Source: an uncultured bacterium (GTDB lineage Bacteria; Nitrospirota; Thermodesulfovibrionia; Thermodesulfovibrionales; Thermodesulfovibrionaceae). From it: 52,538 nt of DNA. The notes beneath the pieces are model-generated. The model was not told where the DNA came from, searched no databases, and worked only from the letters and a program-made list of their open reading frames with translations. Shown in pieces: positions 1-52,538 of the stretch. Position 1 is the first letter of the stretch, and each line of letters begins with the position of its first letter. The stretch covers positions 1 through 52,538 of the forward strand of contig CALLBR010000025.1 in NCBI GenBank assembly GCA_937998865.1, given 5' to 3'. Made by a program: the position numbers and the translations under genes.

Positions 1-155
1 TACCGGAGGGAGTAGAGATGGTAATGCCTGGGGACAATGTGAATTTAAGTGTAGAGTTAATAGCACCTATAGCAATGGAAGAGGGATTGAGATTTGCTAT
101 AAGAGAAGGTGGAAGAACAGTAGGTGCAGGCGTAGTTACAGCTATACTGGAGTAA
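1..155 (+). CDS. tuf: Elongation factor Tu, C-terminal end (partial)
   Basis: Only the last 50 codons are present, read from base 3; the 5' part lies outside the window. The residues [13 protein letters not shown] followed by [17 protein letters not shown] are the conserved EF-Tu domain 3 end, which takes part in binding aminoacyl-tRNA. The gene stops at 153-155 and rpmG begins three bases later, the usual tuf-rpmG-tRNA-secE-nusG order. A second tuf begins at 52431, so this is one of two copies. Confidence 0.95.
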
Positions 156-158
156 AAA

Positions 159-311
159 ATGAGAGATATAATACTTTTACAATGTACTGAATGTAAGGGA
201 AAAAACTACTCTACAACAAAAAATAAAAAAAATACACCTGATAAATTACAATTAAAAAAATACTGCAAACACTGTAGAAGGCATACTTTACATAAAGAGA
301 CAAAAGCATAA
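159..311 (+). CDS. rpmG: Ribosomal protein L33 (bL33)
   Basis: A 50-residue large-subunit protein too short for many ORF filters. It starts [17 protein letters not shown] and carries two Cys-x2-Cys pairs (QCTEC near residue 9 and YCKHC near residue 36), so it is the zinc-ribbon form of L33. It begins three bases after the tuf stop and ends one base before tRNA-Trp, so it must be cotranscribed with both. There is no strong Shine-Dalgarno in the three-base gap, so translational coupling to tuf is likely. Confidence 0.93.
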
Positions 312-312
312 T

Positions 313-386
313 AGGCCAGTAGCTCTAACGGCTAGAGCACCGGACTCCAAATCCGGGGGATGGGGGTTCAAATCCCTCCTGGCCTG
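313..386 (+). tRNA. tRNA-Trp (anticodon CCA)
   Basis: A 74-base cloverleaf. The acceptor stem pairs AGGCCAG (313-319) with CTGGCCT (379-385), discriminator G386. The D stem is GCTC/GAGC, the anticodon stem CCGGA/TCCGG with loop CTCCAAA, giving anticodon CCA at 347-349. The T loop is TTCAAAT. The CCA tail is not encoded. It sits between rpmG and secE, a position conserved in many bacteria. Confidence 0.96.
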
Positions 387-410
387 TTTTGATATTTTAG
401 AGGTGATAAA

Positions 411-596
411 ATGATATCAAAGATAAAAAATTTTTTCCAAGAAGTTAAAATTGAAGCTAAAAAAGTGAATTATCCCAAAAAGAATGAAGTTATTGCTTCT
501 ACCTGGGTTGTTATAGTTACAGTTTTTATTATTTCCTTTTTTCTTGGACTTGTAGATTTTATTCTTTCAAGAATTATAAGTTCTTTTATCGGGTGA
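411..596 (+). CDS. secE: Preprotein translocase subunit SecE
   Basis: A 61-residue protein with an amphipathic N-terminal helix (FFQEVKIEAKKVNYPKKNEV) followed by one hydrophobic membrane segment at about residues 31-58, the short SecE layout. It forms the SecYEG channel in the inner membrane with SecY and SecG. An AGGTG Shine-Dalgarno precedes the ATG. It lies directly before nusG, the standard arrangement. Confidence 0.95.
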   Translation: MISKIKNFFQEVKIEAKKVNYPKKNEVIASTWVVIVTVFIISFFLGLVDFILSRIISSFIG

Positions 597-597
597 G

Positions 598-1125
598 ATG
601 ATGTCAAAGCAGTGGTATGTAATACATACGATGGCAGGATTTGAGGAGAGAGTTAAAGCCTCAATTGAGGAAAAGGTCAAAACAAAAGGGCTTGAGCACA
701 AGATATCAAGAATATTGATTCCTACAGAAAAAATTGTGGAAATAAAAGGCAAGAAAAAGAAAGAGATGGAAAAAAAGTTTTATCCTGGCTATATTCTTGT
801 AGAAATGGAGCTTGATGAAGAAGTATGGCATCTCGTACGAACTACTCAAAGGGTAACGGGATTTATAGGCGGCAAAAAGCCTTCTCCTATTCCACAGGAA
901 GAAATTGATATGATTTTGCAACAGCTTGAAAAAGGGAAGGCTCCTCAGGTTAAAACTCATTTTGAAAGGGGCGAGACAGTAAAAATTACAGACGGTCCTT
1001 TTGCCAATTTCACAGGCATTATAGATGAGGTTGAATCAGAGCATGAAAGATTGAGGGTTATGGTAAGTATATTTGGAAGACAAACACCTGTAGAACTTGC
1101 TTTCTCACAGGTTGAAAAGGTTTAA
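598..1125 (+). CDS. nusG: Transcription termination/antitermination protein NusG
   Basis: A 175-residue protein (174 if the second of two tandem ATGs at 601 is used). The NGN domain covers about residues 5-115 (KQWYVIHTMAGFEERV) and the KOW domain residues 122-174 (FERGETVKITDGPFANFTGIIDEV). NusG binds RNA polymerase and links it to Rho or to ribosomal S10. The first ATG is one base after the secE stop, and GGTGAG before it can serve as a Shine-Dalgarno. Confidence 0.97.
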   Translation: MMSKQWYVIHTMAGFEERVKASIEEKVKTKGLEHKISRILIPTEKIVEIKGKKKKEMEKKFYPGYILVEMELDEEVWHLVRTTQRVTGFIGGKKPSPIPQEEIDMILQQLEKGKAPQVKTHFERGETVKITDGPFANFTGIIDEVESEHERLRVMVSIFGRQTPVELAFSQVEKV

Positions 1126-1139
1126 AGGAGGAATAAAAC

Positions 1140-1568
1140 ATGGCTAAAAAAGAAGTTACTGCCCAAGTAAAAGTTGTAATTCCTGCAGGAAAGGCTAATC
1201 CTGCACCTCCCATAGGTCCTGCCTTGGGACCTCATGGAATTAATATTATGGAATTTTGTAAGCAATTCAATGCTCAAACACAATCAATGGGCGACACCTT
1301 AATTCCAGTAGTTTTAACTATTTATAAAGACAGATCTTTTACATTTATCCTAAAAACTCCTCCCACTTCAGAATTAATTAAGAAAGCAGCTGGAATTATT
1401 AAGGGTTCTGGAGCAACAGGAAAAGAAAATGTTGGCTCTTTGACAATGAAGCAAGTAGAAGAAATTGCAAAAACAAAGCTTCCAGATTTAAATACAAAGT
1501 CTTTAGAAGCAGCTATGAAGATGGTTATAGGTACTGCAAAAAGTATGGGTGTTGAAATAAGGGGGTAA
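1140..1568 (+). CDS. rplK: Ribosomal protein L11 (uL11)
   Basis: A 142-residue protein matching L11 along its length, including the proline-rich [23 protein letters not shown]-terminal region and the C-terminal rRNA-binding domain. It forms the GTPase-associated stalk base and is needed for RelA-type stringent sensing. A strong AAAGGAGG Shine-Dalgarno lies before the ATG. It is followed six bases later by rplA. Confidence 0.98.
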
Positions 1569-1574
1569 TGACAG

Positions 1575-2261
1575 ATGGGTAAAAAATTACAAGCAGTTTT
1601 AGAAAAGCTTGATTTACAAAGAGAGTATACTCTGCAAGAAGCTGTAGATATTTTGAAAGAGAATAGTTTTGTCAAGTTTGATGAGACTGTTGAACTTTCA
1701 ATAAATTTAGGAATTGATCCAAGAAAGTCAGATCAAGTTGTTAGAAATACAGTTGTTCTTCCACACGGAACAGGCAAGGAAGTTAAAGTGTTAGTTTTTG
1801 CAAAGGGAGAAAAGGAAAAGGAAGCACAAGAAGCAGGTGCTGATTATGTAGGAGCGGAGGATTTAATTGAAAAAATTCAACAAGGTTGGCTTGAATTTGA
1901 TAGGGCTATTGCCACACCTGACATGATGGGACAAGTTGGTAAATTAGGTAAAATCCTTGGTCCCAGAGGACTTATGCCAAACCCAAAGTTAGGAACAGTT
2001 ACTTTTGATGTAGGTAAGGCAGTAAAAGAAGCAAAAGCTGGAAAAATTGAATACAGGAATGATAAAGGTGGAGTAGTTCATGTTCCTATTGGAAAACTCT
2101 CCTTTGATAAAGAAAAGCTTGTTGAAAATGCTATAGCTGTATTGAAGTCTGTAGTAAAGGCAAAACCACCCACATCAAAAGGAAAGTATATTAAAAAAGT
2201 TGTAATGTCTTCAACCATGGGACCTGGATTAAAGATTGATATATCAAAGTTGAAACTATAG
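1575..2261 (+). CDS. rplA: Ribosomal protein L1 (uL1)
   Basis: A 228-residue protein with the L1 signature ([20 protein letters not shown], about residues 118-137). It binds 23S rRNA at the L1 stalk, and in other bacteria represses translation of its own L11-L1 mRNA. The gene ends at 2261 and is followed at once by a small hairpin with a T-run and then the L10 leader, so rplKA and rplJL may be partly uncoupled. Confidence 0.98.
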
Positions 2262-2280
2262 ACAGGCTTTGCCTGTTTTT
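2262..2280 (+). terminator. Terminator-like hairpin after rplA
   Basis: ACAGGC (2262-2267), loop TTT, GCCTGT (2271-2276), with T at 2276-2280. The stem is six base pairs with a three-base loop, so it is weak, but its place exactly at the rplA stop and the five-T tract suggest partial termination between rplKA and rplJL. Confidence 0.5.
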
Positions 2281-2284
2281 AATA

Positions 2285-2393
2285 ATCTGAGACAGCAGGT
2301 GCCTAAAGGCTTAAAGGGCTTGACCGCCTGCCGAGATTAGGGAAAAGAGAGTGTTTCATCCTCATATGCACCTTTGCTGTCCAAGAAAGGAGG
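2285..2393 (+). promoter_or_regulatory. L10-type ribosomal protein leader (rplJL autoregulation)
   Basis: The 138-base gap between rplA and rplJ folds around a long-range stem: CAGC+AGGTGC (2293-2302) pairs with GCACCT+GCTG (2368-2373 and 2376-2379) with a two-T bulge. This closing stem, with enclosed hairpins and a purine-rich GGGAAAAGAGAG segment, matches the known L10(L12)4-binding leader found before rplJ in many bacteria. The stem ends seven bases before the AAAGGAGG Shine-Dalgarno at 2386-2393, so repressor binding could occlude it. The class assignment is by position and the closing stem; no covariance model was run. Confidence 0.75.
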
Positions 2394-2399
2394 TTTATT

Positions 2400-2927
2400 C
2401 TGAGCACCACAAAAGAAACTAAAAAAAAGAGAGTGGAAGAAATTGCTGTAAGGCTATCTAAGGCTAAATCCTTTATACTTACTGATTTTCAAGGACTTAC
2501 TGTGGCTGAGATATCAGAATTAAGACAAAACATGAGAGATTCAGGTTCTGAGTATAAGGTGTGTAAAAATACTCTTTTAAGGATAGCCTTAGGTGACGCT
2601 CCCTTTAAGGAACAATTAAAGGAAGCTTTAAAAGGCTGTACTGGTGTTGTGTTCGGTTATGATGATCCGGTGGTTGCTGTTAAAAAGACAATTGAGTATG
2701 CAGAAAAAAACGAAAAATTTAAACTAAAGTACGGTGTTGTAGAGGGAAAAGTATTTTCACCAAGGGAATTAAAGGAAATTTCCAAATTACCACCTAAGAA
2801 TGTATTATTAGGCATGCTTCTTGGTGGAATGAGTTCTCCTCTTACTAAAATGGCATATGCTATGCAAGCAGTTAATAGCAAACTTCTTTATGCATTAGAA
2901 GCATTAAAAAATAAAAAAGCTGAATAA
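2400..2927 (+). CDS. rplJ: Ribosomal protein L10 (uL10), apparent CTG start
   Basis: L10 anchors L7/L12 dimers to the ribosomal stalk. The first conventional start, GTG at 2433, gives 164 residues ([21 protein letters not shown]) and lacks a Shine-Dalgarno. The open frame continues upstream as [11 protein letters not shown] to a CTG at 2400, six bases after a perfect AAAGGAGG (2386-2393). That gives 175 residues and restores an N-terminal helix of the length usual for bacterial L10, so I chose CTG. ATT at 2397 is an alternative but is only three bases from the Shine-Dalgarno. A C-for-A base error at the start is also possible. Confidence 0.85.
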
Positions 2928-2941
2928 AAGGGAGGAAAAGG

Positions 2942-3331
2942 ATGGCAATTACAAAGGAACAAGTCTTTGAATTTTTTGACAATCTTACTATTTTGGAACT
3001 TAGCCAATTTATTAAGGAATTTGAAGAAAGATATGGAGTTACAGCAGCACCTCCAGTGGCAGTTGCAGCAGCAGTGGCAGCTCCCGTAGCAGGAGCAGCA
3101 GCTCCCGCAGCAGAGGAGAAAACAAGTTTTGATGTTATTCTTAAGGCAGCAGGAGATAAAAAAATTCAGGTAATAAAGGTAGTTAGAGAGTTAACAGGTC
3201 TTGGTCTTAAGGAGGCTAAGGATTTAGTAGATGGTGCTCCAAAACCAGTAAAGACTGGTGTATCTAAGGAGGAAGCAGAGACAATTAAAGCAAAACTCGA
3301 AGCTGAAGGTGCCACAGTAGAATTGCAGTAA
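2942..3331 (+). CDS. rplL: Ribosomal protein L7/L12 (bL12)
   Basis: A 129-residue stalk protein. The N-terminal dimerisation helices (residues 1-35) are followed by an Ala/Pro/Val-rich hinge (about 36-58) and the C-terminal factor-binding domain with [16 protein letters not shown]. It recruits EF-Tu, EF-G and IF2. A GGGAGG Shine-Dalgarno precedes the ATG, 14 bases after rplJ. rpoB follows after 34 bases with no terminator seen. Confidence 0.98.
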
Positions 3332-3365
3332 TTTTATTTAATAACTTTTTGAGAGAAGGAGAACC

Positions 3366-6300
3366 ATGATAAAGCACCTAAGAGAGAGAATAAACTTTGG
3401 AAAGGTACCTCCACTTGTGGAGGTACCTTATCTTCTTGAATTTCAAAAGAAATCTTTTGAAAGTTTTCTTCAAAAAGATGTTCATCCTTATGACAGACAA
3501 GATGTAGGCTTGCAAGCAGCATTAAAGAGTGTATTCCCCATAAGTGATTACAATGGAACAACAACTATTGAATTTCTATACTATACAGTGGGTGAGCCTA
3601 AATTAACTCCTTACGAGTGCATGGTGAAAGGACTTACCTATTCTGTTCCAATAAAAATGAAGGTAAGGCTTAATATTTGGGATAAAGACGAGGAAGGGAA
3701 AAAATTTCTTAAGGAATCTAGAGAACAGGAAGTTTTCCTTGGTGATCTTCCTATGATGACTGAAACAGGAAGTTTTATCATAAACGGAGTGGAAAGGGTA
3801 ATAGTAAGCCAGCTTCATCGTTCTCCCGGCGTTTATTTTGCTCCTGATAAGGGAAAAAGTAGGATAAGCGGTAGATTCTTATATGCTGCAAGAGTTATAC
3901 CTGTAAGAGGTTCCTGGCTTGATTTTGAGTTCGACTCTAAAGATCTTCTTTATGTAAGAATTGATAAAAGGAAAAAACTCCCTGCTACCATAGTTTTAAA
4001 AGCTTTGGGTTACAATAATGAAGATCTTCTCAAGATGTTTTATCCAATCGAAGAGATCAACATTAAAGATGAAAACACTTATACAAGGGTTGTAAGCGAT
4101 ATTCTTGCCGGAATAAGAACAAAAACAGATATATATAGTCCAGATGGGAAGGACTTGATTGTTAAAGAAGGTAGTAAAATTAGTAAATATGCTCTCAAAA
4201 AAATGAAAGAGCTTGGGATAAAGGAAATACCCATATCTAAGAGCGAGATCATTGGACGTATAACACTTTCAGATATAGTAGATCCTCAAACAGGTGAAGT
4301 AATTATTGATAGCAATAAAGAGATAACTGAGGAGGTATTCCATAGAATACTAGCTGCTAAAATAGATAAATTACAACTCCTTTTCATTGACAATGTTAAC
4401 TATCTTCCTTCATTGAGAGAAACTCTCATGACTGATAAGGTGGAGAATAAATCTCAAGCTTTAAGGGAAATTTATAAAAAACTAAGACCAGGAGAGCCAT
4501 CAACAGAGGAAGCTGCAGAGGAATTGTTTTACGGACTGTTTTTTGATCCAAAGAGGTATGATCTTTCTGTTGTGGGGAGATTAAAATTAAATCAAAAACT
4601 TGGTCTTGATATTCCTCTTGAAGTAAGGGTTCTTACAGATAGAGATATCATAGAGATTGTTAAATATTTACTGCTTCTTAGAACTGGAAAAGGTGAGGTA
4701 GATGACATAGATCATCTTGGTAACAGAAGAGTTAGAGGAGTTGGAGAACTTTTAGAGAATCAATTTAGAATTGGTCTTGTAAGAATGGAAAGAGCAATTA
4801 GGGAAAAAATGACCATCACTGAAATAGAAAATGCCATGCCTCATGATCTTATAAATACAAAACCAGTTATGGCAGCTGTTAAGGAATTTTTCAGTTCAAG
4901 CCAGCTGAGTCAGTTTATGGATCAAACGAATCCTTTAAGTGAAATAACCCATAAAAGAAGGCTTAGTGCCCTGGGTCCTGGTGGTTTAACAAGGGAGAGA
5001 GCTGGATTTGAAGTAAGAGATGTCCACCCCACTCATTATGGTAGAATTTGTCCAATTGAGACTCCCGAAGGTCCTAATATAGGCTTGATAACATCTCTTG
5101 CCTCCTATTCGAGAATCAATGATTATGGTTTTATTGAATCACCTTATAGAAAAGTTATAGAGGGAAGAGTCACTAATGAAGTTGTTTACCTAAGTGCTTT
5201 GGAAAGTGAAAATTACATTATAGCAGAGGCTACTACACCCTTAGATGAAAAGGGAAATATTATTGGAGATACAGTATCTGCCAGAGTGAAGGGTGATTTT
5301 AAAATGGTATCCCCTCAAGAAGTACAGTACATGGATGTATCTCCTAAGCAGATAGTTAGCGTTTCTGCTTCTCTCATACCTTTCTTAGAAAATGACGATG
5401 CCAATAGAGCTTTGATGGGTTCTAACATGCAAAGACAGGCAGTACCTCTTGTACAAACAGAAGCACCTATTGTGGGAACAGGTATGGAACTTTATGCAGC
5501 CAGGGATTCTGGTTGGTTAGTGGTAGCTAAAAGAGCTGGAGTAGTAGAGTCTGTGGATGCCACAAGAATAGTGGTAAGAGTTACAGAGGAAGGCGGTGGA
5601 GTTGATATTTATAAGTTGATTAAATTTCGTAAATCAAATCAAGGAACCTGCATGAATCAAAAACCCTTAGTAAAAGTTGGTCAAATTGTCCAGAGGGGTA
5701 CTATTCTTGCTGATGGTCCATCAATGGATAAAGGTGAACTGGCTTTAGGGAGAAATGTATTTGTTGCTTTTATGCCTTGGGGAGGCTATAACTTTGAGGA
5801 TGCTATTTTAATTAGCGAAAGACTCGTTAAGGAAGATGTATATACTTCCATTCACATTGACGAATTTGATATCGAATGCAGAGATACGAAGTTAGGACCA
5901 GAGGAGATAACGAGAGAGATTCCAAATGTAAGTGAAGAATTACTTAAAAATTTAGACGAAGATGGAATAGTTAGAATTGGAGCAAAAGTTAAAGCAGGAG
6001 ACATTTTAGTAGGTAAGGTTACTCCAAAGGGTGAGAGAGTTTTAACTCCTGAAGAAAAGCTTCTCTATGCTATTTTCGGAGAGAAAGCAGAGGACGTAAA
6101 AGAGAGTTGCTTATATGTTCCTCCAGGCATTGAGGGAGTTGTTATAGATGTAAAAATTTTGACAAGAAAAGGGAAAGAGAAAAATAATCGAGCAAAACTC
6201 ATAGAAGAAGAAGAGATAAGATTAATCGAAAGAGATAGAGATGATGAAATTAGAATTCTTAAAGAAACAAAGGCAAGCAGAATAAGAAAAATTTTAAAGG

Positions 6301-7304
6301 ATAAAGTTGTCCTGGAGGAAATAAAAGATTCTAAGACTGGTAAGATTCTTTGTAAAAAAGGGGATAAACTTTCTGAAAAAGTTATTAATATCCTTGATGT
6401 AAATCAATTAATGAAAATCAAAGTAGATGATCCTGATGTTAAAGCAGAGATTAATAGAGTTAACAGGGAAGTAGAGCAGAGCATAAAACAAATTTTTGCT
6501 AAATACAATGAGAGGATTGACAGGATTAAAAAGGGAGATGAACTTCCAGCTGGTGTAAACCAAATTGTTAAGGTTTATATTGCTATGAAAAGAAAGATTC
6601 AGGTTGGTGATAAAATGGCAGGAAGGCATGGAAATAAAGGTGTGGTATCAATGATTTTACCAGAGGAAGATATGCCTTTTTTGGAAGACGGAACACCTGT
6701 TGATATAGTTCTCAATCCCCTTGGTGTTCCCTCCAGAATGAATGTGGGGCAGATTCTGGAGACACATTTAGGTTTAGCTGCAAAAGCTTTGGGATTTTAC
6801 GTGTCAAGCCCGGTATTTGAGGGTGCTAAAGAGACAGAAATAAAAGAATTACTTAAAAAAGCAGGTGTCTCTCCATCAGGTCAGGTAACTCTCTATGATG
6901 GTAGAACAGGTGAACCCTTTGAGAGACCTGTAACAGTTGGTTACATGTATATGCTAAAACTTCATCATCTTGTGGCTGATAAGATACATGCTCGTTCTAT
7001 AGGTCCTTACTCACTTGTAACACAACAACCACTGGGTGGTAAAGCTCAGTTTGGAGGACAGAGATTAGGTGAAATGGAAGTTTGGGCGCTTGAGGCTTAT
7101 GGAGCTGCCTATACCTTACAAGAATTTTTAACAGTAAAGAGTGATGACATAACTGGCAGAACAAGAATGTATGAAGCTATTGTTAAGGGCCATCCTGTTC
7201 TTGAATCAGGTGTTCCTGAATCATTCAATGTCTTAATAAAAGAACTCCAAAGTCTCTGCCTTGATGTAGAGCTTTTGGAGAAAAAGAGGAAAATGGGAGG
7301 ATAA
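3366..7304 (+). CDS. rpoB: RNA polymerase subunit beta
   Basis: A 1312-residue beta subunit. The rifampicin pocket reads [20 protein letters not shown] and then [20 protein letters not shown], the wild-type-like sequence. [10 protein letters not shown]-type ([19 protein letters not shown]), [10 protein letters not shown] and the C-terminal clamp segment are all present. AAGGAG before the ATG at 3366 sets the start. rpoC starts three bases after the stop. A perfect inverted repeat lies at codons 13-22 (see 3402-3429). Confidence 0.99.
3402..3429 (+). repeat. Perfect 13-bp inverted repeat inside the rpoB 5' coding region
   Basis: AAGGTACCTCCAC (3402-3414), two T, then GTGGAGGTACCTT (3417-3429). 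In RNA this makes a 12-bp stem capped by a CUUG tetraloop, 36 bases into the rpoB coding sequence. It encodes [10 protein letters not shown], a region conserved in beta, so coding constraint contributes. No T-run follows, so it is not a terminator. It could affect ribosome loading or act as a processing site. Confidence 0.7.
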
Positions 7305-7307
7305 ACC

Positions 7308-10300
7308 TTGACAGAGGATATTTATTCACTTTTTCAAAGACCTAAGAGTCAAAGGGAATTTGATGCAATAAGGATAAAACTTGCCTCTCCAGAAAAGGTA
7401 AGAGAATGGTCCTTTGGAGAGGTCAAAAAGCCAGAGACTATTAACTATCGAACCTTCAAACCAGAGCCTGATGGACTTTTCTGTGCCAGGATTTTTGGTC
7501 CTGTTAAGGATTGGGAATGTCTTTGTGGAAAATATAAAAGGATGAAGCATAAGGGTGTTATTTGCGATAAATGTGGAGTTGAGGTCATACAGGCTAAAGT
7601 GAGACGTGAGAGAATGGGACACATAGAGCTTGCTGCACCTGTTGCTCACATATGGTTTGTAAGAGGTGTACCAAGCAAGATGGGCCTATTACTTGATTTA
7701 TCTGTCAGACAATTGGAAAAAGTTATTTACTATGAAGACTATATAGTAATAGATCCTGGAGAAACTCCTCTTAAAGAAAAGGACATATTAACCGAGGAGG
7801 AGTACAAGAAAAAGTTAGCAGAGTATGGTCTTAAATTTAAAGTAGGAATGGGAGCGGAGGCTATAAGAGAACTTCTCAAAAAGATAAATTTAGAGGAACT
7901 TGCTAAGGAGCTCAAGGAAAAAATTGAGGCAGCAACCTCTACTGGTATAAAGAGAAAATTGACTAAAAGACTTAAAGTTGTAGAGGCTTTTAAACAGTCT
8001 GGTAATAGACCAGAGTGGATGATTCTTGATATTATTCCAGTCATACCCCCAGAATTAAGACCTCTTGTTCCTTTAGATGGAGGTAGATTTGCTTCATCAG
8101 ATTTAAATGATCTTTACAGAAGAGTAATTAATAGAAATAATCGTCTCAAAAGATTAATGGAACTAAAAGCTCCCAGCGTAATTATTAGAAATGAAAAAAG
8201 AATGCTTCAAGAGGCAGTAGATACTCTCTTTGACAATACTAAACGCTCTAAAGCTCTAAAAGCAGGTAGCCGCAGACCTCTTAAATCTCTCAGCGATATG
8301 ATTAAAGGAAAGCAAGGAAGGTTTAGACAAAATCTTCTAGGTAAAAGAGTGGATTATTCGGGAAGATCAGTTATAGTGGTAGGACCAGAGCTTAACATGA
8401 ATCAATGCGGTTTGCCTAAAACAATGGCATTAGAATTGTTCAAACCTTTTGTTTTCAATAAATTAGAAGAGAAAGGTTATGCTACAACTATAAAACAAGC
8501 AAAAAGACTTGTAGAGCAAGAAAAACCTGAAGTCTGGGATGCCCTTGAAGAGGTTATTGATGAACATCCTGTTCTTCTAAACAGAGCTCCTACCCTTCAT
8601 AGACTTGGCATTCAAGCTTTCGATCCAGTTTTAGTGGAAGGAAAGGCTATAAAACTTCATCCTCTTGTTTGCACAGCTTTTAATGCTGATTTTGACGGTG
8701 ACCAAATGGCAGTGCATGTACCCCTTTCTTATGAGGCACAGATTGAAGCAAGAGTTCTTATGATGTCTGTAGGAAATCTTCTGTCACCCGCTAATGGAAA
8801 ACCTATTGTAGTGCCAACTCAAGATATGGTCTTGGGGATATACTATCTTACAAAAAAGAAGATGAATGCTAAAGGAGCAGGGAAAATTTTTGCTGATCCA
8901 GAGGAGGTTATTCTTGCCTATCAAAGTGGTGTAGTAGAAAAACATGCACCAATTAAGGTAAGAATAAATGGTCAAATGGTAGATACCACTGTGGGTAGAG
9001 TTCTTTTCATGGAGATTCTGCCAAAAGATATACCTTTTGAAATGATTAACAAAGAATTCACAAAGAAAGAATTGGGGAAGTTAATTGATTATATTCATAC
9101 CAACTATGGTAAAAGGCAAACAGTTCAATTTTTAAATAAGATAGAAAAATTAGGTTTCGAAATAGCTACGCAGTCAGGAATTTCCATATGTATTGATGAC
9201 ATGCATATTCCCTCTAGGAAGGCTGAATTAATTAAAGAAGCAGAAGCACAAGTTATGGAAGTTCAGAGACAATATGCAGAAGGTTTGATAACGCAAGGTG
9301 AAAGATATAACAAAGTAATTGATATTTGGGCTAATGTTACAGAAAAAGTAGCTGATGAAATGATGAAAGAACTGGGAGCAGAAGAGGGTAAAAACTTAAC
9401 ACCAGAAGAATTAGCTGAGAGGAGATCTTTTAATAGCATATTTATGATGGCTGACTCAGGTGCAAGAGGTAGTATTGCTCAAATAAGACAGCTTGCAGGA
9501 ATGAGAGGACTTATGGCAAAGCCATCAGGTGAAATCATTGAAACACCAATTACTGCTAATTTTAGAGAAGGATTAACACCTTTGCAATATTTTATATCTA
9601 CTCATGGTGCAAGAAAAGGTTTAGCAGATACTGCTCTAAAAACAGCCAACGCTGGTTATCTTACAAGAAGACTTGTTGATGTTGCCCAAGATATTATTCT
9701 TACAGAAAAAGACTGCGGCACTAAGGATGGGATTTATATTACCTCTCTTATTGAAGGTGGAGAAATTGTAATGCCTCTTGAGGAGAGAATTTATGGTAGA
9801 ACATTAGCAGAGGACATTAAAGATCCTCTTACAGGTGAAATGATTGCAAAGAAAAATAGTCTCATAGATCAAAATTTAGCTAAGAAAATCATAGAATCTG
9901 GAATCGATAGAGTGAAAATTCGTTCTGTTTTAACATGCAGATCAAAATATGGAGCATGTGCAAAATGTTATGGGATGGATCTTGCAAGAGGTGAACCTGT
10001 AGAGATAGGTGAAGCTATAGGAGTAATTGCAGCGCAATCAATAGGAGAGCCTGGAACACAGCTTACCATGAGAACCTTCCACATAGGTGGTGCAGCAACA
10101 AAAATAGTTGAGCAGGCAGTTCTTGAAGCTAAGAGTTCTGGAACAGTGAAATTCAAGAATATTCATTACGTAGAGAGGAAAGATGGTTCATTAATAGTCT
10201 TAAATAGAAACGCTGTTATAGTAATAGTTGATTCTACAGGTAGAGAGAGAGAAAAGTATACACTTGTATACGGGGCAAAAATTCTTGTAAAAGAAGGCTC

Positions 10301-11417
10301 CAAAGTAGAGGCAGGACAAAGATTAGCTGAATGGGATGCCTACACAACTCCAATTATAACCGAGATAGGTGGTAAAATTGCTCTTGGAGATCTTTTAGAG
10401 GGAGTTACCTTTAAAGAGGAAACTGATCCTACTACAGGGCTTTCCCATAAGATTATAATTGATTATCCAGCAACTTATAGACCAAGAGTTACTATCAAAG
10501 ATGCAGAAGGAAAAACAGCTAAACTTCCCTCAGGTGCTCCTGCCAGATATCTTTTGCCTGCAGGTGCTATTTTAGTTATTGACAAAGGAGATGAGGTAGA
10601 AGCAGGAGATATTCTTGCAAAAATTCCAAGAGAAACAATAAAGACAAAGGATATTACTGGAGGACTACCAAGAGTAGCTGAACTATTTGAGGCAAGAAGA
10701 CCGAAAGAAGCTGCAATAGTAAGTGAGATAGACGGCATAGTTGAATTAAAAGGAGTTCAAAAGGGCTCAAGAGTAATTATTGTGAGAGGAGCTGATGAAA
10801 CAAGGGAATACATTATTCCAAAAGGAAAACATGTAATTGTCCATGATGGAGATTGGATAAAAGCAGGAGAGCCACTAATTGATGGTTCTATAAATCCTCA
10901 TAGTATTCTTGATATCTTGGGACCTACAGAATTGCAAAGATATCTTGTGGATGAAATACAGAAAGTTTACAGACTACAGGGTGTTTCTATTCATGACAAA
11001 CACATTGAAGTAATTGTAAGACAAATGATGAAGAAAGTAAGGATTGAAGACCCTGGCGATACTAATTTCTTGATAGGAGATGAGATTGATAGAGCGGTAT
11101 TCATAGAGGAGAATGAAAAAGTAGTCTCTCGTGGCGGAAGACCTGCTCAAGGTAAACCACTCTTGTTAGGCATTACAAAGGCAGCATTATCAACAGAATC
11201 GTGGGTTTCAGCAGCCTCTTTCCAGGAAACAACAAGAGTACTTACAGATGCGGCAATTGAGGGTAAAATTGATGATCTTAAAGGTTTAAAAGAAAATGTT
11301 ATTATGGGAAGAATAATCCCTGCTGGAACAGGTGCTCCTGCTTATAAGGACACTCTTATAAAAGGTGATTTTTACAAAATGCAAATAGAGAGCATAACTG
11401 AAGAATCCTTAGAGTGA
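7308..11417 (+). CDS. rpoC: RNA polymerase subunit beta'
   Basis: A 1369-residue beta' subunit. The N-terminal zinc site uses C71, C73, C86 and C89 ([19 protein letters not shown]). The catalytic loop [12 protein letters not shown] lies near residue 460. A second zinc site is formed around [11 protein letters not shown]. The start is TTG at 7308, after GGGAGG at 7295-7300, giving [20 protein letters not shown]. The stop at 11415-11417 overlaps the GTG of the next gene. Confidence 0.99.
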
Positions 11418-11890
11418 TTCCAAAATTTGTTGTAGATGTAATGCTTGGAAGCCTGAGCCGATGGCTCAGGCTTTTTGGTTTTGATACTCTTTACAGCAAT
11501 AGATATAGCGATAGAGAATTGTTAAGAATTTCTCGTCAGGAAGGAAGAATATTACTTACAAAAGATAGACAGCTTTCAAAGTCAAAATTACTTAGGGATG
11601 TATTATTCATCCATTCAGAAAAATTAGAAGATCAGTTGAAGGAAGTCTTGCTCTATCTCAGAATTAGAGGTTTTGAAATTCCGAGAAAGACACTTAGATG
11701 TCCCCTTTGTAATGGAGAAATGGTGACAATAAATAAGGAAGAGCTTTCCCTTAGTGATGTGCCTGAATATGTGGCTTTTAATAATGAAAATTTTTATCAA
11801 TGCAGAGAATGTAAAAAAGTTTACTGGCAGGGTAGCCATGCAAAAAAGATTGAAGAAATGCGGAAAAGAATCCTCACTGGTATGAATTAA
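11414..11890 (+). CDS. Mut7-C family protein (PIN-like RNase domain plus zinc ribbon)
   Basis: A 158-residue protein. Residues 4-80 match the Mut7-C fold, a PIN-like domain predicted to be an RNase, with Asp8 in [21 protein letters not shown] and Asp52 in [10 protein letters not shown]. The C-terminal third has a CPLC...CREC four-cysteine zinc ribbon and a QGSH segment typical of the family. It starts with GTG at 11414, overlapping the rpoC stop as GTGA, so it depends on coupling to rpoC. A strong intrinsic-terminator hairpin is encoded at its codons 12-21 (11449-11476). Its substrate is not known to me. Confidence 0.85.
11449..11476 (+). terminator. Intrinsic terminator embedded in the Mut7-C coding sequence
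   Basis: AAGCCTGAGCC (11449-11459), loop GAT, GGCTCAGGCTT (11463-11473): a perfect 11-bp GC-rich stem followed by T at 11472-11476. It lies 32 bases after the rpoC stop, where the rpoBC terminator would be expected, yet it encodes SLSRWLRL of the next gene. The codons used here (AGC, CTG, AGC, CGA, CTC, AGG) are not the A/T-ending ones favoured elsewhere in the window, which suggests selection for the hairpin. Confidence 0.75.
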
Positions 11891-11905
11891 GAACTAAAAT
11901 AAAAG

Positions 11906-12382
11906 TCAACTTTTTCTTTTAAATTCTCCGCTTTTACCACCAGCTTTATATGCTAATTTAATATCTTCAATTGTCATCTCTTTGTCGATAGCTTTACACA
12001 TATCATATATAGTCAAGGCAGCTATAGATGTGGCAACCATGGCTTCCATCTCCACACCAGTTTGAGCAGAGGTTTTTACTTTAGTCATAATTTTTACTTT
12101 AGAACTCTCTAAATCTGGTTCAAAGTCAATCTCCACAGAGGTGATAGGAAGAGGATGGCAAAGAGGAATTAGATGAGGAGTCATTTTAGATGCCATAATT
12201 CCAGCAAGTCGAGCTACTTGAAAAACATCTCCCTTTGCTATTTCTTTATTTAAAATCATTTGGAGGGTTTCTTTTTTCATTCTAACTGAACTTTCAACCA
12301 CAGCAACTCTCTCTGTTATGGGTTTTGAGGTTACATCAACCATTTTAGCTCTTCCCATTTCATCAAAGTGGGTTAAACTCAT
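11906..12382 (-). CDS. moaC: Cyclic pyranopterin monophosphate synthase MoaC
   Basis: A 158-residue protein of normal MoaC length that converts the GTP-derived 3',8-cyclo intermediate (product of MoaA) to cyclic pyranopterin monophosphate in molybdenum cofactor synthesis. Conserved blocks are LIPLCHPLPITSVEIDF near residue 72, GVEMEAMVATSIAALTIYDMCKAID near 110 and KAGGKSGEF at the C-terminus. Its ATG overlaps the stop of the upstream dehydrogenase gene by four bases. It converges on the Mut7-C gene with a 15-base gap. Confidence 0.96.
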   Translation of the reverse strand: MSLTHFDEMGRAKMVDVTSKPITERVAVVESSVRMKKETLQMILNKEIAKGDVFQVARLAGIMASKMTPHLIPLCHPLPITSVEIDFEPDLESSKVKIMTKVKTSAQTGVEMEAMVATSIAALTIYDMCKAIDKEMTIEDIKLAYKAGGKSGEFKRKS

Positions 12383-13113
12383 CTTTCTTGCTCCGTAGGT
12401 CTTATTAATATTTCATTAATTGACACATATGGAGGCTGAACAGCAGCATAAAATATGGCTTCCGCAACATCCTCAGGTTTTAAGGCCTTCATATTTGATC
12501 GGTGTGAAATCCACTCCTCTGGCATATTTTCTCCCCAATCAGTTTTTACTACACCAGGCTCAATAAGAGTAACTCTTATATTGTATTTGAGGAGTTCTTT
12601 TCTTAAAGATTCAGAAAAACCTATAACACCCCATTTCGTGGCACAGTAAACTGACCAACCAGGAATGCCAACTCTTCCAGCAACGGAGGAGATGTTTATT
12701 ATGTGACCATCCTTTTGTTGAATCATTAATTTTACTGCTAAGTGAGATAAGTAAATTAAACCTGTCAAATTTAGATCGATAACTTCTTTCCATTCTTCTA
12801 TAGAGCCATTTTGAATATAGTTGAAAATTCCTCTTCCAGCATTATTTATGAGGATATGAAGTTTCGAGAAATTCTCTCTAAAAACTTCAAAGGCTCTTGT
12901 AATTTCATCTGCTTTTGCAATATCGCATGCAGCAAAAGCCACTCTGACTCCGTATTTTTCATTAATTAATTTTGCAATATTCTCCAAAAGGGACTTAGAA
13001 CGAGCTATTAGCATTAAATCAGAACCCTCGTGGGCGAATTTATGAGCTGTTGCTAATCCAATACCTTTTGATGCTCCTGTAATAAGCGTAACTTTGCCTT
13101 TTAATCGTTCCAT
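12379..13113 (-). CDS. Short-chain dehydrogenase/reductase (SDR family)
   Basis: A 244-residue classical SDR. The cofactor motif TGASKGIG is at residues 13-20, NNAGRG near 90, and the catalytic Ser...Tyr-x3-Lys appears as NISSVAGRV and YCATK. Arg in the ARSKSLL segment after beta-strand 2 would suit NADP(H). Substrate cannot be told from the sequence. It is the middle gene of mltD-SDR-moaC and starts three bases after the mltD stop. Confidence 0.92.
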   Translation of the reverse strand: MERLKGKVTLITGASKGIGLATAHKFAHEGSDLMLIARSKSLLENIAKLINEKYGVRVAFAACDIAKADEITRAFEVFRENFSKLHILINNAGRGIFNYIQNGSIEEWKEVIDLNLTGLIYLSHLAVKLMIQQKDGHIINISSVAGRVGIPGWSVYCATKWGVIGFSESLRKELLKYNIRVTLIEPGVVKTDWGENMPEEWISHRSNMKALKPEDVAEAIFYAAVQPPYVSINEILIRPTEQER

Positions 13114-13116
13114 AAA

Positions 13117-14373
13117 TTAAGTAACTTTTTTGGTAGCTTTAACCTTTTTTATCACTTTGTTTTTATTGTTAATTAAATTTTTATTTGCAGAGGAATCGTT
13201 CTTTTTTGATTTTTTGGTGGCTTTAACCTTTTTTGAAAATTTTTTCTCTTGGTAAATATCTTCACTAAGTGGTACAAACTTATCAGAAGGAGGAATTTTA
13301 ATAACTGTTCCGGGTTTTGGATTCTCCAATATTTCTATTCCATTCATTTCATATAGAACAGTTTTGGAAAATTTTGTTGTTCTTGCAATTTTATTGATAT
13401 TGTCACCTTTCTTAATGGTATATGTATTGTAACTAAATCTCTTTTCAGGAGGGATTTTATTGAAATTTTCAAGAAAAATCTCTTTTTTATCAACTGGGAT
13501 TCTTATTTTATATTCTTTCACATTTATTGGTGTTGCCCATCTCTTTAGTTCTGGATTTAATTCTCTAATGTTTTCAATGGTTGTTTCAGCGCATTTAGCA
13601 ATGAGGTCTAAGTCCACAGGAGAGGGTATAACTACTTCTTCATAATTTAGGGGTGGCTGTTCCTGCAGATTCTCAAAACCAAAAATTTCAGGTTTCTTGG
13701 CAATTGTTATTGCAGCAATAAATTTAGGCACATAATTTTTTGTCTCATTTGGTAAATGCTTTGTTTTGAGCAGATTCCAATAGTCGTTTTCACCATTTTT
13801 GTTTATTGCTCTGGATATTCTGCCTTCTCCTGCATTGTAAGCTGCTAAAGCTAAGGACCAGTCACCAAACATTTTGTATAAATCTGAAAGATATCTTGCA
13901 GCAGCCTCTGTTGATTTAATAGGATCTTTCCTTTCATCCACCCACCAATTTACCCTCAATCCATATCTTTTAGCAGTGCTTTCTATAAATTGCCAGGGTC
14001 CCACTGCTTTTGCCCGAGATTGGGCATTTACACTAAATCCGCTTTCTATTAAGGGTAAGTATACTAAATCCTCTGGAAGACCTTTTTGAATTAGAATATC
14101 TCTCATTATTTCCATATATTTTGTAGAGCGAGATAGCCAAAGGGAAAATTTCTCCTTGATTTTTTCAGAAAAAAGAATGATGTTTCTTTCAATTTTTTGA
14201 ACAAAACTTTCCTCTTTATTTGGTAGTAGAACAAAATTTTCACTGCCTGTAAAAATCATTTCCGTATTTTCATCTTGTTTTAAAATCTGAGTTTCTTCAT
14301 TAGAGTAACATAAGGGATTTATAAGTAATGTAAAAAATATTGAGAAAATAAAAATGATGGGGAATTTCCTCAT
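13117..14373 (-). CDS. mltD: MltD-like membrane-bound lytic transglycosylase with LysM domain
   Basis: A 418-residue exported protein. A signal peptide covers residues 1-24 (MRKFPIIFIFSIFFTLLINP, then LCYS, a possible lipobox-like Cys). The SLT catalytic domain spans about 90-220, with Glu in PLIESGFSVNAQSRAKAVGPWQF and AYNAGEGRI. One LysM domain (YTIKKGDNINKIARTTKF) is near residue 320-365. The last 45 residues are very basic, with KKVKATKK present twice. It cleaves peptidoglycan glycan strands in the periplasm. The ATG has no Shine-Dalgarno; a TATAAA box sits eight bases upstream (14382-14387). Confidence 0.92.
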   Translation of the reverse strand: MRKFPIIFIFSIFFTLLINPLCYSNEETQILKQDENTEMIFTGSENFVLLPNKEESFVQKIERNIILFSEKIKEKFSLWLSRSTKYMEIMRDILIQKGLPEDLVYLPLIESGFSVNAQSRAKAVGPWQFIESTAKRYGLRVNWWVDERKDPIKSTEAAARYLSDLYKMFGDWSLALAAYNAGEGRISRAINKNGENDYWNLLKTKHLPNETKNYVPKFIAAITIAKKPEIFGFENLQEQPPLNYEEVVIPSPVDLDLIAKCAETTIENIRELNPELKRWATPINVKEYKIRIPVDKKEIFLENFNKIPPEKRFSYNTYTIKKGDNINKIARTTKFSKTVLYEMNGIEILENPKPGTVIKIPPSDKFVPLSEDIYQEKKFSKKVKATKKSKKNDSSANKNLINNKNKVIKKVKATKKVT

Positions 14374-14381
14374 AACATTCT

Positions 14382-14387
14382 TTTATA
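14382..14387 (-). promoter_or_regulatory. Candidate -10 box of the mltD-SDR-moaC operon
   Basis: TATAAA on the minus strand, with eight bases between it and the mltD ATG at 14373. With a start site about seven bases after the box, the mRNA would begin at or next to the ATG (leaderless). No clear -35 was found. Confidence 0.45.
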
Positions 14388-14453
14388 ACTCAAAATCCTT
14401 CAATTTTTCAAGAAATATTACATTTAATTTCGGATTGCTTTTCTCTTTTTCCC

Positions 14454-14490
14454 TTACTGCGAGGCTTAAGAAGTGAGCAGAAGCATTTTC
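14454..14490. repeat. Degenerate intergenic repeat remnant
   Basis: TACTGCGAGGCTTAAGAAG (14454-14473 region) followed by TGAGCAGAAGCA resembles the short dispersed CATTGCGAGG...GAAGCAATC elements common in bacterial intergenic DNA. The 12-mer AGGCTTAAGAAG (14462-14473) recurs at 33225-33236, also followed by a GCAATC-like sequence. The 190-base divergent gap otherwise holds only the two promoters. Confidence 0.35.
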
Positions 14491-14549
14491 CTTTGTAGCA
14501 AAGTTTTAGCCAGTAAGAAACATAATGAAACTATACAATCCCTCTATGT

Positions 14550-14555
14550 TATAAT
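14550..14555 (+). promoter_or_regulatory. Candidate -10 box before the YdjM-like gene
   Basis: A consensus TATAAT with eight bases to the ATG at 14564 and no Shine-Dalgarno between them, predicting a leaderless transcript. No convincing -35 hexamer is visible. Confidence 0.5.
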
Positions 14556-14563
14556 TCCTTATA

Positions 14564-15466
14564 ATGGATCCAGTCACTCATGTGCTTTCAGGTTTAGTAT
14601 TCAGTAAAGGTATCACTAAAAATAGATTGCTTATAATTGTTTTTTTGATATTCTCAGTGTTCCCAGACATAGACCTGCTTTTGAAAATTCACAGTACAGA
14701 GATGTTCTTGAGTTATCATAGAACTATTACGCATGGAATTTTCTTTTTATTCCTTCTTCCAATTTTTCCTGCTTTGATTTTTAATCGTAAATTAGGATTT
14801 TTAAAAGTTTATTTTTTTACTTTTTTAGCCTTAGGATTGCACATTTTTTTGGATCTTACAAATCAATATGGTGTAAAAATTTTAGCTCCCCTTGATTGGA
14901 CTTCTTATGCCTTATCTCTTACCTTTATTGTAGATCCTTATGTTATTATCCCTCTATTGTTGGCTATTATTTTTTCTTTGAAATTTAAAAAACAAGCCAA
15001 ATTTTTATACATTGTTGCTCTTCTCTTTATAACTCTTTATATTGGAGCTAAGGCTTATCTTAAAGGAGAAGCAAGGTATTTCTTAAAACAGAAAGTGGAA
15101 GCCCATCAATATAGAGTTTACCCCTTACCTAATGATTTTTGTAGATGGTGGTTTGTAGTGAAATTTTCTGATGAATATATCACTGGAGTTGTTGATATTT
15201 TTGGGAAGAGGGTTTACCTAGACAGTAAATATAAAATCAAAAACGATGAAGTAATTTTAAAGTCAAAAGATTCCTCTTCAGTAAAGGCTTTTCTTAATTT
15301 TGCAAAACATCCAGTGGCAGAGACTTATCAAGAAGGAGACACTACAGTTGTACTATGGCGGGAGCTTTCTTACGGATTCCTTCCTGATGATAGATTCACT
15401 GTAAAAGTTTGGATAAAAAAAACTGCTGAAGGATTAAAAATTATAAATTCAAAACTCAGAATATGA
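14564..15466 (+). CDS. YdjM/LexA-regulated type membrane-bound metal-dependent hydrolase
   Basis: A 300-residue protein starting MDPVTHVLSGLVFSKG. It has the DUF457/YdjM pattern: His at THVLSG, DIDLL, then YHRTITHGIFF, and about five membrane segments within residues 20-165. The last 130 residues are a soluble domain. The family is predicted to be an inner-membrane metal-dependent hydrolase, but no reaction is established. The start follows a TATAAT box. The stop overlaps queE by four bases. Confidence 0.8.
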   Translation: MDPVTHVLSGLVFSKGITKNRLLIIVFLIFSVFPDIDLLLKIHSTEMFLSYHRTITHGIFFLFLLPIFPALIFNRKLGFLKVYFFTFLALGLHIFLDLTNQYGVKILAPLDWTSYALSLTFIVDPYVIIPLLLAIIFSLKFKKQAKFLYIVALLFITLYIGAKAYLKGEARYFLKQKVEAHQYRVYPLPNDFCRWWFVVKFSDEYITGVVDIFGKRVYLDSKYKIKNDEVILKSKDSSSVKAFLNFAKHPVAETYQEGDTTVVLWRELSYGFLPDDRFTVKVWIKKTAEGLKIINSKLRI

Positions 15467-16077
15467 AAATTTGCGAAATTTTTCCAAGCATTCAAGGTGA
15501 AAGTTCTATGGTAGGAATTCCCATGCTTTTTATTAGATTTACAGGTTGTAACTTAAGATGTTCTTATTGTGACACTAAGTATGCTTATGAAAAAGGTTAT
15601 GAGGCTTCAGTGGAGGAGGTTTTAGAAGGCGTAAGAAAGAGCAATTTAAAATATATTGCAATTACAGGAGGAGAGCCTTTGCTTCAAAAAGAGGTTTACT
15701 GGCTTATGGAGTGTCTTCTTAAAGATTTCAATTTATTACTTGAGACAAATGGTTCCTTATCCATTGAGAGAGTACCTCAGAGAGTAAAAATAGTTCTTGA
15801 TATTAAAACTCCTGGTAGCGGCATGTCTCATAAAAATTTCCTTGAAAATCTTAGATTTCTAAAGGCAAAAGATGAGGTAAAATTTGTCATTACTGATAGA
15901 GATGATTATGAATGGGCAAAAAATTTTATTAAAACTCACACATTTAAGGCAAAAGAAATCCTTTTTTCACCAGCCTTCTATGTACTTTCTCCAAAAAAAC
16001 TTGCGGAATGGATTATTCAAGACAAACTTCCTGTGAGATTAAACCTTCAAATTCATAAGTATATCTCAGTAAAATAA
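15463..16077 (+). CDS. queE: 7-carboxy-7-deazaguanine synthase QueE (radical SAM)
   Basis: A 204-residue radical SAM enzyme that makes the 7-deazaguanine core of queuosine from 6-carboxytetrahydropterin. The 4Fe-4S ligands are C29, C33 and C36 in a C-x3-C-x2-C motif (GCNLRCSYC). The SAM-binding TGGEPL follows at about residue 70. FPSIQGESSMVGIP near residue 7 is typical of QueE. No other queuosine genes are in the window. It ends six bases from the convergent rarA. Confidence 0.93.
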   Translation: MKICEIFPSIQGESSMVGIPMLFIRFTGCNLRCSYCDTKYAYEKGYEASVEEVLEGVRKSNLKYIAITGGEPLLQKEVYWLMECLLKDFNLLLETNGSLSIERVPQRVKIVLDIKTPGSGMSHKNFLENLRFLKAKDEVKFVITDRDDYEWAKNFIKTHTFKAKEILFSPAFYVLSPKKLAEWIIQDKLPVRLNLQIHKYISVK

Positions 16078-16083
16078 ATCTAT

Positions 16084-17088
16084 TTAGGGATTATAGTATT
16101 TTTTCTTTTTTGGCATATATTCTTGCTCTACATATCCTCCATAGTCATGAGGATATTTGTAGCCTTTTGCATGCCCAAGTTTTTTTGCACCAGGATAATG
16201 AGAATCCTTTAAATGATCAGGAATAGAAAGAGTTCTGTCTTTTTTAACATCTGCTAAGGCCTCTTCAATGGCTCTATAGCAAGCATTACTTTTTGGAGCA
16301 TTAGCTACGTAAATTGCTGCTTGAGCAAGAATAATTCTTGCCTCTGGCATACCAACAAATTCAACAGCTTGAGCTGCAGATAAGGCAATTAATAATGCCA
16401 TAGGATCAGCATTTCCCACATCTTCACTGGCGGCAATTACTATTCTTCGGGCTATGAAACGGGGGTCTTCTCCTGCATAAAGCATCTTAGCAAGCCAGTA
16501 AACAGTGGCATCGGGATCACTACCACGCATGCTTTTGATGAAAGCAGAAATTGTGTCATAGTGTTGATCTCCTGCTCTGTCGTAAACAATGTGTTTTTTC
16601 TGTATACTTTCTTCAGCAATTTTCTCATCTACTATAATGAGGCCGTCGCTGTTCATAGATGTTGTTAATACAGCAATCTCAAGGGCTGACAATGCTTTTC
16701 TTGCATCTCCATCAGAGGCTTTGGCAATATACCTCAAGGCAGACTCTGTGGCTTTAATATTAAAATTTCCCAACCCTCTCTCACTATCCTTAAGTGCTCT
16801 TTTTAAAAGCTCCATAATTTCATCTTCCGATAAGGGTTTTAGTTCAAAAACTTGACTTCTTGACAGAAGAGCACTATTTAGATAGAAAAAAGGATTTTCT
16901 GTTGTTGCTCCAATTAGTATAATGTTTCTCTCTTCTATATCAGGTAAGAGAGCATCTTGAGATAATCTGTTTAGTCTATGGATTTCATCAATAAAAAGGA
17001 TTGTTTTTTCTCCTCTTTTTATATGTTGCCGAGCTACTCCTAATTTTTTCTTATTTCTTCTAAATTTAAGGTGGAAGCATTTAGCCAA
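16084..17088 (-). CDS. rarA: RarA/MgsA AAA+ ATPase, C-terminal fragment (frame-broken gene)
   Basis: This frame carries most of RarA, the clamp-loader-like ATPase acting at stalled replication forks. It has Walker B (TILFIDEIHRLN), sensor 1 (IGATTENP), arginine-finger region (NSALLSRSQVFEL) and the C-terminal tetramerisation domain ending in GYKYPHDYGG. Walker A is in the other frame (17040-17327). RarA homology starts only at about KKLGVARQ (base 17048), so the first ATG at 17088 is in out-of-frame sequence and is unlikely to be a real start. Adding one A to the A-run at 17044-17049 would restore a protein of about 414 residues. Confidence 0.85.
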   Translation of the reverse strand: MAKCFHLKFRRNKKKLGVARQHIKRGEKTILFIDEIHRLNRLSQDALLPDIEERNIILIGATTENPFFYLNSALLSRSQVFELKPLSEDEIMELLKRALKDSERGLGNFNIKATESALRYIAKASDGDARKALSALEIAVLTTSMNSDGLIIVDEKIAEESIQKKHIVYDRAGDQHYDTISAFIKSMRGSDPDATVYWLAKMLYAGEDPRFIARRIVIAASEDVGNADPMALLIALSAAQAVEFVGMPEARIILAQAAIYVANAPKSNACYRAIEEALADVKKDRTLSIPDHLKDSHYPGAKKLGHAKGYKYPHDYGGYVEQEYMPKKKKYYNP

Positions 17089-17327
17089 TGAAAAGATGCC
17101 TTTGTCCTATTTGCAATTATTCTTGCAAGAGCTGTTTTGCCTACTCCTGGTGGACCATAAAGTATGAGAGAGGTTATTCTATCTGAGTCAATGGCTCTTT
17201 TAAGAATTTTACCATCCTCTAATAAATGCCTTTGTCCAACATATTCATGGAGATCTCTTGGAGCCATTCTGTAGGCTAAGGGAAGATTTTGTGGAGAAAT
17301 TACATTATCGTTAAATAAACTATTCAT
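17040..17327 (-). CDS. rarA: RarA/MgsA AAA+ ATPase, N-terminal fragment (frame-broken gene)
   Basis: A 95-residue frame with the RarA N-terminus (PLAYRMAPRDLHEYVGQRHLL) and Walker A GPPGVGKTALA near residue 60. It ends ASTLNLEEIRKN then TAG, where other RarA proteins continue into the helix before Walker B. The continuation is present in the -1 frame. The junction is the heptamer A_AAA_AAT directly followed by the stop. The ATG overlaps the end of the HD-GYP gene by four bases. Read as one gene, the locus is 16084-17327. Confidence 0.85.
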   Translation of the reverse strand: MNSLFNDNVISPQNLPLAYRMAPRDLHEYVGQRHLLEDGKILKRAIDSDRITSLILYGPPGVGKTALARIIANRTKASFHWLNASTLNLEEIRKN

Positions 17328-18586
17328 CGTACATTGCCTAACATTTTTACAAATTCTTTTAGTAGTTCTCTGTCATAATTTTCCTTCTCTCTGGAAATTA
17401 GGGATAAAGAGAAAAAGGGCGTCAGTGGAGCTTTATAAGGTCTTCTTGTTGTAAGAGCATCATAACAGTCAACAATAGACGTGATTCTGCCAAATAACTT
17501 TATTTCATCTCCTTTAAGACCAAAAGGATATCCTCTTCCTGTTAGTTTTTCATGATGTTGAAGTAAGGCAACAAAGGATTCCTTAGGAATATCTTTATTG
17601 TTTTCTAGTATGTTATAGCCTCTTATTACATGTTGTTTGATTATCTGATATTCAGTATCTGTTAGTTTCCCTTGTTTGTTTAATATTTCATGAGGAATCT
17701 CTGCTTTTCCTAAATCATGTAAAATTGCTCCTACTCCAAGCTTGTGAATACTATCTTTATCCATCTTTATTTGAATCCCTAAACCTATTGCAAGAACTCC
17801 TACATTTATACTATGAGTGTAGGTATAATAATCATAGCCCTTAAGGGTAAGTAAGCCATATATTGATTCAGGCTCTTCTATTATTTTGTTTATAATGTTA
17901 TCAACCAACTCATTAACTTTTTTGATTTTCTCACCACTGCGAGGCTCTTTTAGTAGTTCTTTCATAAGGGTTTTGGAGTTTTCCTTCAATAATAAATTAT
18001 TAAGAATTCTCTTATCCTCTTCAGATAAATTTTCCCTCTTTAAAAGTTCAGGAAGATTTTTTATATATTCTTCATAAAGTGGTATGTCCTTATCTTCAAT
18101 TAGAAAATCTCCATCTAATTCTAAAAGATTAGATTCTATGGTAACATGATTATCAATTGTGGCATTTACTATTTTTTTTAGCTCAAAACCCTTAAGATTG
18201 TAAATGGAAAAATTAACCTTTGAGTTTGGTAAAATTAGTCTTTTTTCAATCTGATGATGTTTCTCTTTAAAAAAGGAATAATTACTAAAGGCAATCTTAA
18301 TGTCCTGAATTTTTCTTTTAGGTTTTTTTTGAGTAAGGTATAACTCTAAACTTTTTATCTCTCCCTTATCTATATAAACACTGTTAATTCCTTTGTCTTT
18401 GAGAATTCCAAGGAATATGGAGTTTAGAATATTACCTTTATTAAAAATTTTTTTTATCACATTATTGTCTTTAATGTAAACATTAAAGGGAAGAGCAATA
18501 CCTGTTTGAAGTCTCTCCGTAGGAACCATAACTAAACCTTCCTTTGGGGGTATCTCTGTTACCATATACTTAAAGTTCACTGCCAT
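17324..18586 (-). CDS. HD-GYP domain protein (probable cyclic di-GMP phosphodiesterase)
   Basis: A 420-residue cytoplasmic protein. Residues 1-110 are an uncharacterised N-terminal region resembling DUF3391-type input domains; residues 220-415 are an HD-GYP domain, with H290-D291 (HDLGK), HHE at 344-346 and GYP at 352-354. The usual HHExxDGxGYP has Thr where Asp is common (HHEKLTGRGYP). HD-GYP proteins hydrolyse cyclic di-GMP to GMP using a metal centre. The ATG has a GATAAT box six bases upstream and no Shine-Dalgarno. Confidence 0.88.
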   Translation of the reverse strand: MAVNFKYMVTEIPPKEGLVMVPTERLQTGIALPFNVYIKDNNVIKKIFNKGNILNSIFLGILKDKGINSVYIDKGEIKSLELYLTQKKPKRKIQDIKIAFSNYSFFKEKHHQIEKRLILPNSKVNFSIYNLKGFELKKIVNATIDNHVTIESNLLELDGDFLIEDKDIPLYEEYIKNLPELLKRENLSEEDKRILNNLLLKENSKTLMKELLKEPRSGEKIKKVNELVDNIINKIIEEPESIYGLLTLKGYDYYTYTHSINVGVLAIGLGIQIKMDKDSIHKLGVGAILHDLGKAEIPHEILNKQGKLTDTEYQIIKQHVIRGYNILENNKDIPKESFVALLQHHEKLTGRGYPFGLKGDEIKLFGRITSIVDCYDALTTRRPYKAPLTPFFSLSLISREKENYDRELLKEFVKMLGNVR

Positions 18587-18592
18587 AAATTA

Positions 18593-18598
18593 ATTATC
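18593..18598 (-). promoter_or_regulatory. Candidate -10 box of the HD-GYP/rarA operon
   Basis: GATAAT on the minus strand, six bases before the ATG at 18586. It is divergent from the pgeF promoter at 18619-18624 within a 45-base gap. Confidence 0.4.
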
Positions 18599-18618
18599 TC
18601 AAAAGTAAGGGTTTAATG

Positions 18619-18624
18619 TAAAAT
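18619..18624 (+). promoter_or_regulatory. Candidate -10 box of pgeF
   Basis: TAAAAT with seven bases to the ATG at 18632 and no Shine-Dalgarno between, predicting a leaderless mRNA. Confidence 0.45.
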
Positions 18625-18631
18625 ATTAAAA

Positions 18632-19291
18632 ATGAGAGGTATCATATATCCAGAAAATCTAAATAATCATGGTGTGATTTCCTTTTTTACTGATAAAAAT
18701 TTTGATCTCATAAAATTTTCAGAGAAATACAAAGTATATTTGCCAATTCAAAAACACACTGAAAGGGTTACAATACTTATGGATGATAGAAATCCAGAGG
18801 TTGCCGATGGAGTAATAACAAAAAAAAGAGGAGTGTTCTTAGCTGTTAAAGTAGCTGATTGTGTACCTATTCTTTTATTTGATAAGGTGCAGAGGGTTAT
18901 AGCTGCTGTTCATGCTGGATGGAGAAGTACAGCAAAGGGAATTTTAAAAAATGCAATAGACAGCATGGTAGAGAATTTCCAATGTAATCCCAAAAATATC
19001 TTAATTGCTATGGGACCCAGTATAAGAGGTTGTTGCTATGAAGTTGGCCATGAAGTTATTGATGCTTTGCAAAAGCAAACCTCTTCTGAAGAATTTATTT
19101 TTTGTCATAATGGTAAAAGGCATGTGGACCTTACAATAGCAAATAAATTACAGGCTTTATCAAGGGATATTATGGAAGGCAATATTTGGATATCTTCCCT
19201 TTGTACTTATTGTAATTCAGATAATTTCGCTTCTTATAGATTAGAAGGGAAAAAAGCAGGCAGACAATATGGAATAATCGGAATGTTATAA
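18632..19291 (+). CDS. pgeF: PgeF/YfiH family multicopper-like oxidoreductase (laccase domain, peptidoglycan editing or purine nucleoside activity)
   Basis: A 219-residue single-domain protein. Metal-site motifs are KVADCVPILLFD, VIAAVHAGWRSTAKGI and MGPSIRGCCYEVGHEV, the His/Cys/His set of the family. Members have been reported to act on purine nucleosides and, in E. coli, to remove wrongly incorporated residues from muropeptide precursors. Which role applies here cannot be told. The stop at 19289-19291 lies within the -10 box of tRNA-Pro. Confidence 0.85.
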   Translation: MRGIIYPENLNNHGVISFFTDKNFDLIKFSEKYKVYLPIQKHTERVTILMDDRNPEVADGVITKKRGVFLAVKVADCVPILLFDKVQRVIAAVHAGWRSTAKGILKNAIDSMVENFQCNPKNILIAMGPSIRGCCYEVGHEVIDALQKQTSSEEFIFCHNGKRHVDLTIANKLQALSRDIMEGNIWISSLCTYCNSDNFASYRLEGKKAGRQYGIIGML

Positions 19292-19292
19292 T
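19287..19292 (+). promoter_or_regulatory. Candidate -10 box of the tRNA-Pro/aroF unit
   Basis: A consensus TATAAT overlapping the pgeF stop codon and ending ten bases before the mature tRNA-Pro 5' end at 19303. No good -35 hexamer is visible. Nothing resembling a further promoter lies between the tRNA and the leader peptide. Confidence 0.55.
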
Positions 19293-19302
19293 ATATGAAG
19301 TT

Positions 19303-19376
19303 CGGGGTGTAGCGCAGTCTGGCAGCGCGCACGGTTCGGGACCGTGGTGTCGGAGGTTCAAATCCTCTCACCCCGA
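19303..19376 (+). tRNA. tRNA-Pro (anticodon CGG)
   Basis: A 74-base cloverleaf. The acceptor stem pairs CGGGGTG (19303-19309) with CACCCCG (19369-19375), discriminator A19376. The anticodon loop TTCGGGA between CACGG-type and CCGTG stem halves gives anticodon CGG. The T arm is GGAGG-TTCAAAT-CCTCT. CCA is not encoded. The Shine-Dalgarno of a leader peptide begins five bases after the tRNA end. Confidence 0.95.
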
Positions 19377-19395
19377 TAAAAGGAGGAGTAAATAA

Positions 19396-19443
19396 ATGAA
19401 AATTTGTAATTATTTTCTCTATTTTAGTTTTTATTTTAACTAA
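19396..19443 (+). CDS. Aromatic leader peptide of the DAHP synthase attenuator
   Basis: A 15-codon frame encoding MKICNYFLYFSFYFN. Seven of fifteen residues are aromatic: Phe at 7, 10, 12 and 14, Tyr at 6, 9 and 13. A perfect AGGAGG (19381-19386) lies nine bases before the ATG. The stop codon TAA (19441-19443) is one base before the first arm of the antiterminator. The downstream gene makes DAHP, the first step toward Phe and Tyr. These are the hallmarks of a ribosome-stalling attenuation leader sensing charged tRNA-Phe and/or tRNA-Tyr. The call is from sequence alone. Confidence 0.85.
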   Translation: MKICNYFLYFSFYFN

Positions 19444-19444
19444 T

Positions 19445-19530
19445 CTGCCTCTGGCAGTTTAGTCTGGCTTAATATAAAAAAGCAGGCAAGTCAGGGGCAG
19501 ATATAGCCCCTATGATTTGTCTGCTTTTTT
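19445..19530 (+). terminator. Transcription attenuator (antiterminator and intrinsic terminator) before DAHP synthase
   Basis: The terminator pairs AAAAAAGCAGGCAA (19476-19489) with TTGTCTGCTTTTTT (19517-19530) around an inner GC stem, AGGGGC (19493-19498) with GCCCCT (19506-19511), and ends in six T. The competing antiterminator pairs CTGCCTCTG (19445-19453) with CAGGGGCAG (19492-19500), nine pairs with one G-T, which would break the inner stem. A small CTGCC-TCT-GGCAG hairpin (19445-19457) could block the antiterminator arm. A ribosome stalled at the aromatic codons leaves 19445-19453 free; one at the stop codon covers it. Confidence 0.85.
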
Positions 19531-19564
19531 ATTTTTTAAAAATCAATTCAAGGAGGCTTTAGTT

Positions 19565-20578
19565 ATGGTAATAGTTATGAAACCAGAAGCAACAGAATTA
19601 CAGCTAAAGGAGGTTATATCCAAAATTGAAGAGCTAGGCTATAAACCTCATGTAATTTATGGCGCTACAAGAAATGTAATTGGAGCTGTAGGTGATGAAA
19701 GAGGCAAATTTATTCTTCAAAGTTTAGAGGTCATGGAGGGAGTTGAGGCAGTTATTCCAATATTAAAACCCTATAAGTTAGCATCTAAGGAAGTAAAAAA
19801 GGAAAAAACAGTTGTTTCTGTAAAAGATATTTTAATAGGAGGTAAAGAGGTTATCATCATTGCTGGTCCCTGTGCCATAGAGAAGGAGGAACAAATTATT
19901 CACACAGCCAAGACAGTTAAAGCTTATGGAGCTCATATTTTAAGAGGAGGTGCTTATAAACCAAGAACATCTCCCTATTCCTTTCAGGGACTTGGGGAAG
20001 AAGGATTAAAACTTCTTAAAACAGCTGGGGAGATTGCAAGCATGCCGGTAGTGACGGAGGTTGTAAATCCTGAACATGTGGACCTTGTAAGTGAATATGT
20101 GGACATACTTCAGATTGGAACTCGTAATGCTCAAAATTTTGAGCTTTTAAAGAGAGTGGGCCAGGCTAAAAAACCTGTAATTCTTAAAAGAGGCATGTCC
20201 ATGACTATTAAGGAATGGCTTATGAGCGCCGAATATATACTAAGTGAGGGGAATATGAATGTTATTTTATGTGAGAGAGGTATTAGAACTTTTGAGACAG
20301 CTACAAGAAATACACTTGATTTATCAGCTGTAGCTGTTCTTAAAGAAGAGACTCATCTACCCATAATTGTTGATCCTTCTCATGCAACAGGTTATGCCAA
20401 GTATGTAGGACCTATGGCTTGCGCTGCAGTGGCTGCTGGTGCTGATGGCCTAATGATGGAGGTGCATCCACAACCTGAAAAGGCTTTTTCTGACGGACCT
20501 CAGTCTCTTAATTTTCAAGCTTTTGCTGAAGTAATTACAAAAGTATATCAGTTTGCTAAAGTTATGAATAGAGTTTGA
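19565..20578 (+). CDS. aroF: 3-deoxy-7-phosphoheptulonate (DAHP) synthase, type I-beta
   Basis: A 337-residue enzyme that condenses phosphoenolpyruvate and erythrose 4-phosphate at the entry to aromatic amino acid synthesis. Residues 1-75 are the ferredoxin-like regulatory domain found in Thermotoga-type enzymes; residues 85-337 are the catalytic barrel with AGPCAIE, RGGAYKPRTSPYSFQGLG and DPSHATG. I chose ATG 19565, eight bases after AGGAGG (19551-19556), over an upstream frame that would run through the terminator stem. Expression is probably controlled by the attenuator at 19396-19530. It converges on the SemiSWEET gene with a two-base gap. Confidence 0.95.
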   Translation: MVIVMKPEATELQLKEVISKIEELGYKPHVIYGATRNVIGAVGDERGKFILQSLEVMEGVEAVIPILKPYKLASKEVKKEKTVVSVKDILIGGKEVIIIAGPCAIEKEEQIIHTAKTVKAYGAHILRGGAYKPRTSPYSFQGLGEEGLKLLKTAGEIASMPVVTEVVNPEHVDLVSEYVDILQIGTRNAQNFELLKRVGQAKKPVILKRGMSMTIKEWLMSAEYILSEGNMNVILCERGIRTFETATRNTLDLSAVAVLKEETHLPIIVDPSHATGYAKYVGPMACAAVAAGADGLMMEVHPQPEKAFSDGPQSLNFQAFAEVITKVYQFAKVMNRV

Positions 20579-20580
20579 CA

Positions 20581-20859
20581 CTAACCATATTTGATTTTCA
20601 TCAATATTATGGAAAAAGTGAGAAGTAAGGAGACAAAATTGGCTAATATGAGGGGAATTTCTTTTAAAATTAATCCATATATAAACCATAAGGCAATTCC
20701 GATGGCAAGAAATACAAACATGGTAAGGGATATGTCCTTTGCAGATTTACTTCTGTATATTTTTATGGCTTGGGGCACTAATGCAGAGGTAGTAATGATA
20801 CCTGCAATGAGTCCAATAATATCAGAAAAATTTTTTAAAAAATCCATTGCTATGTTCAT
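20581..20859 (-). CDS. SemiSWEET family transporter (PQ-loop repeat)
   Basis: A 92-residue membrane protein with three helices (about 10-30, 43-61, 67-87) and the PQ-loop motif TSALVPQAIKIYRSKSAKDIS, typical of bacterial SemiSWEETs that pair to form a sugar uniporter. The first ATG at 20859 is only two bases after a TATAAT box (20862-20867), so transcripts starting from it would more likely use the next ATG at 20847 (MDFLKNF, 88 residues). The sugar carried is unknown. Confidence 0.9.
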   Translation of the reverse strand: MNIAMDFLKNFSDIIGLIAGIITTSALVPQAIKIYRSKSAKDISLTMFVFLAIGIALWFIYGLILKEIPLILANFVSLLLTFSIILMKIKYG

Positions 20860-20890
20860 AGATTATATTTTATATTAATAGGAAATTTTT

Positions 20891-21751
20891 ATGAATAAGC
20901 AAATAGATAAAATTAGAATTGAAATCCAGAGGCTGAAAAAATTACCTACCTTATCTCATTCAGCAAACAAAATTTTACATTTGACTGATAGAGAAAACAC
21001 TCACCTTGATGAATTAATTAACATTATTGAGAAAGACCCTCCCATTCTATCTAAGGTTTTAAGTATAGCAAATATAATCTGCCTTGGATATTCAAGACCA
21101 ATAACAAATATTAGAGATGCCCTTTTAAAAATAGGTTTTAATAACCTCAAAAATGTTGCTTTAAGCGTATCTATATTTAGTCTTTTTAAACCCTTAGGAG
21201 AGAAAGAACTCACATACAGAAAACTATTCAGACACTCAATTGCTACAGGAGTAATAAGTAAATACATATCATCAGAAATTTTAGATAACTATGAGGAAAT
21301 AAATGAAACTGTTTTTACAGCAGGTTTATTACATGACTTAGGATTATTTGCACTCCATTATCTGTATTATGAAGCCTATATTAAAATTGAAAATTTAGTT
21401 TTAAGTGGGAAACATATTCTAGAAGCAGAAAATGAAGTCATAGATTTAGACCATTCCATTATTGGTAAATGGCTATCTGAATGGTGGGGATTGCCTGAGG
21501 ATATTGGTGAAGTAATTTTATATCATCACGAAGACCCGGGAAAGTTAGATAATAAGAACAGAAAAAATATCGCCATTATTCATTTGGCAAATTATGTTGC
21601 TGAAAAAAGTGGGTATGCTGTCTACAATGGAGCTAATGAGTCAGTTTTTTATGAATTAGGAGTTTATAGTATTTTAACTTTACCAGAAATAGAGGAGCTA
21701 ATCAATACTATAAAGTCAGAATTAACATTAGAAAGGATAAATATTATATGA
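20891..21751 (+). CDS. HDOD domain protein
   Basis: A 286-residue cytoplasmic protein with one HDOD domain over about residues 15-215: LPTLSHSANKILHLT, DPPILSKVLSIANI, then LLHDLGLFAL and VILYHHE. HDOD domains are non-enzymatic relatives of HD domains used in signalling, often beside cyclic di-GMP proteins. The gene overlaps the GAF-GGDEF gene by four bases, so the two products probably work together. It is divergent from the SemiSWEET gene across a 31-base gap. Confidence 0.88.
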   Translation: MNKQIDKIRIEIQRLKKLPTLSHSANKILHLTDRENTHLDELINIIEKDPPILSKVLSIANIICLGYSRPITNIRDALLKIGFNNLKNVALSVSIFSLFKPLGEKELTYRKLFRHSIATGVISKYISSEILDNYEEINETVFTAGLLHDLGLFALHYLYYEAYIKIENLVLSGKHILEAENEVIDLDHSIIGKWLSEWWGLPEDIGEVILYHHEDPGKLDNKNRKNIAIIHLANYVAEKSGYAVYNGANESVFYELGVYSILTLPEIEELINTIKSELTLERINII

Positions 21752-22995
21752 GACAGTTTTTAGAAGAAATAGCAAAAAAATTAAAAATTTCAGACTTTGA
21801 AAAAACCAATGATGAAGCCTTAAAAAACTTAATCAAGGAATCTATAGATAAGAACTTAAGCTTAGAAAAAAATCTATTTAACCTTTACGAGGAAATTAGC
21901 TGTAATTCAGAGTTTAATCTTCGAATAATAGCTTTGGTAAATTTATTAATCCAAAAAATATATGAAGAAAAGTATAAAAAATTAAATAATTTCCTAAAAT
22001 TTGCCTTAGATGAATTTGCAAAATTATTGCCCATTGAGAATATTTCATATATGGAAAAGCATGCCAGATGGAATTATCTTTTATTAAAAGTAGCATCTGG
22101 CAAGATAAAGTACGAAGACTTTAAAATTAAAAAATTTCCTATAAATAATTCTGTTTCAGGAGAGGCATTTAAGTTAAAAAAATATATATACATACCCAAT
22201 ACTCAATTAGATGAAAGGTTTAATAAAAGCCTATCTACATTGCCTATTAAGAGTTTACTTGCTGTACCATTAAGAGAAAAAGATAGAATTATCGGAGTTC
22301 TTAATTTTTCTCATGCCATTGAAAATGCTTTCCCTGAGAATTCCATCTATTTCTTAATTTTTCTTTCAAATCTCTTTTCTTCTCTCATTAATTTATTTAA
22401 TTTTTATCAAGAAAAAGCAAACTTTAATGCCAAATTATTAAAAGAGGTGGAGAAAAAGACTATAGAGCTGCATAAAGCCAATATTAAACTTTATAAAACA
22501 TCCATAACGGACCCTTTAACAGGTCTTTACAATAGAAAATATTTTTTCCAGCGATTAGAAGAGGAATTTTCAAGGTTTATTCGATATGGAAACAGCTTCT
22601 GCCTAATTTTAATAGATTTAGACAGATTGAAGTATATAAATGATAAATATGGTCATTTAGAGGGAGATAGATGTCTAAAGCTTTTGGGTAAAATTTTAAT
22701 TAATTTTTCTCGTAAGGAAGATATTTGTGCTCGAATTGGAGGAGATGAATTTGCCTGTCTAATAATAGGTTCTAGCCTAGAAGGAGCTACTTCCTTTACT
22801 GAAAGAATCAAAGAAGAGTTAAAAAAGCTTTATAAAAAGGAAAGATTGACATTAAGTGCAGGAGTTGGATGTATAAGTAAGGGTGAACATTTTAAATTTT
22901 ATAAGAATCATAAAGAGTTTTTTAAGAAGGTTGATTTAGCTCTTTTAAAGGCTAAAAAAACAAAAGATCAGGTTAAAACCATTGAAAAGGATTAG
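21748..22995 (+). CDS. GAF-GGDEF protein (probable diguanylate cyclase)
   Basis: A 415-residue soluble protein. A GAF-like sensory domain spans about residues 70-215 and a short coiled linker precedes the GGDEF domain from about 250. The active-site GGDEF is intact at residues 331-335 and an RxxD inhibitory site (RKED) sits five residues before it, so it should make cyclic di-GMP and be product-inhibited. It starts inside the HDOD gene end (four-base overlap). Confidence 0.92.
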   Translation: MRQFLEEIAKKLKISDFEKTNDEALKNLIKESIDKNLSLEKNLFNLYEEISCNSEFNLRIIALVNLLIQKIYEEKYKKLNNFLKFALDEFAKLLPIENISYMEKHARWNYLLLKVASGKIKYEDFKIKKFPINNSVSGEAFKLKKYIYIPNTQLDERFNKSLSTLPIKSLLAVPLREKDRIIGVLNFSHAIENAFPENSIYFLIFLSNLFSSLINLFNFYQEKANFNAKLLKEVEKKTIELHKANIKLYKTSITDPLTGLYNRKYFFQRLEEEFSRFIRYGNSFCLILIDLDRLKYINDKYGHLEGDRCLKLLGKILINFSRKEDICARIGGDEFACLIIGSSLEGATSFTERIKEELKKLYKKERLTLSAGVGCISKGEHFKFYKNHKEFFKKVDLALLKAKKTKDQVKTIEKD

Positions 22996-23027
22996 CAAGA
23001 TATGATAAATTGAAAACTTAAGTATAA

Positions 23028-23125
23028 AAGGTCTTTGACCTTCATAATATCACACGCTCCTTAATTTCTCTGATGGTCCCGAAAGGGTTAAAGGGAAAGG
23101 GGCGGAGGCTAAAACCAAAAAGGAG
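23028..23125 (+). promoter_or_regulatory. Candidate structured leader of the rpsB operon
   Basis: The 138-base gap before rpsB holds a perfect hairpin AAGGTC-TTT-GACCTT (23028-23042), a CCC-GAAA-GGG hairpin (GAAA tetraloop) near 23080, and CTCC/GGAG arms flanking it. Position before rpsB suggests an S2-binding autoregulatory leader, but I could not match it to a known consensus. No clear promoter was identified. Confidence 0.35.
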
Positions 23126-23133
23126 GTATTTTT

Positions 23134-23919
23134 ATGGCAGTAGTGACAATGAAAGAACTGTTGGAAGCAGGGGCTCATTTCGGACATCAAGTGAAACGCT
23201 GGAATCCTAAAATGAAAAAGTATATTTTTGCAGAGCGAAATGGAATTCATATTATTGACCTTCAGAAAACAGTAAAAGCCATTGAGGAAGCCTATGAGTT
23301 TCTTAAGGAAGTGGCTTCAAGGGGAGAAGGTGTACTTTTTGTAGGAACCAAGAAACAAGCTCAAGAATCCATCGCTGAAGAAGCAAAAAGAGCAGGTGTT
23401 TATTACATAAATAATCGCTGGCTTGGTGGTATGCTTACAAACTTCTCAACGGTTAGAAAAAGTGTTGAGAAATGGCAGAGAATAGAGCAAATGAAAGAAG
23501 ACGGGACACTTTATCTGCACACTAAAAAAGAAATTGCCAAATTAGAAAAGGAAAGGCAAAGACTAGAAGCAAATCTTATAGGAATTAAAGATATGATGGA
23601 GCTTCCTAAGGCTATTTTTATAGTTGATATAAAAAAGGAAAAAATAGCAGTAGCAGAGGCTATCAAACTTAATATACCCATCGTGGCAATTGTTGATACA
23701 AACTGTGATCCTGATTTAGTGGATTATGTCATTCCTGGTAATGATGACGCTATAAGAGCAATAAAACTGATAACTTCAAAAATGGCAGATGCTGTCTTGG
23801 AGGGTAAAGAAATATTTATTAAGAAAATAGAAGAAGAAGCCGAAAAGGCTGCAATAAAGGAGAAGATACTCCAAGAAGAGGAGTATCAAAAAGCAATGGA
23901 TGATTTAATAGAAGAATAA
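23134..23919 (+). CDS. rpsB: Ribosomal protein S2 (uS2)
   Basis: A 261-residue small-subunit protein. [22 protein letters not shown] at the N-terminus and [26 protein letters not shown] near residue 185 are S2 signatures. The C-terminal tail is acidic and helical. AAAGGAGG precedes the ATG. It heads rpsB-tsf-pyrH-frr. Confidence 0.98.
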
Positions 23920-23932
23920 AGGAGGAAAGAAG

Positions 23933-25800
<1,868 letters not shown>

Positions 25801-25805
25801 ATATA

Positions 25806-26195
25806 ATGAAAATTGACAGTGAAAGAAAAGATAGACTTAAAAAGATGCTGAACAAGATGAGAGAACAAATACTTCAAGAAGCAAAAGAGGAGATGAAGAA
25901 ATTTCAAACAGGAGAAAAAAGACAAATTGTAGAGGCAGTTATGGACGATGCTGATTTAAGTGCCATAGATTTATCAGAGGATATAAGTTTAAAACAACTT
26001 AGCACTCATAGAGATATTTTAAAGAAAATAGAAGAAGCCCTAAGAAAAATTGAAGAAGGTACTTACGGTATATGTGAAATGTGTGGAGACGAGATTGTAG
26101 AGGAAAGATTAAAGATTATGCCCTTTGCCATTTACTGTAGGGATTGTCAAGAAAAAATTGAGATGATGGAGAAGCTTGAATCAGAGGAAGGTTAA
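25806..26195 (+). CDS. DksA/TraR family zinc-finger protein
   Basis: A 129-residue protein with a long N-terminal coiled coil (residues 1-80) and a C-terminal four-cysteine zinc finger, CEMC...CRDC near residues 95-120, within YGICEMCGDEI. This is the DksA/TraR layout; such proteins insert the coiled coil into the RNA polymerase secondary channel. Whether it works with ppGpp here is unknown. The stop TAA shares the palindrome TTAA with the stop of convergent truA. Confidence 0.9.
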   Translation: MKIDSERKDRLKKMLNKMREQILQEAKEEMKKFQTGEKRQIVEAVMDDADLSAIDLSEDISLKQLSTHRDILKKIEEALRKIEEGTYGICEMCGDEIVEERLKIMPFAIYCRDCQEKIEMMEKLESEEG

Positions 26196-26956
26196 TATAT
26201 AATTTTTTCAAGGAACAAACCTTGGGGAGGAGCTGTAGTTAAGGGATTAGGTCTCCTTCCCTCTTCAAAAGCCTTTTTTAATTCTCCCAAAGGGAGAGCA
26301 TTTCTGCCTATATCCAATAAGCATCCTACTATGTTTCTTGCCATGTATTTTAAAAATCCATTAGCTTCAATTCTGAATTTAATAAAGGAACCTTTCCAGT
26401 TCATATCAAGGAAGCAAAGGCTATCAGAGAATTCTACTGTAAGGTTATAAACCGTTCTTATTTTGTTCTTTACTTCCGTGCTTCCTGAGAAAGCTGAAAA
26501 ATCTTTTGTTCCTAAAAAGAGTTCTTTTGCTTCTTTCATTAAAGATAGATCAATAGGCCTCTTATAATGCCATACATATTTTTGAAGAAAGGGATTACAG
26601 TATTCATCGCAGCAAATATAGTACACATATGATTTTTTCTTTACAGAATACTGGGGATGAAAATTCTCCTCTACCTCTTCAATTTGAATAATTTGTATAT
26701 CAGCTGGAAGTAGCGCATTTAGTGCCTTTTTAAGGTTATCAATGGGAAAAGTTAGATCTTTTGTAAAAGTTGCTACTTGTCCTAAAGCATGAACACCAGC
26801 ATCCGTTCTACCAGCTCCTCGAATAGTAATTTTTTCTCTAAAAATCGTGCTAAGAGCCTCCTCTATTTGAGCCTGTATTGTTTGACCTTGTTTTTGTCTT
26901 TGCCATCCCAAATAATTTGTACCATCGTATTGAATGATAAGCTTAATTTTTCTCAT
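26192..26956 (-). CDS. truA: tRNA pseudouridine(38-40) synthase TruA
   Basis: A 254-residue enzyme that modifies uridines 38-40 of the tRNA anticodon arm. Catalytic Asp52 lies in GAGRTDAGVHALGQVA; YDGTNYLGWQRQ at the N-terminus and KYMARNIVG near residue 205 are family motifs. The ATG has no good Shine-Dalgarno and is 35 bases from the divergent DUF763 gene. Confidence 0.97.
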   Translation of the reverse strand: MRKIKLIIQYDGTNYLGWQRQKQGQTIQAQIEEALSTIFREKITIRGAGRTDAGVHALGQVATFTKDLTFPIDNLKKALNALLPADIQIIQIEEVEENFHPQYSVKKKSYVYYICCDEYCNPFLQKYVWHYKRPIDLSLMKEAKELFLGTKDFSAFSGSTEVKNKIRTVYNLTVEFSDSLCFLDMNWKGSFIKFRIEANGFLKYMARNIVGCLLDIGRNALPLGELKKAFEEGRRPNPLTTAPPQGLFLEKIIY

Positions 26957-26980
26957 AGTTTAAATTTAAATCAATTTTGT

Positions 26981-26986
26981 TAAAAT
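26981..26986 (+). promoter_or_regulatory. Candidate -10 box of the DUF763 gene
   Basis: TAAAAT with five bases to the ATG at 26992 and no Shine-Dalgarno; predicts a leaderless or near-leaderless transcript. Confidence 0.45.
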
Positions 26987-26991
26987 AGTCT

Positions 26992-28071
26992 ATGTTAAAG
27001 ATTGGTACTGCTACATTACCTCTCCATGGAGGGAAAGCTCCTCAGTGGCTTTTCCAGAGAATGAAAGCTCTTTCAAAAGCCATAATTGAATTAATGATTA
27101 TTGAATTTGGAACTAAAGAATTATTACGGAGACTATCAGACCCTTTCTGGTTTCAATCTCTTGGATGTCTTTTAGGCTTTGATTGGCATAGCAGTGGCGT
27201 TACTACCACTGTTACAGGAGCTATAAAAGAGGGAATTAAAGGAATGGAAAAGGATTTAGGTTTGTTTGTGGCAGGAGGGAAAGCAAAAGTTGCCCTTCAG
27301 ACTCCTAACGAAATTATTAAATTTGCTGAAAAAGAAGGATTTGATCCTAATATTTTCATTTATGTAAGTAAACTTACAGCAAAGGTGGACAATGTGGCAA
27401 TACAAGACGGCTTTAATTTATATCATCATTCCATCTTTTTTACTACTAAAGGAGACTGGTGCGTTATTCAACAAGGAATGAATGAGAGTATAAAAAGAGC
27501 AAGAAGATATCATTGGCTAAGTTTTACTATGAGAAGCTTTGTAGAGGAACCCCATTATGCAGTATGCTGTGATGTTAGAACCAAAACTCTAAATTTTACT
27601 GCAAAGGAGGCAAAAAGACTCAGAGAGACTACTGTTGAGATAGCAAAATATAATCCTGATAAAATATTAAAAGAACTCATAAAAATTAATCATCTCTCTT
27701 TACCAGCCAGACATGAAATAACTTTACAAGACTTGAATTATGAAAATCTTCGTAAAATTTTGCTAAAGACCTATGAGAGTCATCCCAGCGATTTTGAGAG
27801 TCTTTTATTGACGAGAGGATTAGGAGCTAAAACCTTAAGAGCCCTTGCTCTTACCTCAGAATTAATTTATGGGGCTCCACTTAGTTATCAAGATCCAGCA
27901 AAGTTTAGTTTTGCTCATGGAGGAAAAGATAAAATTCCTTATCCTGTTAACATAAAAATTTATGATAGAACCATTGATGTAATGAAAAAAGCTATAGAGG
28001 AGGCAAAGATTGGAAGGCAAGAAAAAAAGGAGACTCTTAAGAGATTATCTTTAATCACAGAGGTTCTTTGA
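26992..28071 (+). CDS. DUF763 family protein of unknown function
   Basis: A 359-residue protein that I recognise as DUF763 (COG1415), found mainly in archaea and thermophilic bacteria. It starts MLKIGTATLPLHGGKAPQWL. Visible features are a region rich in conserved Trp/His (FDWHSSGVTTTV, YHHSIFFTTKGDW), and near residue 270 SLLLTRGLGAKTLRALALTSEL, which reads like a helix-hairpin-helix DNA-contact motif, followed by FSFAHGGKDKIPYPV. No function is established; a nucleic-acid role is inference only. It is a single-gene unit. The 106 bases after it (to 28177), where it converges on proB, show no good terminator. Confidence 0.9.
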   Translation: MLKIGTATLPLHGGKAPQWLFQRMKALSKAIIELMIIEFGTKELLRRLSDPFWFQSLGCLLGFDWHSSGVTTTVTGAIKEGIKGMEKDLGLFVAGGKAKVALQTPNEIIKFAEKEGFDPNIFIYVSKLTAKVDNVAIQDGFNLYHHSIFFTTKGDWCVIQQGMNESIKRARRYHWLSFTMRSFVEEPHYAVCCDVRTKTLNFTAKEAKRLRETTVEIAKYNPDKILKELIKINHLSLPARHEITLQDLNYENLRKILLKTYESHPSDFESLLLTRGLGAKTLRALALTSELIYGAPLSYQDPAKFSFAHGGKDKIPYPVNIKIYDRTIDVMKKAIEEAKIGRQEKKETLKRLSLITEVL

Positions 28072-28177
28072 TCCCTTAAAGAATGATTAATTAATAGGGA
28101 ATAAGATAATACGAGAATTTTTTGGCATTGTAAAAGACATTTAGAGGACTTTTTTTCATTATAAAGGAAAGAAAAAA

Positions 28178-30306
<2,129 letters not shown>

Positions 30307-30313
30307 CTAAGTA

Positions 30314-30583
30314 TTATTGGGCAGGTTGCTCAAGAGGATAGACGCTTACTTTAAGTCTCTGTTTATCTTTTCTTTCAAACTTAACAACCCCATCAATTAG
30401 AGCAAAGAGGGTATAATCTGAGCCAACTCCTACATTGGCTCCTGGATGGAATTTTGTTCCTCTTTGTCTGACAAGAATATTGCCTGCTTTAACAAACTGT
30501 CCACCAAATCTTTTTACGCCTAATCTCTTTGCTTTACTGTCTCTACCATTTCTAGAGCTTCCAACTCCTTTTTTATGTGCCAT
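30314..30583 (-). CDS. rpmA: Ribosomal protein L27 (bL27)
   Basis: An 89-residue protein starting [24 protein letters not shown], the mature-type L27 N-terminus that reaches the peptidyl transferase centre, without the cleavable extension known from Firmicutes. [21 protein letters not shown] follows. It starts one base after rplU and is followed by a terminator hairpin. Confidence 0.98.
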
Positions 30584-30584
30584 T

Positions 30585-30899
30585 TTATCCTCCTATAATT
30601 TCATTAATTTTTACTTTCGTATACCACTGTCTATGTCCCTTTAGTTTTTTGATTGCCTTTTTTGAAGGAGGTCTATAAATCATAACTTTTTTTGCTTTTT
30701 CTTCCCCAATTACATTTGCCTTTACTTTTAAACCTTCAAGGTAAGGGTTTCCAACTTTAATCTCTTTTCCTGAATTCAATAACAGGACTCTGTCAAATAC
30801 TACTTCTTGACCTGGTTCAAGATTTAATTTGTCTAATATTAAAACATCTCCTTCCTTCACCTTATATTGTTTGCCACCTTTTTCTATAACGGCATACAT
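30585..30899 (-). CDS. rplU: Ribosomal protein L21 (bL21)
   Basis: A 104-residue protein starting [21 protein letters not shown] 30899 is eight bases after a perfect AGGAGG and gives the normal length; a GTG nine bases upstream (30908) lies within the Shine-Dalgarno spacing and is not used. The C-terminal [14 protein letters not shown] is the L21 signature. It is 13 bases after hisG. Confidence 0.98.
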
Positions 30900-30912
30900 A
30901 GAGAACACCTCC

Positions 30913-31791
30913 TTAAGGAATTACTTTATTTAATGGATATTCAACAAAACCTGATGCTCCAGCATCCTTTAATTTTGGTAAAAGTTCTCTTACTTTCTTT
31001 TCATTTATTATAACTTCTAAGGCATACCAATTTTCATCATAAAGTTGAGATATGGTGGGAGAATGTAAAGAATTTAATAAGCTTAACACCCTTTTCAAAG
31101 AGTCCTTTGGTACATTCATTTTTAAACCTACTTTTTCTTCTGCCAGAAGAGCACCCTGAAGAAGCATTGCAATGTTTTGCATTTTTTTCTTTTTCCAAGG
31201 ATCTTTCCAAGAGTTTTTATTTGAAATAAAGCGGGTTGTAGACTCTAGTATAGTTTCAATTACTCTAAGTTTATTTGCTTTCAGAGAACTGCCCGTCTCT
31301 GTTAAGTCTACAATAGCATCAGCAAGATAAGGAGGTTTTACCTCAGTAGCTCCCCAGGAGAAGTAAACTTCTGCTTTAATCCCTTTTGACTTCAAATATC
31401 TTTTTGTATAGCCCATTAATTCTGTAGCTATTCTTTTGTTTTGTAAATCTTCTAAACTTTTAATTGGAGAGTCTTCTGGAACAGCTATTACCCATCGCAC
31501 TGGTCTAAATCCTTCTTTTGCGTATTTAAGCTCTGCTACTTCAACCACATCAACATTTTGCTCAAGAATCCAGTCATACCCTGTAAGTCCGCAATCAAGA
31601 TAGCCTTCTTCTACATAAATCGGAATTTCCTGTGCTCTTAGTAACATACAAGAGAGCTCTTCATCGTCAATAATTGGATAATAAGACCTGTGGGATACAT
31701 GTATATTAAATCCTGCTTTCTTAAAAAGTTTCAAGGTTGATTCCTGTAAGCTACCTTTTGGTATAGCAATTTTTAACAACTTATTTTCCAT
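30913..31791 (-). CDS. hisG: ATP phosphoribosyltransferase, long form
   Basis: A 292-residue first enzyme of histidine synthesis. It has the periplasmic-binding-like catalytic core ([41 protein letters not shown]) and the extra C-terminal regulatory domain (about 215-292) that binds histidine, so it should not need HisZ. AGGAG lies about ten bases before the ATG. No other his genes are present, and no His-rich leader peptide is seen in the 218-base gap upstream. Confidence 0.95.
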
Positions 31792-31994
31792 TTTTAGATG
31801 GTCTCCTCCAGCATGAGTATATTTAGAAATATTAGTTTAAAATTTTTGCTTCTTTTCAGTCAATTATATTCCTTTTTTGTGTGTTTACTGTTTAAAAATT
31901 TCACATATAGTAGGGTTCAATTTATTAGTAAGAAGAATTGGTAAGAAAATATATAGCGATTAGAGAAGAGGGGAAGCAGCAGAGTCTTAAATGG

Positions 31995-32000
31995 TAAAAT
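31995..32000 (+). promoter_or_regulatory. Candidate -10 box of ispDF
   Basis: TAAAAT with nine bases to the ATG at 32010 and no Shine-Dalgarno; predicts a leaderless or very short leader. Confidence 0.4.
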
Positions 32001-32009
32001 ACTTTATAA

Positions 32010-33173
32010 ATGAAAATTCAGGCAATCATAGTAGCAGCAGGCTTAGGTAAAAGATTCGGTTCTTCTGATAAAGTACTTATTTCTGTAGAAGATATTCCTA
32101 TTTTTATTCGGGCAATAAAACCTTTTGAAAAACTTAAAGAAATCCACAACATCTGTTTAGTTACTCGCAAAGAACTTTTTGAAACTGTGGATTATTATCT
32201 TAAAAAATTTAACATTAAAAAAGTTAAATCAATCATTGAAGGTGGTAAGGAAAGACAAGACTCCGTCTATAATGCTTTGAAAAGTCTTTCGGAGGATACT
32301 GACATAGTATTAATTCACGATGCTGCCAGACCTCTCATTGATGAAGATTTAGTAAAAAGGGTTCTCCAAAGCCTTACTCCCTCTGTTGATGGTGTTATAC
32401 CAAGCACCACCATAACTGATACTGTAAAATGGATAAGGTCTGGAAATATGGTAGGTGGAACTTTAAATAGAGATGTTTTAAGAATGATTCAGACTCCACA
32501 AGTTTTTTGGTACAGGAGAGTTCTTTCAGCCTATGAAAAAGCTTATGAGGAAAATTACTACGGAACCGATGATGCTTCTCTGGTGGAAAGATATAGTGGA
32601 AAAGTAATGGTAGTGGAAGGAGATCCGAAAAATATAAAGATAACTACACCCTATGATCTAAAAAAAATGGAGGCATTCATGACCGGTAATTATTTTGATT
32701 TTAGGGGGTTAAGAGTTGGAATTGGTTACGATAGTCACCCTTTTGAAGAAGGTAGAAAACTAATAATTGGAGGAGTAACAATACCATACCATAAGGGACT
32801 TAAAGGTCACTCCGATGCGGATGTACTTATACATGCTATAATCGATTCCCTTTTAGGTTGTGCTGGACTTGGTGATATTGGAAGACACTTTCCCGATACA
32901 GATTCCCAATATAGAGACATTTCAAGCCTTATTTTACTTGAAAAGACCCTCGAAATACTAAATAGGGCTAAGGTGGAACCACTATGGATAGATTGCACAA
33001 TTTTTGCTGAAAAGCCAAAACTTTCTCCCTATATACCAGAGATGCAGGAGAGAATAGGTAGTTTGGGAATTAATATAAACATTAAAGCAAAAACAAACGA
33101 AAAAATGGGTTTCATAGGCAGACAAGAAGGAATAGCTGCTGAAGCTCTCTGCTTAGGAAGAATAGTCAGATAA
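32010..33173 (+). CDS. ispDF: Bifunctional IspD/IspF enzyme of the MEP isoprenoid pathway
   Basis: A 387-residue fusion. Residues 1-225 are IspD (2-C-methyl-D-erythritol 4-phosphate cytidylyltransferase) with IIVAAGLGKRFG, VLIHDAARPLI and TPQVFWYRRVL. Residues 232-387 are IspF (MECDP synthase) with YDSHPF, GHSDADVLIHAIIDSLLG and the zinc ligands Asp/His there, plus MGFIGRQEGIAAEA. The enzymes act two steps apart, with IspE between them. No separate copy of either is in the window. Confidence 0.96.
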   Translation: MKIQAIIVAAGLGKRFGSSDKVLISVEDIPIFIRAIKPFEKLKEIHNICLVTRKELFETVDYYLKKFNIKKVKSIIEGGKERQDSVYNALKSLSEDTDIVLIHDAARPLIDEDLVKRVLQSLTPSVDGVIPSTTITDTVKWIRSGNMVGGTLNRDVLRMIQTPQVFWYRRVLSAYEKAYEENYYGTDDASLVERYSGKVMVVEGDPKNIKITTPYDLKKMEAFMTGNYFDFRGLRVGIGYDSHPFEEGRKLIIGGVTIPYHKGLKGHSDADVLIHAIIDSLLGCAGLGDIGRHFPDTDSQYRDISSLILLEKTLEILNRAKVEPLWIDCTIFAEKPKLSPYIPEMQERIGSLGININIKAKTNEKMGFIGRQEGIAAEALCLGRIVR

Positions 33174-33513
33174 CACAAATTAATCATGTAGAGCTTGTTT
33201 TACAGGGATTAGGAATAAGCCTTTAGGCTTAAGAAGCAATCTAGCCCTATCTAATTTATGGTATTGCAAAAAGAGGAAATTTCTTCGCACTACTTCGGTT
33301 GCTTACTTCGGCTTCTTTCCCAATCTTTCAAAAACTTAGAGAGAAAGCCTTGGCAATAACAATGAAAGATTTGTAACGCCAGGATGCTTATGATGCTCCA
33401 TCACCTTTGCCATGAAATTATAAGGCATACTTGTAGAGAGTAAACTTTTAACGATCAGAACGTTACAACTGAGATGTTGAAAAAAATATTAAAATATTGA
33501 AAACTATATCATT
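33174..33513. other. 340-base non-coding gap with repeat remnants
   Basis: No convincing gene or RNA was found. It holds a hairpin AAGCC-TTTA-GGCTT (33218-33231 region), the 12-mer AGGCTTAAGAAG (33225-33236) shared with 14462-14473, a following GCAATCTAGCCC, and two ACTTCGG copies near 33292 and 33306. These look like decayed copies of a short dispersed GCAATC-type repeat. The end is AT-rich and may hold the promoter for the following GTG-start gene. Confidence 0.45.
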
Positions 33514-34191
33514 GTGATTTTCCCTTTAAGTATAGGAGTAACTTCAAGCATAAGTGGATTGGGGAAAACTACTTTTATAGAGAATTTTATAAGATTTGTT
33601 AAAAGAAGATATAAAAATCTCATCATAGTAGCAATAAAATATACTAAAACTAATCAAATAACACGTATTACCAAAAACTCTGAGTTAATAGAACAATTCG
33701 GTAAAGATACAGAAAGAATGAAAAGAGCAGGAGCAGATTATGTCTATTGGGTTCAATCTCCTCGAAAGGAATTGGAAATTTTAAGTGAAAGATTGAAGCA
33801 TGAGCTTCCCTTATCCATCCCTTCTTTCAGAGAGACGATAATTATAATGGAAGGTAATTCTTTAGTAAGATTTATGCAACCTGATGTTATAATATTTTTT
33901 AAGGGAGATATGACAGAGCAAATTAAGCCCTCTGGAAAGGATGTCCTTGATATAGCTGATATAATAATAGAGAAGGACTATAAAGTGGAGGAAATTATGT
34001 CAAAGATTGAAGAAGTTCAACAAAAAAAACTAATTGAGAAGTTATTAAAAGAGAGAACTAATGATGGAAGAATCTCCTGTTCAGAAGCAAGAAAAATTGC
34101 TGAAGAATTAAGGGTTCCCTATATTGAAGTAGGAAGAATGGCTAATGAACTTAAAATAAAAATTAAGAAATGTGAACTTGGTTGCTTTTAA
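33514..34191 (+). CDS. MobB-like P-loop protein with C-terminal Cys domain
   Basis: A 225-residue protein starting with GTG at 33514, without a Shine-Dalgarno. Residues 5-150 resemble MobB-type P-loop GTPases of molybdopterin dinucleotide synthesis; the loop reads GVTSSISGLGKTTFIENF, a relaxed Walker A. Residues 165-225 form a helix-turn-helix-like domain (GRISCSEARKIAEELRVPYIEVGRMANEL) that ends in KIKKCELGCF, with Cys at the extreme C-terminus. I do not know the function of that domain. Link to molybdenum cofactor is inferred; moaC is 21 kb away. Confidence 0.6.
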   Translation: MIFPLSIGVTSSISGLGKTTFIENFIRFVKRRYKNLIIVAIKYTKTNQITRITKNSELIEQFGKDTERMKRAGADYVYWVQSPRKELEILSERLKHELPLSIPSFRETIIIMEGNSLVRFMQPDVIIFFKGDMTEQIKPSGKDVLDIADIIIEKDYKVEEIMSKIEEVQQKKLIEKLLKERTNDGRISCSEARKIAEELRVPYIEVGRMANELKIKIKKCELGCF

Positions 34192-34997
34192 TGGGAACTA
34201 TTTTTTTTGAATTAGCACTTACTTTCTATTTTGCCGCTTCCCTTTTAAGTTTTGTGGGTATTATTAGAAAAAAGCAAGATTTTGACAGGGTAATATTAAT
34301 TTTAAGTTTATGTGGTTTTATTTTCCATTTAATTTATTTTTTCTTCAGATACTTTAAGACTGGACAAGTACCAATTTTCTCCATGCATGAAGCAAATTCT
34401 TTTTTTGCTTGGTGTATCTTGCTTGTAACTTTTCTTATTTACTTTTCCAGTAAAGTTGAAATTATTAATTTTAATATTATACTAACTTTTTCTTTTATGT
34501 TTATTAGTGCTTTTTTCCCGCGAAATGTTCCTATTTTAAAGGCAGAGTTAAAAAATATTTGGATAGGTATCCATGCACTATTGGCTGTTTTTGGTATTGC
34601 TCTGTTCAGTTTAGCCTTTGTTTTTAGCATTCTCTATTTAGTTCAAGAGAGAGCTATAAAGATTAAAAAATTGGGAGGACCTGTCAGTATAATTCCAAGC
34701 CTTGAAATTCTTGATAAATTAAATTATCGTCTCATATGGTGGGGCTTTCCTATTTATACATTAGCATTAATTGTAGGTTTTGTTAAATATTTTTCTTTGT
34801 TAGGATTTCTTTGGGATCCCAAGGAAATATGGAGTTTTTTAACATGGTTAGTTTACTTATCAATCTTTTATTTAAGAGTAAAGAGTGACTGGAGAAAGAA
34901 GAAGGCTGCCTATCTTACTATCTTTGCCTTTCTTCTTTTAATCGTCGGATTTTTTGGAATAAATCTATTGACTGAGAGCTTTCATAAACCATTATGA
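34191..34997 (+). CDS. CcsA/HemX-type cytochrome c assembly membrane protein
   Basis: A 268-residue membrane protein with about eight helices. The heme-handling tryptophan-rich motif appears as LGFLWDPKEIWSFLTWLVY near residue 210, and conserved His occurs at MHEANSF (about 67) and IHALLAVFG (about 126). ATG 34191 overlaps the previous stop as TAATG. Being directly before hemA, it corresponds to HemX of the Bacillus hem operon, or to ResC/CcsA of cytochrome c biogenesis; the two cannot be separated by sequence alone. Confidence 0.85.
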   Translation: MGTIFFELALTFYFAASLLSFVGIIRKKQDFDRVILILSLCGFIFHLIYFFFRYFKTGQVPIFSMHEANSFFAWCILLVTFLIYFSSKVEIINFNIILTFSFMFISAFFPRNVPILKAELKNIWIGIHALLAVFGIALFSLAFVFSILYLVQERAIKIKKLGGPVSIIPSLEILDKLNYRLIWWGFPIYTLALIVGFVKYFSLLGFLWDPKEIWSFLTWLVYLSIFYLRVKSDWRKKKAAYLTIFAFLLLIVGFFGINLLTESFHKPL

Positions 34998-36298
34998 ACT
35001 TAATTGTTGTAGGATTAAATCATAAAACAGCGCCTGTGGAAATAAGAGAGAGATTAGCTTTCAATAATAAGGAACTTATTAGAGAGGGTTTAAGATACTT
35101 ACTCAACAGATGTGGCGTTCATGAGGCATTAATTTTTTCAACTTGCAATAGAGTGGAGGTATATTCTTATAAATCAATATCATCCTGTAGTCTTACCTAC
35201 ATGGAAGAAGAAGAAAATCATTTGGAGAATTCCATTAAGAAGTTTCTGTCAGATTTTCATAAAATGGAAATTGAAGATTTTGAAAAATATCTTTATATTT
35301 ATAGAGACAGAGAGGCAGTAGAGCATCTTTTCAAGGTCTCAGCAAGTTTAGACTCAATGGTAATAGGGGAACCTCAGATTACAGGGCAAGTAAAGGAGGC
35401 TTTTGAAATTGCTTTATCTGAAAAAGCAACCTCTCTCATATTCAATCATCTTATGAACCGTGCTCTTTTTACTGCAAAAAGAGTTAGGAAAGAAACCAGA
35501 ATAGGAGAGAATCCTGTATCAGTAAGTTATGCAGCTGTTGGTTTAATAAAAAAAGTTTTTGATGATCTCTCAACTAAATCTGTTTTGCTACTTGGCGCTG
35601 GTGAAATGGCAGAACTGGCTATAAGAAATCTAATAGGGAGTGGTGTCAAAGATATCTATGTTACGAACAGAACTTATGAGCGAGCAGAGGAATTAGCAAA
35701 ACTCTTTAAGGGAAAGGCTACATCTTTCGAGAAGCTAAAAGAGAGTCTTATTCAAGTAGATATTGTACTATGCTCTACAGCAGCTCCCAATTACGTTATT
35801 GAGGAAAAAGTTCTTAGGGAAGTCATGTCTCTTAGAAAGTACAAACCTATATTTTTAATAGATATATCAGTACCTCGAAACATTGATCCTAATTGCAATA
35901 ACATTGATAATGTTTATCTTTACAATATTGATGACCTACAGGATGTAGTTGATTCAAATATGCTGGAGAGAAAAAAAGAAGCAGAAAAAGCTTTACAAAT
36001 AGTTAATGAAGAGACAGATAAATTTTTCCAATGGTTAAATTCTTTAAGCACTGTTCCTGTTATTGTTTCCATTAGAAATAAGGCAGAACAGATAAGGCAA
36101 GAGGAATTTGAAAAATTTAGAGTTAAGTTTAAAAATTTATCTCCTGAAATTTTAAATTCCGTTGAGTATTTAACTTACAGCATTATAAATAAAATAATGC
36201 ATGAGCCCACTGTAGCTCTTAAAAATAACTGTGAAATGAAAGAAACATTGATCTTAGCTGCTAGGAGGTTATTCGGTCTTGAAAATGAAGAAGAATAG
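34994..36298 (+). CDS. hemA: Glutamyl-tRNA reductase
   Basis: A 434-residue enzyme that reduces glutamyl-tRNA to glutamate 1-semialdehyde in C5-pathway tetrapyrrole synthesis. Catalytic Cys51 lies in FSTCNRVEVYS, GLNHKTAPVEIRE is at residues 7-19, VSASLDSMVIGEPQITGQVKEAF near 117 and the NADPH domain has LLLGAGEMAEL near 199. It overlaps the upstream gene by four bases and hemC by 20. Confidence 0.97.
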   Translation: MNLIVVGLNHKTAPVEIRERLAFNNKELIREGLRYLLNRCGVHEALIFSTCNRVEVYSYKSISSCSLTYMEEEENHLENSIKKFLSDFHKMEIEDFEKYLYIYRDREAVEHLFKVSASLDSMVIGEPQITGQVKEAFEIALSEKATSLIFNHLMNRALFTAKRVRKETRIGENPVSVSYAAVGLIKKVFDDLSTKSVLLLGAGEMAELAIRNLIGSGVKDIYVTNRTYERAEELAKLFKGKATSFEKLKESLIQVDIVLCSTAAPNYVIEEKVLREVMSLRKYKPIFLIDISVPRNIDPNCNNIDNVYLYNIDDLQDVVDSNMLERKKEAEKALQIVNEETDKFFQWLNSLSTVPVIVSIRNKAEQIRQEEFEKFRVKFKNLSPEILNSVEYLTYSIINKIMHEPTVALKNNCEMKETLILAARRLFGLENEEE

Positions 36299-37241
36299 GA
36301 TTGTAATAGGAACAAGAGGAAGCAAACTTGCCCTGTGGCAGGCAAATTGGGTAAAAGAAAGATTAGAATCTCTTTATCCCCGCTTAAAAATTGAAATAGA
36401 AAAGATAAAGACCACAGGAGATAAAATTTTGGATGCACCTTTAGCAAAAATTGGAGGTAAGGGATTATTTGTGAAAGAAATAGAGGAAGCATTACTCCAA
36501 GGAAGAATCCATTTAGCTGTTCACAGCATGAAAGATGTTCCTACAGAGATTCCTTTAGGATTACATATCTCTGCCATATGTGAAAGAGAAGATCCAAGAG
36601 ATGTCTTAATAAGTAAAAATGGGGAGTCTCTTAAGGAATTATTGGATGGTGCTTTGGTGGGAACAAGCAGTTTAAGAAGAACGGTTCAAATAAAAAATAT
36701 AAGGAAAGACTTAGTGATAAAACCTCTGAGAGGTAATGTGGATACAAGAATTAGAAAACTAAAAGAGGGAGAATTTCATGCAATTATTCTTGCCTTGGCG
36801 GGTGTCAAGAGAATGGGCTATGAAAATATATTCAAAAATATTCTTTCTATAGATGAAATGATTCCTGCTATAGGTCAAGGTGCTATTGGTATAGAAACAA
36901 GAAGTGATGACTACTTTATTAATGATTTGGTGAATCCTTTAAATCACTGGGAAACACAGGTTTGTGTTTATGCTGAGAGAGCTTTTTTATCAGTTATGGG
37001 TGGAGGTTGTCAGGTACCTCTTGCTTGTCATGCCAGATTGGAGGATAATTTTTTAAAAATAGTTGGAATGATAGGAGATCCTGAAGAAAACAGAGATTTA
37101 ATAAAAGGGTCAAGACAATATACATTCAGTTCTAAATCTTCTATTCTTGAGGAAGCCAAAAGAATTGGTGAGGAGCTTGCAGAGGAGTTGCTAAACAGAG
37201 GAGGTAGGGAGATACTTCAAAAAGTTTACTCAAAAAATTAA
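36279..37241 (+). CDS. hemC: Porphobilinogen deaminase
   Basis: A 320-residue hydroxymethylbilane synthase. Cys244 in VMGGGCQVPLACHA binds the dipyrromethane cofactor; GTRGSKLALWQA and HSMKDVPTEIP are catalytic motifs. Start is uncertain: TTG 36279 is ten bases after AGGAGG (36263-36268), while ATG 36285 is 16 bases away; I use TTG for spacing. hemD and hemB do not follow. The 3' end overlaps the convergent sigma-54 regulator by 12 bases. Confidence 0.96.
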   Translation: MKMKKNRIVIGTRGSKLALWQANWVKERLESLYPRLKIEIEKIKTTGDKILDAPLAKIGGKGLFVKEIEEALLQGRIHLAVHSMKDVPTEIPLGLHISAICEREDPRDVLISKNGESLKELLDGALVGTSSLRRTVQIKNIRKDLVIKPLRGNVDTRIRKLKEGEFHAIILALAGVKRMGYENIFKNILSIDEMIPAIGQGAIGIETRSDDYFINDLVNPLNHWETQVCVYAERAFLSVMGGGCQVPLACHARLEDNFLKIVGMIGDPEENRDLIKGSRQYTFSSKSSILEEAKRIGEELAEELLNRGGREILQKVYSKN

Positions 37242-38549
37242 GTAATCACTTTCCTCAATACCATATTCTTTGATTTTATAATAAAGGGTTCTTAGAGAGA
37301 TTCCAAGATTTTGAGAAGCTTCCTTTTTATTGCCTTTAGAATTTTTTAGTGCTTCAATAATGGCTTTTTTTTCTAAGGTTTTAAGGTCATTGGCTTGCAC
37401 TTCACTGTCTGTTTCAGCTTTAAGTTCAATTTTATCAGAATTTGATAAAAGTATAGCTCTTTCAATAATATTTTCAAGTTCTCTTATATTGCCTGGAAAA
37501 GAATAAGTTTGAAGGAAATTTATCGATTTGTTATCTAATTTTTTAACTGCTTTTCCCACTCTCATAGAAATTTTTTTTATTAGATATTCAGCAATTTTTA
37601 CTATTGCTTCTCTTCTGTCTCTTAAGGGAGGTAATTTTATTGGGAAAACATTTAGTCGAAAATAAAGATCTTCTCTGAATTTTTTCTCTTTTACCATTTG
37701 TTTTAAGTCTTTATTTGTAGCAGTGATAAAACGAGCATTGGTTTTGATACTTTGTAGACCTCCTAATCTTTCAAAAGTCTTGGTTTGTAAGACTCTTAAA
37801 AATTTAGCTTGAACAAGAGGTGTAAGCTCTCCAATTTCATCAAGAAATAAGGTACCATCTTTGGCAAGTTCTATTTTGCCAGGTTTTTGTTTTATAGCTC
37901 CTGAAAAGGCACCCTTTTCATATCCAAAAAGTTCTGATTCAATAAGAGATTCAGGAAGAGAGGCACAGTTTATCTCTACAAATTCTCCTTTTCTTTTACT
38001 CATTTTATGGATTACTTTAGCTATAGCTGATTTCCCTGTGCCTGTTTCACCATAAAGTATGATAGTAGTTTCAGTTGGTGCTACTTGATTAATTATTCTA
38101 TATATGTTTTCCATCCCAGCAAAGAGGATATCCTGTGGTATTTCATCATCAATTTTATGGAGAGAGTTCTTGGGCACTGGAGATTTAAGGATTTCTCCAA
38201 TTTTACTTAGAAATTCCTCAGGTGATGGAAGAGGTTTTGTAATGTAGTCGATAGCTCCTTTTTTTACTGCTTCTACAGCAGAAGGGATGCTTCCAAAGGC
38301 AGTGATGATTATAAAATTTTTATGGGGTAATATTTTACTTGCCTTATCGATAAAACTTATTCCATCCATCTTTGGCATTTTTAAATCAGAAATTACTAAA
38401 TGAGGAGAAAAATCATTAAGAGCTTGCAAAGCAATCTCAGGATCATGAAATACTTCTACTCTGTAGCTTTCTTCTTCAAGAATTGTTTTTAAAAAGGTAG
38501 CAAAAGATATATCATCTTCTACTATAAGGATTCGGGCATTATTAAGCAT
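37230..38549 (-). CDS. NtrC-type sigma-54-dependent response regulator
   Basis: A 439-residue protein. The receiver domain (1-120) has phospho-acceptor Asp55 in LVISDLKMPK. The AAA+ domain (about 140-365) has Walker A GETGTGKS and the sigma-54 contact loop as GAFSGA instead of the common GAFTGA. A Fis-type helix-turn-helix ends the protein (KKEASQNLGISLRTLYYKIKEYG). It pairs with the kinase gene directly upstream (28-base overlap). Its targets are unknown; no sigma-54 promoter was seen nearby. Confidence 0.95.
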   Translation of the reverse strand: MLNNARILIVEDDISFATFLKTILEEESYRVEVFHDPEIALQALNDFSPHLVISDLKMPKMDGISFIDKASKILPHKNFIIITAFGSIPSAVEAVKKGAIDYITKPLPSPEEFLSKIGEILKSPVPKNSLHKIDDEIPQDILFAGMENIYRIINQVAPTETTIILYGETGTGKSAIAKVIHKMSKRKGEFVEINCASLPESLIESELFGYEKGAFSGAIKQKPGKIELAKDGTLFLDEIGELTPLVQAKFLRVLQTKTFERLGGLQSIKTNARFITATNKDLKQMVKEKKFREDLYFRLNVFPIKLPPLRDRREAIVKIAEYLIKKISMRVGKAVKKLDNKSINFLQTYSFPGNIRELENIIERAILLSNSDKIELKAETDSEVQANDLKTLEKKAIIEALKNSKGNKKEASQNLGISLRTLYYKIKEYGIEESDYLIF

Positions 38550-39778
38550 ACTGTGGTTCCTATATTTTTTTTACTTTTTATTTTTAGTTCTATTTTTAAG
38601 GTTTCACAAAGTTTTTCTACAATGGCAAGCCCTAAACCTGAACCTTTAGATTTAGTGGTAAAGAAGGCTTCTTTTGCCTTTTTTAGAGTTACCCCATCCA
38701 TTCCTATGCCTGTATCGGTTATTTCAATTTTTATTTTATCATTTATTATTTTTTTTATTTCTACATTTATGACTTTTTCTTCCCTTCCTGCAACGGCATC
38801 AATAGCATTTTCAATGATATTTGTAATTATTTGTTTAAATTTATCTCTGTCAGATTTTACTAAGATACTTTCTATGTGAGTTTTTACAGTTATATCTTTA
38901 AGATTTTGAAAACTAAGTATTATTTCATTGAATACTTCTCTTATGTCAAACTCTGTTATGTTAATTTTGTGAGGTAGGGCATAGTTAGAAAGTTCATCTG
39001 ATAGCCTTTCAAGCCTCAGGCTCTCTTTTAGTATTATGTCCGTGTATTGTTTTAAGGGAGGATCCTTAATCTTTTTTGCTAAATACTGAGTAAATCCCTT
39101 TATGCTTCCAAGAGGATTTCTTATCTCATGAACTAATACTTTAGTAAGCATAGAGAGCTTCTCCAGTTCTTCCATTTTCCTTTGCATTTTAGACATTTTT
39201 TCCATTACAACCATTGCCAGTATGCCTGCAAATGTTATTAATAAAATGGAAAAGCCAACAAATATAAGGTGAGTTTTTGTTGTTCTTAGAAGGATTTCTG
39301 CAGGATAAATATGAAGGGCAACTCTTATCAAATAGGGATCATTCCCAATTCTAATAAGATTATCAGAAACAAAAACCTCCTCACCAGTTCCAAGGGTTAA
39401 CTTATGATAAAAAGGGGTATCTCTCCGAACTATTGTGGCTATTTCTTCAGAAGTTTTACCTATTAAAGCTGGATTTGAGTGAAGAACAATTTTGGATTTT
39501 TTATCATAAAGGGCAAGAAAAGCAATTCCCTCCCATTTTTCATTAATTAACATTTCAGACATTATGGTAATTCCTTCAGTTTGCAATTTCTCTATGCTGA
39601 GATTTTGAATAAGACTATTCAAAGCTACAGTTATTCCTAAGGCTTGCATTTTTAGGGATTCCTCTGTAGCCCTCTCAGCATTTTGGTAAAGAAAATATCC
39701 ACTTATTGAAAGGCTTATTATGGAAATTAAAACAATTGCTCCTATTCCTATTATTGATGTAAGATTCCTTGTCTTGAT
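38522..39778 (-). CDS. Membrane sensor histidine kinase, apparent ATC start
   Basis: With the start used here the protein has 418 residues: TM1 at about 8-31 (LTSIIGIGAIVLISIISLSI), a periplasmic Cache-like domain, TM2 near 168-190, HisKA with His217 (VLVHEIRNPLGSIKGF) and HATPase (NIIENAIDA, DTGIGM, GSGLGLAIV). The first ATG in frame is 39649, which would remove TM1 and leave the sensor domain unanchored at one end. The frame stays open upstream but has no ATG, GTG or TTG; ATC at 39776-39778 follows GAGGTG by five bases and begins (M)KTRNLTS. A base error (ATG read as ATC) is possible. Confidence 0.85.
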   Translation of the reverse strand: MKTRNLTSIIGIGAIVLISIISLSISGYFLYQNAERATEESLKMQALGITVALNSLIQNLSIEKLQTEGITIMSEMLINEKWEGIAFLALYDKKSKIVLHSNPALIGKTSEEIATIVRRDTPFYHKLTLGTGEEVFVSDNLIRIGNDPYLIRVALHIYPAEILLRTTKTHLIFVGFSILLITFAGILAMVVMEKMSKMQRKMEELEKLSMLTKVLVHEIRNPLGSIKGFTQYLAKKIKDPPLKQYTDIILKESLRLERLSDELSNYALPHKINITEFDIREVFNEIILSFQNLKDITVKTHIESILVKSDRDKFKQIITNIIENAIDAVAGREEKVINVEIKKIINDKIKIEITDTGIGMDGVTLKKAKEAFFTTKSKGSGLGLAIVEKLCETLKIELKIKSKKNIGTTVCLIMPESL

Positions 39779-40776
39779 CTCTCCACCTCTTTGTAAACTT
39801 CTTGAGGATTTTCAATATATTTAGGAGAAATATGAAGAATTTTTACCTCCCTTACTTTTGCTTTTCTTGCAATTTCACCAACAATCTTAGCAGTAAGATG
39901 ATTTCTTTGTAATGCTCTGTCTATATCTTTATGAAGAAAATAAGCCTCACAAAAGAGTATGTCAGAATGTCGAAGGAAGTTTATCAATTTTTTTATATTT
40001 TCTTCCTTTGGTGCCACATCCATAACATAGGAAATTTTTTCACCTTTTGTGATTATCAGAAGGGGAAAGACTTCTTCTATAGGAATGGTTCCTCTGGGTG
40101 TGTCCACTGTTAATTTTAAATTTTTATTTTTTGGTTTTAATATTTTATGGGGATCAAATTTGTAATGAGTTTTTACTAATTTTTTTAACTCTCCAAGCCA
40201 TGGACCAATTTGTAACCCTCTTTTTTCCAGTTCAACTTTATTAATATTGATATGATACTCCTCTTGTATTGAATAGGCAATAACAGGAATTCCATGTGAT
40301 AGCACTGTTGCTTTTACTTTAAAAAGAGAATCATTAAGTATGATGTTATTTTTTATGCCTATTATTCCTTTTTCTTCCTTTTTAAAGCCTTTTGATGCAG
40401 AAAAGACAGCAAAGCTCATCTCTTTGTTATTTTTTATTCCATAGGTTTCAATTTTAAGAGGATAATCTTCTACAAGATTCCAAGTGTAACCCCTTAGTTT
40501 GCCTTCTACAGCTTCAATAATGTTTTCAGGACCAAAAATTCTTATTGGTTCTTGTCTTCTTAGAATGGCTCTTATTACTTGATCAAAGCCTATAAAATGG
40601 TCTATGTGAGTATGAGTAACGAAGATATCGCTTATTTTTAAGATTTCGCTGAAGGAAATTCTTCTGATGTCGCCCAGATCTAAAAGTAAGGCTCTTTTCA
40701 GTCTTGATAACTGTATAAGAATACAAGGATCACCAAAGGCATTATTAATTGCTCTATAGTGAAAAAGTTTTGCCAC
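39751..40776 (-). CDS. RNase Z-like metallo-beta-lactamase fold hydrolase
   Basis: About 341 residues. The metal motif is THTHIDH (residues 55-60 from the GTG start), with further ligands at SHGIPV, MDVAPK and near HLTAKIVGEIARKAKV followed by LHISPKYI, which match the ribonuclease Z/Elac order. A tRNA 3'-processing role is possible, but the exosite arm is not obvious, so this may be a paralogous hydrolase. GTG 40776 was chosen since a TATAAT box ends nine bases upstream; a TTG at 40794 lies within that box. Its 3' end overlaps the sensor kinase start by 28 bases. Confidence 0.8.
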   Translation of the reverse strand: MAKLFHYRAINNAFGDPCILIQLSRLKRALLLDLGDIRRISFSEILKISDIFVTHTHIDHFIGFDQVIRAILRRQEPIRIFGPENIIEAVEGKLRGYTWNLVEDYPLKIETYGIKNNKEMSFAVFSASKGFKKEEKGIIGIKNNIILNDSLFKVKATVLSHGIPVIAYSIQEEYHININKVELEKRGLQIGPWLGELKKLVKTHYKFDPHKILKPKNKNLKLTVDTPRGTIPIEEVFPLLIITKGEKISYVMDVAPKEENIKKLINFLRHSDILFCEAYFLHKDIDRALQRNHLTAKIVGEIARKAKVREVKILHISPKYIENPQEVYKEVERSRQGILHQ

Positions 40777-40785
40777 AGTGTTATA

Positions 40786-40791
40786 ATTATA
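40786..40791 (-). promoter_or_regulatory. Candidate -10 box of the MBL hydrolase/kinase/regulator operon
   Basis: Consensus TATAAT on the minus strand, nine bases before GTG 40776, no Shine-Dalgarno. It implies a leaderless mRNA starting near the GTG and argues against the TTG at 40794. Confidence 0.5.
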
Positions 40792-40828
40792 CAAAATTAG
40801 GGATAGATTTTATTAATTGGAGGAAGTT

Positions 40829-41827
40829 ATGTCTGAATTAAGAAGAGATCCTATATCAGGAAGATGGGTAATAATTGCTGTTGAGAGAGGAAAAAGACCT
40901 TCTGATTTTACACCAGTGAGTCAAAAAAGAAAAATCAAAGGATTTTGTCCTTTTTGTCCGGGAAATGAACACACTGCACCAAATGAAATTATTGCCTTCA
41001 GACCTCCAAATACTGCACCAAATTCTCCGGGTTGGACATTACGAGTTGTTCCAAATAAGTTTCCAGCTCTTCAGATACATGGCGATCTGAATAAGAGAGG
41101 AGAGGGTGTTTATGATAAAATGAACGGCATTGGTGCTCATGAAGTAATTATTGAAACACCTGACCATTTAGCATCTTTATCAACCATGACTCAAAAAGCT
41201 GTTGAAGATGTACTTTGGGCTTATTATTTCAGAATTACTGATCTAAAGAAAGATATAAGATTTAAATATGTTTTGATTTTCAAAAATGAAGGAGAAGTGG
41301 CAGGAGCTACCATTGAGCATTCTCATAGTCAACTTATTGCTTTGCCTGTTGTACCCCATCATGTAACAGAAGAGATGAATTCATGTAAAAAATATTACGA
41401 ACTAAGGGATAGATGTATTTTCTGTGATATTATTGCCCAAGAACTTGAGACAGACAAAAGAGTAATATATCAAAATGATTCTTATATTGTTATTGCTCCT
41501 TTTGCTCCAAGAGAACCTTTTGAAACATGGATTTTACCAAAAAAGCATGAATCAAAATTTGAACCAAAAGACAAAAGTTTTGCTCTTCTTGCTGATGCTT
41601 TACAGACAACTCTGCGAAAACTTGATGCAGTACTTGAGAGTCCGCCTTATAACTATGTTTTGCATACTTCTCCCTTTAATGATGAGGTAAATGAGCATTA
41701 TCATTGGCATATTGAGATAATACCTAAACTCATAAAAACTGCAGGTTTTGAGTGGGGTTCAGGTTTTTTTATAAATCCTACACCTCCAGAGGAAGCTGCT
41801 AAGTTTATGAGGGAGGTAAAAATATGA
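40829..41827 (+). CDS. galT: Galactose-1-phosphate uridylyltransferase
   Basis: A 332-residue enzyme of the HIT superfamily. Zinc ligands C40 and C43 lie in CPFCPGNEHTAP; the nucleophile motif is HSHSQ (H164-S-H166-S-Q168). A second HIT-like half contains CIFCDII and HYHWHIEI. It exchanges UMP between UDP-glucose and galactose 1-phosphate or a related sugar phosphate. GGAGG at 40819-40823 sets ATG 40829. It overlaps glgA by four bases. Confidence 0.93.
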   Translation: MSELRRDPISGRWVIIAVERGKRPSDFTPVSQKRKIKGFCPFCPGNEHTAPNEIIAFRPPNTAPNSPGWTLRVVPNKFPALQIHGDLNKRGEGVYDKMNGIGAHEVIIETPDHLASLSTMTQKAVEDVLWAYYFRITDLKKDIRFKYVLIFKNEGEVAGATIEHSHSQLIALPVVPHHVTEEMNSCKKYYELRDRCIFCDIIAQELETDKRVIYQNDSYIVIAPFAPREPFETWILPKKHESKFEPKDKSFALLADALQTTLRKLDAVLESPPYNYVLHTSPFNDEVNEHYHWHIEIIPKLIKTAGFEWGSGFFINPTPPEEAAKFMREVKI

Positions 41828-43293
41828 AGATAGCTTTGATCGCTGCAGAGGCTTATCCCTTCTCAAAAACTGGAGGATTAGGCGATGTGGTGGGTGCTCT
41901 CTTTAAAGAGCTTCTTAAAGAGGGTGTAGACGTTAAACTTTTTTTGCCCTATTACAGGGAGACGAAAAGCAATTTCTATGACAAAGTGGAAAATACTGAT
42001 ATTGTTTATGGAGTATCAACTGGAGAAGCTAAAAAATTTGGAGCACTACTATCTGCACGTGCCTATGTTGACGAAGAGGATAATTTAATTTTAACTCCAG
42101 ATAAAAGAGGGAATGTATATTTTCTTGAACACAATTACTATTATGATAGAGAGCAAATTTATGGTAATAAATATGGTGGATATTTTGATGAAGCAGAGAG
42201 ATTTATATTCTTTTCAAAGGCTTTTTTAGAGATATGTAAAATTTTAAATTTTCAATTTGAAGTAATTCATTGTCATGATTGGCATACTTCTTTGATTCCA
42301 CTTTATTTAAAAACTATTTACAGAGAATCCTCCTGTTTTGAAAAAAGTAAAACTATTCTCACCATTCATAACTTAGGCTATCAAGGTGTTTTTCCAAAGG
42401 AAACAATGAATATAACAGGATTTGGCTGGGAGATGTTCCACATAGAGTGCTTGGAATTTTACGGTATGGTTAATTTTCTCAAAGTTGGCATTCTTAATGC
42501 TGATGTTATTACTACGGTAAGTCCAACCTACGCAAGGGAGATTTTAATGCCTGAGTATGGTTTTGGGCTTGACGGAGTACTAAGGAAAAGGCAGGATAGA
42601 TTAGTAGGAATACTCAACGGAATTGACTACAGAGTATGGAATCCTCAAACCGATCCTTATATTGTGGAAAACTACAGTATAGAAAACATTAAAGGAAAAG
42701 AAAAAAACAAAGAGTATTTAATGAAGATGGCTTGTTTTAATTACGACACAAATACTCCTTTAGTTGCCTTCCTTGGAAGGATGGTATCTCAAAAGGGAAT
42801 TGATATTCTTATTGATTCTTTACCAGAATTAGTTAAGAAAGAGGGAGTCTTTATCTTTTTAGGTACAGGAGAATATTTCTATGAAAATAAAGTTTCAGAA
42901 ATGGAGCATAAATTCCCATTAAAAATTAAAGCTTTCCTTACATTTGATGAGGAATTAGCTCATAAAATTTATGCAGGAGCTGATGGAATAATTTTGCCTT
43001 CTAAATATGAGCCCTGTGGATTAAGTCAGATGATTTCAATGAAATATGGAACCATTCCAATTTGTAGAAAGACAGGAGGTTTTATTGATACAGTTGATGA
43101 TTTACAGACGGGGTTTTTATTTGAAAATTATGAAGCAGCTTCTCTCATAAAAGCAATGGATAAATTTTTTCATACATACAGAGATGAAGAAAAATTTCAT
43201 CAAATGAAAATTTCTGCGATGAAAAAAGACTTTTCTTGGTCAAAGACTTGTAAGAACTATATTAAATTATATGATGAGGCTATTAATTTATGA
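41824..43293 (+). CDS. glgA: Glycogen (starch) synthase, ADP-glucose type
   Basis: A 489-residue GT5 glycosyltransferase. The ADP-glucose-binding KTGGLGDV is at residues 15-22, HCHDWHTSLIPLYL near 155, GILNGIDYRVWNP near 260 and the C-terminal EPCGLSQMISMKYGTIPI near 398. It extends alpha-1,4-glucan chains. Coupled to galT by overlap at its start and to a sensor kinase by overlap at its end. Confidence 0.95.
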   Translation: MKIALIAAEAYPFSKTGGLGDVVGALFKELLKEGVDVKLFLPYYRETKSNFYDKVENTDIVYGVSTGEAKKFGALLSARAYVDEEDNLILTPDKRGNVYFLEHNYYYDREQIYGNKYGGYFDEAERFIFFSKAFLEICKILNFQFEVIHCHDWHTSLIPLYLKTIYRESSCFEKSKTILTIHNLGYQGVFPKETMNITGFGWEMFHIECLEFYGMVNFLKVGILNADVITTVSPTYAREILMPEYGFGLDGVLRKRQDRLVGILNGIDYRVWNPQTDPYIVENYSIENIKGKEKNKEYLMKMACFNYDTNTPLVAFLGRMVSQKGIDILIDSLPELVKKEGVFIFLGTGEYFYENKVSEMEHKFPLKIKAFLTFDEELAHKIYAGADGIILPSKYEPCGLSQMISMKYGTIPICRKTGGFIDTVDDLQTGFLFENYEAASLIKAMDKFFHTYRDEEKFHQMKISAMKKDFSWSKTCKNYIKLYDEAINL

Positions 43294-45893
43294 GAGAATT
43301 AAAAGCATTTTATGAACTCATTCATTTGCTTGAGATATCTGAGGAGACTGATGCCTTACTTGAAAGGCTAATATTTCACATTACAGAGATATTAAATGCT
43401 CAATCAGCAGTTTTGAGACTCATAAGAGATAAAAAGTTATATGTGGCTGCAGCTTTTAATTTACCTCAATACCAATCAGAGGTAGATATAGAGGAGACTC
43501 CCTGTGGACAAGTAGTGAAAGAGGGAAAAGTAAAAATTTTCACCAAAGAAGATCTTGAAAGAGTAGAATTTGACATACCTGCCTATTCAGCTATGTGTTT
43601 ACCTCTTGTAATTAAGAGAGCCGAATCATCAAGGGGAAACAAAATTGAGGAAGAAATCATAGGAACCATACTCATATATAATAAAATTGACTCTGAAGAG
43701 GGTGTGGGAGAATTTACAGAAGATGACATAAAACTTGGAGAAATTTTTTCATCTTTTGCTTCATTGATCATACAGAAATCAATTCACTACAGAGAGCTGA
43801 GCGAACTGAAGAGTTATCTTGAGAGTTTAATTCAAAGCTCAGCTGATGCAATTATAGCCACAGATCTTAATAATATTGTCACAGCCTGGAATAGAGGAGC
43901 AGAGACAATTTTCGGATTCAAAAAAGAGGAGGTACTTGGGAAACCTCTGCCAATTATACCTGATTTCTTAGAGGATGTAGAGAGATTTTATTTAGAAAGG
44001 ATAAAAAAAGGAGAAATCCTTAAAGACATTGAAACAGTAAGAATTACCAAAGACCAGAGAATAATTGAAGTAAGTGTTACACTCTCACCTATCAAAAATA
44101 TTACAGGAGAAATAATAGGTATTAGTAGAATTGGAAGGGATATTACAGAGAGAAAAAAACTTGAAAGAGAGTTGATCCGTAGAAATGAAGAGCTAACTAA
44201 AATTCTTTTTGTGAGCTCTGTAGTAAGAAGTACACTATCATTAAATAAATTGCTGAGAATGATCTTAACGGTCATTACAATGGGAGAGGGGTTAGGATTC
44301 AACAGAGCAGTACTTTTTTTAGTTGATGAAGAGAATAATACTATAAGAGGTAAAATGGCAGTAGGTCCTTCCAGTTATGAGGAAGCTTGGCAAATATGGT
44401 CAAGTTTAGCACAGACAAAAAAAACTCTCTATGAGGTTTTGGAGGAACTTAGTAAAAAAGATTTACAGGAAGATTCCTTTTTCGACAGACTCTGTAAAAA
44501 CATTAGTATATCTTTAGAAAACAGTAATACACCCCTTGTAAGAGCAGTAAGAGAGAAAAAAGTTTTTAATATCCAAGATGTTCATAAAGAAGAGGCAGAC
44601 CCTATAATTATTCAACAACTGGGAAGCGTTGCCTATGCGATTGTTCCTTTAGTATCGAAAGACAAGACAATTGGAGCCATCTGGGTAGACAATCTATATA
44701 CTCGGAAACCAATAACAGAGCAGGATATAAACTTTTTAAAAGGATTTGCAGATCAGGTTGCTGGAGCTATTGAAAATGCTTGGATATTTGAAAAGGTAGA
44801 AAAAGCTGAAAAAGAACTGGAAATGTTGTTCGACTCCATAACGGATTTACTCTATTATACTGATGAATTTTATTCAATTAAAAAGGTCAATAAAGCTTTT
44901 CTTAAAAAACTGGGGATGGAGGAAAAAGAAGTAATTAATAAAAAATGCTTTCAGCTTCTTCATAAAACAGAATATCCTTTGAAAAATTGTCCTCACAGAA
45001 TGGCTATAGAAAGCAGAAAAGAAAAGATGGGAGAAATAGAGGAAAATTATCTTGATGGTGTATATTTAGTATCAAGTTCACCAATTTTTGATAAAGAAGG
45101 GAATTTAAAGGGTACAATTAATCTTGCAAGAGACATTACAGAGATAAGAAATTTAAGGGAAAAGATATCTTCTATGGAAAAAATGGCAGCTTTAGGTGAA
45201 ATGGCTGCAAAAGTTGCTCATGAAATAAGAAATCCCCTACTTGCAATAGGTGGTTTTGCAAAGAGGCTTGACAAGGAAATAACTGATGATAAATTAAAAG
45301 GCTACGTAAGAGTAATCACTGATGAGACCAGAAGATTGGAGAGGATATTAAATGAAACTCTCAGTTTTGTAAGACCTCAACCTGCTGCAAAGATGCCTTT
45401 CAGACTAAAGGACTTAATAGCAGATATTGCTAACCTAGTTGAGTCAAGTTTAAGAAATAACAATAACGCCCTTATTATTGAATCTGATTCAGATATTACA
45501 ATCCTTGGAAGTTATGACAAGCTAAAAGAAGTAATGCTTAATCTAATAAATAATGCTAATGAAGCTACAAATATGGGAACTATTACCATTAGAATAAATA
45601 AGGTAGGAGAGCCTCTAAGGGATGAAAATTTGAATGGAGATTTTTGTGTCATCGAGATTGAAGATACAGGATCTGGCATATCAAAAGAAAATTTAAAGAA
45701 GATTTTTAATCCTTTCTTCACAACAAAGCCTAATGGAACAGGCTTAGGGCTTGCCATATCAAAAAAGATTATTGAGGAACACAATGGTATAATTAAAGTA
45801 GAAAGCGAAGAGAAAAAAGGCACAATTTTTAGGATTTATTTGCCAACTTATAAGGAGGGAGGTATAAATAATGAAAATAATGGTAGTGGATGA
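43290..45893 (+). CDS. Soluble GAF-PAS-GAF-PAS sensor histidine kinase
   Basis: An 867-residue cytoplasmic kinase with no membrane segment. Order: GAF about 10-165, PAS about 175-295 (SSADAIIATDLNNIVTAWNRG), GAF about 310-500, PAS about 510-625, then HisKA with His644 (VAHEIRNPLLAIGGF) and HATPase (NLINNANEA, DTGSGI, GTGLGLAIS). The ligand is unknown. It overlaps glgA and the following receiver gene (23 bases), so the last is its likely phosphate acceptor. Confidence 0.94.
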   Translation: MRELKAFYELIHLLEISEETDALLERLIFHITEILNAQSAVLRLIRDKKLYVAAAFNLPQYQSEVDIEETPCGQVVKEGKVKIFTKEDLERVEFDIPAYSAMCLPLVIKRAESSRGNKIEEEIIGTILIYNKIDSEEGVGEFTEDDIKLGEIFSSFASLIIQKSIHYRELSELKSYLESLIQSSADAIIATDLNNIVTAWNRGAETIFGFKKEEVLGKPLPIIPDFLEDVERFYLERIKKGEILKDIETVRITKDQRIIEVSVTLSPIKNITGEIIGISRIGRDITERKKLERELIRRNEELTKILFVSSVVRSTLSLNKLLRMILTVITMGEGLGFNRAVLFLVDEENNTIRGKMAVGPSSYEEAWQIWSSLAQTKKTLYEVLEELSKKDLQEDSFFDRLCKNISISLENSNTPLVRAVREKKVFNIQDVHKEEADPIIIQQLGSVAYAIVPLVSKDKTIGAIWVDNLYTRKPITEQDINFLKGFADQVAGAIENAWIFEKVEKAEKELEMLFDSITDLLYYTDEFYSIKKVNKAFLKKLGMEEKEVINKKCFQLLHKTEYPLKNCPHRMAIESRKEKMGEIEENYLDGVYLVSSSPIFDKEGNLKGTINLARDITEIRNLREKISSMEKMAALGEMAAKVAHEIRNPLLAIGGFAKRLDKEITDDKLKGYVRVITDETRRLERILNETLSFVRPQPAAKMPFRLKDLIADIANLVESSLRNNNNALIIESDSDITILGSYDKLKEVMLNLINNANEATNMGTITIRINKVGEPLRDENLNGDFCVIEIEDTGSGISKENLKKIFNPFFTTKPNGTGLGLAISKKIIEEHNGIIKVESEEKKGTIFRIYLPTYKEGGINNENNGSG

Positions 45894-46230
45894 TGAAAAA
45901 AATATTTTAATGCTATATCAAGCAGAACTGGAAGAAGAGGGATATGAGGTGATAACAGCAAACTCTGGTAAAGAAGCCATAGAGTTATTTGAAAAAGAAA
46001 AACCCGATTTAGTTACCTTAGATATAATGATGCCTGACATTGACGGAATTCAAGTTCTAAGGCAGCTTAAAGAGAAAAATCCAAATATTCCCGTAATTAT
46101 GCTTACTGCCTATGATTACAGGGATGATTTTTCAGTATGGGCATCGGATGCCTATGTAGTGAAGTCCTCTGATTTAGGACCTTTAAAAGAGACTATAAAA
46201 GAAATAATCCAAAAATTCGGAATAAGATGA
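45871..46230 (+). CDS. Single-domain response regulator
   Basis: A 119-residue CheY-like receiver with no output domain. The acidic pair is at residues 7-8 (VVDDE), phospho-acceptor Asp51 in LVTLDIMMPDIDG, Thr in MLTAY and Lys in YVVKSSD. AAGGAGGG precedes its ATG inside the kinase gene. It probably receives phosphate from that kinase; its downstream partner is not visible. Confidence 0.93.
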   Translation: MKIMVVDDEKNILMLYQAELEEEGYEVITANSGKEAIELFEKEKPDLVTLDIMMPDIDGIQVLRQLKEKNPNIPVIMLTAYDYRDDFSVWASDAYVVKSSDLGPLKETIKEIIQKFGIR

Positions 46231-47525
46231 AAAAAGTTGCCATAATTTTCCTCTTTTTATTATTATTTCCACTTATGGGATACTGTGAAATATTTGAGGA
46301 GAGTTTAAAAAACGGACTCAAGATTCTCATAGTAGAAGACCATTCATCACCAGTAGCTACCTTTCAAGTATGGTACAAAGCTGGCTCAATTGATGAACCT
46401 GATGGTAAATCTGGAATAAGTCATTTACTTGAGCATTTAATGTTTAGAGGGAGTAGAAGATTTCCTGATAATGTTTTTTCAAAAATTGTTCAATCTCATG
46501 GAGGAGTTGACAATGCTTTTACAACTAAGGATTATACGGTATATTTTCAGAAAATTGCTCCTTCAAATCTATCTATTTGCATGGATCTTGAATCAGATAG
46601 GATGGCAAATCTTCTTCTAAAAAAGGAAGATTTTGAATTGGAAAAGAAAATAGTCCTTGAAGAGAGAAGACAGAGATACGAGGATGATCCTGAAAGTCTC
46701 ATAGTAGAGGAAGTTATAGGAATTGCCTTTAAATCCCACCCTTATCGTAGGCCTGTGATTGGTTGGACTGAAGATATAGAGTCTATTACTTTTGAGGATG
46801 TAAAAAATTATTACAAAAAATTCTACTGTCCAAATAATGCTTTCATAATTGTAGGAGGTGATATAAAAAAGGAGGAGATTCTAAAGGAAATAAAAGAGAA
46901 ATTTGAAGAAATTCCTTCTTGCGAAAAGAAGATAGAAAATAAAAATCGTTACGAAACAAAACAGAATGGAGAAAGAAGGATTATTCTAAAGAGGCAAACC
47001 TATCTACCCATGCTTGTTATGGCTTATAAAGTTCCATCTTATCCTAATAAAGATAGTATTGCCTTAGAAATTTTAAGCAGCATCCTGGGTGAAGGAAAAA
47101 GTTCCAGATTATATAGAAAACTTGTAAATGAAAAATCTCTTGCAGTAAATGTGGGAACTTCTAATTCACCTTTGAGTAGGGATGGTTTTTTGTTCTTTGT
47201 TATTATTTCTATTAAGGACAAAGAAAAGATTCATGATGTTGAAAAGCTGGTAAAGGAGGAAATTGAAAGATTAAAAACTGAATCACCCTCTGAAGTGGAG
47301 ATAGAGAAGGCTAAAAATCAAGTAGAGGCTTCTTTTTTATTTAGTCAAGATTCTGTCTTTGGTTATTCCTTGATATTAGGAAAATTTGAAATTTTAGATA
47401 GCTGGAGGCTTATAAATCAATACAGAGAGGATATAAATAAATTGACTATACAAGATATTCAGAATGCTGCCAAAAAATATCTGAATGAAGAAAATTTAAC
47501 TGTGGGAGTCTTGCTGCCTAAATGA
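46227..47525 (+). CDS. M16 family zinc peptidase, catalytic subunit
   Basis: A 432-residue exported protein with a signal peptide at residues 1-20 (MKKVAIIFLFLLLFPLMGYC). The zinc motif HLLEH is intact at residues 66-70, with the third ligand Glu in VLEERRQRYEDDPE near 145. A glycine-containing substrate loop follows near residue 275 (LSSILGEGKSSRLYRKL). It probably forms a clamshell peptidase with the next gene product, acting in the periplasm. Confidence 0.93.
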   Translation: MKKVAIIFLFLLLFPLMGYCEIFEESLKNGLKILIVEDHSSPVATFQVWYKAGSIDEPDGKSGISHLLEHLMFRGSRRFPDNVFSKIVQSHGGVDNAFTTKDYTVYFQKIAPSNLSICMDLESDRMANLLLKKEDFELEKKIVLEERRQRYEDDPESLIVEEVIGIAFKSHPYRRPVIGWTEDIESITFEDVKNYYKKFYCPNNAFIIVGGDIKKEEILKEIKEKFEEIPSCEKKIENKNRYETKQNGERRIILKRQTYLPMLVMAYKVPSYPNKDSIALEILSSILGEGKSSRLYRKLVNEKSLAVNVGTSNSPLSRDGFLFFVIISIKDKEKIHDVEKLVKEEIERLKTESPSEVEIEKAKNQVEASFLFSQDSVFGYSLILGKFEILDSWRLINQYREDINKLTIQDIQNAAKKYLNEENLTVGVLLPK

Positions 47526-48832
47526 AAAAATTTTTCACTTTAATATGCTTTTTAATTTTTTTGATTTTAATTATGAAATATAATTCAGCAGGAGCTACTA
47601 CCATGGAATTTAAAAACATAAATTTGAGGAATGGAGCTAAGATAAAATATCTCTATCGCTGTAACATTCCTATTGTCTATATTTCAGTATTAATCTATGC
47701 CTCTCCTTTAGATGAGACAAAACCTTCTCAAGCCTATTTAACAGCACATATGCTTACTCATGGTACAAAAAATAGAAGCGCTAGGCAGATTGAAGATGAA
47801 ATAGATTTTTTAGCCCTTTCAATTGAAAAAAAAGTAACCCATGATTTCACCATTTTAACTCTTTCTACCACAAAAAAACACTTAAGAGAGGCAACGGCTC
47901 TTTTTTTTGATATAATTAAACATCCTACCTTTCCTGAAGAGGAGTTTAAAAAAGAAGTTTCTCTATTAAAAAAATCTATCAGACAAATGGAAGAAGATCC
48001 CTCCTATATAGCATCAAAAGAATTTTTAAAAGCTCTCTTTGGTGACCATCCTTATGGTAGAGCTGTTGAAGGTTTATCTGAAACAGTTGAAAATCTTAGA
48101 AGAGAAGATTTAGAGGAATTTTATAAAACTTATTACAAACCAAATAAAATGATTTTTTCCATAGTGGGCGATATAAATGAAGAAGAGTTGATGGAAATAA
48201 AAGAGAAATTTTTAGATAATTGGGAAGGACAATCTCCGGATAGGAAAATAAAACCTCCAGAATTTACATTACGAAACAAACCTTTTGAAATTAAGAGGAA
48301 AAAGGATGATTTGACTCAATCTACCATTGTTATTGGTTTTGAGGGGATAAGTAGAAAAGATCCAGATTTCTATGCTTTCACTGTTTTAAATTACATCTTA
48401 GGTGGTGGAGGACTTACATCAAGACTTGCAAAAAATATAAGAGAAGAAAAAGGTCTAGCTTATTCAATCTATAGTACCTTTACACCTTACCTCTTCCCCG
48501 GGGCCTTCTACATAGAGGCAAAGACTAAAGCAGAGAATACCAAAAAAGTGATAAAGCTCATAACAGAGGAGATAGAGAAAATATACAAGCAAGAGGTGAC
48601 AGAAGAAGAGCTTAGGGAGGCTAAGTCTTTTCTTATAGGAAGCTTACCATTAAGGGTAGATACTCTTAAAAAAATTTGTGAATTTATCCCTCTTTTAGAC
48701 TTTTATGAACTTGGTGATGATTATTTCATCCAGTACAGAAATTCTATCGATAAAGTTGATAGTAAAGACATTTTAAATATTGCAAGAAAAATTTTTACGC
48801 AAAATTATATTTTAGTTATTGTAGGTCCATAA
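47522..48832 (+). CDS. M16 family peptidase homologue, non-catalytic subunit
   Basis: A 436-residue exported protein, signal peptide about 1-25. Where the HxxEH motif should be it has YLTAH (residues 72-76), so the first His and the Glu are missing and it cannot bind zinc normally. The glycine-rich LNYILGGGGLTSRLAKNIRE loop near residue 293 is well kept, as in non-catalytic partners of two-subunit M16B peptidases. It overlaps the catalytic gene by four bases. Confidence 0.92.
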   Translation: MKKFFTLICFLIFLILIMKYNSAGATTMEFKNINLRNGAKIKYLYRCNIPIVYISVLIYASPLDETKPSQAYLTAHMLTHGTKNRSARQIEDEIDFLALSIEKKVTHDFTILTLSTTKKHLREATALFFDIIKHPTFPEEEFKKEVSLLKKSIRQMEEDPSYIASKEFLKALFGDHPYGRAVEGLSETVENLRREDLEEFYKTYYKPNKMIFSIVGDINEEELMEIKEKFLDNWEGQSPDRKIKPPEFTLRNKPFEIKRKKDDLTQSTIVIGFEGISRKDPDFYAFTVLNYILGGGGLTSRLAKNIREEKGLAYSIYSTFTPYLFPGAFYIEAKTKAENTKKVIKLITEEIEKIYKQEVTEEELREAKSFLIGSLPLRVDTLKKICEFIPLLDFYELGDDYFIQYRNSIDKVDSKDILNIARKIFTQNYILVIVGP

Positions 48833-48895
48833 GAGGGGATTTTTCCACTTCTCCAAGGGTAGAAAATATACTTTATATAAGTTAAGAAGTGTTCT

Positions 48896-48915
48896 GTCCT
48901 TACCAGGACTTTTTT
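48896..48915 (+). terminator. Terminator of the galT-to-M16 operon
   Basis: GTCCT-TACC-AGGAC followed by six T (48910-48915), 64 bases after the last M16 stop. The stem has only five pairs. An alternative eight-pair hairpin, TACCAGGA (48901-48908) with TCCTGGTA (48922-48929), shares bases with it. Confidence 0.55.
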
Positions 48916-49310
48916 ATGGGCTCCTGGTAGTAGATTTTATTATTTATATCATTTCGAGATGTCTTGAGTCACCACAGGCAAACCACTCCTTTTTCACTAG
49001 ACATAATGAAAGAGCCACAGGCAACTAACTTTGCCTCCAAATGACAAAAATAGAAGATGTCATTGTGAATTTTTGGTTGCCGTCGAGGCAATCTCTATAA
49101 TAGTCTTCTTTTTTTAGATTTGCTTTTCTTTAAAAAAGAGGTAATCATACATGTGAAATTTCAAAGAAGGAACCATAATAATGCCTATGAAGCTTGAAAT
49201 TTATATAGAGAAAATATTATATTAAAAACTGTTTGCTGCTTTTAAAAGGCAACAAGTTAAGTTAGAGTTAAAAATTTTCGGTTAGAAATAGTTTCATAAA
49301 ATTTATTGCC

Positions 49311-49334
49311 CAAATTTAATAAAAATTAAATTTG
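49311..49334. repeat. 10-bp inverted repeat upstream of the str promoter
   Basis: CAAATTTAAT (49311-49320), AAAA, ATTAAATTTG (49325-49334), a perfect inverted repeat ending 13 bases before the -35 hexamer. It could be an operator or an AT-rich upstream element. Confidence 0.55.
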
Positions 49335-49347
49335 AGTTTATTTTGGG

Positions 49348-49376
49348 TTGACACTTTTTTTATTTTTTGATAAACT
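49348..49376 (+). promoter_or_regulatory. Promoter of rpsL-rpsG-fusA-tuf
   Basis: A perfect -35 TTGACA (49348-49353), 17-base spacer, and TAAACT (49371-49376) as -10 (four of six consensus bases). The transcript would start near 49383, giving a leader of about 64 bases before rpsL. Confidence 0.6.
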
Positions 49377-49446
49377 AAAAAGTCTTGACCATAAATGTTA
49401 AAGGATTGTTAAAGAAAAATTAGTCTATTTAAAATGAGGTGAGAAA

Positions 49447-49818
49447 GTGCCAACAATAGCACAGTTAGTCAAAAAAGGAAGGGAAAAGGTTGAGAGGAAG
49501 ACTAAATCTCCTGCATTACAATCTTGTCCTCAAAGAAGAGGGGTATGCGTCAGGGTATACACAACAACACCTAAAAAGCCGAATTCAGCTTTACGTAAGG
49601 TTGCAAAGGTAAGGCTAACAAATGGAGTGGAAGTTATTGCATATATCCCTGGTGAAGGGCATAATTTACAAGAACATTCTATTGTATTGGTAAGGGGTGG
49701 CAGAGTAAAAGATTTACCAGGTGTTAGGTATCATATCGTTAGAGGAACCTTGGACTGCGCTGGTGTTAACAATAGAAGAAAGAGTCGTTCCAAATATGGG
49801 ACAAAGAGACCAAAATAA
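49447..49818 (+). CDS. rpsL: Ribosomal protein S12 (uS12)
   Basis: A 123-residue protein of the decoding centre. [19 protein letters not shown] has the streptomycin-sensitive Lys at the PKKPNS site, and [17 protein letters not shown] holds the other conserved loop. The start is GTG at 49447 after GAGGTGAG. Confidence 0.98.
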
Positions 49819-49832
49819 ATAGGGAGTAAAGG

Positions 49833-50303
49833 ATGCCTAGAAGAGGTTATGTTCCAAAAAGAGAGGTTTTGCCAGATCCAAAATATCAGAGTAAGCTTGT
49901 TTCAAAGCTTATAAATGTAATCATGAAGGATGGCAAGAAATCAGTAAGTGAAAAAATCTGTTATGGTGCTTTTGAAATAATCCGAGATAAAACTGGTATG
50001 GATCCTCTTAAAGTTTTTAAGCAAGCCATAGAGAATATTAAGCCCATTCTTGAGGTTAGACCACGAAGAGTGGGCGGTGCTACTTATCAAGTTCCTATGG
50101 AAGTAAGGCCTAATAGAAGGCTTAGCCTTGCTTTAAGATGGCTTACAACCTATGCAAGGCAACGTAAAGAAAAGACCATGAGAGAGAGATTAGCTGCTGA
50201 AATTTTAGATGCTTATAATAACGTGGGCTCTTCTATAAAGAAGAGAGAAGAGACACATAAAATGGCTGAAGCCAATAGAGCCTTTGCTCACTACAGATGG
50301 TAA
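49833..50303 (+). CDS. rpsG: Ribosomal protein S7 (uS7)
   Basis: A 156-residue 30S head assembly protein. [23 protein letters not shown]-type start and [17 protein letters not shown] near residue 77 are S7 signatures; the C-terminal helix ends [13 protein letters not shown]. It follows rpsL by 14 bases. Confidence 0.98.
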
Positions 50304-50316
50304 TTTAGAGGAGGAT

Positions 50317-52401
50317 ATGGGCAGATTTCCATTGGAAAAAACAAGAAATATTGGTATTATGGCGCATATAGATGCGGGCAAAACAACTACTACCGAGCGC
50401 ATTCTGTACTATACTGGGGTTACTTATAAAATTGGAGAAGTTCATGAGGGTACAGCAGTTATGGACTGGATGCCTCAAGAGCAGGAGCGCGGCATAACTA
50501 TTACTGCAGCTGCAACAAGCTGTGAGTGGAAAGGTCATAAGATAAATATCATAGACACACCTGGCCATGTAGATTTTACTGTGGAAGTAGAGCGTTCCTT
50601 AAGAGTTCTCGACGGAGCAGTAGCAGTTTTTGATGCTTCTGCTGGAGTGGAGCCTCAGAGTGAAACTGTGTGGAGACAGGCAGATAAATATAAAGTACCA
50701 AGAATTGCTTTTATGAATAAAATGGACAAATTGGGAGCAGACTTTAACATGGCTGTGGAAAGCATGATTGAAAAACTTGGTGCAAATCCTGTTCCAGTTC
50801 AGATTCCTATTGGAAAAGAAGATTCCTTTAGGGGTCCCATTGATCTTATTGAAATGAAAGCTTACTATTTTGATGATGAAACCTTAGGGGCTAAATATGT
50901 AGAAGACGAAATTCCTACGGAATACTTTGAGGAGGCAAAAAAATATAGAGAGAGAATGATTGAAGCATTATGTGATATAGATGATAATTTAATGGAGAAA
51001 TATCTTGCTGGAGAAGATATTACGGCTGATGAAATAATTAGAGCACTAAGAAAGGGAACAATCCAACTTAAAATAACACCTGTTTTATGTGGTTCTGCTT
51101 TTAAAAACAAGGGCGTTCAGATGTTGCTAGATGCTATTGTTTATTATTTGCCGTCACCTCTTGATATTTCTTCCGTAAAAGGAATAAATCCTTTAGATGG
51201 CTCAGAGAGGGAGAGAAAACCTGATGATAATGAGCCTCTTGCAGCGCTTGCTTTTAAAATTATGGCAGATCCCTATATGGGAAGTTTAACCTATGTGAGA
51301 GTTTATTCTGGAGTAATAAGTTCTGGTTCCTATGTATATAATGCCACAAGGAACGTAAAAGAGAGAGTAGCAAGAATATTTAGAATGCATGCAAACCATC
51401 GAGAAGAGATAAAAGAGATTTGTGCAGGTGATATAGCTGCTGTAGTTGGTCTAAAGAATACCCTTACAGGCGATACAATTTGCGATGAGACAAATCCTAT
51501 TATATTAGAGTCAATAGAATTTCCAGAACCTGTCATATCTGTTGCTATAGAGCCTAAAACTAAAGCAGATCAGGAAAAATTATCTTTAGCTCTACAGAAA
51601 ATCTCTCAAGAAGATCCATCCTTTAAGGTTTCTTATAATGAAGAAACAGGTCAAACTATCATTTCTGGGATGGGAGAATTGCATCTTGAGATAATTGTGG
51701 ACAGATTAACAAGAGAGTTTAAGGTGGGAGCCAATGTTGGTAAACCTCAAGTAGCTTACAAAGAAACTATTAAGGTGCCAGCCAAGGCAGAGGGAAAATT
51801 TATAAGACAAACAGGTGGACGTGGTCAGTATGGTCATGTTTGGATTGAGATAGAGCCATTGGAAAGAGGCAAAGGTTTTGAGTTTGTTAATAAAATAGTT
51901 GGAGGAACCATACCGAAAGAGTATATACCTGCAGTAGAAAAAGGTACTGTAGAGGCTATGGAGGGAGGAGTTCTTGCTGGTTATCCTCTGGTTGATCTAA
52001 GGGTCACATTGTTTGATGGTTCTTATCATGAGGTAGACTCCTCAGAAATGGCATTTAAGATTGCCGGTTCCATGGCATTAAAAGAAGCATGTAAAAAGGC
52101 TGAACTTGTTCTGCTTGAGCCAATTATGGATGTTGAGGTTGTTACACCAGAAGAGTATATGGGTGAAGTTATTGGAGATCTAAACTCAAGGAGAGGAAGG
52201 GTTCAGTCTATGGAAAGGAGAGGTAAAGCTCAAGTCATTAAAGCCATGGTTCCCCTTGCTGAAATGTTTGGTTACGCTACAGATTTAAGATCAAAGACTC
52301 AGGGAAGAGGTACTTATACAATGCAGTTTTCTCATTATGATGAAGTCCCGAGAAATCTTACAGAACAGATTATTGCAAAGATAAAAGGTAATATAAAATA
52401 A
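50317..52401 (+). CDS. fusA: Elongation factor G
   Basis: A 694-residue translocase GTPase. G1 is AHIDAGKTT, switch [11 protein letters not shown] and G4 NKMDK; domains II-V follow in normal order, with [11 protein letters not shown] near residue 628. I chose ATG 50317 ([14 protein letters not shown]), since EF-G proteins start there; an upstream ATG at 50284 would lie in rpsG. The Shine-Dalgarno run GAGGAGG (50308-50314) is close, but its first GAGG gives a five-base spacing. Confidence 0.98.
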
Positions 52402-52430
52402 AAGTTTAAGAGAATTTAAGGAGGAAGATA

Positions 52431-52538
52431 ATGGGAAAGGCAAAATTTGAGAGGAAGAAGCCGCATGTAAATGTAGGGACCATAGGGCATATTGATCATG
52501 GTAAGACCACATTAACGGCAGCCATAACAAAGTATTTG
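52431..52538 (+). CDS. tuf: Elongation factor Tu, N-terminal end (partial)
   Basis: The first 36 codons are present: [20 protein letters not shown], with the P-loop [20 protein letters not shown] at 52418-52424 sets the start. The rest lies beyond the window. It follows fusA by 29 bases, the standard str operon order, and is the second tuf copy of the window. Confidence 0.97.

Follow-up and report, generated by a model that had tools for sequence, protein, structure and literature searches.

A conserved CTG start codon on rplJ in the class Thermodesulfovibrionia and its possible role as a brake on L10 synthesis

No ATG, GTG or TTG stands where rplJ, the gene for ribosomal protein L10, should begin in a 52,538-nucleotide stretch of DNA from an uncultured bacterium of the Thermodesulfovibrionaceae (hereafter the window), and a mechanical ORF caller picks the GTG at 2433 at the cost of eleven residues. 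This raises the question of which codon begins the gene, whether that codon is a maintained feature of the lineage, and what purpose it may serve. The comparisons described below place the start at a CTG that is shared by most of the class Thermodesulfovibrionia. The best explanation, with a probability of about 0.6, is that ordinary initiator tRNA begins translation at this CTG behind a near-perfect Shine-Dalgarno (SD) sequence, and that L10 synthesis is held in check by the weak codon, which serves as a standing brake.

Start site of rplJ

The window begins with the gene order tuf-rpmG-tRNA-secE-nusG-rplK-rplA-rplJ-rplL-rpoB-rpoC, in which all names were assigned by eye except that of rplJ, which has a PF00466 match. 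Read from the CTG at 2400-2402, rplJ occupies 2400-2927 on the plus strand and comprises 175 codons plus a stop. The ATG-started genes rplA (L1; 1575-2261) and rplL (L7/L12; 2942-3331) flank it upstream and downstream on the same strand. The locus also contains a tRNA gene between rpmG and secE (313-386), the anticodon of which reads by eye as CCA (Trp), and an rpoC that starts at a TTG (7308) three bases past the end of rpoB.

The original prediction had placed the start of rplJ at CTG 2400 on the strength of the SD sequence AAAGGAGG (2386-2393, plus strand), which is separated from the in-frame CTG by the six bases TTTATT, and this arrangement is confirmed in the sequence. Initiation at GTG 2433 does drop eleven residues, as had been claimed, and the CTG start gives an L10 of normal length: the CTG-started translation aligns residue 2 on residue 2 of Bacillus subtilis L10 and residue 4 on residue 4 of Thermotoga maritima L10 (1zav), so that the CTG corresponds to residue 1. 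Alignment with L10 genes of close relatives finds CTG at the same place in 12/12 own-genus genomes with a readable start, each from a separate species, and a base error at 2400 is therefore excluded for practical purposes. The second start that had been offered, ATT at 2397, was rejected, as it lies just 3 nt from the SD and is not conserved, the codon before the CTG being ATT in 3/12, AAT in 8/12 and ACT in 1/12 genus members. Translation of rplJ from CTG 2400 is thus strongly supported by comparative sequence evidence, namely class-wide conservation, SD spacing, a full-length L10 product, and, in many relatives, an in-frame stop a short distance upstream.

A search of the 1.75 Mb genome for the strict motif AAAGGAGG-N5-7-CTG returned 10 sites, against 2 for the reversed motif, and among these 10 rplJ is the sole case of a recognisable gene that has no ATG to start from instead. 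The others comprise two sites that adjoin an in-frame ATG, five that yield frames of 1-5 aa, one within a 134-aa frame that resembles by eye the interior of another gene, and one that opens a 127-aa frame. The presence of many CTG starts in this genome is not supported by this strict-motif search.

Conservation of the CTG within the class

The start codon could be read in 140 of the 144 class genomes with an L10 match, the remainder being two partial genes (G015 and G117), one in two pieces (G047), and G070; 80 named loci overlap these genomes, with class membership judged by eye from record titles and sequences and one locus labelled Nitrospinota. With the codons allowed near an SD restricted to ATG, GTG, TTG, and CTG, a start caller assigned CTG in 116 of the 140 genomes, ATG in 15, TTG in 9, and GTG in none; CTG occurred in at least one genome of 17/21 families and GTG in no family. 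Because an NTG-only rule could shape such a result, the homologous alignment column was also read without any codon rule, giving CTG 110, ATG 14, TTG 9, and other codons 6 among 139 class genomes. Genome G155, earlier anchored with a pattern that demanded CTG, was left out of this unrestricted column and is counted in the caller's 116/140. By either reading (110/139 or 116/140), a start other than ATG, GTG or TTG is found at the homologous place in many relatives. The six other readings are those of G074 (f19), G078, G082, G090, G110 (f20), and G120. The first five have a called CTG further upstream, behind a longer N-terminus, with G082 also carrying in-frame TTG, GTG, and ATG codons 6-15 nt ahead of its CTG, and G120 has CTT in the column and ATG one codon earlier. 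The L10 proteins of families f19 and f20 (for example at loci L196, L202, and L207) apparently have a longer N-terminus, with the CTG upstream of the aligned column.

If translation began elsewhere, at ATT 2397, at an upstream codon or at GTG 2433, the CTG would be an internal leucine. infC provides a precedent for ATT as a rare start, and an in-frame GTG lies 9 nt upstream in 22 CTG genomes, 21 of them in family f16, in which it overlaps the SD. However, ATT is confined to the 3/12 genus members noted above, and the unrestricted column holds CTG, ATG or TTG in 133/139 genomes and another leucine codon once (the CTT of G120, after an ATG), whereas five real leucine columns of L10 use all six codons. 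In 57/116 CTG genomes, moreover, there is no in-frame ATG, GTG or TTG upstream before the previous stop, and in 39/116 an in-frame stop lies within 36 nt upstream. A start elsewhere is the least probable of all the readings considered here. In the 116 CTG genomes the next in-frame ATG, GTG or TTG lies a median of 30 codons downstream, and callers limited to these three codons are predicted to truncate L10 there.

Neighbouring genes do not share this start. A similar caller, with CTG allowed, found no CTG start in rplK (131), rplA (136), rplL (139) or rpoB (136) of the same loci (0/542); the homologous start is ATG in 135/136 loci for rplA and in 139/139 for rplL. The caller made two CTG calls among 91 nusG genes, each directly before an ATG. 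Among the leucine codons of the window's nusG-rpoC genes, CTG is the least used (13/320).

The rate at which the start codon changes was estimated from a 180-row L10 tree, with changes counted among the 140 class genomes. The called start codon changed 10 times, against 35, 44, and 46 changes at the flanking offsets -1, -4, and +5 and 44-57 codon changes in five conserved internal leucine columns. The second and third bases of the start codon are invariant by construction, since the caller admits NTG only, and the 10 changes of its first base compare with 12-25 at the first base of the conserved leucine codons and with 7 and 8 at the first two bases of codon 2, which makes the first base slow without being exceptional. 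The low count for the start codon is read here as a sign of selection, against the rival view that the CTG arose once, proved adequate behind a strong SD, and was retained by chance or because the site changes slowly. The distribution fits a single gain, a poor codon is tolerable with a strong SD, and the first-base count lies near that of the conserved leucines. Yet the flanking sites changed several-fold more often on the same tree, a single C to T change would give TTG, and the CTG is present throughout the genus even though the window is AT-rich (G+C 34%), all of which makes a frozen accident rather improbable. As judged from the unrestricted column, the 0/542 count in the neighbouring genes, and the slow change on the tree, the CTG is a conserved start codon and not a sequencing error. 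Its conservation in most relatives suggests that inefficient production of L10 is useful and not an accident.

Shine-Dalgarno sequence and L10 leader

A full SD at a distance of at least 5 nt precedes 95/116 CTG-started and 7/9 TTG-started rplJ genes, and a strong or extended SD at proper spacing, of the kind seen with infC-class starts, is thus found in 95/116 genes with CTG. None of the 15 ATG-started rplJ genes has it, their SD being weaker or only 3-4 nt away, and both states occur within one family in f4 and in f12. An association of like kind between SD strength and start codon is described by Belinky and others in the accessible text of their survey (PMC5622118). The pattern within the class is suggestive only of a tuning of one initiation rate, and no significance is claimed for a trade-off because the independent events are few (2 well-supported pairs and no more than 5 in all, with a non-significant sign test). 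A full SD at this distance is also found in just 13/130 rplK, 4/136 rplA, 51/139 rplL, and 0/136 rpoB genes; since ATG-started neighbours mostly do without it, ATG-started rplJ genes may simply resemble ordinary ATG genes. The trade-off was rejected as proof of compensation on both counts. In family f3 (for example L204, L205, and L223), rplJ starts with ATG in 8/9 genomes, has a weak SD, and is preceded by both leader motif strands in 1/9, which represents a natural loss of the CTG, SD, and leader arrangement.

The region upstream of rplJ resembles the L10 leader RNA RF00557 (2268-2408, plus strand; 38.6 bits, E 5.1e-05), although the match does not reach the gathering score of 44. The presumed L10 site is composed, on the plus strand, of a 5' strand, GACAGCAGGTG (2291-2301), and a 3' strand, CGCCTGCCGAGA (2325-2336), the latter invariant in 7 aligned genus leaders (7/12 available). 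The first seven bases of the 5' strand, GACAGCA (2291-2297), are complementary to a TGCTGTC box (2375-2381, plus strand) that adjoins the SD, which leaves the 5' strand two alternative partners, its own 3' strand and the box just ahead of the SD. A CCTC at 2360-2363 of the plus strand, replaced by CCTTC in many genus members, is a possible anti-SD element that could hide the SD. A match of at least 7 Watson-Crick pairs between 5' strand and box is found in 88 of the 116 leaders with a 5' motif (those of 100 CTG, 11 ATG, and 5 TTG genomes), compared to 1.4% of letter-shuffled boxes, and in some families the match consists of different letters with the two-way choice kept. By regex, both strands of the L10-site motif lie upstream of rplJ in 12/12 genus members; the 5' motif is present in at least 100/116 CTG genomes and both strands in at least 89/116, counts that are lower bounds because the regex was made by hand from these sequences and misses some variants. 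These features suggest that the leader is a switch at the SD, which L10 binding may hide.

Such a leader invites the explanation that the weak codon contributes to the switch itself, with slow initiation at CTG giving the leader time to refold, or L10 time to bind, and so sharpening repression. The position of the leader ahead of the SD, its frequency among CTG genomes, and the two mutually exclusive pairings near the SD all favour this. It is, however, at odds with family f10, in which 10/10 genomes are without the leader motif, the rplA stop lies 1-3 nt before the CTG, and the CTG is kept. Four genomes of f20 without the motif (rplA stop 37-101 nt upstream) also keep CTG, though there the CTG is less certain, and the converse is seen in f4 and f8, where all 6 ATG genomes have both motif strands. 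The 5' motif is also missing from G079 (f16, CTG), and the rplA distance is missing for G155 in the leader table. Because f10 has lost the leader and keeps the CTG, the leader switch is probably not the whole reason for the codon, and this explanation is considered unlikely as a whole. In f10 rplJ is possibly coupled to rplA in place of a leader; by eye, loci of this family (for example L026 and L027) have an apparent short hairpin over the SD. A further alternative is that RNA structure or a bound protein near the start, and not weak initiation, explains why the C of the codon is maintained. Structure extends through the leader as far as the SD, and the predicted fold of the own sequence pairs the T and G of the codon, but it leaves the C itself in a hairpin loop, and the CTG is kept in f10 without a leader, so that this alternative is very improbable. 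A general brake on L10 synthesis fits these observations better than a role in leader feedback.

Proposed brake and known weak starts

Outside the class, rplJ also departs from ATG. Of 70 other-class genomes in which L10 was matched, 40 from other Nitrospirota families were selected and read by eye: TTG begins rplJ in 15, GTG in 12, ATG in 13, and CTG in none. One of the outgroup genomes (G233) was called CTG by the caller and is ATG by eye. Among 54 named loci outside the phylum, which were chosen by L10 similarity and so are not a fair sample of bacteria, non-ATG starts were read in 32/53 rplJ, 0/50 rplA, and 2/53 rplL genes. TTG and GTG are frequent rplJ starts at the loci L056-L111 and L236-L275, which lie outside the class, and ATG is the usual start of rplA and rplL there. 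The caller used outside the class also gave CTG for 5/45 rplK and 1/36 rpoB genes outside the phylum and for 2/41 rplA genes of other Nitrospirota, and left several genes startless; these CTG calls are probably errors caused by nearby locus ends or by distant homology, and the rplK and rpoB rows of this caller were excluded from use. In the loci sampled, rplJ thus tends toward weak starts, of which CTG is the extreme.

The own initiator tRNA is ordinary, with arm GGGCTCATAACCC and anticodon CAT, and the idea of a special initiator was rejected as this canonical arm gives no sign of one. An E. coli initiator mutant, altered in the anticodon stem, discriminates less against CUG (PMC11497404), and the own initiator arm shows nothing like that mutant as it is described in the accessible text of that study. 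That a CUG start is productive cannot be taken for granted: in one study (PMC9845219), GUS was undetectable in both E. coli and chloroplasts when its reporter gene began with CUG. In the standing-brake explanation, ordinary initiator tRNA would start rplJ at CTG 2400, placed there by the near-perfect SD; ribosomes would bind the site well and start rarely, and L10 would be made at a limited rate. The next gene, rplL, by contrast starts with ATG.

Some thermophiles carry six L12 per L10. One L10 binds four L12 in the stoichiometry given in the accessible part of a published account (PMC2904383), and a brake would be sensible on this analogy since rplL starts with ATG in all loci read: limited L10 would help to hold the ratio at several L12 per L10. 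A counterpoint is that rpsT is also weak-started in some bacteria, according to the available text of PMC10931766. Under the brake, L10 synthesis would also respond to the conditions of initiation, the IF3 level among them. In most of the class the L10-type leader upstream may hide or free the same SD, so that feedback would act atop the brake, probably at the same SD. A point against the brake is that in f10, with 1-3 nt between the two genes, coupling with rplA may carry part of the work. A more ambitious form of the standing-brake explanation, which is offered tentatively, is that the class-wide selected CUG is a fixed governor of L10 output, in which a maximal SD is balanced against the weakest NUG codon. 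L10, the stalk, and the L10-L12 repressor might then respond to the supply of IF3 or initiator tRNA, which would link operon feedback to initiation capacity.

The best-known precedent for a weak start in the translation apparatus is infC, which encodes IF3, starts at AUU, AUC or AUA, and is autoregulated by IF3. The analogy with infC drawn in the original prediction proved apt, in that infC starts with ATA in 25/27 genomes of the order (16 of the own genus and 11 of other families), a few bases past a GGAGGT-like SD (loci L316-L342; in the own genome L327 1480-1494, which lies on C28 near 42158). A regex missed or misplaced 7 of these 27 starts, of which 5 more proved to be ATA by eye and two (G019 and G020) are not ATA; a second G019 copy (L343) was left out. 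ORF callers would miss this ATA start. Like infC, rplJ is a translation-apparatus gene with a conserved weak start, an SD, and a weak codon that would limit initiation. Unlike infC, in which the mismatch to the anticodon is at the third base, the CUG of rplJ mismatches at the first, and L10 is not known to influence the choice of start codon. An infC starting at ATA is also reported for S. aureus (PMC13009471, accessible text).

Comparable pairings of a weak codon with an extended SD are described, in the accessible parts of the respective reports, for two other systems. In S. aureus, cvfC1 and ccpN have AUU/AUA starts behind an extended SD, with ∼10% of the AUG reporter output in poor medium (PMC13009471); codons and genes differ from those considered here, and cvfC1 and ccpN were found by profiling. 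The sigR gene of Streptomyces has a conserved GTC start (32/34 species) behind an extensive SD and is repressed by IF3 (PMC5472188). It resembles rplJ in its conserved non-canonical start, and differs in being a sigma factor gene in one genus with IF3 dependence tested, whereas rplJ is a ribosomal protein gene with a class-wide start known from sequence. Among ribosomal protein genes, rpsT (S20) has a UUG start in some gammaproteobacteria, for which a role in autoregulation has been proposed (PMC10931766). UUG is a common alternative start, however, and the rpsT case holds in several families only, with no operator RNA found according to the available text of that study. The leader itself is akin to that of B. 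subtilis rplJL attenuation (RF00557) in preceding rplJ and offering mutually exclusive pairings; the B. subtilis leader, as described in the accessible text of PMC4538822, ends transcription, whereas the alternatives of the class leader lie at the SD, which would suggest control of translation.

In the wider literature, CUG starts are rare in bacteria: 20 annotated cases in 69 genomes are quoted in the available text of one study (PMC9845219), and a survey counts 2 switches from AUG to CUG among 61,358 ancestral AUG starts (PMC5622118, accessible text). Literature searches found no published description of the CTG start of rplJ in this class. An arXiv paper is said to treat genes that prefer non-AUG starts and may list rplJ. 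The class-wide CUG start and the several kinds of natural exceptions to it form a ready comparison set for the purpose of a weak start codon. The CTG of rplJ joins the known weak-start cases of infC (AUU/AUA), rpsT (UUG), and sigR (GTC), and differs from them in both codon and gene.
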